The translations under genes were made by a program, and so were the position numbers. From Natranaerofaba carboxydovora (lineage in GTDB: Bacteria; Bacillota; Natranaerobiia; Natranaerobiales; Natranaerofabaceae), in NCBI RefSeq assembly GCF_022539405.1, contig NZ_CP054394.1, forward strand, positions 1,490,501-1,554,500: 64,000 nt of DNA, given 5' to 3'. The stretch's first letter is position 1. The number at the start of each line of letters is the position of its first letter. This document shows positions 1 to 64,000 of this stretch, one piece after another. The notes below the pieces were generated by a model. The model had not been told where the DNA came from and ran no database searches. It was given only the letters and a program-made list of their open reading frames with translations.

Positions 1-345
1 ACAATCTGAGGCCCCAAAACCATCAACAATAATCAGGCCACCCATATCAGATAATCGCCTTGCAAGACAACATTCTTCCTTGTCATAATTATTGTGATTA
101 TCTATATTACTATCCTTTAAAAATCTAACTTCTACAGGGCTAGCAACAACTGATAAATAATCAATATGCCATCTTTTCTTTTTGTTTTTTTTAATGTGCC
201 TAGCAACCCTAGCTTCAATGTTTTTTTTGCCACTTCCAATATAAACATAAAATCCCGGTGGGAAATGAAATTCCCCCAACTTGCCAATCTTAATTATTTT
301 GGACTTCTCCAACTCAAAAACTATTAAATAAAAAGTATAACTCAT
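1..345 (-). CDS. DUF123 / GIY-YIG family protein, 3' end cut by window
   Basis: Reading the minus strand from the ATG at 343-345 gives 115 open codons running off the window edge, so the C-terminus is missing. The protein starts MSYTFYLIVFELEKSK, has the FYVYIGSG core (about residues 32-39) and RVARHIKKNKKKRWHIDYL (47-65). This is the pattern of the DUF123 branch of the GIY-YIG nuclease superfamily, in which the GIY motif reads YVYIGS and is followed by an arginine helix and a WHIDYL segment. Family members occur alone or fused to endonuclease III in archaea; their cellular role is not settled. It is the last visible gene of the minus-strand series, 41 bases after the HAD gene. Confidence 0.85.
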   Translation of the reverse strand, partial: MSYTFYLIVFELEKSKIIKIGKLGEFHFPPGFYVYIGSGKKNIEARVARHIKKNKKKRWHIDYLSVVASPVEVRFLKDSNIDNHNNYDKEECCLARRLSDMGGLIIVDGFGASDC

Positions 346-386
346 AGTTATTCAACCCACATAACGATTCTTTTTGATAATCTACC

Positions 387-1055
387 TTAGATAAATTCAA
401 AAACCTCTTTAATATGATTTATATTTCCTATGTATTCAATATTTTTTTCTTTTAATTCTTGCTCATTTGCCTTGTATGCCAAAAAACTAATTCCACCATT
501 GATAGCAGCCCTACCATCAATCCAAGAGTCTCCAATCAAAAGCCATTCCTTCTGCTTTAAGTCAAACTTTTTCAGAATATTTTTTACACCCCCAGGGGAT
601 GGCTTAAGCTCAACAACATGGTCTCTAGTAACAATATAATCAAAGTATTTATCAATAGTATGTTCCTTTAATGCAGATACTGCAGCTTCGTTAGAATTAT
701 TTGTTAAAACAACCAAAATATAATTCGAGTATATTTTGGTTAGTAAATCAACTACGCCTGGTTCTAAACAAGCATCTTTCATGCCTTCTTTTTCAATATC
801 TAGGATTATCTCCCATACCTGTTTGTTAGCTTTGTCATCATAATTTCTGGATTCTTTTGCTTTTTGGATAATTGTAGATACTGTATGTACGTCTAATACA
901 GTTTCCTGGTTAATTAAATTTTTTGATACCAAAAAGTCAAAGATCTCTTGTTTCATTCTATCAAAATCTATTCTAGATGATAACAGTGTGTTATCCATAT
1001 CAAATATAATCCCCCGAAATCTTCTTTTACAAATTAAGGACCACCCCCATTTCAT
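387..1055 (-). CDS. HAD-superfamily hydrolase (phosphatase-like)
   Basis: This 222-residue protein carries the haloacid dehalogenase motifs in order: motif I FDMDNTLL (about 18-25, nucleophile and acid/base aspartates), motif II VVLTNNSNE (Thr), the motif III lysine in ELKPSPGG, and motif IV IGDSWIDG with two acidic residues. A helical cap lies between motifs I and II, as in the phosphoglycolate phosphatase/beta-phosphoglucomutase subgroup. The substrate cannot be read from sequence. The first 13 residues before the Rossmann strand are unusual (MKWGWSLICKRRF) and the AGGGA upstream is only one base from the ATG, so the start is uncertain. It is monocistronic or cotranscribed with the DUF123 gene. 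Confidence 0.85.
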   Translation of the reverse strand: MKWGWSLICKRRFRGIIFDMDNTLLSSRIDFDRMKQEIFDFLVSKNLINQETVLDVHTVSTIIQKAKESRNYDDKANKQVWEIILDIEKEGMKDACLEPGVVDLLTKIYSNYILVVLTNNSNEAAVSALKEHTIDKYFDYIVTRDHVVELKPSPGGVKNILKKFDLKQKEWLLIGDSWIDGRAAINGGISFLAYKANEQELKEKNIEYIGNINHIKEVFEFI

Positions 1056-1127
1056 TCCCTTAAATTATAATTCTTTTCTACTTATTTCTCAACGGGGTGG
1101 TCATAAATAAATCTATATTTAAGTTAT

Positions 1128-1147
1128 GATTTGGTACAAAAAGTCAC
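1128..1147. repeat. Degenerate half copy of the GGTGCAAAAAGTC repeat
   Basis: GATTTGGTACAAAAAGTCAC resembles the left end of the complete palindromic element at 10485-10580 (GATTCTGGTGCAAAAAGTCAC) with one missing base and one substitution. No inverted partner is visible nearby. It lies just downstream of the larA-like stop codon. Confidence 0.45.
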
Positions 1148-1161
1148 CAGAGTCAAATTAT

Positions 1162-2412
1162 TTATTTCAGAACTGGAACAGTTAAGGAGCCTTCCGGCAT
1201 TATATATAGAAGCGGAGAGGATTCAGAAGTTTGTTCTATTGCTTTAGACAAAGCATTATCTAAAGTTTCAACAATTGTAAAGCCTAGTTTATCTGCGTTT
1301 TCTTTTTCTATCGAGGAAACAAGCAGAACGTTAGCTCTATCAGCTATTTTATAAATAGCATAAGCTTTATGTCCTCCCAGTACGAAGTGTTTTTTTAAAG
1401 CTTTTTCAGTTTCGTCCAAAGAGTTATACTTTGAAACCCATTCTTCAAACACTTTTGAGCCCATACCTTCAGGGCAATGAGCAAGAAGTATAAGCTGTCC
1501 TCCTTCTTTTAAACCCTGTAACGCATTATCTAAGGTTTTTTGAGCCTGATAAATATTTATATCTTTTGGATATCCGCCACAGCTTGCAATGACTATATCT
1601 GCTGGTTTGTCTATTTTAACCCCATACACCTCTTTGACAAACTCACAAGCTTTAGAGTGAGCTTTTATCATATCCCCTGCATATATGTTTAGAAATTCTT
1701 TTTTTTCATTTAAAACAACATTCAATAAAAAATTGTTTTTGACCATTGATGAAGCTTCGATTTGGTCTTCATGAACAGGATTTTTTTCTAACCTTCCTAG
1801 TTTAGCATCATCTGATAACATTAACCTGTGATTAGCCTGAATGGTTTTATGGCCAGATACGCCCGGTACTAAAGCTTTTCTTCCTCCTCCAAATCCAGCA
1901 AAGAAATGATAAACTACACTTCCTGTTAGTATCCTCTTATCAGCCTCATAAACTAATTTGTTAATATAAACGGGTGTACCTCTACTAGTTTCACCCAGGT
2001 AAACCATTTCATCTTTTTCACAATCATGATTATACATTTTTACTCTCCTGGCCACATCTTCACCTACAAGAGAAACCATTTCATCTTTATCCATAGGTCT
2101 GTGATTACCATTTGCAAATACTATAATAACATTTTCATCTTTTACTCCAGTTTCATTTAAATTATCAAGTATTAGAGGCAAAAAGAAGTCACTATTTGCA
2201 ACCCTGGTGGAATCGTTAACTATAATACACACCTTGTCGTTAGGTTCAATGAACTCTTTTAAAGACAGCAAGTTAATTGGGTTATCCAAGGCTTTTTGGA
2301 TTTCTGTCTTTGGATCATTAAGTGGTAATATGTTTGGCAGTTCTAATGTTTTGGCATCTACATTTTTCGGAATATTAAGCTCCACTTCATCTTTACCATA
2401 TTTTAAATACAT
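1162..2412 (-). CDS. larA: LarA-family nickel-dependent 2-hydroxyacid racemase
   Basis: The 416-residue protein is full length for LarA (DUF2088 plus C-terminal domain). Every residue known to hold the nickel-pincer nucleotide or the substrate in Lactobacillus plantarum LarA has an equivalent at nearly constant offset: R70 in NDSTR, H104 in GNHRPM, H169 in YHFF, K179 in GGGRKALVPG and H195 in QANHR. Known members interconvert D- and L-2-hydroxyacids (lactate, malate and others), so the exact substrate is open. It follows the DASS carboxylate carrier gene by 136 bases, which favours a transported hydroxy-acid such as malate or tartrate over lactate (inference). The cofactor genes larB, larC and larE are not in the window. 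The start has a strong AGGAGGAGG. Confidence 0.85.
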   Translation of the reverse strand: MYLKYGKDEVELNIPKNVDAKTLELPNILPLNDPKTEIQKALDNPINLLSLKEFIEPNDKVCIIVNDSTRVANSDFFLPLILDNLNETGVKDENVIIVFANGNHRPMDKDEMVSLVGEDVARRVKMYNHDCEKDEMVYLGETSRGTPVYINKLVYEADKRILTGSVVYHFFAGFGGGRKALVPGVSGHKTIQANHRLMLSDDAKLGRLEKNPVHEDQIEASSMVKNNFLLNVVLNEKKEFLNIYAGDMIKAHSKACEFVKEVYGVKIDKPADIVIASCGGYPKDINIYQAQKTLDNALQGLKEGGQLILLAHCPEGMGSKVFEEWVSKYNSLDETEKALKKHFVLGGHKAYAIYKIADRANVLLVSSIEKENADKLGFTIVETLDNALSKAIEQTSESSPLLYIMPEGSLTVPVLK

Positions 2413-2456
2413 TTTATTATCCTCCTCCTTTTAAACCTATTTGATAAATTGTAAAT

Positions 2457-2485
2457 GAGGCAGGCTAATATATCAAGCCTGCCTC
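2457..2485 (-). terminator. Intercistronic hairpin between DASS carrier and larA
   Basis: A perfect 10-base inverted repeat, GAGGCAGGCT / AGCCTGCCTC with a 9-base loop, follows the carrier gene. On the minus strand it is followed by CATTTACAATTTATC rather than a T run, so it may be a partial terminator or an mRNA-stabilising structure that sets unequal expression of the two genes. Confidence 0.55.
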
Positions 2486-2548
2486 GAAAATATTGTCTCT
2501 AAAATCCTTCTTTTAAGATAACATTTTAAAATATCTTATTAACTTTGT

Positions 2549-3949
2549 TTAAATTAACCCGATAATATTCCACCATACAGAACCTAGTCCTAACCAGATA
2601 ACTACAAATATTACTGAAGTCAAAAAGCCTAACTTCCACCACTTACCTAGCTCAACATAACCAGCACCAAAGTATATTGGAGCAGGGCCTGTGCCGTAAT
2701 GTGTCATGGCAGCATTCAAGTTAGAGAAAAATCCAAGGGTCAAAGCAACCATATAAGCAGGTGCTCCTGCTGCTATTGCAACAGTCGCAAATGGTACAAA
2801 CATTGCAGTTACGTGGGCTGTCATGCTAGCAAAACCATAGTGAGCATAAAAGTATACAAGGGCGATTATAATATAAGCAGTAAACCAACCCATATCAGCA
2901 ACTCCTGCTTGAACCTGCTCAGTAAACCAATCTATAAATCCAAGCTCACCAAGACCGCTAGCCATAGCCACTAGGCCTCCAAACCAAATCAATGCGTTCC
3001 AAGCACCATTTTCATTCAAAACATCTTTCCACTCTAGTACACCAGCTATTAGTAAAAGACCAACCCCAAGTAATGCAACAGTAGTCCCTCCAATATCATG
3101 CAGCTGTCCAGTAGCCCATAACACTAACGCTAAGACAAAAACCCCAAGCATTACTTTTTCATTAAAGGTCATTGGACCTAACTTTTTTAGTTCATTATCT
3201 GCAAACTCTGCCGCTTCAGGAGTTTGTTTTATTTCCGGTGGATAAATCTTGTAAAATAAAATAGGTATTAAAATCAAAGAAATAATTCCGGGTACAGAAG
3301 CAGCAAGTGCCCAGGTTGCCCAGTCAAGTTGCACTCCTAAATGCTCAGCACTAAGTTCAACAACCAAAGGATTTGCCGCCATAGCTGTCATAAACATCGC
3401 AGAAGTAACAAGATTTGCCTGAAATACTGTAACCATAAGGTAAGATCCTAATTTTCCAGCAGTTGGACCAGGCTCAGAATCATAACTATTACATAAGCTG
3501 CGAACTATTGGAAAAAGCACTCCACCTGCCCTTGCTGTATTAGATGGAGTAGCAGGTGCAAGTATAAGGTCGCTTCCTACAATTGCATAAGATAAACCTA
3601 ATGATGACTTGCCAAACCTTTTGATCATTAGATAAGCGATTCTCTGCCCAAGGCCTGTTTTGATAAATCCCCTTGCAAATAGAAAAGCCATAACAATTAA
3701 CCACACAACTGAATTTGCAAATCCGGCAAGAGCATCATCTAATGATAAAGTTCCCGACAGTGCAGTAAATGTAACCGCTATAAGCACAATTGCACCCATT
3801 GGCAGCGGCTGTAAAATCAGTCCTACTATCGTTGCAATAAAAATCGCAAGAAGCTGCCATGCTTCTGCTTCAAGGCCCTGAGGAGTAGGTATTAACCAGA
3901 TGATAATTAATGTTAATACAGTTATTAGACCCCTCAACAATTTTGACAT
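2549..3949 (-). CDS. DASS-family (SLC13) anion/dicarboxylate transporter
   Basis: A 466-residue integral membrane protein with about 12 hydrophobic segments. The signature APATPSNTARAGG (about residues 132-144) is the substrate- and sodium-binding SNT hairpin of the divalent anion:Na+ symporter family, in the CitT/2-oxoglutarate-malate translocator subgroup. A second, related hairpin follows TAHVTAMFVPF, and the protein ends in a hydrophobic segment. It should sit in the cytoplasmic membrane and move di- or tricarboxylates. The start ATG has GGAGGG eight bases upstream. It is the first gene of a two-gene unit with the LarA-family racemase and has its own sigma-A promoter. Confidence 0.88.
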   Translation of the reverse strand: MSKLLRGLITVLTLIIIWLIPTPQGLEAEAWQLLAIFIATIVGLILQPLPMGAIVLIAVTFTALSGTLSLDDALAGFANSVVWLIVMAFLFARGFIKTGLGQRIAYLMIKRFGKSSLGLSYAIVGSDLILAPATPSNTARAGGVLFPIVRSLCNSYDSEPGPTAGKLGSYLMVTVFQANLVTSAMFMTAMAANPLVVELSAEHLGVQLDWATWALAASVPGIISLILIPILFYKIYPPEIKQTPEAAEFADNELKKLGPMTFNEKVMLGVFVLALVLWATGQLHDIGGTTVALLGVGLLLIAGVLEWKDVLNENGAWNALIWFGGLVAMASGLGELGFIDWFTEQVQAGVADMGWFTAYIIIALVYFYAHYGFASMTAHVTAMFVPFATVAIAAGAPAYMVALTLGFFSNLNAAMTHYGTGPAPIYFGAGYVELGKWWKLGFLTSVIFVVIWLGLGSVWWNIIGLI

Positions 3950-4101
3950 ACTTTAGCCCTCCTTCACTTTTAGTTTTGAGGCTCGCATCATTCGGGTGTT
4001 ATTTTTTTCACTTTCAATCCGTTTGAAAATCACCCCTTTCAAATTATCTATAGAGTATGCATAATCAAAACTTGTTAATTGTTTCACAACACCCTGTCTT
4101 T

Positions 4102-4130
4102 ATTATATTAAATTAATAATGAGTTTTCAA
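4102..4130 (-). promoter_or_regulatory. Sigma-A promoter for DASS carrier-larA
   Basis: On the minus strand TTGAAA (4125-4130) and TATAAT (4102-4107) are separated by exactly 17 bases. Transcription from here would leave a leader of about 145 bases before the carrier gene. In that leader GGGTGTT near the 5' end can pair with AACACCC nearer the gene, and a second GGGGTG could compete for the same CACCC. Confidence 0.6.
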
Positions 4131-4242
4131 TGATTTAAAAGAATTTGAATAAAATTGATAATTATTCAATGTTATTTAATCTTATTAAAATTAGAGTTGT
4201 TCAACCTACCTCACTCGATCTTAAAAATTATACATTTTTTCC

Positions 4243-4335
4243 AATATAAAAGACTCCTGACCGATGAAAAATAAATTCGATCAGAAGCCATTAGTTCAAG
4301 CGGACGGTTCAGGTGAGCTCCACGCCTATTAGTTT
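4243..4335. other. Unexplained G+C-richer patch with hairpin
   Basis: Between the nuclease-like gene and the carrier promoter lies an A+T-rich gap of about 390 bases; this part is richer in G+C than its surroundings. It includes an imperfect 8-base inverted repeat, CTGACCGA / TCGATCAG, and the segment CGGACGGTTCAGGTGAGCTC. It encodes nothing convincing and may be a remnant of a mobile element or the 3' end of the upstream transcript. Confidence 0.25.
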
Positions 4336-4343
4336 TAAGATTT

Positions 4344-5435
4344 TTAACTGTTAAATTTTAGAAGACCTAAGTCATCTAATATTTCCTTTAGAGATTCAAG
4401 ATAACTTAAAGCCCTATTTAAATCATTAACATTAAAATAAATCATAGAATTTTTAGATATATGAAATTCAGTAACTTTATCTTTTAAATTTTCAAACTGA
4501 CTGTATGTTGAAATTACTATTACTTTCTGAATCGAGGCGTCAAGCCTCATAATATCTGCAATCTTTGCAGCAATAAATCTAATATTAGCATCTTCTTCTA
4601 GAACTTCAAAGGCATAAGTTATCACCACATTTGCTATTTTACTTTTCCAAACTGCATCAATTGAGTATTTTGAAGTCATGGTTATATCTTTTTCAATTTC
4701 AAAACCTAACTCAGACCCTAATTGTAAAACCTGATTTATTACATTTGCACTATTTATAGAGCCATCATATTTATTCTCATCGTTTATTTTGTCTTCTTCT
4801 GCGCTTTTATCATATTTATACCCTTTATTAGCCATAAAATCAAGAAGAAAACTCAATTTAAAAACTGAATCTATCTTTGGATAGTAATCCTTGATTTCAT
4901 AAAGTATACCCTGCAATAGGTTAGCATATATTTCATACTGTTTTCCATTTAGTTGTCCTTGACTTGGGAGTCTATCTTTGGGAACCTCTAAATATTTAAG
5001 GCTGTAATAAATTTTATTATTAACCCACAAAGGATATTTTTTGTCATTAAAATGAGATAAAACTTCTGACAAAACTACATCATCAATCATCCTTATGTTC
5101 TTGAGTACTTCATCAAAGCGCTTATCCACAGGTTCATCTTCATTAATCAAAAACTTAAAACTATCTCTTATTACACCCAAACCAGATCTCAAAATCTCAT
5201 CAACAATAAAATTTGTATCTGCGCAATCATCAAAAGCCCACAACTTGCTAACAAGGTTTTCTATAGTTTCTTTATCTAAACTATCTATAGCTTCTTCTTG
5301 AAATAAATAAACTTTTAAATAGTCACTTACTTTATTTCTCTCTCTGATATACTTAATACCCTCTCCATTTAAATAAACTTCAAATTCAGGCACTATTTCT
5401 TCAAGTTTATCAAAATTGATCAGAGAGGAGCCCAT
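4344..5435 (-). CDS. Orphan PD-(D/E)XK restriction-endonuclease-like protein
   Basis: I chose the ATG at 5435 because GAGGGTGATA lies just upstream; an upstream in-frame start would add 13 residues without a ribosome site. The 363-residue protein has a helical N-terminal half containing SHFNDKKYPLWVNNK, a pattern common in restriction-system proteins. The C-terminal domain (about residues 228-345) resembles a PD-(D/E)XK fold: D260 in SIDAVW, then E277 in YAFEVLEE. The usual K of the E-x-K motif is replaced (EVL), so catalysis is uncertain. No methyltransferase or motor gene is adjacent. The assignment is from motif pattern only; it may be a degraded or regulatory relative. Confidence 0.45.
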   Translation of the reverse strand: MGSSLINFDKLEEIVPEFEVYLNGEGIKYIRERNKVSDYLKVYLFQEEAIDSLDKETIENLVSKLWAFDDCADTNFIVDEILRSGLGVIRDSFKFLINEDEPVDKRFDEVLKNIRMIDDVVLSEVLSHFNDKKYPLWVNNKIYYSLKYLEVPKDRLPSQGQLNGKQYEIYANLLQGILYEIKDYYPKIDSVFKLSFLLDFMANKGYKYDKSAEEDKINDENKYDGSINSANVINQVLQLGSELGFEIEKDITMTSKYSIDAVWKSKIANVVITYAFEVLEEDANIRFIAAKIADIMRLDASIQKVIVISTYSQFENLKDKVTEFHISKNSMIYFNVNDLNRALSYLESLKEILDDLGLLKFNS

Positions 5436-5584
5436 AATTTTATCACCCTCTCTGTAATAAATTTTTAGATACATAGATATAAGCTAGGATATAGGATACA
5501 TTCGCTAAAAAACTTTTTTTCCCTTCATAAATTTTTAATCACAGTAGGATCTAATAGGTTGCCTTGATATTTTTTTATTTATGT

Positions 5585-6226
5585 TTATTCAAGTCCATGT
5601 TTAGCTTTAAAATCTAACCAGTTATCTTTTAGATCAACAAATTCATTAAAGTTATTAAGCCTAAGGCAAAAAGGATTATTAGTCTTCTCTTCACCAATAG
5701 TAGACTTAGATTTAGCACCATTGTTATGACCAGGCCAAACTACAACTTCATCAGGTAATTGCATAAGTTTTTTCAGACTATCAAATTGCCTTTTTGCGCT
5801 TTTTTCATCAGAAGTGCCACCAACTTTACCTACAAAAAGGGTATCTCCAGTAAAAAGGTTGTTTTCAACAAAAATGCATATATCATGATCAGTATGTCCC
5901 GGGGTATGAAAAAATTTTAATTTTGTTTCACCTAATCTGAGCTCTTCTTCATCACCAATTTTTAAATCTCCTCTTTTTGAAGCAGTATGCTGTACTATTT
6001 TGGCACCTAATTCTTCTTTTAATTCTTCATTGTCAACTGTATGATCAGGATGATCATGAGTATTTATTATGTAGTTAATATTAATATTTTCTTTTTCTAC
6101 TTCATTTATTATCGTTTTGTAATCCATTGAAGGGTCAATAATAGCTCCTTTATCTGAATCCTCGCAAGCAACTAAGTATGTGAAATTTTTATAAGGTGGT
6201 GGCGAATTTAACTGTTTAATTCTCAA
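5585..6226 (-). CDS. Metallo-beta-lactamase-fold hydrolase (glyoxalase II-like)
   Basis: The 213-residue protein contains the zinc motif THDHPDHT (HxHxDH, about 57-64), followed by FHTPGHTDHD (third His), FTGDTLFVG (bridging Asp) and a late VWPGHNNG histidine. This order fits the hydroxyacylglutathione-hydrolase-like branch, which cleaves thioesters or related bonds; the specific substrate is unknown. The start is a TTG with GGAGGAGG about eight bases upstream. It follows the ATP-grasp gene by 63 bases and may be cotranscribed with it. Confidence 0.88.
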   Translation of the reverse strand: MRIKQLNSPPPYKNFTYLVACEDSDKGAIIDPSMDYKTIINEVEKENININYIINTHDHPDHTVDNEELKEELGAKIVQHTASKRGDLKIGDEEELRLGETKLKFFHTPGHTDHDICIFVENNLFTGDTLFVGKVGGTSDEKSAKRQFDSLKKLMQLPDEVVVWPGHNNGAKSKSTIGEEKTNNPFCLRLNNFNEFVDLKDNWLDFKAKHGLE

Positions 6227-6289
6227 TTTTCCTCCTCCTCTCTAATCTAAAAAGCTGACCCAATTAATTAAAGGGCCAGCTTTACTTTT

Positions 6290-7570
6290 TTAAGATACTG
6301 TTTCTTCAAACTCATATCCAAGCTTATTAACAATGTTTTCGTATTTTTTAAGTATATCTTCTTTGTTATTACCTGGTACGTCAAGAATACAATATCTATA
6401 ACTATTTGGGTTTTGCTTATAGTCGGATAGTTTTGTGTTAGCATCAACAAGATTCTTAATAGCCACTTCCGGATACTGTCTGCTTAACTCTTCTAAGTTT
6501 GTAGCCATTGGCGTTCTTACAATATCATGATCAGAAAATTTCCTGAGTTCAAAGTTGAAACAGTAATCAAATGTTTCATCCTTTCTAAATTCACTAACAT
6601 CCCTTGGTTTTTCTCCTACAGCAAGATCACAAAGCCACTGTACCAAATTGACCCCCTTAACTCTCTCTATCATTTTGGCAAATTGAAATGCTGCCCTGCT
6701 GTTAACCTCAACTATCCAGATCTTTTCTTTTTCTTCATCAATTCTAAGCTCTACATTATAAAAGGTATTATTCAAACCTAAAGCTCTAACAAGCTCAGAA
6801 GTAACATCATTTATTTGTTTTTCTAAATTGGGTGAAATCTCATACGGTAATTCATGATGGCTAAAACTTATAATATCATCATGAAACGCAGCTTTAACAA
6901 TGCCAAAATTATGAGGTTCTCCTCCATAAACATATCCGTTCACTGTAACCTGAGTGCCTTCCATAATCTCTTCACTCAAAAACTTATTACAAGTTTCAAG
7001 GTTTAGTTGATTTTCCAAATGAGAGGTAACAGCTAAGGAGTCTAAGAAGTACTGATTATACTTGACCAACTCAACAGTATAATCTTTTATTAACTCCCTT
7101 ATTTCATTGTACGAGTGCGCTCTTTGACTCAAATAAGATACATTTGCCCGAACCGGTTTAACAAAAAACGGAGGCTCTAATGGAAACTCTCTTAAAAAAT
7201 TAGAGTCTAACCAAAATTTTGGTGTGTTTTGGGGCAAGTGATCATTCTGTATTATCCTAGAGATGTATTTGTTTTGACAATTAATCATACTTTCAACTGT
7301 AGTACCGGGTTTTCCTGTTTTTTCACAAATAACATTTGAAAAAACGCTTGTCATATCTCTTGTTCCAACTATTCCATCATATCTATCAGGTTTATCTTTA
7401 ATAAGACTTATCATTTCCTCTAGATAGTTTCTAACACCCCTAGAAAGTATATCATCCGATGTCTCTATTTCTATAATATAATCATCCACTTCTTGACAGC
7501 TATCTTCGATAATTGGTATTTCATTTGCATCACAAATAAATAATATTTTCTTCTTTCTTTCCTGTTCCAC
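6290..7570 (-). CDS. ATP-grasp ligase-like protein
   Basis: I prefer the GTG at 7570, preceded by GGTGGGGA five bases upstream, over a TTG 69 bases further up that has no ribosome site. The 426-residue product has a preATP-grasp Rossmann segment (KKKILFICDA), then FFVKPVRANVS (ATP-binding strand and Lys, about residue 140), EEIMEGTQVTVNGYV (about 215), and the metal-binding block ELRIDEEKEKIWIVEVNSRAAFQF with the E-x-N signature (about 295-320). These place it among carboxylate-amine or amino-acid ligases that form amide bonds with ATP. It directly follows the amidohydrolase gene, so the pair may make and break a related amide compound (inference). Confidence 0.8.
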   Translation of the reverse strand: MEQERKKKILFICDANEIPIIEDSCQEVDDYIIEIETSDDILSRGVRNYLEEMISLIKDKPDRYDGIVGTRDMTSVFSNVICEKTGKPGTTVESMINCQNKYISRIIQNDHLPQNTPKFWLDSNFLREFPLEPPFFVKPVRANVSYLSQRAHSYNEIRELIKDYTVELVKYNQYFLDSLAVTSHLENQLNLETCNKFLSEEIMEGTQVTVNGYVYGGEPHNFGIVKAAFHDDIISFSHHELPYEISPNLEKQINDVTSELVRALGLNNTFYNVELRIDEEKEKIWIVEVNSRAAFQFAKMIERVKGVNLVQWLCDLAVGEKPRDVSEFRKDETFDYCFNFELRKFSDHDIVRTPMATNLEELSRQYPEVAIKNLVDANTKLSDYKQNPNSYRYCILDVPGNNKEDILKKYENIVNKLGYEFEETVS

Positions 7571-7659
7571 ACAATCCCCACCTTTTGCTTTAATATAGCT
7601 TTTATCATTTATTCTGCTTTTGTCCTCAAATTTTAGCAAATGTTGTTGAGCAAGTCAAT

Positions 7660-8895
7660 TTATTTGATATTCTTCATTATTTCGCCTTCTTTCATAACAG
7701 TTAATATGTTTGATTCATTTGTCAAAGTTTCAATGTCTTCTAATGGATTATCTTTTACCACTATAAGGTCTGCAAGTTTTCCCTCTTCTATTGTTCCAAT
7801 TTCATCCCCCAAATCACATGCTTGGGCAGATATTTTAGTTCCACTTATCAAGGCTTCTGCAGCGGTCATAAGTCCTTCTTTAACCATAATCACCATTTCA
7901 TAAGCATTCTTCCCCTGAAAGTTATAAGGAGTTCCTGCATCAGAACCTGTAGCAATTTTCACCCCTGCGTCTAAAGCCCTTTTTACCCTATCTAATCTGG
8001 CAATCCTTTTCTTTTTGATTTCGTCGACCATAAATGCAGCAACTCCACCTTCTTTACCGTGTTTATTCATAAAATAATCTGGAGCTAATGTTGGCACATA
8101 ATATACACCTTCATTAACCAGCATTTCTATAGCTTCTTTGTCTGCAAATGTACCATGTTCTACACTATGCACCCCTGCTCTTATAGAATTTTTTATTCCT
8201 TCTGCACCATGAGCATGCGAAGCAACTTTTTTATTTAATTTGTCAGCTTCTTCAACTACAGCTCTAATTTCCTCCACATCGGGCTGAGTAGCTCCTGCAA
8301 CCCCTCCTGGATTCATAATTGCCCCTGTAGCCATTATTTTTAATAGATCAGCACCACGTTTTAGCTGTTCCCTGGCACCTAGTTTAAAACCGTCGTACCC
8401 ATCAACTTCCTCATAAAGACCTTTAAAATATTCAGATCCAGGTGAAGTAATACATAAGATCTTACCGCAGGCAAGTATCCTAGGTCCCTTTATAATCTTC
8501 TGTTCAACTGCTTCTTTAACACTAAGATCTATCCAATTAACAGAACCAGCATTTCTTACAGTAGTAAAACCCTGCCACAAAGTGTTCTCCATTTCTTTGG
8601 CAGCCCTAATAGATCTTAATTTATCTTCAACTAAATTCTCATCATAAGTATCGGCCATACCGTGCTGATCAAGATGAATATGGCTGTCTATTAATCCAGG
8701 CAATAGTATATTGCCCTCAAGGTCATAAACTTGTGCTTCAGGATAATTTTCCATGATTGTCAAACTATTGTTTTCACTTACATTCTCCATTACTTTTGTG
8801 ATTTTTTCTTCTTCAATTACAACGAAAACATCATTTTTTAATTGCTTCTCTTGTCCATCAAACATTCTACCGTTCTTTAAAATTTTAACTGTCAT
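7660..8895 (-). CDS. Metal-dependent amidohydrolase (imidazolonepropionase-like)
   Basis: The ATG at 8895 follows AAAGGAGG by nine bases, giving 411 residues; an upstream in-frame start overlaps the ribosome site and is rejected. Amidohydrolase-superfamily metal ligands are all visible: H72/H74 in DSHIHLD, a lysine in ADLLKIMATG (about 186) that would be carboxylated, the SHAHG histidines (about 227-229), H247 in VEHGTFAD and D319 in GSDAGTP. The protein resembles the prolidase/imidazolonepropionase-like group, which hydrolyses cyclic amides or dipeptides. The gap to the ATP-grasp gene is about 90 bases from its preferred start. Substrate unknown. Confidence 0.87.
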   Translation of the reverse strand: MTVKILKNGRMFDGQEKQLKNDVFVVIEEEKITKVMENVSENNSLTIMENYPEAQVYDLEGNILLPGLIDSHIHLDQHGMADTYDENLVEDKLRSIRAAKEMENTLWQGFTTVRNAGSVNWIDLSVKEAVEQKIIKGPRILACGKILCITSPGSEYFKGLYEEVDGYDGFKLGAREQLKRGADLLKIMATGAIMNPGGVAGATQPDVEEIRAVVEEADKLNKKVASHAHGAEGIKNSIRAGVHSVEHGTFADKEAIEMLVNEGVYYVPTLAPDYFMNKHGKEGGVAAFMVDEIKKKRIARLDRVKRALDAGVKIATGSDAGTPYNFQGKNAYEMVIMVKEGLMTAAEALISGTKISAQACDLGDEIGTIEEGKLADLIVVKDNPLEDIETLTNESNILTVMKEGEIMKNIK

Positions 8896-8968
8896 AACTT
8901 CTTCCTCCTTTAATACGTTTAGGTTACTCTGCAATAACTTAATTAGTCATTTGTACTTATTATTTATC

Positions 8969-9003
8969 AAAAAAAGTAGGAAGAAAGTTAGTCTCCCTAC
9001 TAA
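8969..9003 (-). terminator. Intrinsic terminator after the deacetylase-family gene
   Basis: On the minus strand AGTAGG(G)AGA pairs with TCT(T)CCTACT and is followed by TTTTTT. It lies about 80 bases past the stop of the deacetylase-family gene and before the amidohydrolase ribosome site, so the two genes may be separate transcripts. Confidence 0.65.
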
Positions 9004-9083
9004 AATAATTTAGCCACTAAGCGACTTATTTATTGGAGATGTATCTTATCCGTAATAATAATTATACCATAAAATCTTACAAA

Positions 9084-10418
9084 TTAGAATTTATATTCAG
9101 GAAATCTGCTATAATTTCTTCTAGAGTGATCCTGTATATAAACATAATCATATTTTTCAATTAAAGTAACATAATCATCCGTCAAATTATCAGCTTTATT
9201 TTGACAGGCCTCACAAGCATTTCTAGGTACTATTATAGAAATAATATCATTTCTTCCATAAACACTTGACTCTACTATTCTAACACCACTACATTTATCA
9301 CATTTTAAAAATTCTTCCCTCTGCTTTTCTAGTAGACCACTTGTATCGTAAAATATACTTCTGTTTTTCTTATAACTATCTTTACTACCAAAGTACTCAT
9401 CTAAGTTAATATCTTTTCTTAAATTATACACTTCTGAAAGATGATTTACATAATCTTTTATCTGATCCATAATTTTCGGTGAGCTTTTCATGTCTAATTG
9501 GTCCAATTTTGGTTCCCTGACGTTACTATAATCGAGTCCAGCAAGGGCTAATATTATTCCCACATTGACATATGGCAAAGCTCCTTCTATAGAGTAGCCT
9601 CCTTCTAATACTACAATATCCGGATCAAGGCGTTTAGTTAGCTCTGCATAACCTCCAGCAGTAATATTCATCATAGTAAGCGGATCTGTAAAGTGATTGT
9701 CCTGTCCGGCAGCATTTATAATTAAATCAGGTTCAAAATCTTTTAGGACAGGATCAATTAAGTTATCCATAATATATAAAAGCCCTTCATCAGTTGTGTT
9801 AGTCGGAACTGGTATGTTAAGCGTATGGGCAAACCCACCAGGTCCACCTAAGTCATTGGGAAAGCCTGTACCAGGAAATATAGTTCTCCCGTCCTGATGA
9901 ACAGATATATGAAGCACATCAGGGTCATTTATATAGATGTCCTGGGTACCATCTGCATGATGTGCATCTGTATCAATAATTGCAATTTTTTTAACGTCAT
10001 AATTATCTCTTATATACTCAACCATTACTGCCTCAATATTTATATTGCAAAACCCTCTAGAGCCATGTGTTACAAGCATTGCATGATGCCCGGGCGGCCT
10101 AACTAGTGCAATCCCTTTATCAACTTCTCCTTTCAAAACAGAATCAGCGATAGCTTTACAACTGCCGGCTGAAATCAAGTGAGACTCAGTTAAGATGTCT
10201 TCAGGCTCTGTAACACAAATGTGAGTCTTAATAATATCTTCCAAATTGCATATTTCAGGTGGATATTCAATTATACCTTCTATGTCCATTAACCCTTCTT
10301 CAAATATCTGATCTCTTGTATAAAGTAATCTTTCTTCTCTTTCAGGATGATTAGGTGAAATAGCCCAATCAAAAGCTGGGAAAAACAAAACACTTGTCTT
10401 ATTATTAGCTTTCATCAA
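9084..10418 (-). CDS. Histone-deacetylase-family enzyme with Cys-rich tail
   Basis: The first 300 residues are a class I/II-type deacetylase (arginase-deacetylase fold, AcuC/APAH relatives). Visible catalytic features are RPPGHHAM (H111-H112), IDTDAHHADG (D151 and H153 as zinc ligands), NAAGQDNHFTDPL (D240) and the LEGGYS loop with the catalytic-type Tyr (275). Such bacterial enzymes remove acetyl groups from lysines, polyamines or small amides. The C-terminal 120 residues are extra and carry two CxxC pairs, CDKC (373-376) and CEAC (402-405), that could form a zinc ribbon. The start is the TTG at 10418 (AGGTG eight bases upstream) or the adjacent ATG at 10415. A 96-base palindrome lies 66 bases upstream. 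Confidence 0.85.
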   Translation of the reverse strand: MMKANNKTSVLFFPAFDWAISPNHPEREERLLYTRDQIFEEGLMDIEGIIEYPPEICNLEDIIKTHICVTEPEDILTESHLISAGSCKAIADSVLKGEVDKGIALVRPPGHHAMLVTHGSRGFCNINIEAVMVEYIRDNYDVKKIAIIDTDAHHADGTQDIYINDPDVLHISVHQDGRTIFPGTGFPNDLGGPGGFAHTLNIPVPTNTTDEGLLYIMDNLIDPVLKDFEPDLIINAAGQDNHFTDPLTMMNITAGGYAELTKRLDPDIVVLEGGYSIEGALPYVNVGIILALAGLDYSNVREPKLDQLDMKSSPKIMDQIKDYVNHLSEVYNLRKDINLDEYFGSKDSYKKNRSIFYDTSGLLEKQREEFLKCDKCSGVRIVESSVYGRNDIISIIVPRNACEACQNKADNLTDDYVTLIEKYDYVYIQDHSRRNYSRFPEYKF

Positions 10419-10484
10419 TATTAATACACCTACCTTATAAAATATAATAGCACTAAAATAATAAACAAATTAAAAACTTATTGT

Positions 10485-10580
10485 TGATTCTGGTGCAAAA
10501 AGTCACATGAGCAAAGTTTTGTTTTTAATATCAATTAAAAACACTTTACTTATGTGAATAGACTTTTTGCACCAGAATCA
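10485..10580. repeat. Complete 96-base palindromic repeat element
   Basis: The ends are perfect 20-base inverted repeats containing GATTCTGGTGCAAAAAGTC (10485-10504 and 10561-10580). The interior continues the pairing: CACATGAGCAAAGT against ACTTTACTTATGTG (12 of 14), then GTTTTTAAT against ATTAAAAAC. The whole element therefore folds into a near-continuous hairpin. It abuts the stop codon of the HyuA-like gene at 10581. Half copies occur at 1128 and 62991. Miniature inverted-repeat element or dispersed palindromic repeat are the best explanations; no T run supports a simple terminator. Confidence 0.85.
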
Positions 10581-12293
10581 TTATTTTGAGTTATTTAAGG
10601 TAAATACAGGACCGGGTTTTATTTGGGCACCAAGCTCAATTATCTTTCCTATAGTTGTAAAATCTCTTACTACATTAAATTCTTCAGTATAAGTTATTTC
10701 CGTTTCTCTAGACACATCTACTTCTTCATAACCCTTTCTTCTCTTCGCTCGTTCACTTATAGCATTGCGAGCTATTTTGGCTATTGAGACAATGTCGTTT
10801 ATACCCTCAGCATCTTTTTTAATTCCCATCTCAGGAATAACATAGTAGTTAGAAGCTGTATCACAATGAACAGTAACAACAGTTGTTGGTCTTGCCACTC
10901 CTGCTCCAATAGCATTCGCCACTTCATGATGTGGGGCCAATTCATACTCTGTTTCTAAATATTTTGCTATATATGGTAAAAATAGATGAGCGGGTCCTCC
11001 TATTCCAACTAATTTGTTAACTTCAAGCTTAAAAGGTTCTAAAACTTCCTTAACCGTATATACCGGACGGTTACTTAACTTCCTACATACATCTAAGATT
11101 TTATCACCTATAATTCTTGAGCTATTTTCCATAATTTTTTTTGCAACTTCATCAGGAGACAAATTAAGCTTATCACCTAAAGATTTTAGTTCAGATTCTA
11201 TCCTTTTAATTTTATAATTACTGTCTGCATCAGTAATAACATTTTTACTGTCAATATATGCTGCTGCGTCAGTAGGGGTAATGACTGGCCCTCCATATAA
11301 AATAGCAGGACCTTCGCGTCTTGGGCCTATCATTAAATCACCATTTTCCACAGATATTGCACTATCTCCTCCAATTCCAAGCGACTGTGAATAAAGCCCC
11401 CTGACACTAGTCTTGTAACCACCTATTTCAGTTCCTCCAGATTTAAATACAGGTGACCCATTTAGCATCAAGCCTATGTCTGTTGTCGTTCCTCCTATAT
11501 CTAATAAAAATGCTGAACTATGTTCGCTTGTTAACGCCATCTTTCCAAGTATACTTGCTGCTGGTCCAGATAATATTGTATGTACACAGTGCTTAACCGA
11601 ATCTTCAAGGCTTAATGTGCCACCATCTCCTTTTAAGATAAATGTAGGAGCATTTAACCCTATCTCCTGCAAAGAGTTTTTGACCGATTCAACAAAACTT
11701 TTATGCCTTCTATAAATTGCAGCATTAAAATATGAAGTGCAAATTCTTCGGGGAAAATTAAGCCTCCCTGCAACTCTGTGACCTAAGGAGATATATTCTA
11801 TCTCTGGAAAGTCTTTTTTGATCAAGTTTTCTACTTTCTCTTCTAATTCAGGATTTCTATTAGAAAATTTGCTCACCACAGCAATATATTGGGATCCCTC
11901 TTCTATAAATTCTTTTACAGCTTTTCTTACTTCATCTTCATCTACATCTTCAATTACTTTTCCTCTATGATCAATATAACCTTTTAAAACTTTAGAATGT
12001 TCAAAAAAAGGTAAATTTAGAGGAGATATGCCTGGTCCGGGTAAAGTTAGAAGACCTACTTTATCATATGTTTTTTCTACAATTGCATTGGTAGATAGAG
12101 TGGTACTAAGACATATCCTACTTAAGTTTTTACACAACTCAGGATCATAGATAGCCTTAATGGCCTGCAAAGTAGAGTCTAATAAATCATCATGATCGGT
12201 CGGTATCTTTGCTTTTTTATAAACCTTATCCCGAGATATTAATACCGCGTCTGTATGAGTGCCACCTACGTCAATTCCAATAGTTAATGTCAC
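10581..12293 (-). CDS. Hydantoinase/oxoprolinase-family protein (HyuA-like)
   Basis: The GTG at 12293 has GGGGTG six bases upstream; an in-frame GTG nine bases earlier overlaps that site. The 570-residue protein has two ASKHA-fold phosphate loops: GIDVGGTHTDAVL near the N-terminus and FLLDIGGTTTDIG near the middle, as in the A subunit of ATP-dependent hydantoinases, 5-oxoprolinases and acetone carboxylases. It contains the LSTTLSTNAIVE and LSGPAASILG segments typical of the family. It is shorter than HyuA proteins of about 700 residues, and no HyuB (B subunit) gene is adjacent, which makes the exact reaction uncertain. It sits in a group of amide- and amino-acid-related enzymes. Confidence 0.82.
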   Translation of the reverse strand: MTLTIGIDVGGTHTDAVLISRDKVYKKAKIPTDHDDLLDSTLQAIKAIYDPELCKNLSRICLSTTLSTNAIVEKTYDKVGLLTLPGPGISPLNLPFFEHSKVLKGYIDHRGKVIEDVDEDEVRKAVKEFIEEGSQYIAVVSKFSNRNPELEEKVENLIKKDFPEIEYISLGHRVAGRLNFPRRICTSYFNAAIYRRHKSFVESVKNSLQEIGLNAPTFILKGDGGTLSLEDSVKHCVHTILSGPAASILGKMALTSEHSSAFLLDIGGTTTDIGLMLNGSPVFKSGGTEIGGYKTSVRGLYSQSLGIGGDSAISVENGDLMIGPRREGPAILYGGPVITPTDAAAYIDSKNVITDADSNYKIKRIESELKSLGDKLNLSPDEVAKKIMENSSRIIGDKILDVCRKLSNRPVYTVKEVLEPFKLEVNKLVGIGGPAHLFLPYIAKYLETEYELAPHHEVANAIGAGVARPTTVVTVHCDTASNYYVIPEMGIKKDAEGINDIVSIAKIARNAISERAKRRKGYEEVDVSRETEITYTEEFNVVRDFTTIGKIIELGAQIKPGPVFTLNNSK

Positions 12294-12338
12294 TTTATTC
12301 ACCCCTGTGTAAACATTCGAATTTTTCTTAACAATGAT

Positions 12339-12368
12339 ATTATACCACTTTATTTAGTGATACGTGAA
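12339..12368 (-). promoter_or_regulatory. Probable sigma-A promoter of the HyuA-like gene
   Basis: TATAAT (12339-12344, minus strand) is 18 bases downstream of TTCACG (12363-12368). The -35 box matches the consensus at four of six positions. Distance to the GTG start is about 40 bases. Confidence 0.45.
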
Positions 12369-12487
12369 CCTCTCAATGACTAAAGCCACAAGAATACGTG
12401 GAGACTATTTCAACAAATCCTCTATAGTAAATATTCGCAAAATGAAAATACTAATATTAAATAAATTAAACGGGAGGTTATTATTTA

Positions 12488-12826
12488 ATGTGGGGATTTG
12501 CAATTGATGTAGACACTTCATCTCCTATCTATATTAAAGAATGTATTAGTAAGTCAGGACACATAACACTAATTACTGTTTATCAGGAACCATATGGTAT
12601 AAAACTATATCCGAGCACTTTTATAGATGAAATCAAAAAATCAAAAGGTCATGAAGGAAAAAGATATAATATCGAAAAAAGAGAAGTTCTTAACATTAAG
12701 GAAAATGATGTAATAAACTTCGGTGGGTTAATTAATATAGAAGAAATCAGGAATATCTTGTCTAGAGTTATTGTTGATCCTGATGTTGATGAAGTTATAA
12801 AACTAACAACCAAGATTAAAGCTTAA
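12488..12826 (+). CDS. Unrecognised 112-residue protein
   Basis: One of the few plus-strand genes. The ATG has GGGAGG about 11 bases upstream and the gene ends in its own terminator, so it is very likely real. The product begins MWGFAIDVDTSS and is a mixed alpha/beta soluble protein without signal peptide, membrane segment or cysteine pairs beyond one Cys near residue 18. The N-terminal WGFAIDVDTSSPIY and the C-terminal VIVDPDVDEVIKL are the most distinctive parts. I do not recognise the family. It is divergent from the HyuA-like gene and convergent with the symporter. Confidence 0.7.
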   Translation: MWGFAIDVDTSSPIYIKECISKSGHITLITVYQEPYGIKLYPSTFIDEIKKSKGHEGKRYNIEKREVLNIKENDVINFGGLINIEEIRNILSRVIVDPDVDEVIKLTTKIKA

Positions 12827-12864
12827 AAATTAGTCCTAAAAAACAAATCTTAGGACTAATTTTT
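12825..12864. terminator. Bidirectional terminator
   Basis: ATTAGTCCTAA and TTAGGACTAAT form a perfect 11-base stem with a 10-base loop, flanked by A run and TTTTT, and overlap the stop codon of the plus-strand gene. It can end both the 112-residue gene and, from the other side, the symporter transcript. Confidence 0.85.
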
Positions 12865-12884
12865 ATCGTATAACTGATTACGAT

Positions 12885-14483
12885 TTATAATTTTTTTACA
12901 CCTTTATAACAAATTTCAAGATGTTCGTTATAAACAGGTTTTGTAAAAAGACTTACTACAACAAAAACTATTCCTGATATAATTATAGAATACACTAAGG
13001 GGTCAATATGAGTCCATGGAAAAGGCAATAACGCATCCTTTCCAAAAATTAGACGAGATAAACCTAAAACTTCTGACTCAGATATATGAAGAAACACATA
13101 TCCAAAAATACTAACTGTCAAGCCAGTAACTACACTAGATATAGCTCCAACTCTACTACTACCAGGCCAAAACAAAGTCCCAATCAGAGTTGGTAGAAAA
13201 CTGGCCGCACAAATACCAAACCAAAATGAAGTAGCTCTAGCAATTATACTTCCTGGTAATACATAAGCTAACAAAATAGCTAATAAAACTGCAATCAAAA
13301 CCCCAATTCTAGCAAGCAAAGTATTATCCTGTTTTTTATCATTATCATTACTTGATAAAGGGCCAATTATATCTTTACTCAAGGCTGTCCCTTGCACATG
13401 CACAAGGGAGCTTAATGTAGAAATAGCAGCTGAAATTAAGGTTACCATAAATAAGTACAAAAACCATGACGGCATAACTTCACTAATAAAAAGTGGTATT
13501 ATACTATCAGTATTACCGCCTGCAGCTTCTACACTAATCATACCAGTAGTTTCATAAAAATAAAGATTGCTTAGTGGTCCAACTATGAAGGCTGTTCCAG
13601 TCATAAAAAATATAAAAAAACCACCGACCGCAATAGCACGATATAGAGACTTAGTGCTAGGTACAGTCATAAAACGCATAGCCAGCTGAGGTTGTGCCAA
13701 AGCTCCAATTCCAACTCCAAGGATGATATTTGTAATAACTTGCAGCCAAATTTGAGAGCCAGGTTCTGGCATTGCAGTCCAACCTCTATGCCCTTTTTCA
13801 ATAAGGTTTTCGGGAATCATGTAACTCAAATCTGTTAATGCCTGATGACTACTAATAACTCCACCTACTACAGAATAGGCAGTAATTAATAGTGCAATCA
13901 TTCCTACCAACATTACCAAAGCGCAAAAAGCATCTGTGTACATAACTGCTTTTATGCCTCCGGATAAAACATAGGCTCCCACAATAATCGCAAGAATAAA
14001 AAGAGCTAAGTTATAGTCAATCTCTAGAGCTTCCTCAAAAAAACGAGCTCCTCCAACTAGGATTATACTCGTATAAGCAGGCATAAAAATAAATATCATA
14101 AAACCAGAAAAAACTGTTAAGAAATTTGAATCATACCTGCGTCCAAGCAAAGACGGAAATGAACTAACATTAAGATTAACAGACATTTTCCTTATACGAA
14201 CTCCAAATAAAGCAAAAGCAACCATTATACCCAAAACAATGGTTAAAAAAGCAAGCCAAAGAAGACTAAATCCAAATAATCCTGCTGCTCCTCCAAACCC
14301 AACTATTGCTGACGTACTAATAAATGTAGCTCCGTAAGAAAGAGCCATAACCCCAGGATTAATATTTCTTCCTGCTATCAGATAGTCTTCATCTGTTACT
14401 GTCTGTTTGTATGCGTGATAAGCTAATGTCGTTAGTATAGCCAAAAAAATTAAAATAATAACTGATAGCAAAAGAAGATTCAT
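12885..14483 (-). CDS. Sodium:solute symporter (SSS/SLC5 family)
   Basis: A 532-residue membrane protein with about 13 hydrophobic helices. Family features include AYHAYKQTVTDEDYLIAGR near the N-terminus, GATFISTSAIVGFGGAAG, the sodium-site region ISAAISTLSSLVHVQGT (about residues 345-361) and PQLAMRFMTVPST. It couples Na+ entry to uptake of an organic solute, probably a monocarboxylate or amino acid by overall similarity to the acetate/pantothenate/proline group; the substrate is not decidable. The ATG overlaps the stop of the upstream 37-residue gene (ATGA), so translation is probably coupled. It lies close to amide-hydrolysing enzymes, which could act on the imported compound. Confidence 0.87.
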   Translation of the reverse strand: MNLLLLSVIILIFLAILTTLAYHAYKQTVTDEDYLIAGRNINPGVMALSYGATFISTSAIVGFGGAAGLFGFSLLWLAFLTIVLGIMVAFALFGVRIRKMSVNLNVSSFPSLLGRRYDSNFLTVFSGFMIFIFMPAYTSIILVGGARFFEEALEIDYNLALFILAIIVGAYVLSGGIKAVMYTDAFCALVMLVGMIALLITAYSVVGGVISSHQALTDLSYMIPENLIEKGHRGWTAMPEPGSQIWLQVITNIILGVGIGALAQPQLAMRFMTVPSTKSLYRAIAVGGFFIFFMTGTAFIVGPLSNLYFYETTGMISVEAAGGNTDSIIPLFISEVMPSWFLYLFMVTLISAAISTLSSLVHVQGTALSKDIIGPLSSNDNDKKQDNTLLARIGVLIAVLLAILLAYVLPGSIIARATSFWFGICAASFLPTLIGTLFWPGSSRVGAISSVVTGLTVSIFGYVFLHISESEVLGLSRLIFGKDALLPFPWTHIDPLVYSIIISGIVFVVVSLFTKPVYNEHLEICYKGVKKL

Positions 14484-14593
14484 GATGCATCATCTTCTTT
14501 ATTCCAATTAACTGCACCATAACTTATGCAAACTATTGCTGATACTAATGTTAGAATCCATACTGCAGTTATCCAACCATCTTCCATGCCCAC
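14480..14593 (-). CDS. Symporter small accessory membrane protein
   Basis: A 37-residue gene overlooked at usual length cut-offs. The GTG at 14593 has GGGAGGA seven bases upstream; an ATG two codons later is possible. The product is a single hydrophobic helix, ITAVWILTLVSAIVCISYGA, ending in a short charged tail WNKEDDAS. Its TGA overlaps the ATG of the SSS symporter by four bases. Small one-helix subunits encoded immediately before SSS-family transporters are known; the position, size and topology match this type. Confidence 0.8.
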   Translation of the reverse strand: MGMEDGWITAVWILTLVSAIVCISYGAVNWNKEDDAS

Positions 14594-14695
14594 AAGAACT
14601 TCCTCCCTTGTATAAAAATTTTTATATATTAATAAAAATATGTAACACCACTATTTATCTTATCAAAATTCTCACAAACCTGCAAAGAGTTATAA

Positions 14696-15334
14696 TCATA
14701 ACTTTGTTAATTCATTAATGGTAATAGCATAATAAGGAAACAATGAGTTTGCAACTGTTATAGTCTTATAATAAATTGCTTCTGACCAACTGCCTTTATT
14801 CTTCAAGCTATCTAAAAGTTGTATTGTATCGGGTCTATTATGATGAGACACTATTAAAGCACCATTTGATCTAAGGTTATCCATAAATATTCTTTCCAAG
14901 TATGTATTTAGCTTTGGATCATAGCAAATATCTGAAGCCAAAATTACATCATATCTTGTATCTAAGTCAAAGCTTCGCCAGTCACCAACATAACTGTCAT
15001 AATCTTTTATATCATTTAACCTTGCATTATTTAATGCCATATTAACTGCATCTTCATTGAAATCAGAAAAAGTAACTTTCCCTCCTTTTAACCCTGCAGT
15101 TATACCTGGTAAGCCAAGGCCACACCCTAACTCTAAAACTGTCTTATCTGTAAAGTCGAGCCTTTCCCAAATGTGCAAAGCCATCGCTTTAGCAGCGGGC
15201 CATAGTTCTGCCCAACATGGGACTTTATCAGGATCATTGGGGTCAGTTATTAATGCTTCAACATCTTCAACTATCTTAAATTTTATTGTTTTACCTGGCA
15301 ATTGGTAATCAACTATCTTTTCATTGCTTTCCAA
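14696..15334 (-). CDS. Class I SAM-dependent methyltransferase (METTL21/FAM86-like)
   Basis: The 212-residue protein has motif I VLELGCGLGLPGI (about residues 64-76), an acidic residue in VTFSDFNEDAV (motif II), YVGDWRSF, and LASDICYDP. The ELGCGLGLPGI sequence and the D-x-C-Y after motif IV resemble the lysine-methyltransferase-like methyltransferase 16 family, which modifies proteins such as ETF-beta. The target here is unknown. The TTG start has GGAGG eight bases upstream. It is divergently transcribed from the cobalamin-type regulator, so a regulatory relation is possible but unproven. Confidence 0.8.
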   Translation of the reverse strand: MESNEKIVDYQLPGKTIKFKIVEDVEALITDPNDPDKVPCWAELWPAAKAMALHIWERLDFTDKTVLELGCGLGLPGITAGLKGGKVTFSDFNEDAVNMALNNARLNDIKDYDSYVGDWRSFDLDTRYDVILASDICYDPKLNTYLERIFMDNLRSNGALIVSHHNRPDTIQLLDSLKNKGSWSEAIYYKTITVANSLFPYYAITINELTKL

Positions 15335-15494
15335 AATTTAACCTCCAAACTAAAAGATAAAGCTATTCACAGGATAGATTTTATCTCAATTATGTTATTT
15401 TAACAAGTTTAATTTAATTTTGATATTAAAATTTATCTACATTTTTGATAAAATAAAAAAGAGCTAAAATACTTAAAGATATGAGGGAAATGCC

Positions 15495-16376
15495 TTGTCA
15501 AACTTTGGAAGTCGTTTAAAAGAGCTCAGAGCAAAAAAAAGGATAAGTCAAAAGCAACTTGCAGAAAAGCTTGGTATTGTTCAAAGTACTATTGCAAACT
15601 ATGAAAAAGGACTTAGATTTCCAGATCATAACACTCTGATAAAGCTAGCAGGTATTTTTAATGTTTATATCGATTATCTATTAGGACATCAGGCACTTAA
15701 TAATAAAGGTTGGTATTTAACCCACGATGCCAAAGAATTTATAAATGCTTTTTTTGCCAATGACAAGAAAAAAGCAAGCAATATTGTCTTATCTTTCTTT
15801 GACAGTATAAATACTAAAAATGGTCTTAAAAAAGTTTATCAAGAATTATTTGAATATACTATGGAACATATCGGCCTTCTATGGAATCAAGGAAAAATAG
15901 ATGTTTCAGATGTATCAAGGTTTGCTATATTTTCAAAAGATTATTTAACAATACTAAAGGAGAATGTGCCTTCATTTGCAGACAAAGAAGCAGATAAGAA
16001 GATTACACTTCTTCCAGTATGTGGTGAAGAACATAATTTTGGTATTAGAATTATTAATGATTATCTCGAAGTATTGGGCTATGATACTTATTTGCTTGAA
16101 GATAACATACCTATCAAAAACTTAGTGTGGTTTGTTGAGCAATACAAAATAAACTTGTTAATGTTATCTGCAACAATGAATTTTAATGAAGATACAGTAA
16201 TTAATACCATTAAAGCCGTTCGAAGTAACGATAATGACATAAAAATTATAGTTGGTGGTCCTTTATTCAATTTAAATAAAAATTTATGGTTACAAATTGG
16301 TTCAGATGGTTATGCAGAAAATATTAATAAAATTGATGAAGTTTTAAAGCACTTAGATTCTTCCATTAACGTTTAA
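15495..16376 (+). CDS. XRE-family regulator fused to a cobalamin-binding module
   Basis: Starts at TTG 15495 with GAGGG upstream; 293 residues. Residues 5-62 are a Cro/C1 helix-turn-helix (SQKQLAEKLGIVQSTIANYE). Residues about 77-165 form a helical cap with LLWNQGKI (W130), and 168-290 are a B12-binding Rossmann domain with the three classical motifs: GEEHNFG (H180, predicted lower cobalt ligand), LSATM (S225) and VGGP (254-256). This parallels CarH/CarA, where a MerR-type helix-turn-helix carries the same module and adenosylcobalamin senses light. Here the Glu-His pair that follows the cap Trp in CarH is replaced by Val-Ser (140-141), so cobalamin binding is likely but photochemistry is not assured. 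Confidence 0.8.
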   Translation: MSNFGSRLKELRAKKRISQKQLAEKLGIVQSTIANYEKGLRFPDHNTLIKLAGIFNVYIDYLLGHQALNNKGWYLTHDAKEFINAFFANDKKKASNIVLSFFDSINTKNGLKKVYQELFEYTMEHIGLLWNQGKIDVSDVSRFAIFSKDYLTILKENVPSFADKEADKKITLLPVCGEEHNFGIRIINDYLEVLGYDTYLLEDNIPIKNLVWFVEQYKINLLMLSATMNFNEDTVINTIKAVRSNDNDIKIIVGGPLFNLNKNLWLQIGSDGYAENINKIDEVLKHLDSSINV

Positions 16377-16386
16377 ATCACCCTTT

Positions 16387-17025
16387 TCAATTAACATTAT
16401 CCTCTCTCCATTCCCAGTAAGTTTTATTCATTTCGTATGTTTTATTAACAATAACTTCTTTTTCGTCCGGAGTTAACCCTGGTTCTTTATAATCCAGGGT
16501 TTCTTTTAATTCTATAACCTCCATACTATAATCCACTAAAAATTCTTTTAAATACCCATTATTTTCAGCAAAATTTCCAAGGCGATTTAAATCAGCCATA
16601 AATAATGGAGGACTAACTCTCATTAACGATATAGTATCTACAAGGTTTTTAATATTATTATATACTTCTAAAGATTTGTCATCTCCTCCAAATGGAAATC
16701 TAACTTCATGTGGATCAATATTATCAGACATTTTTGTCATCAAAATAAAATTCTTATTTACTCGTTCTCTAAGTTCCGCCTCTCTTACTTCATCAAAATC
16801 TTCTTCTTTTGCTTCTTCTAAATAGACTATTAATTCTGTTAAATAACTTTCCATATAAGTTATAGTTTCCAAAACAAGATTATGATTTTGCCTTTTATTT
16901 TTATCTATTAATTCATTAACTTTATTATAATTATACAAATTAAGTATAAGGCTAACAATTAGTATAGTATAAATAATTATTTTTCTCTTATCAAAATTTA
17001 AAATAGCTAAACCCCCCAACAACAT
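16387..17025 (-). CDS. Unknown protein with N-terminal membrane anchor
   Basis: The 212-residue product has one hydrophobic helix at about residues 15-30 (KIIIYTILIVSLILNLYNY), then a long, charged helical region facing outward by the positive-inside rule (KR before the helix). No cysteine, catalytic motif or repeat is seen. The ATG start lacks a good ribosome site, and GGGGGG lies just inside the frame, so a non-standard start slightly further in is possible. It is convergent with the cobalamin-type regulator and downstream of the FAD lipoprotein. I do not recognise the family. Confidence 0.6.
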   Translation of the reverse strand: MLLGGLAILNFDKRKIIIYTILIVSLILNLYNYNKVNELIDKNKRQNHNLVLETITYMESYLTELIVYLEEAKEEDFDEVREAELRERVNKNFILMTKMSDNIDPHEVRFPFGGDDKSLEVYNNIKNLVDTISLMRVSPPLFMADLNRLGNFAENNGYLKEFLVDYSMEVIELKETLDYKEPGLTPDEKEVIVNKTYEMNKTYWEWREDNVN

Positions 17026-17074
17026 TATAAAATTGAATTATAAATTAATCTTAATTATATCAAAATATAATTTA

Positions 17075-17094
17075 CCCGGCCTAAAAAGACCGGG
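17075..17094 (-). terminator. Hairpin after FAD lipoprotein gene
   Basis: CCCGG and CCGGG pair around a 10-base A/T loop directly after the stop codon of the FAD lipoprotein gene. On the minus strand it is followed by TAAATTATATTTTG, a weak U tract, so termination may be partial. Confidence 0.5.
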
Positions 17095-17107
17095 CAAACT
17101 ATACCTA

Positions 17108-19450
17108 TTATTCTATAGTAATAATGTTGGCATTAGCATCATAATCCGCAATAACACCAGCTAATTTTTCAAAATCACTGGCACTAATCATCGGGCGTCC
17201 GTTATACATTTCAAATTTATTTGACAGATTTGTTTCTTTATCATTGTTCCAGACAAGTTCATCTGTTTCCATCGATAATTTTAATTCTAAATCTCCTATT
17301 CTTAACCTATAAGTTAGCTCTTCTACATCAAAGAAAAATTGGTCAACATCTAGAACCTTGTTTAACAATGCTATATCTACGTATATTTGATCATCTTCTG
17401 TAATTTCAAATCTAGCCCTATTTATTTCCTCTCCTTTTACTACAAGCTGTTCCAAATAGTCATCTTTAATATTATTATCTTCCAGGTAGTTTACAAATTC
17501 TTCAATTAATGCATAGATTTCATCTCTTTTTAGCGCTTCATCTTCACGGAGCTTATCTGCAGTATCTTCGCTTATTATACCGACAGAAATAGCTTCTTTA
17601 AAAGCTTCACTGTCATCGAAGTCTTCACTGCCAAATTCTTCAATATATTCTAAGAACACTTTTGAAATATCGTTCGCTTTAATATAATCTTCTCCATTAT
17701 CCACAGAAAAATCTCTTACATGACTAAATGTTCTTCTTAGGGCATTGTTAAGCATATTTTCTAACTGGTCTCCTTTCACATTTTCATCAAATCCAAAATT
17801 ATTGTCATAGCCCCCATATACAAGGCCTAAAGAGTTCATAAACCTTATCCCATCTAAAGTCCACCGATCTTCCCCTACAAAAGAGTAGTCAAAATCAGTC
17901 AAATAAGCTCCCTGTTGTCTTAACGTATCTTGAATCTGCTCGATTGAATCTTCATTTTGTGAAATATCTCTAAAACCTTTTTCATTATTTATCGAGTGAG
18001 CCGCTGCCACTCCGGCAGCTTCACCAGTAGCCATACCAATAGGGATTACCCTTGCAGACCCATGTGAGAGTGAGTCAAAACCTGCCGCCTTACCCACTAC
18101 CAACAGGTCATCGACTTCTAAAGGAACTAAAGATCTAAATGGAATAGAGTACTTATCGGGTGCGTCTAGTACAAAACCTGTATTATGTCTGCCTGTGGGT
18201 TGTAAGTCAACTGGATACGAACCAAAGGCTATTTTATCCCAAAAGTCCCTGTGCTCTCTTACATCATTAATAGTCAAATTATATTCTGCCTGAATATGAC
18301 GTCCCTCTCTTAGGTAAAACTCATCGGCCGCACCAACAAGTTCTACATCCTCAAACCCAACCAAATTCTCTCTCATATGCTCAACTATTCTGGGTAGTTC
18401 TTCTTCAATCTGTTCTCTTCCGTCTTCTATGGAGCTTTTATCAAGAGGATTTACATTAAAAATGTGTAACGCATTAACATAAGCACTATCTTCTCCTTGC
18501 CTACCCAAGTTCAGACCTCTCATTCGTATATCTTCATCTTTGCTTTCATATTCTTGCATTTCTCGTAAGAATCCCCATGCTGATACATCCGTAGCACCGG
18601 ACTGATAACTAGCTTCCTCGCTTCTATTTAAGTGTCTTGACATAGTATTCCAATCTATGTTTTCAACTTTAAAGACAAGGGTAGAGACCTGATACTCCCC
18701 TATCACTCCTGCATCTTCTAGGCCCACTGTATATGGTACCCCAGAAAGAAAAGCCATATCACCATTTTGGGTTGCATCGATAACTCTTTTAGCACCATAA
18801 TTAATTAATTTATCATCTTGTAATGTTTTTATCCCATTAACACTTCCATTTTCCACAATAGGCCCTAGAACATTTTTTTCTTTTTTCCAGGTCAAATTTT
18901 CTTCTCCAAACACCATATCTTCAAATACTTCTTCTGCCGTATTAGTATTAAATGAGTCCCCTTCTATCTGCTCAAAAAACTCCATAAATATACCACGAGT
19001 TATAATTTCACCGTCAGGGTTGTAGTTCATATCAATAGTATTTAAAGCACCTTTTGTCATTAATCCACCTAACCTACTTCTATCGTCAATCAAAAGGGTT
19101 TTATTTCCGTTTCTAGCACTTGAAACTGCTGCTGAGATCCCCTCAGGGTCTGTACCTACAACAATAACGTCATACTCAAGACTGTAATTGTAATCTATTT
19201 TGTTATCTCTTCTGTTTTCAATTAATTCATGATATTTCTCTTGTTCAATTAATTCTAGCGACTTTTCATCCAGACTTTCAAATCTTTCTTTTTCTTTTGA
19301 ACCATCATGTTTGTATTCTTCTTCTTTTTGTTCTCTTTGTTCATTACTTGATTCATCGCTTGTACAACCGCCTAAACTAGCTCCCACAGCCAAAAACACA
19401 GTCATTACTAAAAGTGTGTAAAAAGTTAATTTCTTTTTTTTCATAACCAA
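17108..19450 (-). CDS. Exported FAD-dependent oxidoreductase lipoprotein
   Basis: A 780-residue protein. The N-terminus has a KKKK stretch, a hydrophobic signal and the lipobox LGGC (Cys29), so it should be lipid-anchored outside the membrane. Then comes the FAD fold YDVIVVGTDPEGISAAVSSA with the LGGLMTKGALN and ATGEAAGVAAA segments of the FAD_oxidored (PF12831) family. Around residues 530-560 a stretch, GLVYGGYDNNFGFDEN, resembles one S-layer homology repeat. The last 35 residues (NGRPMISASDFEKLAGV) resemble the copper-amine-oxidase-N-type stalk domain found on Firmicute surface proteins. Start TTG or the ATG two codons later; AAAGGAG is seven bases before the TTG. Substrate unknown. Confidence 0.8.
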   Translation of the reverse strand: MVMKKKKLTFYTLLVMTVFLAVGASLGGCTSDESSNEQREQKEEEYKHDGSKEKERFESLDEKSLELIEQEKYHELIENRRDNKIDYNYSLEYDVIVVGTDPEGISAAVSSARNGNKTLLIDDRSRLGGLMTKGALNTIDMNYNPDGEIITRGIFMEFFEQIEGDSFNTNTAEEVFEDMVFGEENLTWKKEKNVLGPIVENGSVNGIKTLQDDKLINYGAKRVIDATQNGDMAFLSGVPYTVGLEDAGVIGEYQVSTLVFKVENIDWNTMSRHLNRSEEASYQSGATDVSAWGFLREMQEYESKDEDIRMRGLNLGRQGEDSAYVNALHIFNVNPLDKSSIEDGREQIEEELPRIVEHMRENLVGFEDVELVGAADEFYLREGRHIQAEYNLTINDVREHRDFWDKIAFGSYPVDLQPTGRHNTGFVLDAPDKYSIPFRSLVPLEVDDLLVVGKAAGFDSLSHGSARVIPIGMATGEAAGVAAAHSINNEKGFRDISQNEDSIEQIQDTLRQQGAYLTDFDYSFVGEDRWTLDGIRFMNSLGLVYGGYDNNFGFDENVKGDQLENMLNNALRRTFSHVRDFSVDNGEDYIKANDISKVFLEYIEEFGSEDFDDSEAFKEAISVGIISEDTADKLREDEALKRDEIYALIEEFVNYLEDNNIKDDYLEQLVVKGEEINRARFEITEDDQIYVDIALLNKVLDVDQFFFDVEELTYRLRIGDLELKLSMETDELVWNNDKETNLSNKFEMYNGRPMISASDFEKLAGVIADYDANANIITIE

Positions 19451-19480
19451 TAATTATCTCCTTTCGATTCAATAGTAACA

Positions 19481-19909
19481 TTACAGTTCACTTACTAGTA
19501 TTTTGGAAAGAATTCTAAAAAGGTCTTTGGTAGTAACTTCATAACAAACTTTATTACAATCTGTAACAATATTAACTATATCATAACTCAATATATTTTT
19601 GTCGTAAATCGTATTTATTTTTTTATTTGTCAAACTAATCGGTGATAGAAATTCAATATTAACTTTAGTTAAAAAATTTTCATCTAGCTTTACTTTTATT
19701 TCATCCATGTTTAGGGTCTTTTGTCCAGATAAAACCACACCAAAAAACTTATCTTTATTATTTTTTAAAAGATAAGTTTTTAATATCTGAGCTTTATCCA
19801 CGCTCATTGCCTTTGATATACTTTCAGTTGATATCATTTGTTTACAAAATATATATTTTTTGTAATTTATATTTTCTTTTTCAAAAAAAACTTCAACTTC
19901 ATCAACCAT
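19481..19909 (-). CDS. YbaK-like (aminoacyl-tRNA deacylase) domain protein, diverged
   Basis: The 142-residue product resembles the YbaK/ProX editing domain: the segment VDKAQILKTYLLK is placed like the conserved VPAEQIVKTLLLK of the family, and FFGVVLSGQKTLNMDEIKVKL follows. Family members hydrolyse mischarged aminoacyl-tRNA. The C-terminal GSG/proline features are weak here, so activity is uncertain. The ATG is eight bases after the stop of the membrane acyltransferase-like gene and has AGGTGATA, indicating cotranscription. Confidence 0.55.
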   Translation of the reverse strand: MVDEVEVFFEKENINYKKYIFCKQMISTESISKAMSVDKAQILKTYLLKNNKDKFFGVVLSGQKTLNMDEIKVKLDENFLTKVNIEFLSPISLTNKKINTIYDKNILSYDIVNIVTDCNKVCYEVTTKDLFRILSKILVSEL

Positions 19910-19917
19910 ATTATCAC

Positions 19918-20904
19918 CTAGGCTTTTAGCTTAATCCCTAGCTTTATTAAATATTTGTCAATTATAACCAAAGTAACAACACCAAACAAAGCTATAACTC
20001 CCCCAACAGGCCAATCAAAGTATGCTCCTCCTATTGTTAAATATACAGGTACATAAAAGAGGCTTTGCAAAATCCACGCCTGTAAGGGATACATTCCCAC
20101 TTCACGAAAAACTTTTCCATAGTTATCTAAAAAAAGATGGAACAGTAAAAACACAAAAATAGAAATACCTGCTGAAAAGAACATATAAGATGCGCTTACA
20201 TCTAACCGAGTCATTGGAGTAATCTGTCCAAAGTGTAAAGCCAAGCCTACAATACTATTGAGCAAACTAATTAGAACAGACTTTTTTATTAAATTTAACT
20301 TATTAGTATTGACAATAAGCTCACCAATAACAGTTCCATTAATAATTACGAATAACCAGGATAAAACAGATACAACTCCACCTTCAGCCTGACTGTATAC
20401 ATAAGAATATATTCCAGGTATTTCTAACAATACGAATTGGTAAATAAAAAGAATTGCTACAGACACAAAAATCCTTTTAGTTAAATTTAATTTAACTAAA
20501 AGAATTATAAGGCAAAGCCCTAAAGCCCATGTTTCAAGGATGCTCCAGCTATTAAGATATGCATTAGCTACACTTTCTTCAAAAATCATAAGCCGGTATA
20601 AAAAATTAGGCGAAGCTCCTACAATGTATAAAATAATCACGCGGAAAAAAAATCTTTTTGCTGGCTGAGTAGCTTCTAGCATTTTAGTTTTATATATAAA
20701 ATAAGGAAAAGAAAGACCTATTGCAAAACCAAAAAAGGGAGCCACAAAATCTAATGGTAAAATCATCCCTGGCTCCGCATGTCTTATAATATCTGGCGGA
20801 TTCTTAACAAAAAGTACAATAAAATTAGCTATAAACATTAAAATTATTGCAAATCCTCTAAAATTATCAATACTTTCAACCCGGTTTTTGGCATTACTAC
20901 TCAT
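19918..20904 (-). CDS. Multi-pass membrane protein, HGSNAT/acyltransferase-like
   Basis: The 328-residue protein has about nine to ten hydrophobic helices. The N-terminal VESIDNFRGFAIILMFIANF matches the RxxxLDxxRGxxxxxM opening of the DUF1624/DUF5009 and acyltransferase-3-related families, whose members acylate sugars or cell-wall polymers using a cytoplasmic acyl donor. The middle has TWALGLCLIILL and the end MYPLQAWILQSLFY, similar to these families. It overlaps the preceding coiled-coil gene by one base (TAATG). The role is probably envelope modification, inferred from family only. Confidence 0.65.
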   Translation of the reverse strand: MSSNAKNRVESIDNFRGFAIILMFIANFIVLFVKNPPDIIRHAEPGMILPLDFVAPFFGFAIGLSFPYFIYKTKMLEATQPAKRFFFRVIILYIVGASPNFLYRLMIFEESVANAYLNSWSILETWALGLCLIILLVKLNLTKRIFVSVAILFIYQFVLLEIPGIYSYVYSQAEGGVVSVLSWLFVIINGTVIGELIVNTNKLNLIKKSVLISLLNSIVGLALHFGQITPMTRLDVSASYMFFSAGISIFVFLLFHLFLDNYGKVFREVGMYPLQAWILQSLFYVPVYLTIGGAYFDWPVGGVIALFGVVTLVIIDKYLIKLGIKLKA

Positions 20905-23003
20905 TAAAATAAAGTTAGTTCTCCTTCCTCTGAACCTTCGTCTATATCGTTGTATTGTTCAGAATCATCTTCCACATCACTATCTTCACTATCGTCTACA
21001 CTTTCGTTTTTAGACAAAAACTGTTTAGCTTTAGCTCTTTCTAAATAAGTAGTAAACTGATCGAAGAAACTCACTAACTCATTATCACTTTCTTCCCACT
21101 CAGTAATATTATAATAATCCATTATTCTCTTCTTTTCAGCTTTAACCTTATTTGAAACTTCTTTAGAATAGTCAGTCAACATTTTTGTAAATCTAAATAT
21201 ATCATCAGCCGATTTTAACTCTTCATTTATTACTTGGGTTTTATTATATAGATTTTCTACTTCCTGACTTAAAGTTATAACAGCACTTGATATTGCATCT
21301 TTTGCAGTTTTTACTTTTTTGGCTGAATTTTCCACATCCTCAAGTGAATTGTTGATAGTATTTTGATTTTCTATGACCAACTCATCAAATTTATCTAAAT
21401 CATTATTTAGATCAGCTTTTAACTTCTCAAAAGCATTTTTATTATCATTTACTTTTGTTTGTATCAATTCTACAATTGTATTTATCCTATCTCCAACTAA
21501 CTTACCCTGATTATCAAGCCTGCTAACTTCAATGTTTGAAAGCAGTTTGACCTTCTTTAAAAAGTTAACCTGTTTATAAACTCTCTCTAAACCTTCACTC
21601 AGATTGTCTATATTTACATCAAAAGAATTTTTTTGGTCAATCAAATCATTTACATCGCCCTTAACTTCTTTAAGGAGATGGATGAAATCATCCATGGATT
21701 CAGTTAATTCCTTAAATGTATGTCCGACCGCTGAACTTGCTTCCCTTTCTTTATTTTCAACATCTTCATTAGCTTGAGAAGAAGGTTCTGATGCCAAAAA
21801 TTCAGATAATTGATTTGAATCATTCTTCACCTCATATAGATTCTCTACCAAATTTTCAGAAGTGTTAATAATATCGTTTAAAGAATTTTCAAGTTGTGTT
21901 TTGACATTTTCTCCAAGTTGAGATAATAAGTCTATGCCTCGATCTAGGAAAGTTATTAAATCTAGTATCCTATCTTCTTTTTTTTGTTTATCTTCTTGAT
22001 GGCCATCCTGTTTTTCTTTATTATATTCATCATCATCATCTTCTCCATAATCATGATCTTGATTTTCGATCTCATTATAATTTTCAGCATCATACAACTC
22101 GTTGTTAGTTTTATGATGTTCATCGTCTGTATCTTCTGTAATTAAATACTGTAGCTCATCAAATTTTCTCTCTAAAACATGAAGGCACTTTATTAAATTC
22201 TCTAAGTTTTGTCTTATAATATCCTGGCGCTGTATAAATGTCATTAACTCCTGAAATGGTTCTGTCGCATTCTTGACATTTTGAATCAAATCTTTCAATA
22301 ATTCACTAATAGATTTCATTGATTTTAATATTATTATTAAGTTTTCATCTAAATCTTCACTATGTTCTTCAACTGCTCTTTCTCTTTTTTTAGTTATATC
22401 ATTGATTTTCTCCTTAAAATCTCCGTGCCACTTTATAAGCTCATCGGTAGAACTATTAATGTTATTAATATTTTTTTCTAAAGTGCTTGAAGTTTCCCTA
22501 AGATTATCAGATATAACATTAAATCCTTTACCCTCAGTACCTAACCTTGCAGAAAAAATTATAGAATTATAAGATATCTCTTTCACTTTTAAGAGTATAT
22601 TTTCCATCTCTTTTAATAGTTCTAAAAAATTATCAAAAGATGTTTTTTCTCCATCTTTGATAGCTGAAAAATTTGAAAGTATTTCGTCGATCTCTGATTT
22701 ATTAATTAATAAATCACTTACTTTTTCAAATTCTTCTTTTATCTCCTTTAATACTCTAGAAACAAAAAACGAATCTAAGGAAGCATCTTTTAAGTCATCA
22801 ACATCTTGAGAGTCAACAAAATAATCAATTAAAATTTCCGTTTCTTGATTGGTCAAGTCAATATTTTTTTCAATTTCTGGAAGCGTCTCATGCACTATAG
22901 AATAATAATTATCTGTTTTACTAATAAGATTTTCAGATATTTCTACTAAATATCCTAAATTTGTCTTTATTTCTTTTTCAAGTGCTTCAGGTTTATCGGG
23001 CAT
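20904..23003 (-). CDS. Cytosolic coiled-coil protein with two chemoreceptor-like tips
   Basis: A 699-residue, strongly acidic, almost wholly helical protein with no signal peptide or membrane helix. Two segments resemble the hairpin tip of chemoreceptor signalling domains: VKEISYNSIIFSARLGTEGKGF followed by NVISDNLRETSS (about 172-206), and LLSNIEVSRLDNQGK followed by LVGDRINTIVELI in the second half. The first tip is about one heptad shorter than in chemoreceptors. A charged D/E/H/K-rich linker lies between the halves and an acidic tail (DDSEDSDVEDDSEQ) ends the protein. It follows the STAS gene by 32 bases. Real gene with high confidence; a signalling scaffold is inferred. Confidence 0.6.
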   Translation of the reverse strand: MPDKPEALEKEIKTNLGYLVEISENLISKTDNYYSIVHETLPEIEKNIDLTNQETEILIDYFVDSQDVDDLKDASLDSFFVSRVLKEIKEEFEKVSDLLINKSEIDEILSNFSAIKDGEKTSFDNFLELLKEMENILLKVKEISYNSIIFSARLGTEGKGFNVISDNLRETSSTLEKNINNINSSTDELIKWHGDFKEKINDITKKRERAVEEHSEDLDENLIIILKSMKSISELLKDLIQNVKNATEPFQELMTFIQRQDIIRQNLENLIKCLHVLERKFDELQYLITEDTDDEHHKTNNELYDAENYNEIENQDHDYGEDDDDEYNKEKQDGHQEDKQKKEDRILDLITFLDRGIDLLSQLGENVKTQLENSLNDIINTSENLVENLYEVKNDSNQLSEFLASEPSSQANEDVENKEREASSAVGHTFKELTESMDDFIHLLKEVKGDVNDLIDQKNSFDVNIDNLSEGLERVYKQVNFLKKVKLLSNIEVSRLDNQGKLVGDRINTIVELIQTKVNDNKNAFEKLKADLNNDLDKFDELVIENQNTINNSLEDVENSAKKVKTAKDAISSAVITLSQEVENLYNKTQVINEELKSADDIFRFTKMLTDYSKEVSNKVKAEKKRIMDYYNITEWEESDNELVSFFDQFTTYLERAKAKQFLSKNESVDDSEDSDVEDDSEQYNDIDEGSEEGELTLF

Positions 23004-23035
23004 ACTAATCCCCCTAGTGTAACCTTTTTAATTAA

Positions 23036-23338
23036 TTATTCTTCCATATCTATAACTTTGTCCAAATGAATTAATGTAAACATACTTTTAACATTTTCGT
23101 TTTTCACATTAGTCACCTTAAGTCTTCCTCCTCTTTCCTTTAACTTCTTTTGAAAAAGCAGTATCTTACCCAGTCCAGAGCTATCTATACCGTCAACATT
23201 TTCGAAGTTTACATCTATATTGCTGTATCCTTCATTATAAAGTTCCAGAAGCTTATCCTTTAGTTCTCCTGAATTTGTTATATCTATTCTCTTTCCCGGA
23301 TAAATAACAGCAAGGTCGTTCCCCTTATTCACTTCCAT
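23036..23338 (-). CDS. STAS-domain protein (anti-sigma-factor antagonist type)
   Basis: The ATG at 23338 lies eight bases after GGAGG; an earlier in-frame start would overlap that site. The 100-residue protein is a single STAS domain: an N-terminal beta strand pair (DLAVIYPGKRIDITNSGELKD), then VNFENVDGIDSSGLGKILLF with the Ser that SpoIIAB-type kinases phosphorylate in SpoIIAA-like proteins (DSSGL, about residues 55-59). No anti-sigma factor or phosphatase is adjacent. It heads the operon with the chemoreceptor-like coiled-coil protein, suggesting that the two act together. Confidence 0.85.
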   Translation of the reverse strand: MEVNKGNDLAVIYPGKRIDITNSGELKDKLLELYNEGYSNIDVNFENVDGIDSSGLGKILLFQKKLKERGGRLKVTNVKNENVKSMFTLIHLDKVIDMEE

Positions 23339-23424
23339 CCTGAATTCCTCCATTTCGCACTATTTATTTATCATTTTAATATTTCTATAATTTAACTCAA
23401 ATTCCTTTATTATTTTAAATTAAG

Positions 23425-23826
23425 TTAAGGAAACTTTGCTTTAGCTACAGTTTTTATTCCTCCTCTAGGATAAAAATCTCCTGTAACTTCCATTGACAAA
23501 GGTTCAATTAAATCAACAAGGTGATTCAAAATTTCATTAACTACGTGCTCCTGAAGAATACCAACATCTCTATAGGAGTGAAGGTAATATTTCAAGGATT
23601 TTAATTCAACAAGTTTTTCTTTAGGAACAAACTTAATTGTCAGCGTACCAAAGTCCGGCAGTCCGGTCCAAGGACATACAGATGTAAACTCCGGGTATAC
23701 AAATTCCACTTCTGTCTTTTTCCCTGGATAATCATAATCAATAGCTTCTAATATTTCTACATCAACGTCCTCTTTTGTGGCTGTATCAAACCTTCTGTCT
23801 TCATATTTTTTCTCGTTGTCATTCAC
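23425..23826 (-). CDS. queF: NADPH-dependent 7-cyano-7-deazaguanine reductase QueF
   Basis: The 133-residue, single-domain (unimodular) QueF reduces preQ0 to preQ1 in queuosine biosynthesis. C51 in [13 protein letters not shown] is the nucleophile that forms the thioimide and D58 is the proton donor. The QueF signature for NADPH binding, [17 protein letters not shown] (about 76-92), is intact. The GTG start overlaps the end of the transporter gene by eight bases and has AAGGAGG, so the two are translated from the same preQ1-controlled mRNA. QueC, QueD and QueE are not in the window. Confidence 0.95.
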
Positions 23827-24460
23827 TGGTCCTTACCTCCTTACTTAATTCTCTTTTTGCCCAATTGACAGTTAAATAACAAAATGGTGTATCTAATACT
23901 GCAAAAAATAACTTAATAACATACTGGCTGATTATCATGGTAATCAATACCGGCATTGGAACCGTCCCCAAAAAACCTACACCTATAAATATTACACTAT
24001 CAAATAACTGACTTAATATAGTTGAAAAATTATTTCTTTGCCATAGATGTTCTCCTTTGGTTATATTCCTCCAAAAATTAAAAAACCATACATCAAACAT
24101 TTGTGATCCAAGATAAGCCATTAAGCTAGCTGCTACCATTCGAGGCACTGTACCAAACACAGCTTCAAAAGCAGCTTGATATCCCCATCCTTCAGCTGGT
24201 GGCAACCACAAAGCAATTTGAAATAAAAGTAACATTAAAATGTTCATAAAAAACCCCAGCCATACAACTTGTTTAGCAGTATTCTTTCCCCATACTTCAT
24301 TAATCGTATCTGTAATTAAAAAAGTTATTGGAAAGACAATAACAGCGGCGGGAACAGTAAAATTCCATATTTCCACCAATTTGCCAGCTATTATATTAGA
24401 AACAAGCAAAGAAGTAATAAATAAACTAGATAAAAGAAAAAGCTTTTTGTTTTTATTCAA
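23819..24460 (-). CDS. yhhQ: Queuosine-precursor transporter YhhQ/QPTR
   Basis: The 213-residue protein has about six membrane helices and matches the DUF165/ECF-like QPTR family, which imports preQ0/preQ1. Typical segments are [17 protein letters not shown] (about 41-57), [13 protein letters not shown] (about 115-127), [16 protein letters not shown] (about 151-166) and a C-terminal [15 protein letters not shown]. The start is TTG 24460, with the AGGGGG ribosome site inside the preQ1 riboswitch eight bases upstream. Together with QueF it forms a salvage/biosynthesis pair, which is consistent with preQ1 repression of both. Confidence 0.92.
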
Positions 24461-24468
24461 TTATTATA

Positions 24469-24507
24469 CCCCCTGTTTTTTTTATAGCAGGGTTGCCGCG
24501 ACCTGCT
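24469..24507 (-). ncRNA. PreQ1-I riboswitch (translational type)
   Basis: On the minus strand AGCAGG and CCTGCT form P1 around the loop TCGCGGCAAC. The A-rich tail ATAAAAAAAACAGG follows and ends in the ribosome site AGGGGG. The layout is that of the Thermoanaerobacter tengcongensis aptamer (stem, GGTCGC-GCAACCC loop, AACAAAACAAGG tail), where preQ1 binding forms a pseudoknot that hides the ribosome site. The distance to the TTG start of the transporter is eight bases. The aptamer lies in the 70-base gap after the aminotransferase gene. Confidence 0.9.
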
Positions 24508-24530
24508 AAAATTTAATTATCTTTTTTCAT

Positions 24531-25391
24531 TTATCTTTTTGTATTTTTTTCTATATATTCATCTAATTTTTCTTGCAGCATAAAAGTTATTTCATATTTT
24601 GATACTTCGAAACTCATCATATCTATTTGATTTATTGGCATAACTCTACAACTAGTACTAGATAAAAAAACTTCATCACAGTTTAATAATTCTTCTTTAG
24701 TTAAAAAGACCTCCTCATAAGGTATCCCAACTTCTCTTGCTAGCATTAAAACAGTTTTACGCGTAACTCCAGGTAGTACCCTCTTTCCTTCCGGGGCAGT
24801 ATATAAGACACCGTCTTTTATGCCAAAAATACTGGTGCTAGTTCCTTCAGTAACTCCAGCTGTTTCATGGACTTGGATAGCTTCAAATGCGCCCTCCTGT
24901 TTAGCCTTTTCTTTGTAGATACAATTTGGAATAAGGTTTATAGTTTTTATATAACATCTATCCCAGCGTTCATCTGGCACCAAAATTGTCTTAACGCCTT
25001 TTGTTCTTCTTCTTTCTTCTTCCTCAGGTTCAACATAAGTTGGAATAATATAAGCAAATATAGTAGGGTTTGCGTTCTTAGGAAAATCATGCTGCCTGGG
25101 AGCAATTCCTCTAGTAACTTGGAAATATATTAATCCTTCGTTTATCTCTGATTTGTTCATAAGTTCCTCGGAGAGTTCTTTTAACTCATCATAACCTGGA
25201 TAATTTTCTAACATAAGTCCCTTAGCACTATCAAAATATCTGTCTAAGTGCTCATCAAATTGATAAATCCCACCATTTTTTATATATATAACTTCGTAGA
25301 CGCCATCTCCAAATAAAAATCCTCTATCAAAAGTAGAGACTTTGGCATCTTCTAAGTTATAATATTCTCCATTAATATATGCTATAGACAT
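24531..25391 (-). CDS. dat: D-amino acid aminotransferase-like protein
   Basis: The ATG at 25391 has AAAGGAG 12 bases upstream; a TTG four codons earlier has no spacing. The 286-residue fold-type IV aminotransferase shows FDRGFLFGDGVYEVI (about residues 20-34), the RGIAPRQHDFP loop typical of D-amino-acid transaminases, the PLP lysine in CYIKTINLIPN (about 144-154) and EGTSTSIFGIKDG. It would interconvert D-alanine and D-glutamate, feeding cell-wall synthesis; branched-chain specificity is less likely because of the RxH motif. The gene is followed by the preQ1 riboswitch. Confidence 0.87.
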   Translation of the reverse strand: MSIAYINGEYYNLEDAKVSTFDRGFLFGDGVYEVIYIKNGGIYQFDEHLDRYFDSAKGLMLENYPGYDELKELSEELMNKSEINEGLIYFQVTRGIAPRQHDFPKNANPTIFAYIIPTYVEPEEEERRRTKGVKTILVPDERWDRCYIKTINLIPNCIYKEKAKQEGAFEAIQVHETAGVTEGTSTSIFGIKDGVLYTAPEGKRVLPGVTRKTVLMLAREVGIPYEEVFLTKEELLNCDEVFLSSTSCRVMPINQIDMMSFEVSKYEITFMLQEKLDEYIEKNTKR

Positions 25392-25483
25392 ATTATGGAA
25401 CAACTCCTTTCAATGAATACAGATAAATAGTATTATACTAATTTATATTTATATATCATTATTTACTTATCTATTGTTCATTT

Positions 25484-25897
25484 TTATTGTTCATCAAGTA
25501 GATCCTCATAGTCGCAAGTAAATTCAACTAGTTGGAAATTTATAAAAATTGGTGCCTCAAATCTCAACGCCAACGCTATTGCATCACTAGGACGAGAATC
25601 TATTTTATGTGTAACACCTCCACTTTGAAGATAAATTTCAGCATAAAATATATCTTCTCTGACATCTGTGATAACTATTTTTTCTATATATCCTTCTAGA
25701 GTTTCGCATAAAGTTTTAGTTAAATCATAAGTCATAGGACGTGGAGGTTCATAGTCCTTCAGTATTGATATAATTCCCTGAGCTTCAAAAGGACCAACTA
25801 CTATAGGTAGAACTTTAGTTTCTTCCATATCAGAAAGCAAAACCGCATATCCATCACCCTCATTGGTAGTACCTATTCCTTTTACTTTAACCTCCAA
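25484..25897 (-). CDS. Bifunctional nuclease-family protein (DUF151)
   Basis: The 137-residue protein matches the BFN/DUF151 fold: VLPIVVGPFEAQGI (about 30-43), then the signature SRPSDAIALALRFEAPIF (about 101-118), ending in an acidic tail. Plant BFN members have DNase and RNase activity, but bacterial functions are not established. The ATG has GAGGAGG nine bases upstream. The intergenic region to the plus-strand flavoprotein holds divergent promoters. Confidence 0.88.
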   Translation of the reverse strand: MEVKVKGIGTTNEGDGYAVLLSDMEETKVLPIVVGPFEAQGIISILKDYEPPRPMTYDLTKTLCETLEGYIEKIVITDVREDIFYAEIYLQSGGVTHKIDSRPSDAIALALRFEAPIFINFQLVEFTCDYEDLLDEQ

Positions 25898-26006
25898 AAC
25901 ATTTACCTCCTCATAAGTAAAAATATTTATCTACACAATGTTCTTTAAGCGGTAATCAAAATCCTTCATATATAATTAGAAAAGGGGGTTAAGCAAATAG
26001 TATTAA

Positions 26007-26035
26007 TTTACAGAATTTTTTTCTCGTGTTATAGT
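26007..26035 (+). promoter_or_regulatory. Sigma-A promoter of first flavin reductase gene
   Basis: TTTACA (26007-26012) and TATAGT (26030-26035) are separated by 17 bases, leaving about 70 bases of leader before the gene at 26113. Confidence 0.55.
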
Positions 26036-26049
26036 ATTTTATGAGATTG

Positions 26050-26076
26050 GAGTTGATTTATCAACTCTTATTTTTA
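26050..26076 (+). promoter_or_regulatory. Terminator-like hairpin in the leader
   Basis: GAGTTGAT and ATCAACTC make an 8-base perfect stem with a two-base loop, followed by TTATTTTT. It lies between the promoter and the ribosome site of the first flavin reductase gene, where it could cause premature termination. A second A/T-only inverted repeat follows it. Confidence 0.4.
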
Positions 26077-26112
26077 AATTAAAAATAAATTATCTCTTGG
26101 GAGGAATATAAA

Positions 26113-26736
26113 ATGAAAATTTTAGCTATCAATGGTAGCCATAGAAAAGGTATGAATGTATCAAAAATGCTAAACGCAGCATTAGAAGAAGCTAAAAAGC
26201 AGGGTGCTAGTACCGAACTAGTTGAAATTACTGATTATGAAATAAAACCATGTATCTCCTGCAATAAATGTCTTTTTAAACCTGAATGTAAGATAGATAA
26301 CGATGATATGAAAGAATTGTATGATAAACTCCAGGAAGCTGATGGTATAATAATTGGTTCTCCGGTTTATTTTTCTAACGTGACAGGCAGGTTAAAAACT
26401 TTCATGGATAGAACAAGACCCTTACATATGACCAAAAATTATTTAGAAGATAAAGTAGGAGCAGGTGTTGTACATGCAGGACTAAGAAATGGAGGACAAG
26501 AATTAACCCTAGAACTTATACAACACTTTTTGATAGGACATGGATTATTAGTAGTAGGTGATCGAAAAGGCAAACAACCTATTATTAGCCTTGGAGCTAT
26601 GGGAACCATGTGTGAAGATTTCGATGGAAAGAAACTGGAGTTTAAACAAAGTGTTGAAGAAGATGACCTTGCAATGGAAAGCAGTAGAAGAGTCGGAAAA
26701 AACGTTGCAGAGTTAATCAAGAAGTTGAGTAATTAA
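26113..26736 (+). CDS. Iron-sulfur flavoprotein / NADPH-dependent FMN reductase family
   Basis: The 207-residue flavodoxin-like protein opens with LAINGSHRKGMNVSKML (phosphate-binding loop for FMN) and has GSPVYFSNVTGRLKTFMDR (about 80-98). It contains the clustered cysteines CISCNKCLFKPEC (47-59), a motif seen in clostridial/archaeal iron-sulfur flavoproteins that bind a [4Fe-4S] cluster. Such proteins reduce quinones, peroxides or oxygen species with electrons from ferredoxin or NADPH. Preceded by GGGAGG and its own promoter. The paralogous gene follows 190 bases downstream. Confidence 0.87.
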   Translation: MKILAINGSHRKGMNVSKMLNAALEEAKKQGASTELVEITDYEIKPCISCNKCLFKPECKIDNDDMKELYDKLQEADGIIIGSPVYFSNVTGRLKTFMDRTRPLHMTKNYLEDKVGAGVVHAGLRNGGQELTLELIQHFLIGHGLLVVGDRKGKQPIISLGAMGTMCEDFDGKKLEFKQSVEEDDLAMESSRRVGKNVAELIKKLSN

Positions 26737-26746
26737 CTAAACCTTT

Positions 26747-26783
26747 TAATTCCCCCACTTTATGTTGCTCGGGGGAATTATTT
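26747..26783 (+). terminator. Intrinsic terminator
   Basis: AATTCCCCC pairs with GGGGGAATT around a 14-base loop, followed by ATTTT, directly after the first flavin reductase gene. Confidence 0.85.
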
Positions 26784-26923
26784 TGAAAATAATAAAATTG
26801 GATTTTTCAATAGAATAAATAGGGTTATAGGGGCTAATAAAGACAAAGATAAACCCTGTATAGTTTTATGTAAAAAATAGTAGGTTTGTAGCTAAATAAT
26901 AAATTTTAAAGGAGGCATAAAAA

Positions 26924-27517
26924 ATGTATATTTTAGGTCTAAACGGCAGTCCAAACACCAATGGCAATGTAAATCACTTGCTCGAAATAGCCCTTAATTC
27001 AGCAAGAGACCACGGTGCTAGCGAAATTGAAATTATTCAAATAGGCAAGAAAATGATGGAATCTGATAACCCTTTTTGTTCCCATTGTTCTCATCCTTGT
27101 GAAGATATTGAATGTGCAGATAGCAATATAAATAAAGTTCTAAGTAAGCTTGGAGGCGCTGATGGAATTATACTTGGAAGTCCTGTTTATTTTGGTACAG
27201 TTTCCGGACAGTTAAAAGCTTTTTGGGACAAAACTAGAGCACTTAGGACGAAGAAACAACTATTAGATGTTCCTGGAGGTGCAATAGCAGTAGGAGGGGC
27301 AAGATTCGGGGGACAAGAAACAACTCTTCGCACCTTACACGATATGATGCTAATTCAAGGTATGACTGTTGTTGGAGACGGAAGTTTCTCAACAGATGCA
27401 GGACATCAGGGGCCAGTTGGTCAAAAAAATGTTAAGGAAGACGATAATGCTTGTAATAGAGCCAAAATCCTTGGAGAAAGAATCGTTCAAACTGCAAAAA
27501 AACTAAAAAGCAATTAA
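26924..27517 (+). CDS. Second flavodoxin-fold NAD(P)H reductase / iron-sulfur flavoprotein
   Basis: The 197-residue protein is a paralogue of the preceding gene: LGLNGSPNTNGNVNHLL at the N-terminus, GSPVYFGTVSGQLKAFWDK (about 86-104) and GGARFGGQETTLRTLHDMM. The cysteine cluster is altered to CSHCSHPCEDIEC (43-55), keeping four cysteines, so cluster binding is likely. GGAGG precedes the ATG by nine bases. Tandem genes of this sort often handle oxidative or electron-disposal stress in anaerobes; the exact substrate is unknown. Confidence 0.85.
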   Translation: MYILGLNGSPNTNGNVNHLLEIALNSARDHGASEIEIIQIGKKMMESDNPFCSHCSHPCEDIECADSNINKVLSKLGGADGIILGSPVYFGTVSGQLKAFWDKTRALRTKKQLLDVPGGAIAVGGARFGGQETTLRTLHDMMLIQGMTVVGDGSFSTDAGHQGPVGQKNVKEDDNACNRAKILGERIVQTAKKLKSN

Positions 27518-27567
27518 AAACAATCAAGTTAGTTATAAAGGTTGCAAACATATTGATGAGAAAAAAA

Positions 27568-27609
27568 GTAATAAGGTCTAATGATGCCGATATCATTAGA
27601 CCTTATTAC
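27568..27609. terminator. Bidirectional terminator
   Basis: An 18-base perfect inverted repeat, GTAATAAGGTCTAATGAT and its complement, with a 6-base loop separates the convergent flavin reductase and site-2 protease genes. An A run lies before it on the plus strand, giving a U tract for minus-strand transcription. Confidence 0.85.
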
Positions 27610-27614
27610 GAAAT

Positions 27615-28742
27615 TTACTGCTCTGCAATGCCATCAAACATAGATTTCATTTTTATAAGCCTCATCATATCAGTATTACTAAGTATTCCTTTAAGTTCAC
27701 CATCTTCCATGACTAATATTCTACTAGCATTATTATTAGCCATTTTCATCATGGCTTCTACAGCTTCCTCGTCAGGTGTTAGAACATAGCACTCTTCTGT
27801 TGGAGTCATTATATCATCAACCCTTGTTAAATACCATTTATTTTTGGTGATGCCCTTTACACCATTCAAGGTAACAATACCACTTACACTTCCATCATCT
27901 TCAACTACAGGAAATGCGCCTACTTTATATTTATAAAATTGATCAATTAATTTCTCTACAGTAATATATGGCGGAACAGTAATTACTCTATCTGTCATTA
28001 CATCTGAAACAGTAATGCCCGATAAGCTGTTTTTAAGAACCACCTGTGTATAACTTGAATGACCTGCTTGGTATAATAGCCATCCCATAAGCACATACCA
28101 TAGTCCAATTAAAGAGGTTGTAAAAATAACTATAAAACCAAAAGATATAAGTAAAAAAGCAAATATACTACCAGCATAAACCGATATTTTAGTGGCATTC
28201 ACAAGGTCATTTTTAAATTTCCAAATCAAGGACCTTAATATTCTTCCCCCATCTAAAGGAAATGCAGGAACAAGATTTATGATGCCTACTACAAAATTTA
28301 TCCTGGCAAGGAAAAATAATCCTTCGCCAATTGGTGTTCCAGACTCAAATAGTAAATACAACCCACCAAAAATAAATCCAAGTACCACACTCGAAAGGGG
28401 ACCCATAATAGTTATTTTTAGTTCAGAAGATGGTGTAGTTGGTTCTTCTTCTAGGTGAGCAACTCCACCAAAAATAAATAGTGTTATCCTCTTTATTGAA
28501 ATACCCTCTTTAATAGCAGTAAGTGAGTGCGCAAATTCATGAACAAGGACAGATAAAAATACCAATAAAGTTACAACAATTCCCATAATTAGATAGATAG
28601 ACTCATCATATTCTGGTACGACATTAGGAAAATAGCCTACAGACAAGCTATATGTAAATAACAAAAAGACCAGTATCCAGCTAATATCAACTTCTACGTT
28701 AATTCCAAAAATTCTCGCTATCTTTAATGAGTTTTTAAACAA
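27615..28742 (-). CDS. Site-2 protease family (M50) with two CBS domains
   Basis: The 375-residue membrane protein has five to six N-terminal helices. Zinc motif HEFAHSLTA (HExxH, about 68-76) and the third ligand region NLVPAFPLDGGRIL (NPDG variant, about 156-169) mark a rhomboid-unrelated intramembrane metalloprotease. The C-terminal part has two CBS domains (VSDVMTDRVITVPPY and VDDIMTPTEECYVLTP), as in the CBS-containing site-2 protease subgroup related to SpoIVFB. CBS domains usually sense ATP or other nucleotides. The substrate is not known; the gene is preceded by a terminator of the upstream transcript and has its own GGAGG. Confidence 0.9.
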   Translation of the reverse strand: MFKNSLKIARIFGINVEVDISWILVFLLFTYSLSVGYFPNVVPEYDESIYLIMGIVVTLLVFLSVLVHEFAHSLTAIKEGISIKRITLFIFGGVAHLEEEPTTPSSELKITIMGPLSSVVLGFIFGGLYLLFESGTPIGEGLFFLARINFVVGIINLVPAFPLDGGRILRSLIWKFKNDLVNATKISVYAGSIFAFLLISFGFIVIFTTSLIGLWYVLMGWLLYQAGHSSYTQVVLKNSLSGITVSDVMTDRVITVPPYITVEKLIDQFYKYKVGAFPVVEDDGSVSGIVTLNGVKGITKNKWYLTRVDDIMTPTEECYVLTPDEEAVEAMMKMANNNASRILVMEDGELKGILSNTDMMRLIKMKSMFDGIAEQ

Positions 28743-28774
28743 TGGCTCAGCCTCCTTCTTTAATTATTTAAAAT

Positions 28775-28801
28775 AAAAAGGCCTTTTGAAGGCCTTTTTT
28801 T
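28775..28801 (-). terminator. Terminator after polysaccharide deacetylase gene
   Basis: AAAAGGCC / GGCCTTTT with a 6-base loop, preceded and followed by A/T runs, starting at the stop codon of the deacetylase gene and running toward the site-2 protease. On the minus strand it ends in TTTTTATTTT. Confidence 0.85.
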
Positions 28802-29931
28802 TAAATAATTTCACTTACAGTTACAAAATCATAACCTCTTACTTTTAGATTATATATTATTTCCGGCAGTGCGTCTACAGTTGACTGATAACCTTCACTA
28901 CTTCCTGCAGAATGAAGCAGTATTATTGAATCAGGGTGCAAATCTTTTAGTACATTAATCAATATTTTATCCGAATCCATATTCCACCAATCCCAGGTAT
29001 CAATAGACCAATTGACTACATTATAATTTTCTTCAACTAAATACGGCATATTATCAATATCCAAATCCCCATAAGGTGGTCTAAGCGTAGCTGCTTCTTC
29101 TCCTGTATATTCTTTAATTATATCACTTGTTTTGTCTATTTCCTTTTCAAATTCATCTTCTGGTAAATATCTTAAATTCGGGTGAGACCAGCTGTGATTG
29201 CCTACTTCATGTCCTCTGTCAACTGTATCTTTTAAAACATCAGGATAAGATTCAATATTTTGGCCTACATAATAGAAGGTTGCCGGTACATCATACTCAT
29301 CTAGGATCTCCAATATTTGCGGAGTATATTTTGAGTCTGGTCCATCATCAAAAGTTAGTGCAACTTTTTTCTCACCAGTAGATCCTCTTTGGTAGAAGTT
29401 ATCAGGGTAAAGGCTTAATAAACCCTGTGTAGTTGAAATAACATTATCTTCGATATCAGCTTCATCATTAACAACTTTTGTGTCTTTTATTTCATTAGTT
29501 TCAACAGTTTCTAATGAGTTAGAAGTACCTGAAGAACTAGCGCTTATATGAGGAGGCATAGTCACTATTCTTGGAAGCGTGATTTCCTGATCAATATAAA
29601 TTACATCTGAGTCCTCAATATCATTTATTTCAGTTAACTCCTCAATGCTAAACCCGTAGTGACTGGCTATATTATTCAGTGTATCCCCTTCACTAACAAC
29701 ATGTGTATCTTCGCCTTCTTTTGGTATTAGTAAGGCCTGTCCATCATAAACTAAATTAACATCTTTTAATAGATTTAATTCACTTAATTCCTCAGAATTC
29801 ACATCATATTGATTCGATATTTCAAATAAAGTTTCACCTGCTTCAACTCTGTGTAATTGTAAAGCAGAAACCTCACCGGACATTGGAACAAATATAACGA
29901 AAAAAGCCAGAATAAAAGTTAATAACTTCAA
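28801..29931 (-). CDS. Exported LysM polysaccharide deacetylase
   Basis: The 376-residue protein has a signal peptide (about 1-23), two LysM modules (about 26-70, HRVEAGETLFEISNQYDV; about 77-121, HVVSEGDTLNNIASHYGF), a low-complexity linker, and a NodB-type deacetylase domain from about residue 185. Catalytic motifs are LTFDDGPDS (metal and base Asp), HEVGNHSWSHPN (HxxxH) and RPPYGD. LysM modules bind peptidoglycan, so it should remove acetyl groups from N-acetylglucosamine or N-acetylmuramic acid in the wall or the spore cortex. Confidence 0.92.
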   Translation of the reverse strand: MKLLTFILAFFVIFVPMSGEVSALQLHRVEAGETLFEISNQYDVNSEELSELNLLKDVNLVYDGQALLIPKEGEDTHVVSEGDTLNNIASHYGFSIEELTEINDIEDSDVIYIDQEITLPRIVTMPPHISASSSGTSNSLETVETNEIKDTKVVNDEADIEDNVISTTQGLLSLYPDNFYQRGSTGEKKVALTFDDGPDSKYTPQILEILDEYDVPATFYYVGQNIESYPDVLKDTVDRGHEVGNHSWSHPNLRYLPEDEFEKEIDKTSDIIKEYTGEEAATLRPPYGDLDIDNMPYLVEENYNVVNWSIDTWDWWNMDSDKILINVLKDLHPDSIILLHSAGSSEGYQSTVDALPEIIYNLKVRGYDFVTVSEII

Positions 29932-30052
29932 TCTATCTCCCCCTTATATCCTATTCAATTTATCTACTATAATAAATATTTAATATCATCAGCAATGTAA
30001 GTACAATGTAGTTATTTATGCAATAAAGGGGGAATTTTACAGTGATTAAATA

Positions 30053-30077
30053 GGAGGCAAACTTTAAGTTTGCCTCC
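30053..30077 (-). terminator. Perfect hairpin, probable terminator
   Basis: GGAGGCAAACTT and its complement with a single-base loop form a 12-base perfect stem, 37 bases past the stop of the 89-residue gene. On the minus strand it is followed by TATTTAATC, a weak U tract. Confidence 0.55.
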
Positions 30078-30113
30078 ATATCTATAAAAATTACAATCTA
30101 CATCACTTAATAG

Positions 30114-30383
30114 CTATTTAGATTTTTCTTTAGCTTCCAGAAAGTGATGATATCTGTCTTCTAATTCCTTCTGATATGATTGAAGACTAGCATCCTCTCT
30201 AATTGCAACAAGGATGTTATTCTTATTCTTTTTTCTTGCTTTTTCATGCAACTGCCTTACAATTTTGTTAGCCCTGTCATCTTGCTTCAAAAACTCCTCG
30301 TAATATTTCTTCGAATAAGTTGACACCTTTGGATTTTTGCTTTTGAAGATTTCTTTTAGTTCAACTATCCTGTTTTTGATCAT
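30114..30383 (-). CDS. Unrecognised small basic protein
   Basis: The ATG at 30383 has AAAGGAGGG nine bases upstream; an earlier in-frame start (60 bases further up) has none. The 89-residue product is lysine- and arginine-rich, helical and lacks signal peptide, cysteines or motifs (starts MIKNRIVELKEIFKSKNPK, ends in ELEDRYHHFLEAKEKSK). It could be a nucleic-acid-associated or scaffold protein, but no family is recognised. Confidence 0.6.
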   Translation of the reverse strand: MIKNRIVELKEIFKSKNPKVSTYSKKYYEEFLKQDDRANKIVRQLHEKARKKNKNNILVAIREDASLQSYQKELEDRYHHFLEAKEKSK

Positions 30384-30743
30384 TATTAACCCTCCTTTTT
30401 CTGTCCCGATAATGTTATAAGTAATTTCAAACCTTCTGAGCAAGAATTATTGCGTGTATACAAGCATTATTCTTGCTTAAAAAAAAATAAATCAGCATTT
30501 CTGCTTATTACTATTTTCTCCTCTAATATAGTCTGTGTCAAGGGGTTATCAAATTTTTTTAATAAATTAATTTCTACCAGTGATTTTGGTGCCAAAAATT
30601 CTAATATTTTTAATCAAAAGGCTCTTTATAGTTAATTGTTGAACAGAGCCAAACACAAAAATATCGGCTTTTTAGAGTAGTATCTAAAAAGCCGATATTT
30701 TTAAATAATAATTAAATTTCATAATTAAATTTTTTTGTACAAG
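30384..30743. other. A+T-rich gap with two hairpins
   Basis: No convincing gene lies in this 360-base stretch. It holds GGCTCT / AGAGCC with a 19-base loop (about 30620-30650) and the strong permease terminator at 30657-30702. Near 30581 GATTTTGGTGCCAAAAATTC is reminiscent of the palindromic repeat found elsewhere, but with too many differences to count as a copy. Confidence 0.4.
30657..30702 (-). terminator. Terminator of the ABC transporter operon
   Basis: AATATCGGCTTTTTAGA and its complement form a 17-base stem with a 6-base loop, followed by TTTTTGTG on the minus strand. It closes the permease transcript. Confidence 0.9.
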
Positions 30744-31562
30744 CTACAGTTCTTGTAAGCTCTGTGTTATCCTGTCTAGATAAATGGCAAGTATAACAAC
30801 AGCCAAGCCACCTTCAAAACCGAGTCCAAGCCTAAGCTGCTGGATCCCTCTTAAGACAACTCCTCCAAGTCCACCTGCGCCAATCATAGACGCTATAACA
30901 ACCATCGATAGAGACAACATAATTGTCTGGTTAACGCCGGCCATTATAGTCGGAATAGCAAGAGGAAGCTGAACTTTGGTTAACATCTGTCCAGATGTTG
31001 CACCGAACGCTCTGGAAGCTTCAATAACTTCTTCATCTACCTGGCGAATACCAAGGTTTGTAAGCCTAATTGCAGGCGGCATAGAGAATATAACGGTTGC
31101 AATAACACCTGGCACAATACCAAGTCTAAAAAAGATAACTGCTGGAATTAGATAAACAAACGCTGGTAAGGTCTGCATAAAGTCTAATATTGGCCTTATT
31201 ACGGCATTAACAGTTTCATTTTTTGCTGCAAGTATACCTAATGGGATTCCAATACCCAGTGAAACTACACCTGATATCAAGATCATTGATAAGGTAGTCA
31301 TAGTTTGTGGCCACAATTCCATGCTATAGATCAAAAACAAGCCCACTATAGAAAATATGCCTACACCTGTCCCACTTAACCACCATGCAAGGGCAGTAAG
31401 AGCTAAAATTATCACAATTGGAGGAAAAAACAACAACCCTGCTTCAAGAGAATCCACAGCAATACTTATCACATATGATATAGCTCCAAATAAAGGCCCT
31501 AAATTATCGTTTAGCCAGTAAACAATAGTCTCAAATATGTCACCTATAGGTAATTTAATCAC
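30744..31562 (-). CDS. opuAB: Glycine betaine/proline ABC transporter permease (ProW/OpuAB-like)
   Basis: The 272-residue membrane protein has a leading hydrophobic region and the BPD_transp_1 core. The EAA loop, EASRAFGATSGQMLTKVQLP (about residues 179-198), contacts the ATPase. Features TLSMILISGVVSLGIGIPLG and NQTIMLSLSMVVIASMIGAGGLG match the osmoprotectant subgroup. The GTG start overlaps the ATPase gene end by eight bases. No substrate-binding protein gene is adjacent, and no binding domain is fused to the C-terminus. Confidence 0.9.
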   Translation of the reverse strand: MIKLPIGDIFETIVYWLNDNLGPLFGAISYVISIAVDSLEAGLLFFPPIVIILALTALAWWLSGTGVGIFSIVGLFLIYSMELWPQTMTTLSMILISGVVSLGIGIPLGILAAKNETVNAVIRPILDFMQTLPAFVYLIPAVIFFRLGIVPGVIATVIFSMPPAIRLTNLGIRQVDEEVIEASRAFGATSGQMLTKVQLPLAIPTIMAGVNQTIMLSLSMVVIASMIGAGGLGGVVLRGIQQLRLGLGFEGGLAVVILAIYLDRITQSLQEL

Positions 31563-32775
31563 TCAAATCACTTCCTTCTGCTAGAGATGCTAACACCGAA
31601 ACTCTGACTATAATCCCTTCCAATTTGTCATCTTCATCAACTACTGCAATTGGATAATTGGTCTCTGCTGCTGTTGGAATAAGATCGCTTAAAGGAGTAA
31701 TTGGTGTTGTAGTTGGAAAATCTGTTTTTAAATATCCCTTAAGACTTTTTTCATTATTTTTTAAAGCTGAAAGTGCATCTTCGTCTTCAATTATGCCCTG
31801 TAATTTTTTGTTTCTGTCTACAACAAATAGGTTCGAGAATCCATGTTTCTCCATTGTCCTCAAGGCTACCCTCGGACCATCATTAATATCAATTAGTACA
31901 TCTGGTCTCTTCATAACCTGGCCTGCGTTTAGTACTTTAAGTCTATTAACATCCTTTACAAACTCTTCCACATAGTCAGTCGCTGGATTTGATAAGATCT
32001 CTTCAGGTTCACCAACTTGGTCAATAACACCATCCTTCATTATGGCAATCTTATCTCCAATCCTAAGAGCTTCATCTAAGTCATGCGTAATAAAAAGAAT
32101 AGTTTTGTTTAATTTTGATTGAAGTTCCAAAAGTTCCGTCTGCATGTCTCTTCTGATGAGAGGGTCTAATGCACTAAATGGCTCGTCCATCAGCAGTACG
32201 TCAGGATTTAGTGCAAGTGCTCTAGCCAATCCAACCCGCTGCTGCATACCTCCACTAAGACCGCTAGGCTTAGCCGAGGCCCATCCTTTTAGTCCTACCT
32301 GATCAAGAGCTTTCATCCCTGCTTCTTCTCTTTCTTTTTCATCTACATTTTGAATCTCTAGTCCAAAAACCACATTGTCAAGTACTGACTTATGCGGGAG
32401 TAAAGCAAAATGTTGAAATACCATCCCTAGTTTTTTCCTTCGTGTTTGTCTTAACTCTTCATTGTTCTTTTTGACGATATCTTCTCCATCAATTTTTATT
32501 TCACCACTGGTTGGTTCAATCAATCTGTTAATACATCTGATTAAGGTAGACTTACCACTTCCCGAAAGACCCATAATAACAAATACGTCACCTTCGTTAA
32601 TATCAATATTGGCATTGTTAACCCCAACTGTATTACCGGTCTTTTCAAGGATTTCTTCTTTGCTTACGCCTTTTTCTAGTAAGGGAAATGCCCTTTCGGG
32701 ACGTGGTCCAAAGATTTTGTATAAATTCTTCACTTCAATTTTAACATTTTTGTTAGTTGCTTCATCGTTACTAAT
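31555..32775 (-). CDS. opuAA: Glycine betaine/proline ABC transporter ATP-binding protein (ProV/OpuAA-like)
   Basis: Walker A GLSGSGKSTLIRC, signature LSGGMQQRVGLARA, Walker B DVLLMDEPFSALDP and the switch His in LFITHDL are intact, followed by a pair of CBS motifs that in OpuA sense ionic strength. The KIFGPRPERAFPLLEKG opening is diagnostic for the osmoprotectant ATPases. The best start is a non-standard ATT at 32775: it follows AAAGGAG by 10 bases and adds the family-like N-terminus SNDEATNKNVKIEVKNLYK. A GTG at 32733 is possible but lacks a ribosome site. Confidence 0.88.
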   Translation of the reverse strand: MSNDEATNKNVKIEVKNLYKIFGPRPERAFPLLEKGVSKEEILEKTGNTVGVNNANIDINEGDVFVIMGLSGSGKSTLIRCINRLIEPTSGEIKIDGEDIVKKNNEELRQTRRKKLGMVFQHFALLPHKSVLDNVVFGLEIQNVDEKEREEAGMKALDQVGLKGWASAKPSGLSGGMQQRVGLARALALNPDVLLMDEPFSALDPLIRRDMQTELLELQSKLNKTILFITHDLDEALRIGDKIAIMKDGVIDQVGEPEEILSNPATDYVEEFVKDVNRLKVLNAGQVMKRPDVLIDINDGPRVALRTMEKHGFSNLFVVDRNKKLQGIIEDEDALSALKNNEKSLKGYLKTDFPTTTPITPLSDLIPTAAETNYPIAVVDEDDKLEGIIVRVSVLASLAEGSDLSD

Positions 32776-32897
32776 TTTACATCTACTCCTTTCATTTAAT
32801 TTTAAGTTTTAATTAGGTTAAATACTAGCCAGGTCAGAAAATGAGTAATAATAATAAATATAGACAGATATATTATAACAATAAATTTTATGATAAT

Positions 32898-32920
32898 AAA
32901 GTACTTTAATAAAGTACTTT
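32898..32920 (-). terminator. Terminator of the pyr operon
   Basis: AAAGTACTTTA and its complement form an 11-base stem with a one-base loop directly overlapping the pyrE stop region, followed by TTATTAT on the minus strand. Confidence 0.75.
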
Positions 32921-33491
32921 ACCTGCTTCCAGGCTTAACTAATGGGATGTTTTTTTCACACAAGGGGCAGGATGATGTTTCATAATTGTTTATATCAAGT
33001 TCTAGTAACGATATATATGGCACTTCAAAAACATCTTTTCCCTGAGTTCTGTTTATAATGGAACTTACGGCAGTAACTTTACCCCCATGATCTTCTATCT
33101 CTTCTATTACTTCTCTAGCTGACCCTCCAGTTGTAACCACATCTTCTATGACTAATATACTTTCTTCAGGCTCAATTTTAAATCCTCTTCTAAATTTCAT
33201 TTTATCATCTTTTCTCTCTGCAAATATATTTGGCTTTGATAAAATCTTAGAAATTTCATACGCTGGCAAAATTCCTCCCATCGCAGGCCCTACAATTTTG
33301 TCAAAACTAAAGGCATTAAGCTTTTCAGCTAATTCTTTACAGAGTTTGTTTGCTATTTCTGGATATTGAAACACTTTGGCGCACTGCACATATCTATCAC
33401 TATGTAATCCAGAGCTTAGTAAAAAATGCCCTTCTTCTAAAGCTTCGGTCTTGTAAAGTATATCTATCATTTCTTCCTCTGACAAAGCCAT
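32919..33491 (-). CDS. pyrE: Orotate phosphoribosyltransferase
   Basis: The 190-residue enzyme converts orotate and PRPP to OMP. The PRPP-binding motif VIEDVVTTGGSAREV (about residues 113-127), VGPAMGGILPAYEISK and FAERKDDKMKFRRGF are conserved. The tail SCPLCEKNIPLVKPGSR with a CxxC is typical of the longer PyrE subgroup. It is the last gene of the pyr operon, 64 bases after pyrF, and is followed by a terminator. Confidence 0.95.
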   Translation of the reverse strand: MALSEEEMIDILYKTEALEEGHFLLSSGLHSDRYVQCAKVFQYPEIANKLCKELAEKLNAFSFDKIVGPAMGGILPAYEISKILSKPNIFAERKDDKMKFRRGFKIEPEESILVIEDVVTTGGSAREVIEEIEDHGGKVTAVSSIINRTQGKDVFEVPYISLLELDINNYETSSCPLCEKNIPLVKPGSR

Positions 33492-33555
33492 CCTCTACAT
33501 TACTCCCTTCTATATATTAATGTTTGTAAATAGAATATTGCTCATTCGTTAAATG

Positions 33556-34281
33556 TTATTTAAATTCATCTAAAATTTTAGAAACAGCTTCTTTTGGCTT
33601 ACTAGCTTTTGTTATTGGACGACCTATAACTAGAAAGTCTGCACCATCTTGAAAAGCTTCTTTAGGAGTCATTATTCTTTTTTGATCATTACTTTGACTC
33701 CAAATAGGGCGAATTCCTGGACATACTACAGTGAAATCCTCTCCACAATTTTCTTTTATCACTTTGACTTCTCTAGGTGATGCTACAACACCATCAAGAC
33801 CTGCTTCCTTAGCAAGATTTGCTTTTTTTAGAACTAATTCATCAGTGTATCCTTTATAACCTCCTATATCCTCTAGATCCTTTTTCGTCATAGAAGTTAA
33901 TACAGTAACTCCAATTAAGTAAGGCTTTTTCACGTTTAATTTTTCTGCTTCTTCTTTCGTTGCCAAAACAGCCTGTTGCATAGTCTCAATGGCAGTAACA
34001 TGAATATTAAACATCCAAACACCTTTTTTTACAGCTTCTCTTGCTGCAGCATTAACAGTATTAGGGATATCATGAAATTTAAGATCTAAGAAAACATTCT
34101 TTTTTCTTTCATTTAATGTATCTACCATTTTGCCATCACTAGCTAAGTACTGTTCTAAACCAACTTTATAATTTATAACATCGTCATCTAAAGCATCTAT
34201 TAAGCTTTTTGATTCCTTGACTGATGAAGTATCTAGGGCAACAATGATTCTATCTTTTAAATCCATTTTAATATCACCCAA
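33556..34281 (-). CDS. pyrF: Orotidine-5'-phosphate decarboxylase
   Basis: Catalyses OMP to UMP. The catalytic K-D-K pattern appears as DLKFHDIPNTVNAA (about 65-78), the phosphate-binding region includes VVCPGIRP and VIGRPITKA near the end. 241 residues is normal. The start is the TTG at 34281, which has GGAGG exactly eight bases upstream, or the ATG five codons later (34266), preceded only by GGGTGA. Confidence 0.95.
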   Translation of the reverse strand: MGDIKMDLKDRIIVALDTSSVKESKSLIDALDDDVINYKVGLEQYLASDGKMVDTLNERKKNVFLDLKFHDIPNTVNAAAREAVKKGVWMFNIHVTAIETMQQAVLATKEEAEKLNVKKPYLIGVTVLTSMTKKDLEDIGGYKGYTDELVLKKANLAKEAGLDGVVASPREVKVIKENCGEDFTVVCPGIRPIWSQSNDQKRIMTPKEAFQDGADFLVIGRPITKASKPKEAVSKILDEFK

Positions 34282-34310
34282 AGGCTTTTCCTCCCTATTA
34301 CGAAGCTGTT

Positions 34311-35279
34311 TTATATACTTCTAGCTTTGCCAATCAATTCATTAATAGAAGAATAATTCCGATCTTCAATGTGTTTGTCTAAATCATTAATGATATTAGG
34401 TACTATTTGGGGATCAACAAAATTTCCTACTCCGATTGACACCAAGCTTGCACCTGCAAGCATATACTCAAGAGCATCTTCATAATTCATGATCCCACCC
34501 ATTCCAATAAGAGGTACATTTACCTTGCTTGCCACCTGCCACATAATCCTAACACCAATAGGCTTTATAGCAGGGCCTGATAGTCCAGCAAATACATTAT
34601 TAAAAACAGGTTTTTCGGTATATACGTCTATCCCCATGCCCAAAACCGTATTAATAAGCGATATGGCATCACAACCTGCCTCCTCTACGGCAACAGCTAT
34701 TTCTGCAGGATCTGTCACATTAGGACTAAGTTTGGCTATTATTGGTAAATTAGTTTCTTTTCGAACAGCTTTTAGCACCTGGTTTGCTGTATCAGGAGAA
34801 GAACCAAAAGCCATTCCACCTTGTTTTACATTAGGGCAGGATATATTTACTTCTAGAGCATCTATACCTTTTTCTTTTACGTCATCTAGTCTCGAGGCAA
34901 TCTCTGAATATTCTTCTACGGAGTTTTCAGCGATATTGACTATAACATTTGTAGAGAAACTATTATTCATTTTTTCCAAATAATCATCTATAAACCCTTC
35001 TACACCAGGATTTTCTAGTCCAATAGAATTTAATACACCAGCAGGTGTTTCCCATAGCCTTGGTGGGGAATTACCTTGTCTTGGTTTTAGAGTTATCCCT
35101 TTGGTTACAAGCCCACCTAAAATAGAAGGATCAAAGTAATCTGCATATTCAAAACCAAAACCAAAAGTACCAGAACTAACCAAAACTGGATTCTTAAAAT
35201 TTAGACCTGCTAAATCAACTGATAGTCTATTACTATCAATTATATTATCATTAAAGTTACTTTTGTTATAGTCTCTCAT
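34311..35279 (-). CDS. pyrD: Dihydroorotate dehydrogenase, class 1B catalytic subunit
   Basis: The 322-residue FMN enzyme oxidises dihydroorotate. Class 1B features are SVDLAGLNFKNPVLVSSGTFG, the catalytic Cys region VNISCPNVKQGG (about 142-153), and GMGGIMNYEDALEYMLAGAS near the C-terminus for FMN phosphate. The class is confirmed by the adjacent pyrK, which supplies the FAD/iron-sulfur subunit. The gene ends one base before pyrK begins on this strand order, so the subunits are tightly coupled. Confidence 0.95.
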   Translation of the reverse strand: MRDYNKSNFNDNIIDSNRLSVDLAGLNFKNPVLVSSGTFGFGFEYADYFDPSILGGLVTKGITLKPRQGNSPPRLWETPAGVLNSIGLENPGVEGFIDDYLEKMNNSFSTNVIVNIAENSVEEYSEIASRLDDVKEKGIDALEVNISCPNVKQGGMAFGSSPDTANQVLKAVRKETNLPIIAKLSPNVTDPAEIAVAVEEAGCDAISLINTVLGMGIDVYTEKPVFNNVFAGLSGPAIKPIGVRIMWQVASKVNVPLIGMGGIMNYEDALEYMLAGASLVSIGVGNFVDPQIVPNIINDLDKHIEDRNYSSINELIGKARSI

Positions 35280-36074
35280 TTACAGTTCCACCTCGTCTAC
35301 ATAAAATACAGGTCCATCTTTACATACCTTAAGATAAGAACCTTCTCTAGAAGAATTAACTGCACAGCCAAGACAAGCCCCTACAGCACATCCCATTTTA
35401 GCTTCTAAAGAAAGCTGACATGGAATTTCTTCATTGACTGCAATACTTTTAACTTTCCTTAGCATCGGCATAGGACCACAGCTGTAGATTGTTTTATCTT
35501 TATTTTCACTTTTCGAAAGATTGTTAGCTATTTTTTCCTCAAATACATCTGTAACAAGCCCTTTGTGACCCAGGCTTCCATCCTCCGTAACATACTCTAG
35601 TTTTAGTTTGTTTAGACCAGAAAAATCATCACTAAAAATAAAATCATCACTACTTTTTGCACCTAGAACTGCTATCACTTCATTATTATATCTCAGAAGT
35701 TCTGTTGATAGGTAAAAAAGAGGAGCGATACCCATGCCTCCACCTATCACACATATTTTTTTATCCTGAACCACATCAAAACCTTTACCCAGTGGGCCCA
35801 TTACAGACAAAACTTCACCTGGACCTATTTCAGCTAAACGTTTAGTACCTTCACCTACTATAACATAACAAATAGATATAAGTTTTTTATCTTGGTCAAC
35901 ATCATAAATGCTAAATGGCCTTCTAAGCAGTGGATCCATACCCGGGGTACACTTAATGTGGACAAATTGGCCGGGGTTTATCTGACCGGCCAAAACCTCC
36001 GAGTGAATAACTAACTTGTAAATTTTTTTATTTATTTTAGAATTAGACTTCACCGTCGCATCAAGTAGATTCAC
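35280..36074 (-). CDS. pyrK: Dihydroorotate dehydrogenase electron-transfer subunit
   Basis: The 264-residue FAD and [2Fe-2S] protein passes electrons from PyrD to NAD+. FAD-binding DPLLRRPFSIYDVD (about 49-62), the NAD region VIGGGMGIAPLFYLS, and the cluster motif MGCAVGACLGCAV with a final Cys in VCKDGPVF are all visible. GTG start; its first base overlaps the carB stop codon by one base. Confidence 0.95.
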   Translation of the reverse strand: MNLLDATVKSNSKINKKIYKLVIHSEVLAGQINPGQFVHIKCTPGMDPLLRRPFSIYDVDQDKKLISICYVIVGEGTKRLAEIGPGEVLSVMGPLGKGFDVVQDKKICVIGGGMGIAPLFYLSTELLRYNNEVIAVLGAKSSDDFIFSDDFSGLNKLKLEYVTEDGSLGHKGLVTDVFEEKIANNLSKSENKDKTIYSCGPMPMLRKVKSIAVNEEIPCQLSLEAKMGCAVGACLGCAVNSSREGSYLKVCKDGPVFYVDEVEL

Positions 36075-39000
36075 TAGCTTTTGTAAACCTCCTTATCTAA
36101 TTCGCTATTATACTCCTGCAGAGGATGAACCCTTACCATGGATTTAAGAACTTCTGAAATCGTAGAAAGTGTGTCTAGTGAAGTTACACATGGAACCCCA
36201 TACTCTACTCCGGCTCTTCTGATCTTAAACCCGTCTCTTTGAGGTTTCTTGCCCCTTGTGAATGTGTTTATTACCATGTCAACTTTGTTGTCTCTTATAT
36301 AATCTACCACATGAGGTGATCCTTGAGAAACCTTGTTAACCACTTCTACTTTTATATCTTCTTTCGCTAACATTTTTGCAGTTCCTTCCGTTGCAAGTAA
36401 ATTATACCCCATTTTATAAAAATCTTTTAATATAGGCAGTGCTTCTTCTTTGTCTTTATCAGATATGGTGACAAGGATAGTACCCTGCTTAGCAAACTCA
36501 AAACCTGCTGCCAAAAAGGCTTTGTACATAGATTTGGTATAATCCCTATCAAGTCCTAAAACTTCACCTGTTGATTTCATCTCAGGACCTAAAGAAGTTT
36601 CCACATCCAAAAGTTTTGCAAAAGAGAATACCGGCATTTTTACAGCTGATAAGTTGGTCGGTGTATAAAGCCCCCCGCAGTACCCCTGCTCTGAAATAGT
36701 TTTACCAAGCATACACTGGGTAGCTATATCAATAAGTGGAATATCGCTAACCTTACTGACAAAAGGAACTGTTCGGCTAGATCTTGGGTTTACCTCTAAT
36801 ACGTACACTTCATCTTCGTAAACAACATACTGTATATTTATTACACCTATTATATTCAATTCTCTTGCAAGTTTTGTTGTATAATCGACTAATTTGTCGA
36901 GAACTTTGTCAGAAAAAGTCCTTGCCGGGTAAACAGCAGTACTATCACCTGAGTGAATCCCCGCCATTTCAATATGTTCCATTACCCCGGGTATCAATAC
37001 TTCATTACCATCGCTTACTGCATCAACTTCTACTTCTCTACCTCTTAGATATGAATCAACAAGAACAGGGTAATCAGGTGAAACTTTAACTGCCATTTCT
37101 AGATACTCTTTTAACTCCTCTAAACTGTCAACTATTTCCATTGCTCTTCCGCCTAGTACATAAGACGGACGGACAAGAACAGGGAAACCAAGACTTTTTG
37201 CTATGTTTTCTGCTTCTTTTTGGCTTCTAGCTGTTTCTCCTTTTGGATAAGGTATATCTAATTTGGTTAGTACTTCACCAAACTTCTCCCTATCTTCTGC
37301 TAAATCCATATTTTCTACGTTTGTGCCAAGGATTTCTACTCCTCTCTCCATCAAAGGGCGTGCCAGGTTGATTGATGTCTGTCCACCAAACTGTACTATT
37401 ACTCCCTTAGGTTCTTCTTTTTCTATAACATTCATTACATCTTCAACATCCAAAGGCTCAAAGTAAAGCTTATCTGAAACATCATGATCCGTACTTACAG
37501 TTTCAGGATTATTGTTAATAACTATTGACTTAACTCCTGCTTTATTTAGACTCCAGGCCGAATGCACTGAGCAATAATCAAATTCAATACCCTGGCCAAT
37601 TCTAATTGGTCCTGAACCTATAACTACAACTTTATCTTCCTTTGACTCTTCAGTATTATTGTTTTCTTCTTTTTCTTCACCTTCATCAAAATATGATGAA
37701 TAGTAATAAGATGAAATTTCCGAGTAGCCTTTTCCTCCAGAGAATGCATCTACTTTCTTAAACTCTGGAGTTATATCATATTCTTTTCTTAAGTTTGTAA
37801 TTTCGGTTAAAGTTTTATCTGTAAGCCTGGCAATTCTTTTATCACTAAATCCTTTATATTTTACCTCTTTCATTAACTCTTTTGAAATCTGTTCATCACT
37901 AACAGAATATTTTTCTAATTCTTTTTCTAACTCTATAAGCTCCTCTAGCTTCTCCAAGAAAAAGTCAGATACCCAGGTACTCTTTTTAATATCTTCAAGG
38001 TTATATCCTCGCCTAAAAGCTTCTGTTATACACCACAGGCGCCTGTCATCTGGTTTTTCCAAAACTTCTTCAATCTTTTCATCTGTCCATTCTGATAATT
38101 CGTCCATTTTTAGATCATCAATTGATTGTTCAAGGGATCTAATGGCTTTTAGAAGGGCAATTTCAAAATTATTACCTAATGACATAACTTCTCCGGTAGC
38201 TTTCATCTGGGTGCCAAGGGTTCTATTTGCAGATTCAAATTTGTCAAAGGGCCACCTTGGAATTTTTAAGACAGTGTATTTTACATCTGGTTCTACATCT
38301 GCAGTTATCTGGGGAAAGACTTCATTTTTGATTTCTTTTAAAGTATATCCTAGAGAAATCTTTGTTGCCACCCTCGCAATTGGATAACTTGTAGCTTTAC
38401 TAGCAAGGGCACTAGACCTACTTAGTCTAGGGTTTACTTCAATAACATAGTACTCTTTTGTCTCAGAATTAAGAGCAAACTGAATATTACATCCACCTTC
38501 AATATTTAATTCTCTAATTATATTAAATGAAGCTTCTCTAAGCATTTTTTGTTCTTCATCAGTAAGCGTCTGGGAAGGTGCCGCTACAATACTATCTCCC
38601 GTATGAACTCCAACAGGGTCAAAATTTTCCATGTCACATACTATCATACAGTTATCAGAAGAGTCCCTGATAACTTCGTATTCGATTTCTTTCCAGCCAT
38701 AAACACTCTTTTCTATTAGAAGCTGTTTAATCATACTGTAATATAATCCTCTAGAGGCCGTTTGCTCTAGTTCCTCTTCATTATAAGCAATTCCACCACC
38801 GGTACCACCAAGAGTATATGCAGGTCTAACAATAACGGGGAAACCTATCTTCCTGGCAAAATCTAACGCTTCTTCTTTAGTTGATACAATAGTACTTTCA
38901 GGGATTGGCTCATTTAGCTTAATCATTGTATCCCTAAAAAGATTTCTATCTTCTGCTTTACTAATAGCTTCCAAAGGTGTTCCAAGCAGTTTTACATTAT

Positions 39001-39331
39001 ATCTTTCTAAGACTCCGCTTTTAGAGAGTTCCTCTGCCATGTTTAGTCCAACTTGTCCACCTAGAGTGGACAAAAGTCCGTCTGGTCGTTCTGTCATAAT
39101 AATTTCTTCTATATATTCTTTGTTCAAAGGTTCTAAGTATACTTTATGAGCCATTTCTTTGTCAGTCATAATCGTAGCAGGATTGGAGTTTACTAATACA
39201 ACTTCAATTCCTTCTTCTTTTAATGTTCTACAAGCCTGGGTACCTGCATAATCAAACTCAGCTGCTTGTCCGATTATTATTGGTCCAGAACCTATAACAA
39301 GTACTTTCTTAATTCCATCAATCTTTGGCAT
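36074..39331 (-). CDS. carB: Carbamoyl-phosphate synthase large subunit
   Basis: Full-length 1085 residues, with two homologous ATP-grasp halves (GSGPIIIGQAAEFDYAG at the N-terminus; GSGPIRIGQGIEFDYC near residue 577) and a C-terminal methylglyoxal-synthase-like allosteric domain (about 950-1060) that binds UMP or IMP in relatives. The linker between halves has an acidic insertion (DEGEEKEENNNTEES, about 553-567). The start overlaps pyrC by 14 bases. The small glutaminase subunit CarA, normally encoded just before, is absent, so it must be supplied from elsewhere. Confidence 0.97.
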   Translation of the reverse strand: MPKIDGIKKVLVIGSGPIIIGQAAEFDYAGTQACRTLKEEGIEVVLVNSNPATIMTDKEMAHKVYLEPLNKEYIEEIIMTERPDGLLSTLGGQVGLNMAEELSKSGVLERYNVKLLGTPLEAISKAEDRNLFRDTMIKLNEPIPESTIVSTKEEALDFARKIGFPVIVRPAYTLGGTGGGIAYNEEELEQTASRGLYYSMIKQLLIEKSVYGWKEIEYEVIRDSSDNCMIVCDMENFDPVGVHTGDSIVAAPSQTLTDEEQKMLREASFNIIRELNIEGGCNIQFALNSETKEYYVIEVNPRLSRSSALASKATSYPIARVATKISLGYTLKEIKNEVFPQITADVEPDVKYTVLKIPRWPFDKFESANRTLGTQMKATGEVMSLGNNFEIALLKAIRSLEQSIDDLKMDELSEWTDEKIEEVLEKPDDRRLWCITEAFRRGYNLEDIKKSTWVSDFFLEKLEELIELEKELEKYSVSDEQISKELMKEVKYKGFSDKRIARLTDKTLTEITNLRKEYDITPEFKKVDAFSGGKGYSEISSYYYSSYFDEGEEKEENNNTEESKEDKVVVIGSGPIRIGQGIEFDYCSVHSAWSLNKAGVKSIVINNNPETVSTDHDVSDKLYFEPLDVEDVMNVIEKEEPKGVIVQFGGQTSINLARPLMERGVEILGTNVENMDLAEDREKFGEVLTKLDIPYPKGETARSQKEAENIAKSLGFPVLVRPSYVLGGRAMEIVDSLEELKEYLEMAVKVSPDYPVLVDSYLRGREVEVDAVSDGNEVLIPGVMEHIEMAGIHSGDSTAVYPARTFSDKVLDKLVDYTTKLARELNIIGVINIQYVVYEDEVYVLEVNPRSSRTVPFVSKVSDIPLIDIATQCMLGKTISEQGYCGGLYTPTNLSAVKMPVFSFAKLLDVETSLGPEMKSTGEVLGLDRDYTKSMYKAFLAAGFEFAKQGTILVTISDKDKEEALPILKDFYKMGYNLLATEGTAKMLAKEDIKVEVVNKVSQGSPHVVDYIRDNKVDMVINTFTRGKKPQRDGFKIRRAGVEYGVPCVTSLDTLSTISEVLKSMVRVHPLQEYNSELDKEVYKS

Positions 39332-40637
39332 TTTTATTCACCTCTTCATCAATATATTTTATTTCCCCTTCTACCATAGTCATTACCGGCCAACCTTTGA
39401 GTTCTTTGCCAATATATGGATTATTTTTGCCTATTGATGTTAAATCTTCTTTTATGACTTCTTTTGTTTCATCTAAATCAATTACGGTCAAATCTGCCAC
39501 AGCACCAACTTCTATGCTAGGTATATTTAACCCAAGTGCCTTAGCAGGATTGACAGTATATTTTTCTATTATTTGTTCTAAAGAAAGGGATTTTTGATGG
39601 TATAGATAAGTAAATGTCACAGGCAGGGCTGTTTCTATACCGGAAATTCCAAAGGGGGCATAATCATACTCAACTTCTTTTTCGTGTCTTGCATGAGGAG
39701 CATGATCAGATGCTATTATATCAAAGATTCCATCTTTCAAACCTTCTATTATAGCTTCTACATCATCTTCTGATCTTAAAGGAGGTTTAACTTTTGTAGA
39801 AGTATCAAAGCTCACTACTGCTTCATGAGTTAAGCTAAAATGATGAGGGCAAACTTCTGCAGTTACAAGTAGACCTTTATCTTTAGCCTTACGTATTAAC
39901 TCTACACCTTCTCTTGTACTTATATGACAGATATGAAGCCTAGCGCCAGTAAGAGCTGCAAGCTTAATATCTCTGTCTACAATAATATCTTCTGCTTCAT
40001 TAGGCATACCTTTTAGACCAAGGATAGTACTATAATAACCTTCATTAATCTGTCCCTTAGAGACAAGGGCCTCATCTTCACAGTGAGTTAGTACAGGTAG
40101 ATCATAGTTTTTGGCATATTCAAGGGAGCGACGCATTACAAGAGAGTTCATTACAGTATCGCCGTCATCTGATAAGCCAACAACCCCTGATTCTTTTAGT
40201 TCACCGTATTCTGCAATTTTTTCACCTTTTCTCTCCTTAGTAATGCAGCCTATAGGAAGGACATGACAGTTATCAGCTTCCTTTGCTTTTTCTATAATAT
40301 ATTTAACTGTTGCAGCTTTATCAGCTGGCGGATCAGTATTTGGCATAGCACACACAGATGTGAATCCGCCTTTCACTGCAGCTTTAGTTCCTGATTCTAT
40401 AGTTTCTTTTGCTTCAAAACCCGGCTCTCGTAAATGAACATGCATATCAATAAATCCAGGTGCCAAAACTTTTCCTTCAAGGTTATAAACTTCATATTCA
40501 GTTGAATCTTTATTTACTTCTGTTCCTTCATTTATTTCTTTTATCCTTCCCTTTTCAATCACAACACTGCCAACAAAGTCAGCTGATGATGATGGATCGA
40601 CTATCCTAACATTGTTAAGAATTTTGGGCTTCATCAT
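39318..40637 (-). CDS. pyrC: Dihydroorotase, class I
   Basis: The 439-residue amidohydrolase has FIDMHVHLREPGFE (HxHxR metal and substrate motif, about 59-72), THCEDEALV, HICHIST (about 236-242) and DHAPHARHE (about 309-317). It closes carbamoyl aspartate to dihydroorotate. The start overlaps pyrB by 23 bases, indicating coupling to aspartate transcarbamoylase, with which class I dihydroorotases may associate. Confidence 0.95.
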   Translation of the reverse strand: MMKPKILNNVRIVDPSSSADFVGSVVIEKGRIKEINEGTEVNKDSTEYEVYNLEGKVLAPGFIDMHVHLREPGFEAKETIESGTKAAVKGGFTSVCAMPNTDPPADKAATVKYIIEKAKEADNCHVLPIGCITKERKGEKIAEYGELKESGVVGLSDDGDTVMNSLVMRRSLEYAKNYDLPVLTHCEDEALVSKGQINEGYYSTILGLKGMPNEAEDIIVDRDIKLAALTGARLHICHISTREGVELIRKAKDKGLLVTAEVCPHHFSLTHEAVVSFDTSTKVKPPLRSEDDVEAIIEGLKDGIFDIIASDHAPHARHEKEVEYDYAPFGISGIETALPVTFTYLYHQKSLSLEQIIEKYTVNPAKALGLNIPSIEVGAVADLTVIDLDETKEVIKEDLTSIGKNNPYIGKELKGWPVMTMVEGEIKYIDEEVNKNAKD

Positions 40638-41553
40638 ATTCGCCTCCCATCAAATATAGTAAAGCCATTCTTATAGCCACCCCACCAGTAACCTGCTCAT
40701 CGATTACTGAGTTTTCACTATCATAAACTTCAGGGGATATTTCAATACCTCTATTTATTGGACCTGGGTGCATAATCATCAAACTATCTTTAGCATGTTT
40801 TAGTTTTTCTTTGTTAAGCCCATAATATTTCGCATATTCTCTAGATGATGGGAAAAAACTTTCATCCTGTCTTTCAAACTGTACTCTTAAAGCCATCATA
40901 ACATCTGCAAACTGAAGTGCATCTTCAAGGGAGCTTGTAACATTTACACCCATTTTTTTAATCTCAACGGGAAGCAAAGTATTCGGTGCACAAAGAGTTA
41001 CTTTTGCCCCCATTTTTATTAGTCCCCAAATATTTGATCTTGCAACTCTACTATGGGCAATGTCACCTAGAATAACAACGTTTAAACCTTCAAAAGACTT
41101 AAACTTTTTTCGCATAGTGTACATATCCAAAAGCGCCTGGGTCGGATGTGCATGACATCCATCTCCTGCGTTTAGTACCCTAGCGTTTACACTCTTAGCA
41201 AGTAACCCGGGTGCTCCGCTTACAGGGTGACGAATGATAATCATATCAACACCCATTGCTTCTAAAGTCCTCGCTGTGTCAATAAGAGTTTCACCTTTTT
41301 TTATTGAACTAACATTAGCATTCATGTTGACCATATCAGCACCCAAATACTTACCCGCTAGTTCAAAAGAAGACCTTGTCCTAGTACTTGGTTCATAAAA
41401 AAGATTGATTATGGATTTTCCTTTTAAGGTAGGTAATTTTTTAACATCCCTATAGATTATTTCCTCCATCGATTCTGCCGTGTCTAATATTGTGTTAACT
41501 TCTGCTGCCGAAAGGTCTCTCATGTTGAGCAGGTCTTTCCTACTTATAGTCAT
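40615..41553 (-). CDS. pyrB: Aspartate carbamoyltransferase catalytic chain
   Basis: The 312-residue protein has the carbamoyl-phosphate motif YEPSTRTRSSFE (about 53-64), the IRHPVSG loop, HPTQALLDM and the aspartate-binding LRVQFERQDE and HPGPINRG. It makes carbamoyl aspartate, the first committed step. No pyrI regulatory chain is present. It is the first gene of the pyr operon behind the PyrR attenuator. Confidence 0.97.
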   Translation of the reverse strand: MTISRKDLLNMRDLSAAEVNTILDTAESMEEIIYRDVKKLPTLKGKSIINLFYEPSTRTRSSFELAGKYLGADMVNMNANVSSIKKGETLIDTARTLEAMGVDMIIIRHPVSGAPGLLAKSVNARVLNAGDGCHAHPTQALLDMYTMRKKFKSFEGLNVVILGDIAHSRVARSNIWGLIKMGAKVTLCAPNTLLPVEIKKMGVNVTSSLEDALQFADVMMALRVQFERQDESFFPSSREYAKYYGLNKEKLKHAKDSLMIMHPGPINRGIEISPEVYDSENSVIDEQVTGGVAIRMALLYLMGGEYDEAQNS

Positions 41554-41581
41554 AATAATAACCCCTTTCGTTTTTGGCTAT

Positions 41582-41721
41582 AAAAAAAGACCCTTTACCA
41601 TCCGGGAGTGGCATAAGGGCCTTTAATTACAAGGTAAAAAGACACAGATCACCTTATAATAATATACTTAAAGTTACTTTAGACATCCTTATGGCCTCAC
41701 CGGACCATATTAAAGGACTTT
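41582..41721 (-). promoter_or_regulatory. PyrR-responsive attenuator in the pyr leader
   Basis: Minus-strand order: a PyrR-binding loop GGTCCGGTGAGGCC (stem ATGG/CCAT, 41691-41708) flanked by TCCTT and AAGGA as lower stem; later AAAGGCCCTT and AAGGGTCTTT form an intrinsic terminator followed by seven T. CCTTTAAT (41709-41716) just before the PyrR loop is exactly complementary to ATTAAAGG (41620-41627) in the terminator's 5' arm, forming the antiterminator. PyrR binding stabilises the loop, blocks the antiterminator and stops transcription when UMP is high. Motifs match Bacillus-type pyr leaders. Confidence 0.88.
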
Positions 41722-41804
41722 CTAAATATTTAATTTTAATGTTCAAATTACTGTTAAGCTTATATTGTACATTTTCTTATATTTTATTCTGTCTATCCTC
41801 GCAA

Positions 41805-41833
41805 ATTATATAGTATAATTTGTTGGTAGTCAA
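41805..41833 (-). promoter_or_regulatory. Sigma-A promoter of the pyr operon
   Basis: TTGACT (41828-41833, minus strand) and TATAAT (41805-41810) with a 17-base spacer. It gives a leader of roughly 245 bases that contains the PyrR attenuator. Confidence 0.8.
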
Positions 41834-41845
41834 TGAAAATTTGTT

Positions 41846-44641
41846 TTAAATTTTTAACATATTGTAAGCTAGGTTTTTAGAATAATCTAATGGTAAACCG
41901 AGGGATTTTCTTAGCGAACTTTCTGTTAAATACTCATAATACCCCCCAGTATCTGGTTTGCTGTTAGCTTCAAAAAACCATAGCTTTCCTTTAGGGCCAA
42001 CACCTATATCAAGGCCCACTTCTCCCAGATTTCCAAAAGAAGCTTCTAAAGCTAATACTAATTTTAAACTAAGTTCACTTATACTTTCCCATGTCAAAAA
42101 TTTAAATGGCAATTTCTCTCCGGGACTTACTATAATCTCATCGCCTCCTACTGCAACATTAGTAACTATTCCTTCTATAGGAGCAATCCTAAAAGACACA
42201 GCAGATATCTCCCATTTTGAACTAATATTTTTTTGAATCAGAACTCTTAAATCAAATTTTCTATTATTTATTTGTCCAAGCTTTACTTCTCTTTGTATAA
42301 TTGCTCCTTCTCCCAATTCTTCTCTTAAAAAATTAAATAGCATATCATAGTATCTAAACTCCTTAGTGCTAACTTTGCTGCCACCAGTTCTGCAGATAAG
42401 TCTCTCTTCTTCTTTTTTAACCTGTATTACTCCCCAGCCAAAACTTCCATAGTTACTTTTCACAAAGACACTTCCATGCTTTTCAACAGCTTTCTTAAGG
42501 CTTTCAGGTGTTAAATAGTAAGTCTTAGGCATATTATCTCGTATATCCTTAAAAAAATTTAACGCTTCAAAGGTGTTTAGTTTTCCAAAATACCTTTTTG
42601 AATTTATAACCTGCATCTCATGATTCATCCTAAGTCGTCTATTAACTTCTTTAGCAACTGGCCTTTTCTCAGGATTTAGCGGATAGGTAGCTTGATCATA
42701 TAATACCTGCGGTTCGTTAAATGCCCCATCTTCCCATCTTTTATTACTATGATTATAAAAACAGCTTTCTATTATATTTTCTTCTAAATTTACATTTTCA
42801 GGTTTGAAACAGTAAAATACTATTCCTTTTTCTCTTGCAAACTCTGCTGTTTTGTTTAAGTCTATGTCTTCATTGTTTTTAATAGCATCCATGGTCCCTT
42901 CTGATACAGTCATTGCAACTGTTGGTCCAAATATTAATTCATTGTAAGATAATGCTACAAGATTTAGTATAGAGTTATGAGGTAAGTTCAGGCCATTAAA
43001 GACTGAAGCGTTAATATACAAATTATTAAAGGTATCATCAACTTTTTGCCTTTTTATCTTTATTATTTCTTTAGAAACACCGGCTACTAAATTTATCTCA
43101 TCTCCTATAGAATAGCCAAAATAATCCAATTGTTCTGTGTTCAAAAATAAATGCGGCTCATAAGATCCGTGGCTTATCTCTTTGAATAAAAATTTATCTT
43201 GTTTTTCTGGATGTATAAAACTCTTATCATCAGTTACATCAAAACCAGTTAAAGATAATCCGCTAATTATAGGTGATTTATTAATTCTTTTGGTAAGAGC
43301 TCTATCTTTCATTCTATGAAAGCTCACTTTTAAAGGCTTGCCATTCACCTCTATAAGCCATACATTACCTTCAGTATCTATCCCCAGATCAACACCTATA
43401 TTTCCTAAATAACCAAAACCCTTCTCCAAGTTGCTGCCAATACATTTTGATACTTTTTCGATTAAATTTATTAGTTCTTCTTCTCTACCGGGGAAGGCAA
43501 ACTTTAATACACTTTCTATGGCCATTACCTTGCCGCCACTTCTGGGGCTTGTAATTATGCTATTCACAGGTGCTATTCTGCAATTTATTCCGTTTACTTC
43601 CCATTTGTAAGGACTTACTTTTTGAAGCATCACCCTTATATCAAATTTATTTCCCCATATAGAAGCAAGTTGGATATCCCTTTGTATCAAATAGTCTTCC
43701 AAATGTAGCTCTTTTTCTAATTTTCTTATTAAACTGTCAAACCTTTTATAGTGAATTGTTTTATTCCTATCTACATCACCTGATTCTCTGTATTTTAGGT
43801 TATAGCCGTTATTTTTCCTAATAACCTGTACAATGCCCCGGGCTTTATAAAGACTGTCCGGCTTTAAATATATTGAACCATATTTGTTTAATAACTCCTC
43901 GAATTTTTCATCAGTATAATCTGCAAACTCTGGAAGATGGTTTTTTGTATCTTCATAATTATACAAATGCTTTAGGGTCTCTTTTTTCTTAATTTTTACT
44001 GCCTGATTGTAAACAATCATCTTATTTGCCTGCTGCTGGACCAATTTTCTAAGTCTATACGAATCTTTTCGGCCATCTTTTCCAAAGCATCTATCATATA
44101 TGACCCTGGGAAGGGGGTATTCGTTTTTCACCCATTTTTTATTAGAATCAAAGTGATATCCTGTTACTTTTTTGTTGCTAAAATCTATATCATTTAACGT
44201 AAAGAAATAACAAAGACCATTTACTTCCTTACTCCATTTTTGAAAACGCCAGTAGATACTATCCCAATTATCATTACATAATTTGTCAATTTTGTTTTTG
44301 CTAATAAAAATCCCCAAAATAGGTCCAAGTTCTATTTTTTTTAGTTGTTTATCAATCACTGCATTTAAACAGAGAGTTTCTGATTTAAGATTTTCATCTA
44401 ACATTAAATAACTGACAACTTCTTCAGTTAACCATAATACACTGTATTCATCACCTGTAGATGTGTTTTTAAAATTAATTTGGTCTTGCATTTTTTTACA
44501 ACCAGCTTGAAATAAATATTCTCCTTTTTTTTGTCTAATTGTTATACTATCGTTGTTACCAGGAATATCTTTTAATTCCAAATAATTTTCTTTTTCTGAA
44601 GTCAGTTTTATTTGAACTTTAATAGTTTTCAATACCACCAC
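41846..44641 (-). CDS. Tandem YheC/YheD ATP-grasp protein, spore-associated
   Basis: The 931-residue protein holds two copies of the YheC/D-type ATP-grasp module. Copy one: YGSIYLKPDSLYKARGI (about 255-271), WGNKFDIRVMLQ and GVDLGIDTEGNVWLIEVNGKP. Copy two: HGSVFVKSNYGSFGWGV, NNRKFDLRVLIQ and GLDIGVGPKGKLWFFEANSKP. Between them is a small beta domain. Bacillus YheC/YheD are spore-coat-associated proteins and single-module, so the fusion doubles them. Start codon is unclear: TTG at 44632 lies eight bases after GAGG; the longer GTG start at 44641 overlaps it. Confidence 0.85.
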   Translation of the reverse strand: MVVLKTIKVQIKLTSEKENYLELKDIPGNNDSITIRQKKGEYLFQAGCKKMQDQINFKNTSTGDEYSVLWLTEEVVSYLMLDENLKSETLCLNAVIDKQLKKIELGPILGIFISKNKIDKLCNDNWDSIYWRFQKWSKEVNGLCYFFTLNDIDFSNKKVTGYHFDSNKKWVKNEYPLPRVIYDRCFGKDGRKDSYRLRKLVQQQANKMIVYNQAVKIKKKETLKHLYNYEDTKNHLPEFADYTDEKFEELLNKYGSIYLKPDSLYKARGIVQVIRKNNGYNLKYRESGDVDRNKTIHYKRFDSLIRKLEKELHLEDYLIQRDIQLASIWGNKFDIRVMLQKVSPYKWEVNGINCRIAPVNSIITSPRSGGKVMAIESVLKFAFPGREEELINLIEKVSKCIGSNLEKGFGYLGNIGVDLGIDTEGNVWLIEVNGKPLKVSFHRMKDRALTKRINKSPIISGLSLTGFDVTDDKSFIHPEKQDKFLFKEISHGSYEPHLFLNTEQLDYFGYSIGDEINLVAGVSKEIIKIKRQKVDDTFNNLYINASVFNGLNLPHNSILNLVALSYNELIFGPTVAMTVSEGTMDAIKNNEDIDLNKTAEFAREKGIVFYCFKPENVNLEENIIESCFYNHSNKRWEDGAFNEPQVLYDQATYPLNPEKRPVAKEVNRRLRMNHEMQVINSKRYFGKLNTFEALNFFKDIRDNMPKTYYLTPESLKKAVEKHGSVFVKSNYGSFGWGVIQVKKEEERLICRTGGSKVSTKEFRYYDMLFNFLREELGEGAIIQREVKLGQINNRKFDLRVLIQKNISSKWEISAVSFRIAPIEGIVTNVAVGGDEIIVSPGEKLPFKFLTWESISELSLKLVLALEASFGNLGEVGLDIGVGPKGKLWFFEANSKPDTGGYYEYLTESSLRKSLGLPLDYSKNLAYNMLKI

Positions 44642-44758
44642 CTCAAGATTATATAATGCAATTGAAGCAATATAAGTGAAAATTATTTAGCAATTATAAG
44701 AGGTGATGTTCATATTAATTATAAAAGAAACGTAAGGAAGGAAAGGGGGAGTAAAGCA

Positions 44759-45070
44759 TTGGGGCACAAGTTAAAAAGAATTGACTTAAAAGTTAAAGAA
44801 AACGAGCAAATAAATCTAAATGCACAATTAAAAAAAGAAAACAGATCATTAATACACGGGGTAGTACTAGACGAAAAGAAGGAACCAATTGAGGATGCCA
44901 CAGTTTTGATGTTTAGAAGAGGAGAAAGTGAGGATTGCTGTCTACATCCTATAGCTAGTACCTTTACAGACGATTGCGGTCAATTTGTTTTTGGGCCAAT
45001 AGAACCAGAGTTAGACGTAGTCATAAAAATTTGGGCTAATGGTGCCTGTATGGTCGATTTGTACCGCTAA
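44759..45070 (+). CDS. Small carboxypeptidase-regulatory-like domain protein
   Basis: TTG start with GGGGGA eight bases upstream; 103 residues. The domain begins at about residue 30: LIHGVVLDEKKEPIEDATVLM, then DDCGQFVFGPIEP, the classic beta-sandwich pattern seen in carboxypeptidase D/TonB regulatory domains and in small clostridial spore or surface proteins. Two adjacent cysteines (DCC, about 60-62) and a third at about 73 could form disulfides. It is divergently transcribed from the tandem YheC/D gene. Function inferred as structural. Confidence 0.6.
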   Translation: MGHKLKRIDLKVKENEQINLNAQLKKENRSLIHGVVLDEKKEPIEDATVLMFRRGESEDCCLHPIASTFTDDCGQFVFGPIEPELDVVIKIWANGACMVDLYR

Positions 45071-45105
45071 AAATGGGGTGGGAATAAAATCCACCCCAAA
45101 AAAAT

Positions 45106-45822
45106 TTATCTTTGTACAAAAATTTGAGTTACTTTTACACCGCCTCCATTTGTCTCTACTACACCAACTCCTACATGAGTATACCTCTCTCCTAAAATAC
45201 CAGATCTATGTCCAGAACTTGACATAAGCATTTGATGTGCACTTCTAACGTCACCAGCTCTTGCCAGATTCTCTTTTGATACAGTAAACGAAATCCCTTC
45301 ACTTCTTAACATATCACCTGCACTACCATATGTAGGGGACTGGTGTGCAAAATAATTATTCTCCACCATATCTTGAGACTTCATTCTGGCAACTCTGCTT
45401 ATTTCACTACTATACTCAAGTTCTTGTATCCCTCTATCTCTTCTTTCTTTGTTAATCATGTCAAAAATATATTCTTCGTCACTATTTCCTATATCAGAAT
45501 CTCTATTCTCTTCACCATCCTTTTCATTATCTGATGAAGGTTCTTCTGGAGATGGCTGTGATGCGTCAGATCCATTTCTTCTATTCAACTGCCACCAATC
45601 AGCAATATTTTGAATCTTAGAGCCTGTACTATTTCTGGACTCGCTTTCTTCAATATTCTCTTCATTCTCTTCTTCTTCTGTTTTTTCTTCTTTTTCATTC
45701 TCCTCTTCCACAGCTTGTCCAGATCGCCTATTTGTCTGCCACCAGTCTGCTGCCGAATAAGCACTTGCTGTGCTGCTAAAGATAAACATCGTTACTAGAG
45801 CTAGTACTAAAGTTTTTTTCAA
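45106..45822 (-). CDS. CAP/SCP domain secreted protein with ADWWQ repeats
   Basis: TTG start at 45822 with GGAGG eight bases upstream. A signal peptide (about 1-20) is followed by two copies of ADWWQ-x-NRR-x-G at residues 25-35 and 74-84, separated by an acidic low-complexity linker. The C-terminal CAP domain (about 120-238) has HQSPTYGSAGDML, SKENLARAG, MLMSSSGHRSGIL and THVGVGVVE. In Bacillus and clostridia, YkwD-type CAP proteins are exported, some found in spores. The ADWWQ motif may be a wall- or coat-binding unit (inference). Confidence 0.88.
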   Translation of the reverse strand: MKKTLVLALVTMFIFSSTASAYSAADWWQTNRRSGQAVEEENEKEEKTEEEENEENIEESESRNSTGSKIQNIADWWQLNRRNGSDASQPSPEEPSSDNEKDGEENRDSDIGNSDEEYIFDMINKERRDRGIQELEYSSEISRVARMKSQDMVENNYFAHQSPTYGSAGDMLRSEGISFTVSKENLARAGDVRSAHQMLMSSSGHRSGILGERYTHVGVGVVETNGGGVKVTQIFVQR

Positions 45823-46032
45823 GTTCAATTCCTCCTTTGTATATTATGTTAACAATACCATCTTTCTATTAGAAGATAACTTAATTTTATAGTTAAAGCA
45901 AATGCTGTATTATAGGTCTTAAGTTTACTAAAAAAGATAATATTGTCAATTCCATACTTATGTTACAACTTACCCAAAATATCATAGTAATGGTAATTTA
46001 ATCTTTTTATTAGACATTAATGGAAGTATTTA

Positions 46033-47631
46033 TTATTTAAAAAATCTCTCTAACAAACCTTTCTTTTTTTCCTTTTCTTCTATTTCATTCTTTAGTTTTT
46101 TTACTTTTTCTTCTAATTCTTTTTTTGAATTCTCTAACCAGGTAGTATGACTTAATAATTCATTTTTTTCTTTCTTTAATTTTTGAATTTCATTTTCTTT
46201 TTCATTGATCTGATTTTCTAATTCTAAGTTAGGAGCTATCTTATATTGACTTTTCTGCTCTTCTTTTTCTTTTAACTCCTTTATTTGATTTTTTAATTCT
46301 TTATTTTCTCTTCTTAGTTGTTTTTCACGATTATCAACTCTGCTTCTTGTAAAATAACTCAGTTTTTTTTCTAACTCACTAATTTTACTTTTCAGTTCTT
46401 CATTTTCTCGTTTTAATTTATAAATTTCATCTTCATCTAGAATGTTTTCATTATCACTAGATTCATTTATAATCAAGTCTTTATTTGTTCTAGAATCTTT
46501 TTTAGCATTTGAACCAACATAATCAAGTTCATATTTATCTTTCATTTTTTCTTCCATTTTCTCTTTCATTCTTTCCTTTTTAGTTGTTTCGTAGTTTTTA
46601 TTTTCCTGATTTTCAACTGATAATTCTGTTAAAAGGGGTCTATATACCTCCAATCTATTTACAATTCCATAAGCCCTGTTTCCCCACCCGACTTTAGGAC
46701 ATGAGCTAGAATTTGAAAATCTTATACCTGCAACCATCGAAGGCAAAGTTAACTCTTCAAAATCCACATTACTTTGATCTTTACTTATATATCCTTCCAT
46801 TTGATTATTCCACCAAATAAACCACAATCTTCCATTGTCTTCTCCGGCCGTTAGATACTGTATATAATTTTTCCGTGAATTTATTGCTTTTGGTATTGAC
46901 CATTTTTGTACATGGTCATCATCCCTGGCTTTGTAAGTAAAATATACAGAACTATATCCTTCTTGAGTTTTTTCAACCCAACAGACAAAAATCTTCCCTT
47001 TTTCACTAAGTACTAGTATAGGATCACTTAAAGAGCTGTTAAAATTACTCTTTTCCAAAACAATGGGCAATCCTACTCCTTCTTTAGAAGACAGGTTTCT
47101 ATAAAATAAAAAGCTATAATTTCCATGGGTAGTGACATAAATTAAGTGTCCTACACCATTATCGTCTATTTGAAAGGAAGAGTCATTAATGATAAAATGA
47201 CTTCCTTTTTCTATAATATCCAGCTCTTTAATTTCTTCTTCTTTTATTTGCCATAACAATAGTTCCTCTTCTTCATCTAGTTCTCTTTTGGCAATTAAGT
47301 AAATAGTATGTTCATTTAGTGCTTTTGCACAACATAGATGTATATTTTGCGGTTCTTTTAGTACTTCTCTACTTATTAAATTATTTTCGTTTAATTCATC
47401 ACTTACATCATTAATTACAAATAATTTAAGGCTATCACTTTCTTTTGCAACTATACCAACTTTTTCTCCCCAAAAAACAGCTATATATTCTACAGTATTT
47501 TCAGACATAGTTATATCAATGCCTTCTTTATCCAAAAATACCAACCTCTGCTCCATCAACCTTACAAGAAAGGTTTGATCGTTGTTTTTAAGAAAAGTTG
47601 GAAACGACTTCTCATTATAATTTTCAAACAT
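46033..47631 (-). CDS. Protein with beta-rich head and long coiled-coil tail
   Basis: The 532-residue product has an N-terminal region (about 1-330) rich in short beta strands with aromatic repeats (VCWVEKTQEG, LWFIWWNNQM), suggesting a propeller-like fold, and a 200-residue C-terminal coiled coil rich in E and K (from about 330), ending in KKKGLLERFFK. No signal peptide. ATG with GGAGGAG upstream. It is divergent from the coat-like gene, so it may belong to the spore-surface locus. Family not recognised. Confidence 0.65.
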   Translation of the reverse strand: MFENYNEKSFPTFLKNNDQTFLVRLMEQRLVFLDKEGIDITMSENTVEYIAVFWGEKVGIVAKESDSLKLFVINDVSDELNENNLISREVLKEPQNIHLCCAKALNEHTIYLIAKRELDEEEELLLWQIKEEEIKELDIIEKGSHFIINDSSFQIDDNGVGHLIYVTTHGNYSFLFYRNLSSKEGVGLPIVLEKSNFNSSLSDPILVLSEKGKIFVCWVEKTQEGYSSVYFTYKARDDDHVQKWSIPKAINSRKNYIQYLTAGEDNGRLWFIWWNNQMEGYISKDQSNVDFEELTLPSMVAGIRFSNSSSCPKVGWGNRAYGIVNRLEVYRPLLTELSVENQENKNYETTKKERMKEKMEEKMKDKYELDYVGSNAKKDSRTNKDLIINESSDNENILDEDEIYKLKRENEELKSKISELEKKLSYFTRSRVDNREKQLRRENKELKNQIKELKEKEEQKSQYKIAPNLELENQINEKENEIQKLKKEKNELLSHTTWLENSKKELEEKVKKLKNEIEEKEKKKGLLERFFK

Positions 47632-47730
47632 AGGTTTTCTCCTCCTTAACTTCTTATCTTAAATTAAATTCATTAAATTTTTATTATCATATAAAAATAA
47701 TATTCTTTAATATTAAAAATAATGCACCGC

Positions 47731-47758
47731 ACACTCCATATATAATTAACATATTATA
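47731..47758 (+). promoter_or_regulatory. Sigma-K-like promoter of coat-like gene
   Basis: CATATTATA (47750-47758) fits the sigma-K -10 consensus CATANNNTA, with AC (47731-47732) 17 bases upstream as the -35. It lies about 50 bases before the coat-like gene. Such short consensus matches can occur by chance in A+T-rich DNA. Confidence 0.4.
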
Positions 47759-47808
47759 CATTAAAGTTTTGGTACAAAGCTTTTAATAATTAAAGGAGGT
47801 TATAAGTA

Positions 47809-48465
47809 ATGACTGAAGAATTCCAAAGAAGAAGAGGTTCTGGTGGCTGTCACGACGATAATAACAACAATAATAACGACAATAACAATGCTGTAGACCC
47901 TATACCCCCACCAACAGTTATTGAGCGGGTCAAAATTGATAAAGTTTACGAAGAATGTAAGGTGGTAGATGTCAATGAAGTAGAGATTCCTATATATGAA
48001 CCAAATGCAACCACATCAAATGTTATTGATCCAGAAGATATTGAAGATGTAAAGTGTGTTAGTGTAAAGGTAAAAGAAGATACAAAGAAATGTAAAATCC
48101 CCAATAACAGACAAGTCCAACTAACTTTTGAAATGAAGATTAAATACAAGGTAGATGGAAAGATTAAAGAACATGTAGAACCTGTTGAGAAAACCGTTAG
48201 GTTATCAAGGGCAGGAGAAGAAGGTTTAGAACCCCAATGTGAAATCTTTTTAGAGTGTTTAGATGCTTTTGTTACCACTGATGAGGAAGATAATCCAATT
48301 ATCATCCTTTGTATTGGCAAATTAATTTTATTTAAATTATTCGCCCATGTGCAGCTGCTGATTCCTGCTTACGGCTTTGCTCCACAACCACCAGAATGCC
48401 CAGAAGTTCTTGAAGAATGTCCAGAATACGAACCAGAGTGGCCACCATATCCAGAACAGTTTTAA
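47809..48465 (+). CDS. Spore-coat-like protein
   Basis: The 218-residue protein begins with a Gly/Ser/Arg stretch, an Asn/Asp-rich run (DDNNNNNNDNNN, about 16-27) and PIPPPTVIERVKIDKVYEECKVVDVNE. This VIDKVY-x-x-C start is common in clostridial spore coat and exosporium-related proteins. The middle is a beta-rich domain with several single cysteines that may cross-link, and the C-terminus is Pro/Glu/Tyr-rich (PECPEVLEECPEYEPEWPP). GGAGG precedes the ATG by 11 bases. Role in coat structure is inferred from composition and context. Confidence 0.6.
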   Translation: MTEEFQRRRGSGGCHDDNNNNNNDNNNAVDPIPPPTVIERVKIDKVYEECKVVDVNEVEIPIYEPNATTSNVIDPEDIEDVKCVSVKVKEDTKKCKIPNNRQVQLTFEMKIKYKVDGKIKEHVEPVEKTVRLSRAGEEGLEPQCEIFLECLDAFVTTDEEDNPIIILCIGKLILFKLFAHVQLLIPAYGFAPQPPECPEVLEECPEYEPEWPPYPEQF

Positions 48466-48482
48466 TTGTCTAAGTGATTTAT

Positions 48483-48528
48483 AGGGCTGTCCCAAAATAA
48501 ATACTTTTTGGGTTCAGCCCTATTTTAT
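48483..48528 (+). terminator. Terminator of the coat-like gene
   Basis: AGGGCTG(T)CCCAAAA pairs with TTTTGGG(TT)CAGCCCT and is followed by ATTTTATT, downstream of the coat-like gene. Confidence 0.8.
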
Positions 48529-48537
48529 TAAAGAAAA

Positions 48538-48567
48538 AAATGCGTGTTAGCTAAACACGCATTTTTG
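48538..48567 (-). terminator. Terminator after spoIVA
   Basis: TGCGTGTT and AACACGCA form a stem with a loop of about five bases followed by a run of T on both strands, directly past the spoIVA stop codon. Confidence 0.8.
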
Positions 48568-48568
48568 T

Positions 48569-50047
48569 TTATAAAATAATTGCAATAAGACCTCCACTGC
48601 CCTCATTAATAATCTTTTCTAAAGTATCTTGAAGTTTTTCTCTTGCATTTTGAGGCATATTGTCTAGCTTCTTCTCGATTCCATCTTCTACAACACTATG
48701 AAGGCTCTTGCCAAATATATCACTTTCCCAAATCTTCTCAGGGTTCTCTTCAAATTCTTCCATGATATAATTAACTAAATCTTCACTTTGTTTTTCTGTA
48801 CCAACAGTAGGTGAAAATTCACTATTTACGTTGACTCTAACCATGTGTATACTCGGTGCACTCGCCTTTAATCTTACGCCAAACCTATTACCATGCCTTA
48901 CTATCTCTGGCTCTTCAAGGGACATCTCCTCTAGTTGAGGCGGTACAACTCCATATCCATATTCTCTAACATCTTCTAAAGCTTCAGCCACTTTATCGTA
49001 CTCTTTCTTGGCTTCAGCATAACTTCTGATGGTTTTTAGAATATCTGCTTTGTTTTTAATTTCTGTTTCACATATTTCACTTAAAACTTTTTCAAATAAG
49101 TTTTCTACAACTTTAATATCAATCTCAGCATGCCCTGTTCCCAGATCTACTTTTTCTAAAATTACCTCTTCTGAATTTTCTAGCTCATCTAAATTATAAA
49201 CTACTTTGTTTATGTCACGAACTCTGTCAACATCTTCAATACTATCCCTGATTGCAGTTTCAAATCCTTCTCTAAGCCAGTGGTCATTATCAAGTTCTTC
49301 TACCCAATTAGGAAGATTAATACTAACCTCTTTAATCGGAAATTCATATAAAATCTCCTGGAACACGTGGTTTATCTCATCTTCATTCATATCAAGGATA
49401 TCTAGGGGAATCACAGGAACATCGTACTTTTCTTTTAACTCTTCTGTAATATTTTTTGCCTCTTCACTATAAGGGTTGGTGCTGTTTAGAACTACTACAT
49501 AAGGTTTGCCAATTTCTTTAAGTTCTGAAACCACCTTCTCTTCAGCCTGCACATAACTTTCCCTGGAGATTCCAGTTATTGATCCATCTGTAGTCACAAC
49601 AACTCCTATAGTCGAATGTTCATCAATAACTTTCTTTGTACCCACTTCAGCAGCTTCTTCAAAAGGAACATCTTCCTCAAACCATGGTGTAGACACCATT
49701 CTTGGTCCTTCTTCTTCTTCATAACCTATTGCACCATCAACCAGATAACCAACACAATCTACCATTCTTACTTTCATAGAAATGTTATCATTCAAAACTA
49801 CTTCTACTGCATCGTCAGGAATAAATTTTGGTTCTGTTGTCATAACTGTTTTGCCACCACTACTTTGAGGCAGCTCATCTCTTGTACGCTCTAGATCATT
49901 TACATCTTTGATGTTAGGCAGTACTACCATTTCCATAAACTTTTTAATAAAAGTTGATTTTCCCGTTCTTACGGGGCCAACCACTCCCAGATAAATATCG
50001 CCATCTGTACGCTTGACCATATCTTCGTAAAGATTAGACTTATCCAT
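48569..50047 (-). CDS. spoIVA: Stage IV sporulation protein A
   Basis: The 492-residue ATPase forms the base layer of the spore coat on the outer forespore membrane. Walker A is GPVRTGKSTFIKKF (about 24-37), the switch-like MVDCVGYLVDGA follows (about 93-104), and the long C-terminal region matches the family. It polymerises upon ATP hydrolysis and recruits coat proteins. The gene follows gpsA in the usual clostridial order and has GGAGGAGG before the ATG. Length is normal (B. subtilis 492). Confidence 0.97.
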   Translation of the reverse strand: MDKSNLYEDMVKRTDGDIYLGVVGPVRTGKSTFIKKFMEMVVLPNIKDVNDLERTRDELPQSSGGKTVMTTEPKFIPDDAVEVVLNDNISMKVRMVDCVGYLVDGAIGYEEEEGPRMVSTPWFEEDVPFEEAAEVGTKKVIDEHSTIGVVVTTDGSITGISRESYVQAEEKVVSELKEIGKPYVVVLNSTNPYSEEAKNITEELKEKYDVPVIPLDILDMNEDEINHVFQEILYEFPIKEVSINLPNWVEELDNDHWLREGFETAIRDSIEDVDRVRDINKVVYNLDELENSEEVILEKVDLGTGHAEIDIKVVENLFEKVLSEICETEIKNKADILKTIRSYAEAKKEYDKVAEALEDVREYGYGVVPPQLEEMSLEEPEIVRHGNRFGVRLKASAPSIHMVRVNVNSEFSPTVGTEKQSEDLVNYIMEEFEENPEKIWESDIFGKSLHSVVEDGIEKKLDNMPQNAREKLQDTLEKIINEGSGGLIAIIL

Positions 50048-50121
50048 TTCTCACCCTCCTCCCTAGCTTTTAACACTACATATATATTTAGTTCAGTGGA
50101 CAATTATTCCAAGAGAATTAA

Positions 50122-50150
50122 AAAAAAGCACTTTTAAAAGTGCTTTTTTT
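50122..50150 (-). terminator. Terminator between gpsA and spoIVA
   Basis: AAGCACTTTT and its complement form a perfect stem flanked by A and T runs, ending transcription past the gpsA stop. Confidence 0.9.
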
Positions 50151-50152
50151 GT

Positions 50153-51193
50153 TCACTCCTCCCACATATCTTCCTGGACAACTTCTTCCATTTCATTTTT
50201 TCTAACTCTTTGCATCAAATCTTTAACAGCAATATCCGTCTCTTTATTATTAAATAATACATCGTATAACTCTTGGGTAATAGGCATTTCCACATCTTTT
50301 TCGATTGACATTTTGTATGCTGCTTCTGTCGTTTTAATCCCTTCAGCAACCATTTTCATTTCAGCTAATATCTCCTCTAAACTTTTCCCTTCTCCAAGCA
50401 TTTTTCCAACTCTATAATTCCTAGAATGTGTACTTGTACTTGTCACTACAAGATCTCCCACACCCGAAAGTCCCGCAAAAGTTAATACACTTGCATTATA
50501 TGACATCCCAAGCCTTGCAATCTCATTAATCCCTCTTGTCAAAAGCGCAGCCTTGGTATTATCACCATAACCAAGACCATCAGCTATCCCTGCACCAAGA
50601 GCTACTATATTTTTTAGTGCACCTCCATATTCAACACCAGTCAAATCTGGGTTAGTATAAACTCTAAAATATGGAGTCATAAAAGCTTTTTGCAGTCTTT
50701 CAGCATATTTTTTTACTTTACCCGCTATCACAGTTGCAGAGGGTTTTTTCTTGCCAACTTCTTCAGCGTGATTGGGCCCAGACAAAGCATAGACTCTTCG
50801 CTTTTCTCCATCAAATAGGGCATCAGATAAAACTTGCGTCATAGTTCGATATGTCTTAACATCAAATCCTTTAGTAGCACTAACAACTAAAATATCTTCT
50901 TTAAGATGTTTTTTTAATTCTTTAGCAATAGTTGTCATAACGTGTGATGGAACAACTATTAGCCAAATATCAGTGTTTTTCGTAGCCTCTGTGAGATCAC
51001 TTGTTATATTTAAATTTGAAGGAAGTTTAACACCTGGTAAATACCCTTCATTTTCTCTCTTTTCCTTTAATTCTTCTGCTAGCGAAGACCTTCTTGTCCA
51101 AAGCCACACCTCATGGCCTTTTTCTGACAACAACGCGGATAAGGCACTTCCCCAGCTGCCCGCTCCAATGACAGAGATCCGCTCATTTTTCAA
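50153..51193 (-). CDS. gpsA: Glycerol-3-phosphate dehydrogenase [NAD(P)+]
   Basis: The 346-residue enzyme supplies sn-glycerol-3-phosphate for phospholipids. Rossmann loop VIGAGSWGSALSALL (about 8-22), catalytic Lys in EYGGALKNIVALGAGI (about 188-203) and the GDLVVTSTSTHSRNYRVG motif are intact. It begins at TTG with AGGTG five bases upstream and follows plsY by four bases, giving a pathway pair: GpsA makes glycerol-3-phosphate and PlsY acylates it. Confidence 0.97.
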   Translation of the reverse strand: MKNERISVIGAGSWGSALSALLSEKGHEVWLWTRRSSLAEELKEKRENEGYLPGVKLPSNLNITSDLTEATKNTDIWLIVVPSHVMTTIAKELKKHLKEDILVVSATKGFDVKTYRTMTQVLSDALFDGEKRRVYALSGPNHAEEVGKKKPSATVIAGKVKKYAERLQKAFMTPYFRVYTNPDLTGVEYGGALKNIVALGAGIADGLGYGDNTKAALLTRGINEIARLGMSYNASVLTFAGLSGVGDLVVTSTSTHSRNYRVGKMLGEGKSLEEILAEMKMVAEGIKTTEAAYKMSIEKDVEMPITQELYDVLFNNKETDIAVKDLMQRVRKNEMEEVVQEDMWEE

Positions 51194-51197
51194 ACTA

Positions 51198-51803
51198 TCA
51201 CCTGCCTTTTCCTATTTTATTTTCTGTACCTTTCAATAATCTCTTGATATTCGGAATATGCCTTACTATACCTAAAACACTCATAATAATTCCAAATATT
51301 ATATAAACCGTATGAAGTCCAAGAAAGTACATTACAAAAGGCAGTATCACAGCCCCAGTAATTGAGCCTAGTGAAATATAACGGCTAATACCAATCACTA
51401 TAAGCCCAATGACCAATACTACAAGTATCACCTGCCAGGATATACCAACCAATATACCAAGACTTGTAGCTATTCCGCGACCACCTTTGAACCCAAAAAA
51501 CACCGGCCAGTTATGTCCAATTATAACGAGGATCCCACTTAATAATACATATTGTGGAGAAAAATCTAGCATCTGGGCAACATAGATTACCAAAAAACCT
51601 TTTGCACCGTCAAATAGTAAAGTAACCACTGCTTCTTTCTTTCCCATGGTCCTTAAAACATTAGTTGCTCCAGCATTGCCGCTTCCTTGATTTATTATAT
51701 CAATATTTTTTGTCTTGGCCATAATATATCCTCCAGGGACAGAACCCAAAAGATAGGCTATTAAAAAGAATATCACATGAAATATATTAATCTCCACTAT
51801 CAT
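51198..51803 (-). CDS. plsY: Acyl-phosphate:glycerol-3-phosphate acyltransferase
   Basis: The membrane enzyme PlsY uses acyl-phosphate to acylate glycerol-3-phosphate. Conserved loops are LLGSVPGGYIMAK (motif 1), GSGNAGATNVLRTMG (motif 2) and GHNWPVFFGFKGGRGIATSLG (motif 3). There are five predicted helices. Start is ambiguous: ATG at 51803, with AAGGTG nine bases upstream, or GTG at 51797 with GGGGAG six bases upstream; both keep all helices. Confidence 0.95.
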   Translation of the reverse strand: MIVEINIFHVIFFLIAYLLGSVPGGYIMAKTKNIDIINQGSGNAGATNVLRTMGKKEAVVTLLFDGAKGFLVIYVAQMLDFSPQYVLLSGILVIIGHNWPVFFGFKGGRGIATSLGILVGISWQVILVVLVIGLIVIGISRYISLGSITGAVILPFVMYFLGLHTVYIIFGIIMSVLGIVRHIPNIKRLLKGTENKIGKGR

Positions 51804-51838
51804 CTCCCCCCTCACCTTAAATTAAAATTCCCATTTTA

Positions 51839-53158
51839 TTAGCCTCTTCGCTCTCTTTCTTTTTCTTTTATATGTATTGGAGTTCCTTCAAAATCAAAAT
51901 TTTCTCTAATCCTTCCCATTAAGTATTTTCTGTAAGAATTTTTAAACAGTTCTTTATCATTAATAAATAATAAAAAAGTAGGAGGCTTAACTTTTGTTTG
52001 AGTAGCATAATAAATTCTTAACCTTCTTCCTTTGAAAGATGGTGGCGGATACATTAAAACACTCTGATGAATAATATTATTTATATCAGGAGTTGATACT
52101 CTTTTACTATGATTTTCAGCTGTAACTTTGATTACATCTAATAATTTTTGTAGGTTTTTCCCTGTAACAGCAGACACAAACAAAATTGGTGCAAAATCTA
52201 CAAATGATAATTCAAATTTAAGTTGTTCTAAAAATCTATCGCCTGTCTTTGTATCTTTGTCAATTAAATCCCACTTATTAACTAAAATAATAAGTCCTCT
52301 TCCCCTATCAGTTATCAAGTGAGCTATTTTTTTATCCTGTTCTGTGACCCCCTGGGTAGCATCAATTACCAAAAGGGAAACATCACTTCTTTCTAAAGCT
52401 TTAATACTTCTAAGAACACTAAATTTTTCTATGCCCTGTTTGACTCTACTTTTTTTTCTGAGCCCTGCGGTATCAATAAAAATAAATTCTTCTTCCTCAA
52501 TTTTTATCCTGGTGTCTATAGCATCTCTGGTGGTGCCCGGTTCATCGCTTACTATAATTCTATTTTCATTTAAAATTTTATTTACTAGAGAAGATTTGCC
52601 TACATTTGGCTTCCCTAACAAAGAAATAGTTACCACGTCTTCATATTCTTCTTCTCGTTCTTCAAGCAGTGGAAATTTATTTATTATCTCATCAAGCAAA
52701 TCCCCAACATTAGTACCGTGGATAGCAGAGACTGGAATCATGTCCGAAAATCCTAAAGAATAAAATTCAAAATAATTTGCTTTATTAATATTTTCGCTTT
52801 TATTTGCAGCCATAATCACAGGTTTATTCGTCCCTCGCAGCATATTAGCTATTTCTTTATCATGTTCTGTAAGTCCAGTCATACTATCTAATGCCAAAAT
52901 AATTATATCTGCTTCTTCTATTGCAAGCTCTGCCTGCGCTCTAACCTGGCTTATAATACTGTTATCGGTTTTTTCAATTATCCCACCTGTATCAATTAGC
53001 ACAAATTCTTTCCCCGACCACTCTACCTCACCATAAATTCTATCCCTAGTAACACCAGGGGTGTCTTCAACAACTGCTATTGAACTTCCAACCAATCTAT
53101 TAAATAGGGCTGATTTCCCAACATTTGGACGTCCAATCAAGGCTACTATTGGTTTCAG
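51839..53158 (-). CDS. der: Ribosome-assembly GTPase Der (EngA)
   Basis: Two tandem GTPase domains, GRPNVGKSALFNRL (about 9-22) and GKPNVGKSSLVNKIL (about 182-196), plus a C-terminal KH-like domain, as in Der, which matures the 50S subunit. G2/G3 motifs DTPGVTRD and DTAGLRKKSRVKQG are present. The preferred start is CTG at 53158, eight bases after AAGGAG, giving the family-typical MKPIVALIGRPNVGKS; a GTG nine bases earlier overlaps the ribosome site. Confidence 0.95.
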   Translation of the reverse strand: MKPIVALIGRPNVGKSALFNRLVGSSIAVVEDTPGVTRDRIYGEVEWSGKEFVLIDTGGIIEKTDNSIISQVRAQAELAIEEADIIILALDSMTGLTEHDKEIANMLRGTNKPVIMAANKSENINKANYFEFYSLGFSDMIPVSAIHGTNVGDLLDEIINKFPLLEEREEEYEDVVTISLLGKPNVGKSSLVNKILNENRIIVSDEPGTTRDAIDTRIKIEEEEFIFIDTAGLRKKSRVKQGIEKFSVLRSIKALERSDVSLLVIDATQGVTEQDKKIAHLITDRGRGLIILVNKWDLIDKDTKTGDRFLEQLKFELSFVDFAPILFVSAVTGKNLQKLLDVIKVTAENHSKRVSTPDINNIIHQSVLMYPPPSFKGRRLRIYYATQTKVKPPTFLLFINDKELFKNSYRKYLMGRIRENFDFEGTPIHIKEKERERRG

Positions 53159-53179
53159 AAAAATCACTCCTTGTCCATC

Positions 53180-54517
53180 TTAATATATCAAATCACTCAA
53201 GTTTTTAACAAATTCTTCTCCATGTACCGGAACTTTTATAACATTAGTTCTTAAAGAACTTTCTATATCTTCTATGGTTACATCATCAAGAAAAACATTT
53301 CCCTCATCCTTTAACATAACTTCTGGTACAAACAAATACTTACCAATATTTTTACCCTGAAGCTGGTTGATTATATCTCTTCCGGCTATAAGACCGCTAA
53401 CTGTAACATTCTCCCCAAAATAATTATTAACAATACCATAAACATTAATATTCACATCTAAGTAATTATCTGTAATATAATTTACCATTTTGCTTAAATA
53501 AGGTTTTGAAGATACCCCTGTAACTAAACTTCCAATCGTAGGCGTACCCAAATATGACTTTTTAGTATTATCTATATCAATTTTATCCAATGCACCATAA
53601 ACCTCATTTTCGAACTTTCTAATAAGACCAACTCCATTTTCAAGTTGTGAAAAATATTCGTATTCCTCAACAGATGGAAGTTCTTCGCCAGCTAATATAT
53701 AAAATTCATCAGCCAAAAAAGCAAACCTTGTATTAATATTTATCTTACTTTTTTCTTGAAAGCTGTGAACCTGATCGATTAGTTCTTTAGCCTTATCTTT
53801 ATCAACTGGATTAATACGATAGAGTTTCTCCCTATGGGCTGTTAATCCTACAGGAACAATTGCAACATTTTTAAATTCTGGCCATAATTTATACAGGTCA
53901 TTTAAAGTTTTAGAAAGCTCATTACCATCATTAATACCAGGGCATAAAACTATCTGCCCATACATTTCAATACCTGATTCTTTTAATAAGTTCAACTGCT
54001 CATATATTAGACCAGCATTTTTATTGTTCATCATTTCTTTTCTTAATTCACTATTTGTACTGTGAACAGAGATATATAAAGGCGAAATCTTATATTCAAT
54101 TATCCTATTTGTCTCTTCTTTATCTAAATTAGTTAAAGTAATATAATTACCTGATAATAAACTTAACCTATAGTCATCATCTTTAAAATATAAAGATTCT
54201 CTTAAGCCCGGCGGCATTTGATCAACAAAACAAAAGATACACTTGTTTTTGCACTTTTTTAGTTCTGACATGATAGGGAGTTCGAATTCAACTCCCAAAT
54301 ATTCATAAAAGTCTTTTTCTATTTCAATTAACCAATTTTCATTATTTTCCTTCTTTTTGACTAGAAGTTCTAAGTAATCATCATTTACATGATAATAATA
54401 ATCAAGTATATCACTTAAGTAGTTATCATTTATTTTAATGATTTTGTCCCCTGGCACAAGACCTATTTCATCTGCAATACCTGTGGGATAGACTTTCTTT
54501 ACTGTGTGTTCTTTCAT
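53180..54517 (-). CDS. DUF512 radical-SAM protein with N-terminal PDZ-like domain
   Basis: The 445-residue protein begins with a PDZ-like segment (IADEIGLVPGDKIIKINDNYLSD), then a radical-SAM core with CKNKCIFC (about 88-95, CxxxCxxC for the [4Fe-4S] cluster) and a C-terminal DUF512 part. This gene lies next to der in most Clostridia. Its reaction is unknown. It overlaps nothing and lies 13 bases before der, so it is cotranscribed. Confidence 0.9.
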   Translation of the reverse strand: MKEHTVKKVYPTGIADEIGLVPGDKIIKINDNYLSDILDYYYHVNDDYLELLVKKKENNENWLIEIEKDFYEYLGVEFELPIMSELKKCKNKCIFCFVDQMPPGLRESLYFKDDDYRLSLLSGNYITLTNLDKEETNRIIEYKISPLYISVHSTNSELRKEMMNNKNAGLIYEQLNLLKESGIEMYGQIVLCPGINDGNELSKTLNDLYKLWPEFKNVAIVPVGLTAHREKLYRINPVDKDKAKELIDQVHSFQEKSKININTRFAFLADEFYILAGEELPSVEEYEYFSQLENGVGLIRKFENEVYGALDKIDIDNTKKSYLGTPTIGSLVTGVSSKPYLSKMVNYITDNYLDVNINVYGIVNNYFGENVTVSGLIAGRDIINQLQGKNIGKYLFVPEVMLKDEGNVFLDDVTIEDIESSLRTNVIKVPVHGEEFVKNLSDLIY

Positions 54518-54631
54518 AATTTCACTTCCTCACTTATTTTTAAACACTATAACATGTGAATACACTTATGCAGTTAGAATCAATTGTAATTAATATCACT
54601 TTTTTGATTATCCTACAAAGGTTTGTAATCG

Positions 54632-55099
54632 TCAAGATTTTGTCTTAGTTAGATTTTCTTTTACTTGATCTACAAAATTAACAATTTTATAAAAATTTGA
54701 CCTACTCCCATATATAACCAGAGGACGTCCTAAGCTTATTAACCCCAAATGTCTGCTCAAAAAACCACCTATTCTAATACTAAATGTTACTAGGCCTAAT
54801 GTATTAATAAAATAAATTTCCTCGGTTTGTAAGTTATAAATTTTCAAGATATCTTTCAAAGCTTTTTTTACTATAGAAGCACATTTTTTCATACCACAGG
54901 AATATATTTCATTTCCTAATTCGTCCATGCCAACAAAATGAATTTTACCATAATCCTTTGGAGAAACATCATCAAAATATTTTAATTCATTTATTTCTTT
55001 ATTATCTGGTAATTTTTCTTTATTAAGTTTGCCAACATGTATAGAAGCAGCCAGAATTGAAGTGTGAGTTCCTCCGTAACAGTGATATATTATTTTCAT
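54632..55099 (-). CDS. DUF3189 family protein
   Basis: The ATG at 55099 has AAAGGA nine bases upstream; an upstream in-frame start adds nine unrelated residues. The product is about 155 residues and starts KIIYHCYGGTHTSILAASIHVGKL, characteristic of DUF3189, a family tied to the sporulation block in Clostridia. Function is unknown. It follows the capping-subunit gene by 43 bases. Confidence 0.85.
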   Translation of the reverse strand: MKIIYHCYGGTHTSILAASIHVGKLNKEKLPDNKEINELKYFDDVSPKDYGKIHFVGMDELGNEIYSCGMKKCASIVKKALKDILKIYNLQTEEIYFINTLGLVTFSIRIGGFLSRHLGLISLGRPLVIYGSRSNFYKIVNFVDQVKENLTKTKS

Positions 55100-55142
55100 T
55101 TGATATATCCTTTCTAGCTTGTACACCGGCTAATTATAGATA

Positions 55143-55334
55143 CTAATGCTTAACTATAACATAGATTCCATTCCCTATATAATGAACTACCCCTTGTAAT
55201 ATTTTCCCTAGTCTTTCAGCTATTTCTTCAGCATTTAGCTCATTTTCTGCTCTAAAAATCGGGATAGCTCCTGTGATGCTTTCTTTTTTATAAGTTACTG
55301 CTGCCTTTAACTCAGGAGATTCAAGTTTTTTCAA
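55143..55334 (-). CDS. Capping complex subunit for YIEGIA
   Basis: A 63-residue protein starting at TTG 55334 (AAGGGG seven bases upstream), with core ESPELKAAVTYKKES (about 4-18) and NAEEIAERLGKILQGV. It matches the small partner encoded next to YIEGIA-family proteins. An ATG six codons upstream is possible but has no clear ribosome site. Paired with the next upstream gene; role probably in sporulation. Confidence 0.8.
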   Translation of the reverse strand: MKKLESPELKAAVTYKKESITGAIPIFRAENELNAEEIAERLGKILQGVVHYIGNGIYVIVKH

Positions 55335-55360
55335 TGCTTTTCCCCTTTTCATTCCATCTT

Positions 55361-56272
55361 TTACTTTGATTGAATATTTTTCTCTGCTGCCCTTTTACCC
55401 GGTCTAGAGCTTAAAGGTTTCCTAATCGAACTTTCTAGAACAGGAACATACTTAATTGCTTCGATAAGATTTTCCATATCTCTTTCAATAGGGACTATTA
55501 CCATTCCTAGCTGGCCTGTTTTTAAATCTCTTCTTATAAGTGGTGTAAACTGCGGAGTATCCACATCTTTGTATATTCCTAGCATTCCTGCAGCATCATG
55601 AGAAATTGCTAACCTCTGACCTCTGTTTGTTAAAGTCGCCCTTGAGTTGTCATTTTTAGGTTCAATAATCACACCTAAACCTTTTTCTCTGATAATCTCT
55701 CTATGTTGTGGATGACCAATATTCATTAAAAAAACATCATCAACATAAAGATCCGAATTAAGAAAGTTAATTTCTCCGCCTTTTATTTCTGCAATATCAC
55801 CAACTTTACGACCTCTCATAAAGATTTTATTAGCAGGAATTATAAAAAACAGACCAAGTACTGATAATAATAAGTTATTAGTAAAATACACCACTCCACT
55901 AGTAAATAACGCAACTAAAATCGCAAGATAATTTCTTGCCTCAAATATTCTTGCAATAGCTTCTATGTACTCAAGACCCCTGGGTACCATCTCTGACTCT
56001 TCAATATTTTGGAGGGTTTCTCTCTCCATACTTCTAATCTCTCTAAATTGTTGAGCCGCCAAAGCCAAAAAAGTAGCTGCTGTATATTCTTCACTAGCAA
56101 GGGCAGGTATTGCTACACCTCCAAGAAAAGAAGCAATAAAACCAAGGGAGAGATGTGTTATGATACCATGGGGATAGGAGGGGTATATTCTATAATCAGA
56201 CCTTAACATTATACCCCTGATAATAGTACCAACTACAATTCCTGCAACCATGGAGGCAAAATTTATATTCAT
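55361..56272 (-). CDS. YIEGIA-family membrane protein
   Basis: The 303-residue protein has N-terminal hydrophobic helices, then the family-naming region near residue 98 (here YIEAIARIFEARNYLAIL, one residue changed from YIEGIA), two more helices and a cytoplasmic C-terminal domain ending in basic residues. Members occur only in spore-formers next to the small capping subunit and spoIIP. Exact function is not established. Confidence 0.85.
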   Translation of the reverse strand: MNINFASMVAGIVVGTIIRGIMLRSDYRIYPSYPHGIITHLSLGFIASFLGGVAIPALASEEYTAATFLALAAQQFREIRSMERETLQNIEESEMVPRGLEYIEAIARIFEARNYLAILVALFTSGVVYFTNNLLLSVLGLFFIIPANKIFMRGRKVGDIAEIKGGEINFLNSDLYVDDVFLMNIGHPQHREIIREKGLGVIIEPKNDNSRATLTNRGQRLAISHDAAGMLGIYKDVDTPQFTPLIRRDLKTGQLGMVIVPIERDMENLIEAIKYVPVLESSIRKPLSSRPGKRAAEKNIQSK

Positions 56273-56291
56273 TAGAACCTACCCCATTCTT

Positions 56292-57509
56292 TTATTCATT
56301 TTTATCTTTATCTTCTTTATTTTCATCTTCACCTTGATTTTTATCGCGATTTGAATTTTGGGGACCTAAGAAATTTGAAAACTCTTTTGTAAAAAAATGT
56401 TTTAATCTTTCTTTTACCTGGTCTAAATTTTTATAGTTTATTGCCAAGAAAATTCCAACCGCTATAATCAATAGCCCAATTATCCATACTACCGACCGAG
56501 CTACTCTTCCAGCAACACCGCCTTCGCCATCTACTATTTGATCTGCTGGTCCTGCACCTGCCCCTTCTTCTCCACCGTATAAAGTTTCATTCAGCACACC
56601 AGCAAATAATGAGGCAGAAGCCTGTGCACTTTCCCTGGTGTTTTCATGTCCTCCAAGTTCTATTAAAATATTTCGTGGATGTAAGTCTTGATTGTAGCTT
56701 CCATCAGCATATAATATACCCTTAATAAAACCATCATACATCTCATCTCCTGTTGCTTTAATACTTTCTGCAAAAGCTTTGTTCTCTTCAAAGTTAGGCT
56801 GCTGCTGTCCTACCACCAATAGTGTGTGAACTACTTCATCAAAACCTAAATCTACTTTATACTCTTCTCGTGGAGCCGCATCCCTGTGGATATCAATTAA
56901 AGCATCAGGATTCTGCTGCATTAATTCTTCTACAGTCCTTCTTGATCTTGAATAAGCTCCTGCATCATGAGGGACATGGGTCTCGTCACTCCATATTGCA
57001 TTAATATTTCTTCCCTCTAGGCTGTCTCTTAGAGTCATCCCAACCTGGATTATACCTCCACCTTCATCTATGCTTTCTTCACCATCACTTGGCACATAGC
57101 TTTCTGCACCATGGGAATGATAAAGCCCAATTGTTCTTTCATCATTTTGAAGTGCTTTTCTTGCTTCAAGGCTTTCATCAGCCGTCACTTTTGCTTCCGT
57201 GGCGTCTAAATCAACTTCCTCTACAAACTCTGCCCTTGCTACATCGTCTTCAATATCTACAACTTTATATAGTTCATTATCCTGATTCAAATATTTGTTT
57301 CCTGTATTTAATATTCTTCCGGTTTTCATAAGTATATCATCGTCTTCATCTACCATCTTGTAATATCCATCTGTTCTTTCATAGAGACCTTCTTCATTAA
57401 TTTCATCATTTTCTTCTGCCCAAACACCTTTTGGCAAAAACATTGAAGCTATTATAAAGAAAACCAAACAAATATAGCCAGTTTTTAAAAACAAATTTTT
57501 ACTCGTCAT
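56292..57509 (-). CDS. spoIIP: Stage II sporulation protein P
   Basis: The ATG at 57509 follows GGGAG by ten bases and overlaps the end of the DUF1614 gene by 11 bases. The 405-residue protein has an N-terminal signal/anchor, then the amidase-endopeptidase domain: LYHSHGAESYVPSDG (zinc His and Glu), DIHRDAAPREEY and NILIELGGHENT (about 282-293). SpoIIP removes peptides and glycan links during engulfment. It also carries a C-terminal hydrophobic helix (about 335-355) and charged tail, unlike the well-known anchored form; two membrane anchors are possible. Confidence 0.93.
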   Translation of the reverse strand: MTSKNLFLKTGYICLVFFIIASMFLPKGVWAEENDEINEEGLYERTDGYYKMVDEDDDILMKTGRILNTGNKYLNQDNELYKVVDIEDDVARAEFVEEVDLDATEAKVTADESLEARKALQNDERTIGLYHSHGAESYVPSDGEESIDEGGGIIQVGMTLRDSLEGRNINAIWSDETHVPHDAGAYSRSRRTVEELMQQNPDALIDIHRDAAPREEYKVDLGFDEVVHTLLVVGQQQPNFEENKAFAESIKATGDEMYDGFIKGILYADGSYNQDLHPRNILIELGGHENTRESAQASASLFAGVLNETLYGGEEGAGAGPADQIVDGEGGVAGRVARSVVWIIGLLIIAVGIFLAINYKNLDQVKERLKHFFTKEFSNFLGPQNSNRDKNQGEDENKEDKDKNE

Positions 57510-58266
57510 GGTGATCACTCTCCCTGGCTTTAGATTCACTTTCTTCTTTATCTTCTTTTATTTTGTCCAATTTTGCTTTTTCGTTTACAGATACATATAA
57601 CTCTTTACCAAACTCGGTTTGGGTCAAATTTTTCTTTAATGAAACTGGCCTGTCTTTTTTTGGGCCTCCTTCTATTCTTTCGCGAATTTCCCCTACGGTT
57701 TCTGCTAGTAAGACAGCAACCACTCCGGACAAAATCACTGCATCAAATATTCCTGCTCCTCCTATAATTGTTGTACCTCTAACTCCCTGGGCCAATACTT
57801 CCAATCTAGTGTAAAGATCACTCAAAACTATTCCCATTATCCCTGCAACAAATGCAGAGCGCCTAGACCTACCAGCAAGATACGCTACTATCCCTGCAAT
57901 CAAACCAAGTAATAAAGTTGGATCAATTATACCTCCATAAGTTGGTTCCAAAGGAACTAATCTCATAACACCAACTACCAAAATAGCAGTTACAATTGAC
58001 GCAATAATCGCTCTCCATCTTTCCATCCAAGTCCCTGCCTTACTTATTAAATAAATAGCTAAAGCAATGGGAATAATTGCACCACCAATATTTATTGCAA
58101 AATTATCACCAAGGGGTATATCAGGCAAATAACTCCCTATTAAAATTGCAGCAATAAATATCAGTGCAGTTGTATCAGTTAATCCCATTCTGTCCAAAAC
58201 TCTTTGAAACACTCCAAAAAATACTAAAGCAGAAACAACTAATAAAATCACTAAACCTACTGGCAT
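57499..58266 (-). CDS. DUF1614 family membrane protein
   Basis: ATG at 58266 with AGAGGTG upstream. The 255-residue protein has about seven hydrophobic helices and a cytoplasmic, charged C-terminus (about 200-255). The pattern DTTALIFIAAILIGSYLPDIPL and GGAGIFDAVILSGVVAVLLAE matches DUF1614, commonly upstream of spoIIP. Function unknown; a membrane role in sporulation is inferred from the neighbourhood. Confidence 0.85.
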   Translation of the reverse strand: MPVGLVILLVVSALVFFGVFQRVLDRMGLTDTTALIFIAAILIGSYLPDIPLGDNFAINIGGAIIPIALAIYLISKAGTWMERWRAIIASIVTAILVVGVMRLVPLEPTYGGIIDPTLLLGLIAGIVAYLAGRSRRSAFVAGIMGIVLSDLYTRLEVLAQGVRGTTIIGGAGIFDAVILSGVVAVLLAETVGEIRERIEGGPKKDRPVSLKKNLTQTEFGKELYVSVNEKAKLDKIKEDKEESESKARESDHHDE

Positions 58267-58350
58267 TATTATCACCTCTTTAAGTTATGTGGCATTTTTA
58301 TAATGTTTCATGCCAGTAGAATTTATACTTAAAAACAAAAATAAAATTGA

Positions 58351-58403
58351 ATAGTTCATTGTTGATATTTATTGTGATATGAGAGGCACCAACAATGAAC
58401 TAT
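58351..58403. repeat. Inverted repeat between fni and DUF1614 gene
   Basis: ATAGTTCATTGTTG (58351-58364) and CAACAATGAACTAT (58390-58403) are perfect 14-base complements separated by 25 bases. It lies between the terminator after the isomerase gene and the start of the sporulation operon. It could be a leader structure or an operator. Confidence 0.6.
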
Positions 58404-58427
58404 AACAGAGCAAAAATTTTAGAAATA

Positions 58428-58453
58428 TAAAAAACGCGCCTTAAAGCGCGTCA
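58428..58453 (-). terminator. Terminator of the isomerase gene
   Basis: ACGCGC(TTTAAG)GCGCGT followed by TTTTTAT overlaps the stop codon of the isomerase gene. Confidence 0.9.
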
Positions 58454-59496
58454 TTTCTCACTGTATAACATTTGGTATTAATTCCTCTTTCTCTGGCAAA
58501 ATTATTTAACTCACCTTCTATAACTGCTGAAACTTTAGTCAATTCATCTGTTTCTTTAACTCCTGCCAAAAGATAATAATATTTCAACTGTAAAAGCCAG
58601 GAACTTAACTCTTTTATTAAAGCTTCTCTTCCATTTTTCATCAATATTCTTAAAGGGTAACCCGCAATAGCAATAGCTTTGGCACCTAAAACCATCGCCT
58701 TAAAAGCATCTAATGATGAAGCTATCCCTCCAGAAGCAATAGTATCTTTTGGATTCACAGCTAAAACTTCTAATAATGATTTGGGGGTTGGAATTCCCCA
58801 TCCTTCTAAATCATAAAAATAATCTTCTTTTCTTCTACTATTCTCTATTTCTATAAAATTAGTCCCACCGTAGCCTCCAATATCTATAGCAGAAACACCA
58901 AGATCAATCAACTTTTTAGCTTCTCTACCCGCTATTCCCTGACCAACTTCTTTAACAATAACAGGTACTGATAGTGAATCAACAATGTCACTTATATTTT
59001 TTAAATAGCCTTTAAATTTTTTATCTCCTTCCGCCATCACCAGTTCTTGAGCAAAGTTTAGATGGATTTGTATCGCATCTGCATCAATCATCTTAACAGC
59101 CTCTTTGGCATCATCGGGGCTAGCATATGCACCCAGGTTTGCAAAAATTATACCCTCAGGGTTAACTTCTCTAACAACTTCAAAGGTATAACTTACGCTC
59201 GAATCTTCTAAAGCAGCTTTTTGACTACCTACAGCCATAGAAAAGCCTAATTCCCGAGCTACCAAAGCAAGGTTTTGATTTATCCAGTAACTACTTTTGT
59301 TACCACCAGTGATCGCATTGAAAATAAATGGTGTTTCTAGTTGTATATTAGCTACTCTAGTCTTATAACATATCTCGTCAAGATCTATCTCTGAGATAGA
59401 GTTCCCTAAAATCTGAACATCTTTAAAAACATTTTTGTTATCCCTTTGTTCCAGTGCCAGCTGTAAGTGCTCTGTCTTCCTTTCTTTTCTACTCAT
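58441..59496 (-). CDS. fni: Isopentenyl-diphosphate isomerase, type 2 (FMN)
   Basis: ATG at 59496 with GGTGAGG six bases upstream. The 351-residue FMN/NADPH enzyme interconverts IPP and DMAPP. Visible: KTEHLQLALEQ at the N-terminus, FIFNAITGGNKSSYWIN (about 73-89), AVGSQKAAL, NLGAYASPDD, IQIHLNFAQELVMAEGD (Q and metal/substrate residues) and GGYGGTNFIEIENSRR. It sits next to the IspH-containing fusion gene, linking both to isoprenoid supply. Confidence 0.95.
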   Translation of the reverse strand: MSRKERKTEHLQLALEQRDNKNVFKDVQILGNSISEIDLDEICYKTRVANIQLETPFIFNAITGGNKSSYWINQNLALVARELGFSMAVGSQKAALEDSSVSYTFEVVREVNPEGIIFANLGAYASPDDAKEAVKMIDADAIQIHLNFAQELVMAEGDKKFKGYLKNISDIVDSLSVPVIVKEVGQGIAGREAKKLIDLGVSAIDIGGYGGTNFIEIENSRRKEDYFYDLEGWGIPTPKSLLEVLAVNPKDTIASGGIASSLDAFKAMVLGAKAIAIAGYPLRILMKNGREALIKELSSWLLQLKYYYLLAGVKETDELTKVSAVIEGELNNFARERGINTKCYTVRNDAL

Positions 59497-59531
59497 ATAA
59501 AACCTCACCAACAAGTCATTATTTTCCCATA

Positions 59532-61568
59532 CTATTTATCATCATCTTCTTTAAATTCTTTCAAAACATTTCCAAAAACTTCTCCTAATTTTACACTTCC
59601 ATCGTCTTCTTCGATCTTGTCTTCATCTGCTTTGTTATTCTTTTGTTCTTTAGGTTCATTTTTTTCTAGTGGATTTACCTCTTTTAAACTTAAGCTAACT
59701 CTTTTTTGTTCTAAATTAATATCCAAAATCTTTACTTTAATCTTATCGCCTTCTTTAACTACATCTTCTGTTTTTGCAACGTGTTCATGGGCTAGTTGAG
59801 ATATATGACAAAGTCCTTCTACTCCAGACATCACTTCAATAAAAGCACCAAAATCAACTGTTCTTGTAACTTTACCTTCTACAATATCGCCTGGGTTAAA
59901 TTCTTCTGAAACTTTTTCCCAGGGATCTGGCATAGCTTTTTTCAGGCTAAGTGCAATTTTTTCTTTTTCCTTATCCACATTTAAAACTTTAACTTTTACT
60001 TTGTCTCCAACCTGTAATACATCTGTAGGATGTTCAACCCTGTCAAAGGAGATCTCAGAAATATGACAAAGACCATCAATGCCACCTACATCTATAAAAG
60101 CTCCAAAGTCTGTTACTCTTTTTACTTCTCCTTCAATAATAGAATCTTCTTCAATTTTGTCCAAAACTTCGCGCTTTTTTTGTTCATACTCTTCATCTAG
60201 CACATCTTTATGACTTAAAAGCACCTTATTTCTCGATCTGTCCAGTTCAATCACCTTTAATCTCAAAGTCTTCCCAACATACTGGCTCAAGTCAGGCACA
60301 TAAAACCTTTCAACTAAAGAGGCCGGTATAAAACCCCTCAAACCATTTAAATAAACAATCAAACCTCCCTTTACTTCTTCAACAACTTCCGATTCAATAA
60401 TTTCTCCATTTTCATAAATCTTTTCAAGCCATTCCCATACTTTTTCTTTTTCTACTAGTTTTTTAGATATGATAACAGTTTCCTCTTCCTCTTCACCCTC
60501 ATCTCTTGAAGTTTCAATTTTTAATATTTTGGCTTCTATTTTTTCGCCTTCATTAAAGATATCATTTAAACTTTCATCAGGTTTAGTATAAACTTCAGAA
60601 TGGGGTAGGATAGCTTCTTTTTTGTGACCAATATCTACAAATGCTTTAGTATCTAGTATTTTGACAATCTCACCATCTACAAGCTGGTCTTTTTCAAAGC
60701 TATTATTTTCAAGCTTGTCTTTAGCTTGTTCATTTTGATACTCACTCATTTTGTCAATAACCTCCTTTATTATCCAATCCGGTGTTGATGCTCCTGCAGT
60801 AAGTCCAATTTTATTGCTATTTATAAACCACTTTGGATTTATGTCATTAGCTTTCTCAATATGGTAAGTTTGGACACCTTCTTTTAAAGATAATTCTTTT
60901 AATTTTCGTGTGTTAGAACTGTTATACCCACCAATTACAATCATTATATCAACTTCTCTAGCTAGTATTCTTGCAGATTCTTGCCTTACAGAGGTTGCAT
61001 CACAAATTGTTTCATTGACTTGAATAGCAGGGTTTTTATCTTTTAAGGCACTTACAATTTGGTTAAAATCAAATTTTCTAAATGTTGTTTGACACACTAT
61101 AGCGGATTTGTTTCTCACCTTAATCCATTTAGCTATTTCCTTATGATTAATAATTATTCCCTTTTTGTATGTCCATTTATGTATAGCACTTACCTCCGGA
61201 TGATTTGGGTCGCCAATAATAAATACTTGGTAGCCTTTATTATATAATTCATTCGCTTTCTTTTGTACTTTTTTTACAAAAGGACATGTAGCATCAATGA
61301 TTTCGATATTCTTTTCTTTTGCCTCTCTAAAAACTTCCGGGCCTACTCCATGGCTTCTTATCACTAAACTGCTCCCTGGTTCTAGATCATCTATCTCTTC
61401 TATTGTTTTAACACCTTTTGATTTTAGGTCATCTACCACCTGTTTATTATGTACAAGAGGACCATAAGTGAAAACTGTATTATCGTTTTCTACCTGATTA
61501 TATGTTTTGTCTAGTGCACTTTTTACCCCCTGACAAAACCCGGCCTTCTCAGCAATTATCACCTCCAC
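59532..61568 (-). CDS. ispH: IspH - S1 domain fusion protein
   Basis: The first about 282 residues are IspH (HMBPP reductase): the three cluster cysteines are C12 (AGFCQGV), C95 (ATCPFVKK) and C189 (ICDATSV), with E125 (NHPEVSAI) as the proton donor. It yields IPP and DMAPP. The rest (about 297-650) holds four S1 RNA-binding domains, like ribosomal protein S1; the last two contain the classic DFGAFIDVGGIDGLCHIS and DFGAFIEVMSGVEGLCHIS. Fusions of this form are known in Clostridia. A charged tail (about 640-678) ends the protein. Confidence 0.95.
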   Translation of the reverse strand: MEVIIAEKAGFCQGVKSALDKTYNQVENDNTVFTYGPLVHNKQVVDDLKSKGVKTIEEIDDLEPGSSLVIRSHGVGPEVFREAKEKNIEIIDATCPFVKKVQKKANELYNKGYQVFIIGDPNHPEVSAIHKWTYKKGIIINHKEIAKWIKVRNKSAIVCQTTFRKFDFNQIVSALKDKNPAIQVNETICDATSVRQESARILAREVDIMIVIGGYNSSNTRKLKELSLKEGVQTYHIEKANDINPKWFINSNKIGLTAGASTPDWIIKEVIDKMSEYQNEQAKDKLENNSFEKDQLVDGEIVKILDTKAFVDIGHKKEAILPHSEVYTKPDESLNDIFNEGEKIEAKILKIETSRDEGEEEEETVIISKKLVEKEKVWEWLEKIYENGEIIESEVVEEVKGGLIVYLNGLRGFIPASLVERFYVPDLSQYVGKTLRLKVIELDRSRNKVLLSHKDVLDEEYEQKKREVLDKIEEDSIIEGEVKRVTDFGAFIDVGGIDGLCHISEISFDRVEHPTDVLQVGDKVKVKVLNVDKEKEKIALSLKKAMPDPWEKVSEEFNPGDIVEGKVTRTVDFGAFIEVMSGVEGLCHISQLAHEHVAKTEDVVKEGDKIKVKILDINLEQKRVSLSLKEVNPLEKNEPKEQKNNKADEDKIEEDDGSVKLGEVFGNVLKEFKEDDDK

Positions 61569-61586
61569 TACAGTACCACCTCTAAT

Positions 61587-62180
61587 CTATAAATCTTCAT
61601 AAATTGAAGCCATTATCTCCTCTGTAAATCCCAAAATTGGGTCATTAAATTTATTTTCATATTCTTTTTTATCATATACCATAGGCTTGTGCGCTATAAC
61701 CCTGACTTTACTAAAAGGCTTGTATTCACCTTGAATAGTTATTGGATATACCATAGCTTTACTTTTTGCAGCTATAAATCCCACTCCTTTTAGCGGTTTT
61801 ATGTCTTTTCTTCTTTCTTTATTTCTTGTACCTTCGGGAAAAAGACCAAAAACTCCTCCTTCTTTTAGTCTTCTAAGTGCATCTTTAATAGCTTTTCTAT
61901 CTCCCTGACCTCTTCTAACCGGTAAAGCACCTAATTTTCTAATTATTATATTTAAGAGCGGAATCTTAAAAAGTTCTTCTTTTGCCATAAAAGAAACCCT
62001 TGGATTAACAATACAACCTAATACAATAGGATCAAAAACACTAGTATGATTCGAACATAATATTGCAGGTCCTTTTGTTGGCAGATACTCTTTGCCTTCT
62101 ATTTCAATTCTAAAAAAAAATTTTATTAATACCCTCAATATAAACTGCACAACACGGTAGAATAAACCCATTTTAACCAC
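61587..62180 (-). CDS. plsC: 1-acyl-sn-glycerol-3-phosphate acyltransferase
   Basis: 197 residues, with the catalytic CSNHTSVFDPIVLG (HxxxxD, about 38-51), substrate-binding FPEGTRNKE and YPITIQGEY. It makes phosphatidic acid from lysophosphatidate, downstream of PlsY in the pathway. The start overlaps the end of cmk by eight bases. Confidence 0.93.
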   Translation of the reverse strand: MVKMGLFYRVVQFILRVLIKFFFRIEIEGKEYLPTKGPAILCSNHTSVFDPIVLGCIVNPRVSFMAKEELFKIPLLNIIIRKLGALPVRRGQGDRKAIKDALRRLKEGGVFGLFPEGTRNKERRKDIKPLKGVGFIAAKSKAMVYPITIQGEYKPFSKVRVIAHKPMVYDKKEYENKFNDPILGFTEEIMASIYEDL

Positions 62181-62868
62181 CCTGTACTTTTTCTTTATAT
62201 CTTTGGTTTACAATATCAACAATCTTATTTACAACTTCGTTCAACGAAAGATCTGTAGTGTCAACTTCTACTGCGTCTTTTGCTTTCTTTAGTGCACCAA
62301 CCTCTCTATTTTTATCTTTATTATCTCTATCTTCTATTTCTTTTTTTAAATCACCAAATTCTATTTCATATCCCTTTTCCTTTAGCTCATTAAGACGCCT
62401 TTTTGCCCTTTCTTCTATAGATGCAGTCAAAAAAATCTTCATATCCGCATCTGGAAAAACATAAGTGCCTATATCTCTGCCTTCCAAAATACATTCTTTG
62501 CCTTTAGCTAGTTCTCTTTGCTTATCTACCATATAATATCTCACACTTATATCATTTGCCACATAAGAAACGGCCTGGGATATCTCAGGCCGGCGAACTT
62601 CTTCGGTTATATCCTTACCATCCAAAAAAAGTTCACTATTGCCTTTAGAGTCTGTTTTTATATCAATATCAAAATCATTTATTAATTCTTTAAGGCTGTC
62701 ACTATCTTCAAGGTTTATATTCTTTTGCAAAGCAAACCAAGCAAGCGCTCTATACATAGCACCTGTATCTAAATAATTAAATTTCAATCTAAAAGCAGAC
62801 ATTTTGGCAACAGTACTTTTACCAGCACCCGCTGGCCCATCTATAGCTACTATAAACCCGGTTTGCAT
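62173..62868 (-). CDS. cmk: Cytidylate kinase
   Basis: ATG at 62868 with GGAGGTG nine bases upstream; an earlier in-frame start overlaps that site. Phosphate loop AIDGPAGAGKSTVAK (about 8-22), YLDTGAMYRALAW (about 33-45) and EGRDIGTYVFPDADMKIFLTA identify CMP kinase. The 231-residue length is normal. Confidence 0.95.
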   Translation of the reverse strand: MQTGFIVAIDGPAGAGKSTVAKMSAFRLKFNYLDTGAMYRALAWFALQKNINLEDSDSLKELINDFDIDIKTDSKGNSELFLDGKDITEEVRRPEISQAVSYVANDISVRYYMVDKQRELAKGKECILEGRDIGTYVFPDADMKIFLTASIEERAKRRLNELKEKGYEIEFGDLKKEIEDRDNKDKNREVGALKKAKDAVEVDTTDLSLNEVVNKIVDIVNQRYKEKVQGG

Positions 62869-62990
62869 TTTATTTGCCACCTCCAAAAAACAACTATGTC
62901 AAACGCCTATGTCATATGTCATTTGACTCATCCCGATTTCGACATTTACACAAATTTATCCTGCAACTTAACTAACATTTTAACTTCGAT

Positions 62991-63012
62991 ACTGGTGCAA
63001 AAAGTCTATTCA
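62991..63012. repeat. Half copy of the GGTGCAAAAAGTC repeat at the aroH stop
   Basis: Starting with CTGGTGCAAAAAGTC this shares 21 consecutive identical bases with the right end of the complete palindrome at 10561-10580 (read in reverse complement and continuing inward). It overlaps the aroH stop codon and the last codons. No inverted partner was found, so only one arm remains. Confidence 0.7.
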
Positions 63013-63374
63013 AGGTCAGGCCTTAGCTTTTTAGCTTCTTTTAGATATATATGTTTAACCTCTTTATCCTCGTTATTATCATGAAAATGAATTAACACCC
63101 TAATGCATGAATTCATAGCACCGACAATTTCAAGTTCTCTTGCACACAACAAAGGAACACTTGTCCATCCCATGAGCCTTGCAGCTTTAGCCGGAAAATC
63201 TGCATCCAAATCACTTGTCGAGGTAAAAAAAGCACTTATTAACTGACTTTCATCTTTTATATTATTCTGTTTACAAATTTCTGTCAAAAGCTCTTTCGTA
63301 CTTTCAGAAATAGCTTCTATAGTGTTTTCATCAACAGTAGTTGCACCTCTAACAGCATAAACACGTCCTTGCAT
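63006..63374 (-). CDS. aroH: Chorismate mutase, AroH class
   Basis: ATG at 63374, nine bases after GGAGGTG; four codons upstream a second start is less likely. 122 residues, the monofunctional trimeric AroH type: VRGATTVDENT at the N-terminus (catalytic Arg), CARELEIVGAMNSCIRVLIHF with the active-site Arg/Cys region. It converts chorismate to prephenate. No other shikimate genes are next to it. The C-terminal codons overlap the half repeat. Confidence 0.92.
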   Translation of the reverse strand: MQGRVYAVRGATTVDENTIEAISESTKELLTEICKQNNIKDESQLISAFFTSTSDLDADFPAKAARLMGWTSVPLLCARELEIVGAMNSCIRVLIHFHDNNEDKEVKHIYLKEAKKLRPDLE

Positions 63375-63425
63375 TTGATTAGGCACCTCCCAGAGACAAC
63401 AGCTCTTCTCCCTAAAAAATTACTA

Positions 63426-63875
63426 TTATGATTCCATTTGTTTTCTCAGTTTATCTATTTGTTTATGAAGTTCTTCATTTATTTTTATAAAAAACCTCTC
63501 TAAACCAATCTTGCTGAAATTGGCAGATTCTGGATCATAAACTTCTATTTTTCTTAATTCAGGCTTTAAAATAAACGGTAAGATAGATTCACACGAGTCA
63601 GCTGATACAACAATTTCAACAGGAGCATAGGCAGCTTCTTCGTTATAAACTTCTTCGAAAATAGTATAAGGTTCTTTTTGTTCAATATTTTCTATTTCAA
63701 CGCCCTGCATAGGAATGTTTTCCCATACCATCAGCTGCTTTTCCCTTGCTTCCTCTGCAACTTCAATGGAATCTTTCCCACCAAAAAAGAATTTAGCAGG
63801 CTTTGCTAATCCTAAAAAATCCAGGCGAAGCTTACACCTCAAAACTTTTTCACCTTCTCTTCTTTCTTCCATCAT
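63426..63875 (-). CDS. Unrecognised 149-residue protein
   Basis: ATG with GGTGA about six bases before it. The product is acidic and mixed alpha/beta, starting MMEERREGEKVLRCKLRLDFLG and ending in the charged helix INEELHKQIDKLRKQMES. It has two isolated cysteines and no recognisable family. It precedes aroH, so it may be part of the same transcript, but no direct functional link is visible. Real gene probable because of codon pattern and position. Confidence 0.55.
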   Translation of the reverse strand: MMEERREGEKVLRCKLRLDFLGLAKPAKFFFGGKDSIEVAEEAREKQLMVWENIPMQGVEIENIEQKEPYTIFEEVYNEEAAYAPVEIVVSADSCESILPFILKPELRKIEVYDPESANFSKIGLERFFIKINEELHKQIDKLRKQMES

Positions 63876-64000
63876 TTTTAGTCACCATCCAAAGTTGTAT
63901 AATTATTGCAGTCAAACGACATTATTTCCAAAATTATTCACCTAAATTCGTTATCACCACTATTTTAAGTTTATCAATTTTTTTAATTTATTCAACTCAT

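Follow-up and report, generated by a model that had tools for sequence, protein, structure and literature searches.

A one-component transcriptional regulator was identified in the window, which means the whole stretch of 64,000 nucleotides of Natranaerofaba carboxydovora that was analysed. The protein probably binds a corrinoid and belongs to a CarH-like family with an XRE-type head, in which it appears to have turned blind to light; we give this reading a probability of roughly 0.55. Since the anchor for B12 was kept and the light-sensing residues were lost, it probably reports B12 itself and not light, as far as its residues can tell.

Domains and B12 motifs of the regulator

The gene and the features of its product were as follows, with the strand after the coordinates and the basis in brackets.

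15483..15488, +: SD-like GAGGGA, 6 bases 5' of the TTG (sequence)
15495..16376, +: gene of the XRE-B12 regulator, 293 aa, TTG start (ORF and Pfam)
15507..15683, +: Cro/C1-type HTH, residues 5-63 (Pfam HTH_3/HTH_19 and model)
Recognition helix, about residues 30-38 (model helices 19-26 and 30-37)
15732..15965, +: B12-binding_2 helical cap, residues 80-157 (Pfam and model)
15882..15884, +: cap Trp W130, retained (family alignment)
15912..15917, +: V140-S141 where Wx9EH has Glu-His (family alignment)
15999..16367, +: B12-binding Rossmann module, residues 169-291 (Pfam, model and Foldseek)
16026..16043, +: E178xH180xxG183, lower-axial-ligand motif, retained (family alignment)
16098..16112, +: E202-D-N-I-P206, GxxxP light element with Gly changed to Glu (family alignment)
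16167..16175, +: S225xT227, retained (family alignment)
16254..16259, +: G254G255, retained (family alignment)

All four Pfam domains exceeded their curated gathering cut-offs, with E-values of 1.9e-13 for HTH_19, 2.6e-13 for HTH_3, 2e-14 for B12-binding and 5.4e-5 for B12-binding_2. The Pfam matches alone cover residues 80-144 of the cap and 171-277 of the Rossmann domain. The HTH and both B12 domains were found in a single chain by Pfam and by the model, which bears out the fusion of an XRE-type HTH to a B12 module proposed in the initial annotation. The D/ExHxxG, SxT/V and GG motif set of one-component B12 regulators was complete, with G127LLW130, E178-E-H180-N-F-G183, S225-A-T227 and G254-G255, and the positions given earlier for W130, H180, S-x-T at 225 and GG at 254-255 were all correct. 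These motifs are far beyond chance because ten family-invariant residues were retained: G127, W130, H180, G183, G195, P206, S225, T227, G254 and G255 were the same in 32 non-redundant members and in the window protein. V140 and S141 sit 10 and 11 residues past W130, like E141 and H142 past W131 in TtCarH, and the replacement of Glu-His by Val-Ser near the cap Trp, noticed before from the sequence, was confirmed in the family alignment. The loss at E202 in GxxxP, the intact second XRE-B12 gene in the genome and the recurrence of this architecture as a family go beyond that annotation.

The structure was modelled by AlphaFold2 from a 14-row family alignment (mean pLDDT 86), and it consisted of HTH, helical cap and Rossmann fold. 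Foldseek against the PDB returned photocobilin 8j2x (E 2e-9), corrinoid protein 4jgi, CarH 5c8d/5c8e and CtMerR 8jbt, and the B12 region could be superposed on photocobilin 8j2x and CtMerR 8jbt at 2.6-3.1 Å. A model without a Rossmann-type B12 pocket around H180 had been named as what would speak against the idea; in the model this pocket was present.

In its build the window protein resembles a B12 regulator of the CarH type, but it is no member of CarH/LitR. Like CarH/LitR (TtCarH 5C8D/5C8E), it has an N-terminal HTH, a Trp-bearing B12-binding_2 cap and a Rossmann module with ExHxxG, SxT and GG, and the intact XRE-B12 members further share Wx9EH and light-related neighbours with them. Unlike them, its HTH is of the Cro/C1 type (HTH_3/HTH_19) with no MerR match in Pfam, both the EH and the Gly of GxxxP are missing, and it scored only 20 bits with the CarH equivalog NF052513 (NCBIfam) against a cut-off of 400. 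In fold, the B12 region came closest to CtMerR and the photocobilins (8JBS/8JBT, 8J2W/8J2X/8J2Y): 8j2x was the top match of the window model and 8jbt that of the paralogue. These proteins have other output domains (MerR, bilin-binding domain, DGC) and a complete light signature. The corrinoid proteins MtgC, MtbC and MtaC (4JGI, 1Y80, 3EZX) share the cap and Rossmann core with similar profile scores but have no HTH; in the alignment with 4JGI, Phe takes the place of the cap Trp and GxxxP has its Gly, the opposite of the window protein. AerR/PpaA is not known to have a DNA-binding domain of its own. This B12-dependent antirepressor (7TE2) is alike in being a regulator with the same B12 fold. Profile scores were tried as a means to separate CarH-like from methyltransferase corrinoid proteins and rejected, the light-type paralogue scoring about equally with both.

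The XRE-B12 family, its operators and its gene contexts

Searches of public genomes, with partial genome sampling, gave 44 XRE-B12 proteins (two of them incomplete) from several groups of Bacillota, the window protein included, which matched the family profile along its full length and was placed in the family trees. The initial annotation was right about the Cro/C1 HTH in place of a MerR head, but the protein turned out to belong, as a derived form, to an XRE-B12 family in which most proteins keep the light motif. The Wx9EH of CarH was retained in 40 of the 44, and GxxW, EH, GxxH and GxxxP, the published light-response signature of B12 domains (PMC11796333), were all present in the strict sense in 17/44; in most other members Ser, Pro or Ala replaces the Gly of GxxH, so that the signature does not appear literally. 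On plasmids no full-length XRE-B12 match was found, only matches to the B12 domain. No description of an XRE and B12-binding fusion was found in the open-access literature. One paper speaks in general terms of HTHs fused to light-responsive B12 domains (PMC11796333), and its network may already include this architecture. The family is little described and looks like a second, separately built CarH, an XRE-headed analogue.

A shared operator, ATCACA-N3-TGTGAT, was revealed by a dyad search in the regions upstream of XRE-B12 genes. It occurred with at most two mismatches in 31/44 upstream regions, where 0.9 were expected from dinucleotide shuffles; the word was picked from these very regions, though through exact dyads only. 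With a matrix made from the best sites, 56 sites reached a score of 9 or more across 35 non-redundant regions, compared with 0.9 in shuffles; the count of 56 is optimistic because the matrix was trained on the same regions. The operators are often paired, with spacings clustered near multiples of ten (28-32, 40 and 48-50 bp), and the observed phasing was reached in none of 20000 random sets when one or few values per related group were used. Phasing along the helix of this kind points to a tetramer or neighbouring dimers that bind cooperatively, in the manner of CarH.

A second full-length XRE-B12 protein is encoded in the window genome about 0.2 Mb from the window gene (L008, G000:C1:1298670-1299578). 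It shares 38% identity with the window protein, carries all four published AdoCbl light elements, and its model (pLDDT 89.5) had the photoreceptor CtMerR as all four best structural matches. At this locus (L008 6853-10582, G000:C1:1295852-1299581) the XRE-B12 gene is divergent from cofG-cofH-DICT, with a DUF1848 gene after, and three operator-like sites lie between the paralogue gene and cofG, whose promoter region is L008 9469-9667; light-controlled synthesis of FO (deazaflavin) is predicted here. FO is a known antenna of photolyase. Across the window genome, the derived pattern ATYACRNNNYGTRAT gave three exact sites, including one in the promoter of the paralogue, against one in the control. 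Genome-wide, ATCACANNNTGTGAT (1 mismatch) was not enriched, with four sites against six in the control. Elsewhere in the same genome an operator match lies about 15 bp 5' of a gene that starts like a PAS-domain signalling protein (L133 1501-3017, G000:C1:1083524 onward).

The neighbours of the family were clustered and then annotated with Pfam and NCBIfam, and their contexts are correlated among related genomes. The cofG-cofH-DICT set is divergent from the XRE-B12 gene in L058 as well as in L008, and the DICT gene alone is beside it in L059 and L060. Phytoene desaturase (CrtI) is divergent from it in L061, the gene of the UV endonuclease UvsE is directly downstream in L062, and a DNA photolyase is beside or near it in L128 and L122-L124. 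These photolyase, UvsE, carotenoid desaturase and FO synthesis neighbours fit light regulation. Methyl-accepting chemotaxis genes were divergent from XRE-B12 at further loci (L063, L101, L102, L103, L108, L115, L116, L117, L120), as were che genes in L057 and L100. An FtsX-type ABC transporter, with no obvious light meaning, stands by the XRE-B12 gene at 15 loci. Judging by their motif, their fold, their gene contexts and the phasing of their operators, the intact members would be expected to work as CarH does.

Other arrangements were also observed. A stand-alone B12-domain gene is divergent beside XRE-B12 in L114 (5139-5789), L122 (5128-5790), L123 (7062-7730), L124 (5068-5736), L125 (5104-5808) and L126 (2374-3033), each with the FtsX-type transporter next and, in L122-L124, a photolyase in addition. 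Two consecutive genes of MutS-domain-V-type ATPases are directly 3' of the XRE-B12 gene in L104, L105 and L106. In the window genome another protein, of 376 aa, has a B12 module at its C-terminal end and W..EH intact (L003 1003-3093, G000:C1:1926714-1928804); a PAS-GGDEF-like gene comes directly after its gene, and it may sense light through B12 in connection with c-di-GMP.

Control region and neighbours of the window gene

The features 5' of the window gene were these.

12885..14483, -: SSF sodium:solute symporter, possible target (Pfam)
14696..15334, -: class I methyltransferase (Methyltransf_16, 3e-12), divergent, possible target (Pfam)
15335..15494: divergent intergenic region, 160 bp, candidate control region with no family operator

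The divergent methyltransferase and the nearby symporter had been pointed out in the initial annotation and were recovered by Pfam, and neither was linked to XRE-B12 in a conserved way in the neighbourhoods of relatives. Binding of the window protein to 15335-15494 is plausible, and this promoter is the first candidate target. Weak inverted repeats occur in the AT-rich DNA of this region (15395-15406/15445-15456), and the best score for the family operator was -2.5 where the threshold is 9. Because the operator is absent, autoregulation and a local target are not supported. The recognition helix is nearly unchanged (VQSTIANYEK), its T31S being found also in L016, which has a good operator; since it is so little changed, action at the operators of the paralogue is conceivable, and the window protein might act there instead. 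No RNA family was detected by Rfam at the gathering threshold in the whole window, therefore no cobalamin riboswitch, and promoter and terminator matches in a scan were no more numerous than in shuffles.

Two further genes, at 12488-12826 and 16387-17025, had no Pfam family above the gathering cut-off. Unrelated to the regulator, a histone-deacetylase-like gene adjoins a hydantoinase/oxoprolinase gene on the minus strand at 9084-12302.

Loss of light residues and how it may be read

In the alignment, 40 columns showed conservation in 85% or more of the 32 reference members, and 21 of these columns were fully invariant. The window protein had five non-conservative changes in the 40 columns (L86F, E140V, H141S, G202E and A270S), and E140 was its only change among the 21. 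L063, whose source belongs to the same order but a different genus, had exactly three, E140V, H141Y and G202E, so V140 and E202 are identical in both. Positions 140, 141 and 202 are sites of the light signature outside the B12 anchor, and the residues holding cobalamin at its lower face were retained in both proteins, where H180, G183, T227, G254 and G255 persist over branches of about 1.7 changes per column. In the free tree the window protein stands beside L107; with the trait columns masked, a clade of the window protein and L063 was not rejected (p-AU 0.33), and the loss of Glu-His may have been one event or two.

W131, E141, H142 and H177 of CarH are proven AdoCbl-binding residues (PMC11796333). 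The shift from CarH to CarA, which is independent of B12, went with the loss of Wx9EH (PMC9304148). In CarH the cap Trp, Glu and His touch the adenosyl group, AdoCbl leads to a tetramer that binds DNA, and light breaks this tetramer (PMC11796333, PMC9304148, PMC10979010). In the ancestral form, as presumed here, an AdoCbl-bound multimer would occupy paired ATCACA-N3-TGTGAT operators in the dark and would be freed from them by photolysis of the Co-C bond. In the window copy the lower-face (His-on) corrinoid anchor is retained along with the HTH, but E140/H141, the readers of the upper (adenosyl) ligand, are gone, as is the Gly of the GxxxP loop at the subunit interface. It would most likely still be bound to a corrinoid, its adenosyl or light state no longer read, and would regulate, probably repress, by the presence or form of the corrinoid, perhaps forms with small upper ligands. 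The earlier proposal that it senses a cobalamin form without light, or another corrinoid, stays the likeliest, strengthened by the third changed position and by L063, though the protein is more than a lone CarH with an exchanged HTH. A wider history, which we put forward only tentatively, is that anaerobic Bacillota built their own Cro/C1-headed B12 photoreceptor repressors with phased operators for FO, photorepair, carotenoid and chemotaxis genes, and that the window protein was re-purposed from them as a light-blind corrinoid sensor through E140V and G202E.

The B12 module may, as a rather unlikely alternative, serve structure or dimerisation only, DNA being regulated without a corrinoid and perhaps under another protein. 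A parallel is the CarA of Myxococcus, a motif-broken paralogue of CarH that works without B12 despite its intact B12 motif (PMC9304148). The window protein resembles CarA of Myxococcus xanthus as a derived copy in a genome with an intact photoreceptor-type paralogue, with the B12 motif present and Wx9EH broken. The break is a different one, however: CarA is without the Trp but has the EH, while the window protein has W130 and no EH; CarA is of the MerR type, and the window protein is XRE with its paralogue about 0.2 Mb off. The retention of the lower-face residues and the cap Trp over a long branch suggests that ligand binding is still selected.

That the window protein is still a B12 photoreceptor of altered chemistry, in which another residue such as E202 of the interface loop stands in for E140, is improbable. 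E140V and G202E do co-occur in two divergent proteins; G202 was lost only alongside H141, in three of three proteins (Fisher 3e-4, relatedness uncorrected), and L063 retains the MCP neighbour typical of intact members. Light chemistry also tolerates variation, the light state of CtMerR differing from that of TtCarH in having no bis-His state, and two other XRE-B12 members have ER without the His of EH; because of these cases signature loss is no strict proof of light-blindness. Yet of the four published elements GLLW and GEEH are present in the window protein and two, EH and GxxxP, fail; its gene has neither the family operator, which is likewise absent from the L063 promoter, nor a light-related neighbour.

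A sensor of methyl-corrinoid status for one-carbon or corrinoid methyltransferase metabolism is more doubtful still: several MtgC-like corrinoid proteins (L004-L007) are encoded in the genome, models of corrinoid proteins give the B12 region a higher score than the CarH model does and a methyltransferase gene is divergent from the window gene, but that enzyme is SAM-dependent and of class I, not of the corrinoid type, the light-type paralogue also scores well with models of corrinoid proteins, and no neighbourhood with methyltransferase genes is conserved.

The B12 photosensory module is apparently not tied to MerR heads: in anaerobic Bacillota the role of CarH seems to be filled by a family that has an XRE head and an operator of its own. 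The paralogue, its operator and its target genes make up a testable system. Nature offers in the window protein a variant that lacks the light residues, and its contrast with the intact paralogue could separate the residues for light sensing from those for plain corrinoid sensing. The compact XRE head and the short, defined operator might also provide a possible cobalamin or green-light switch.
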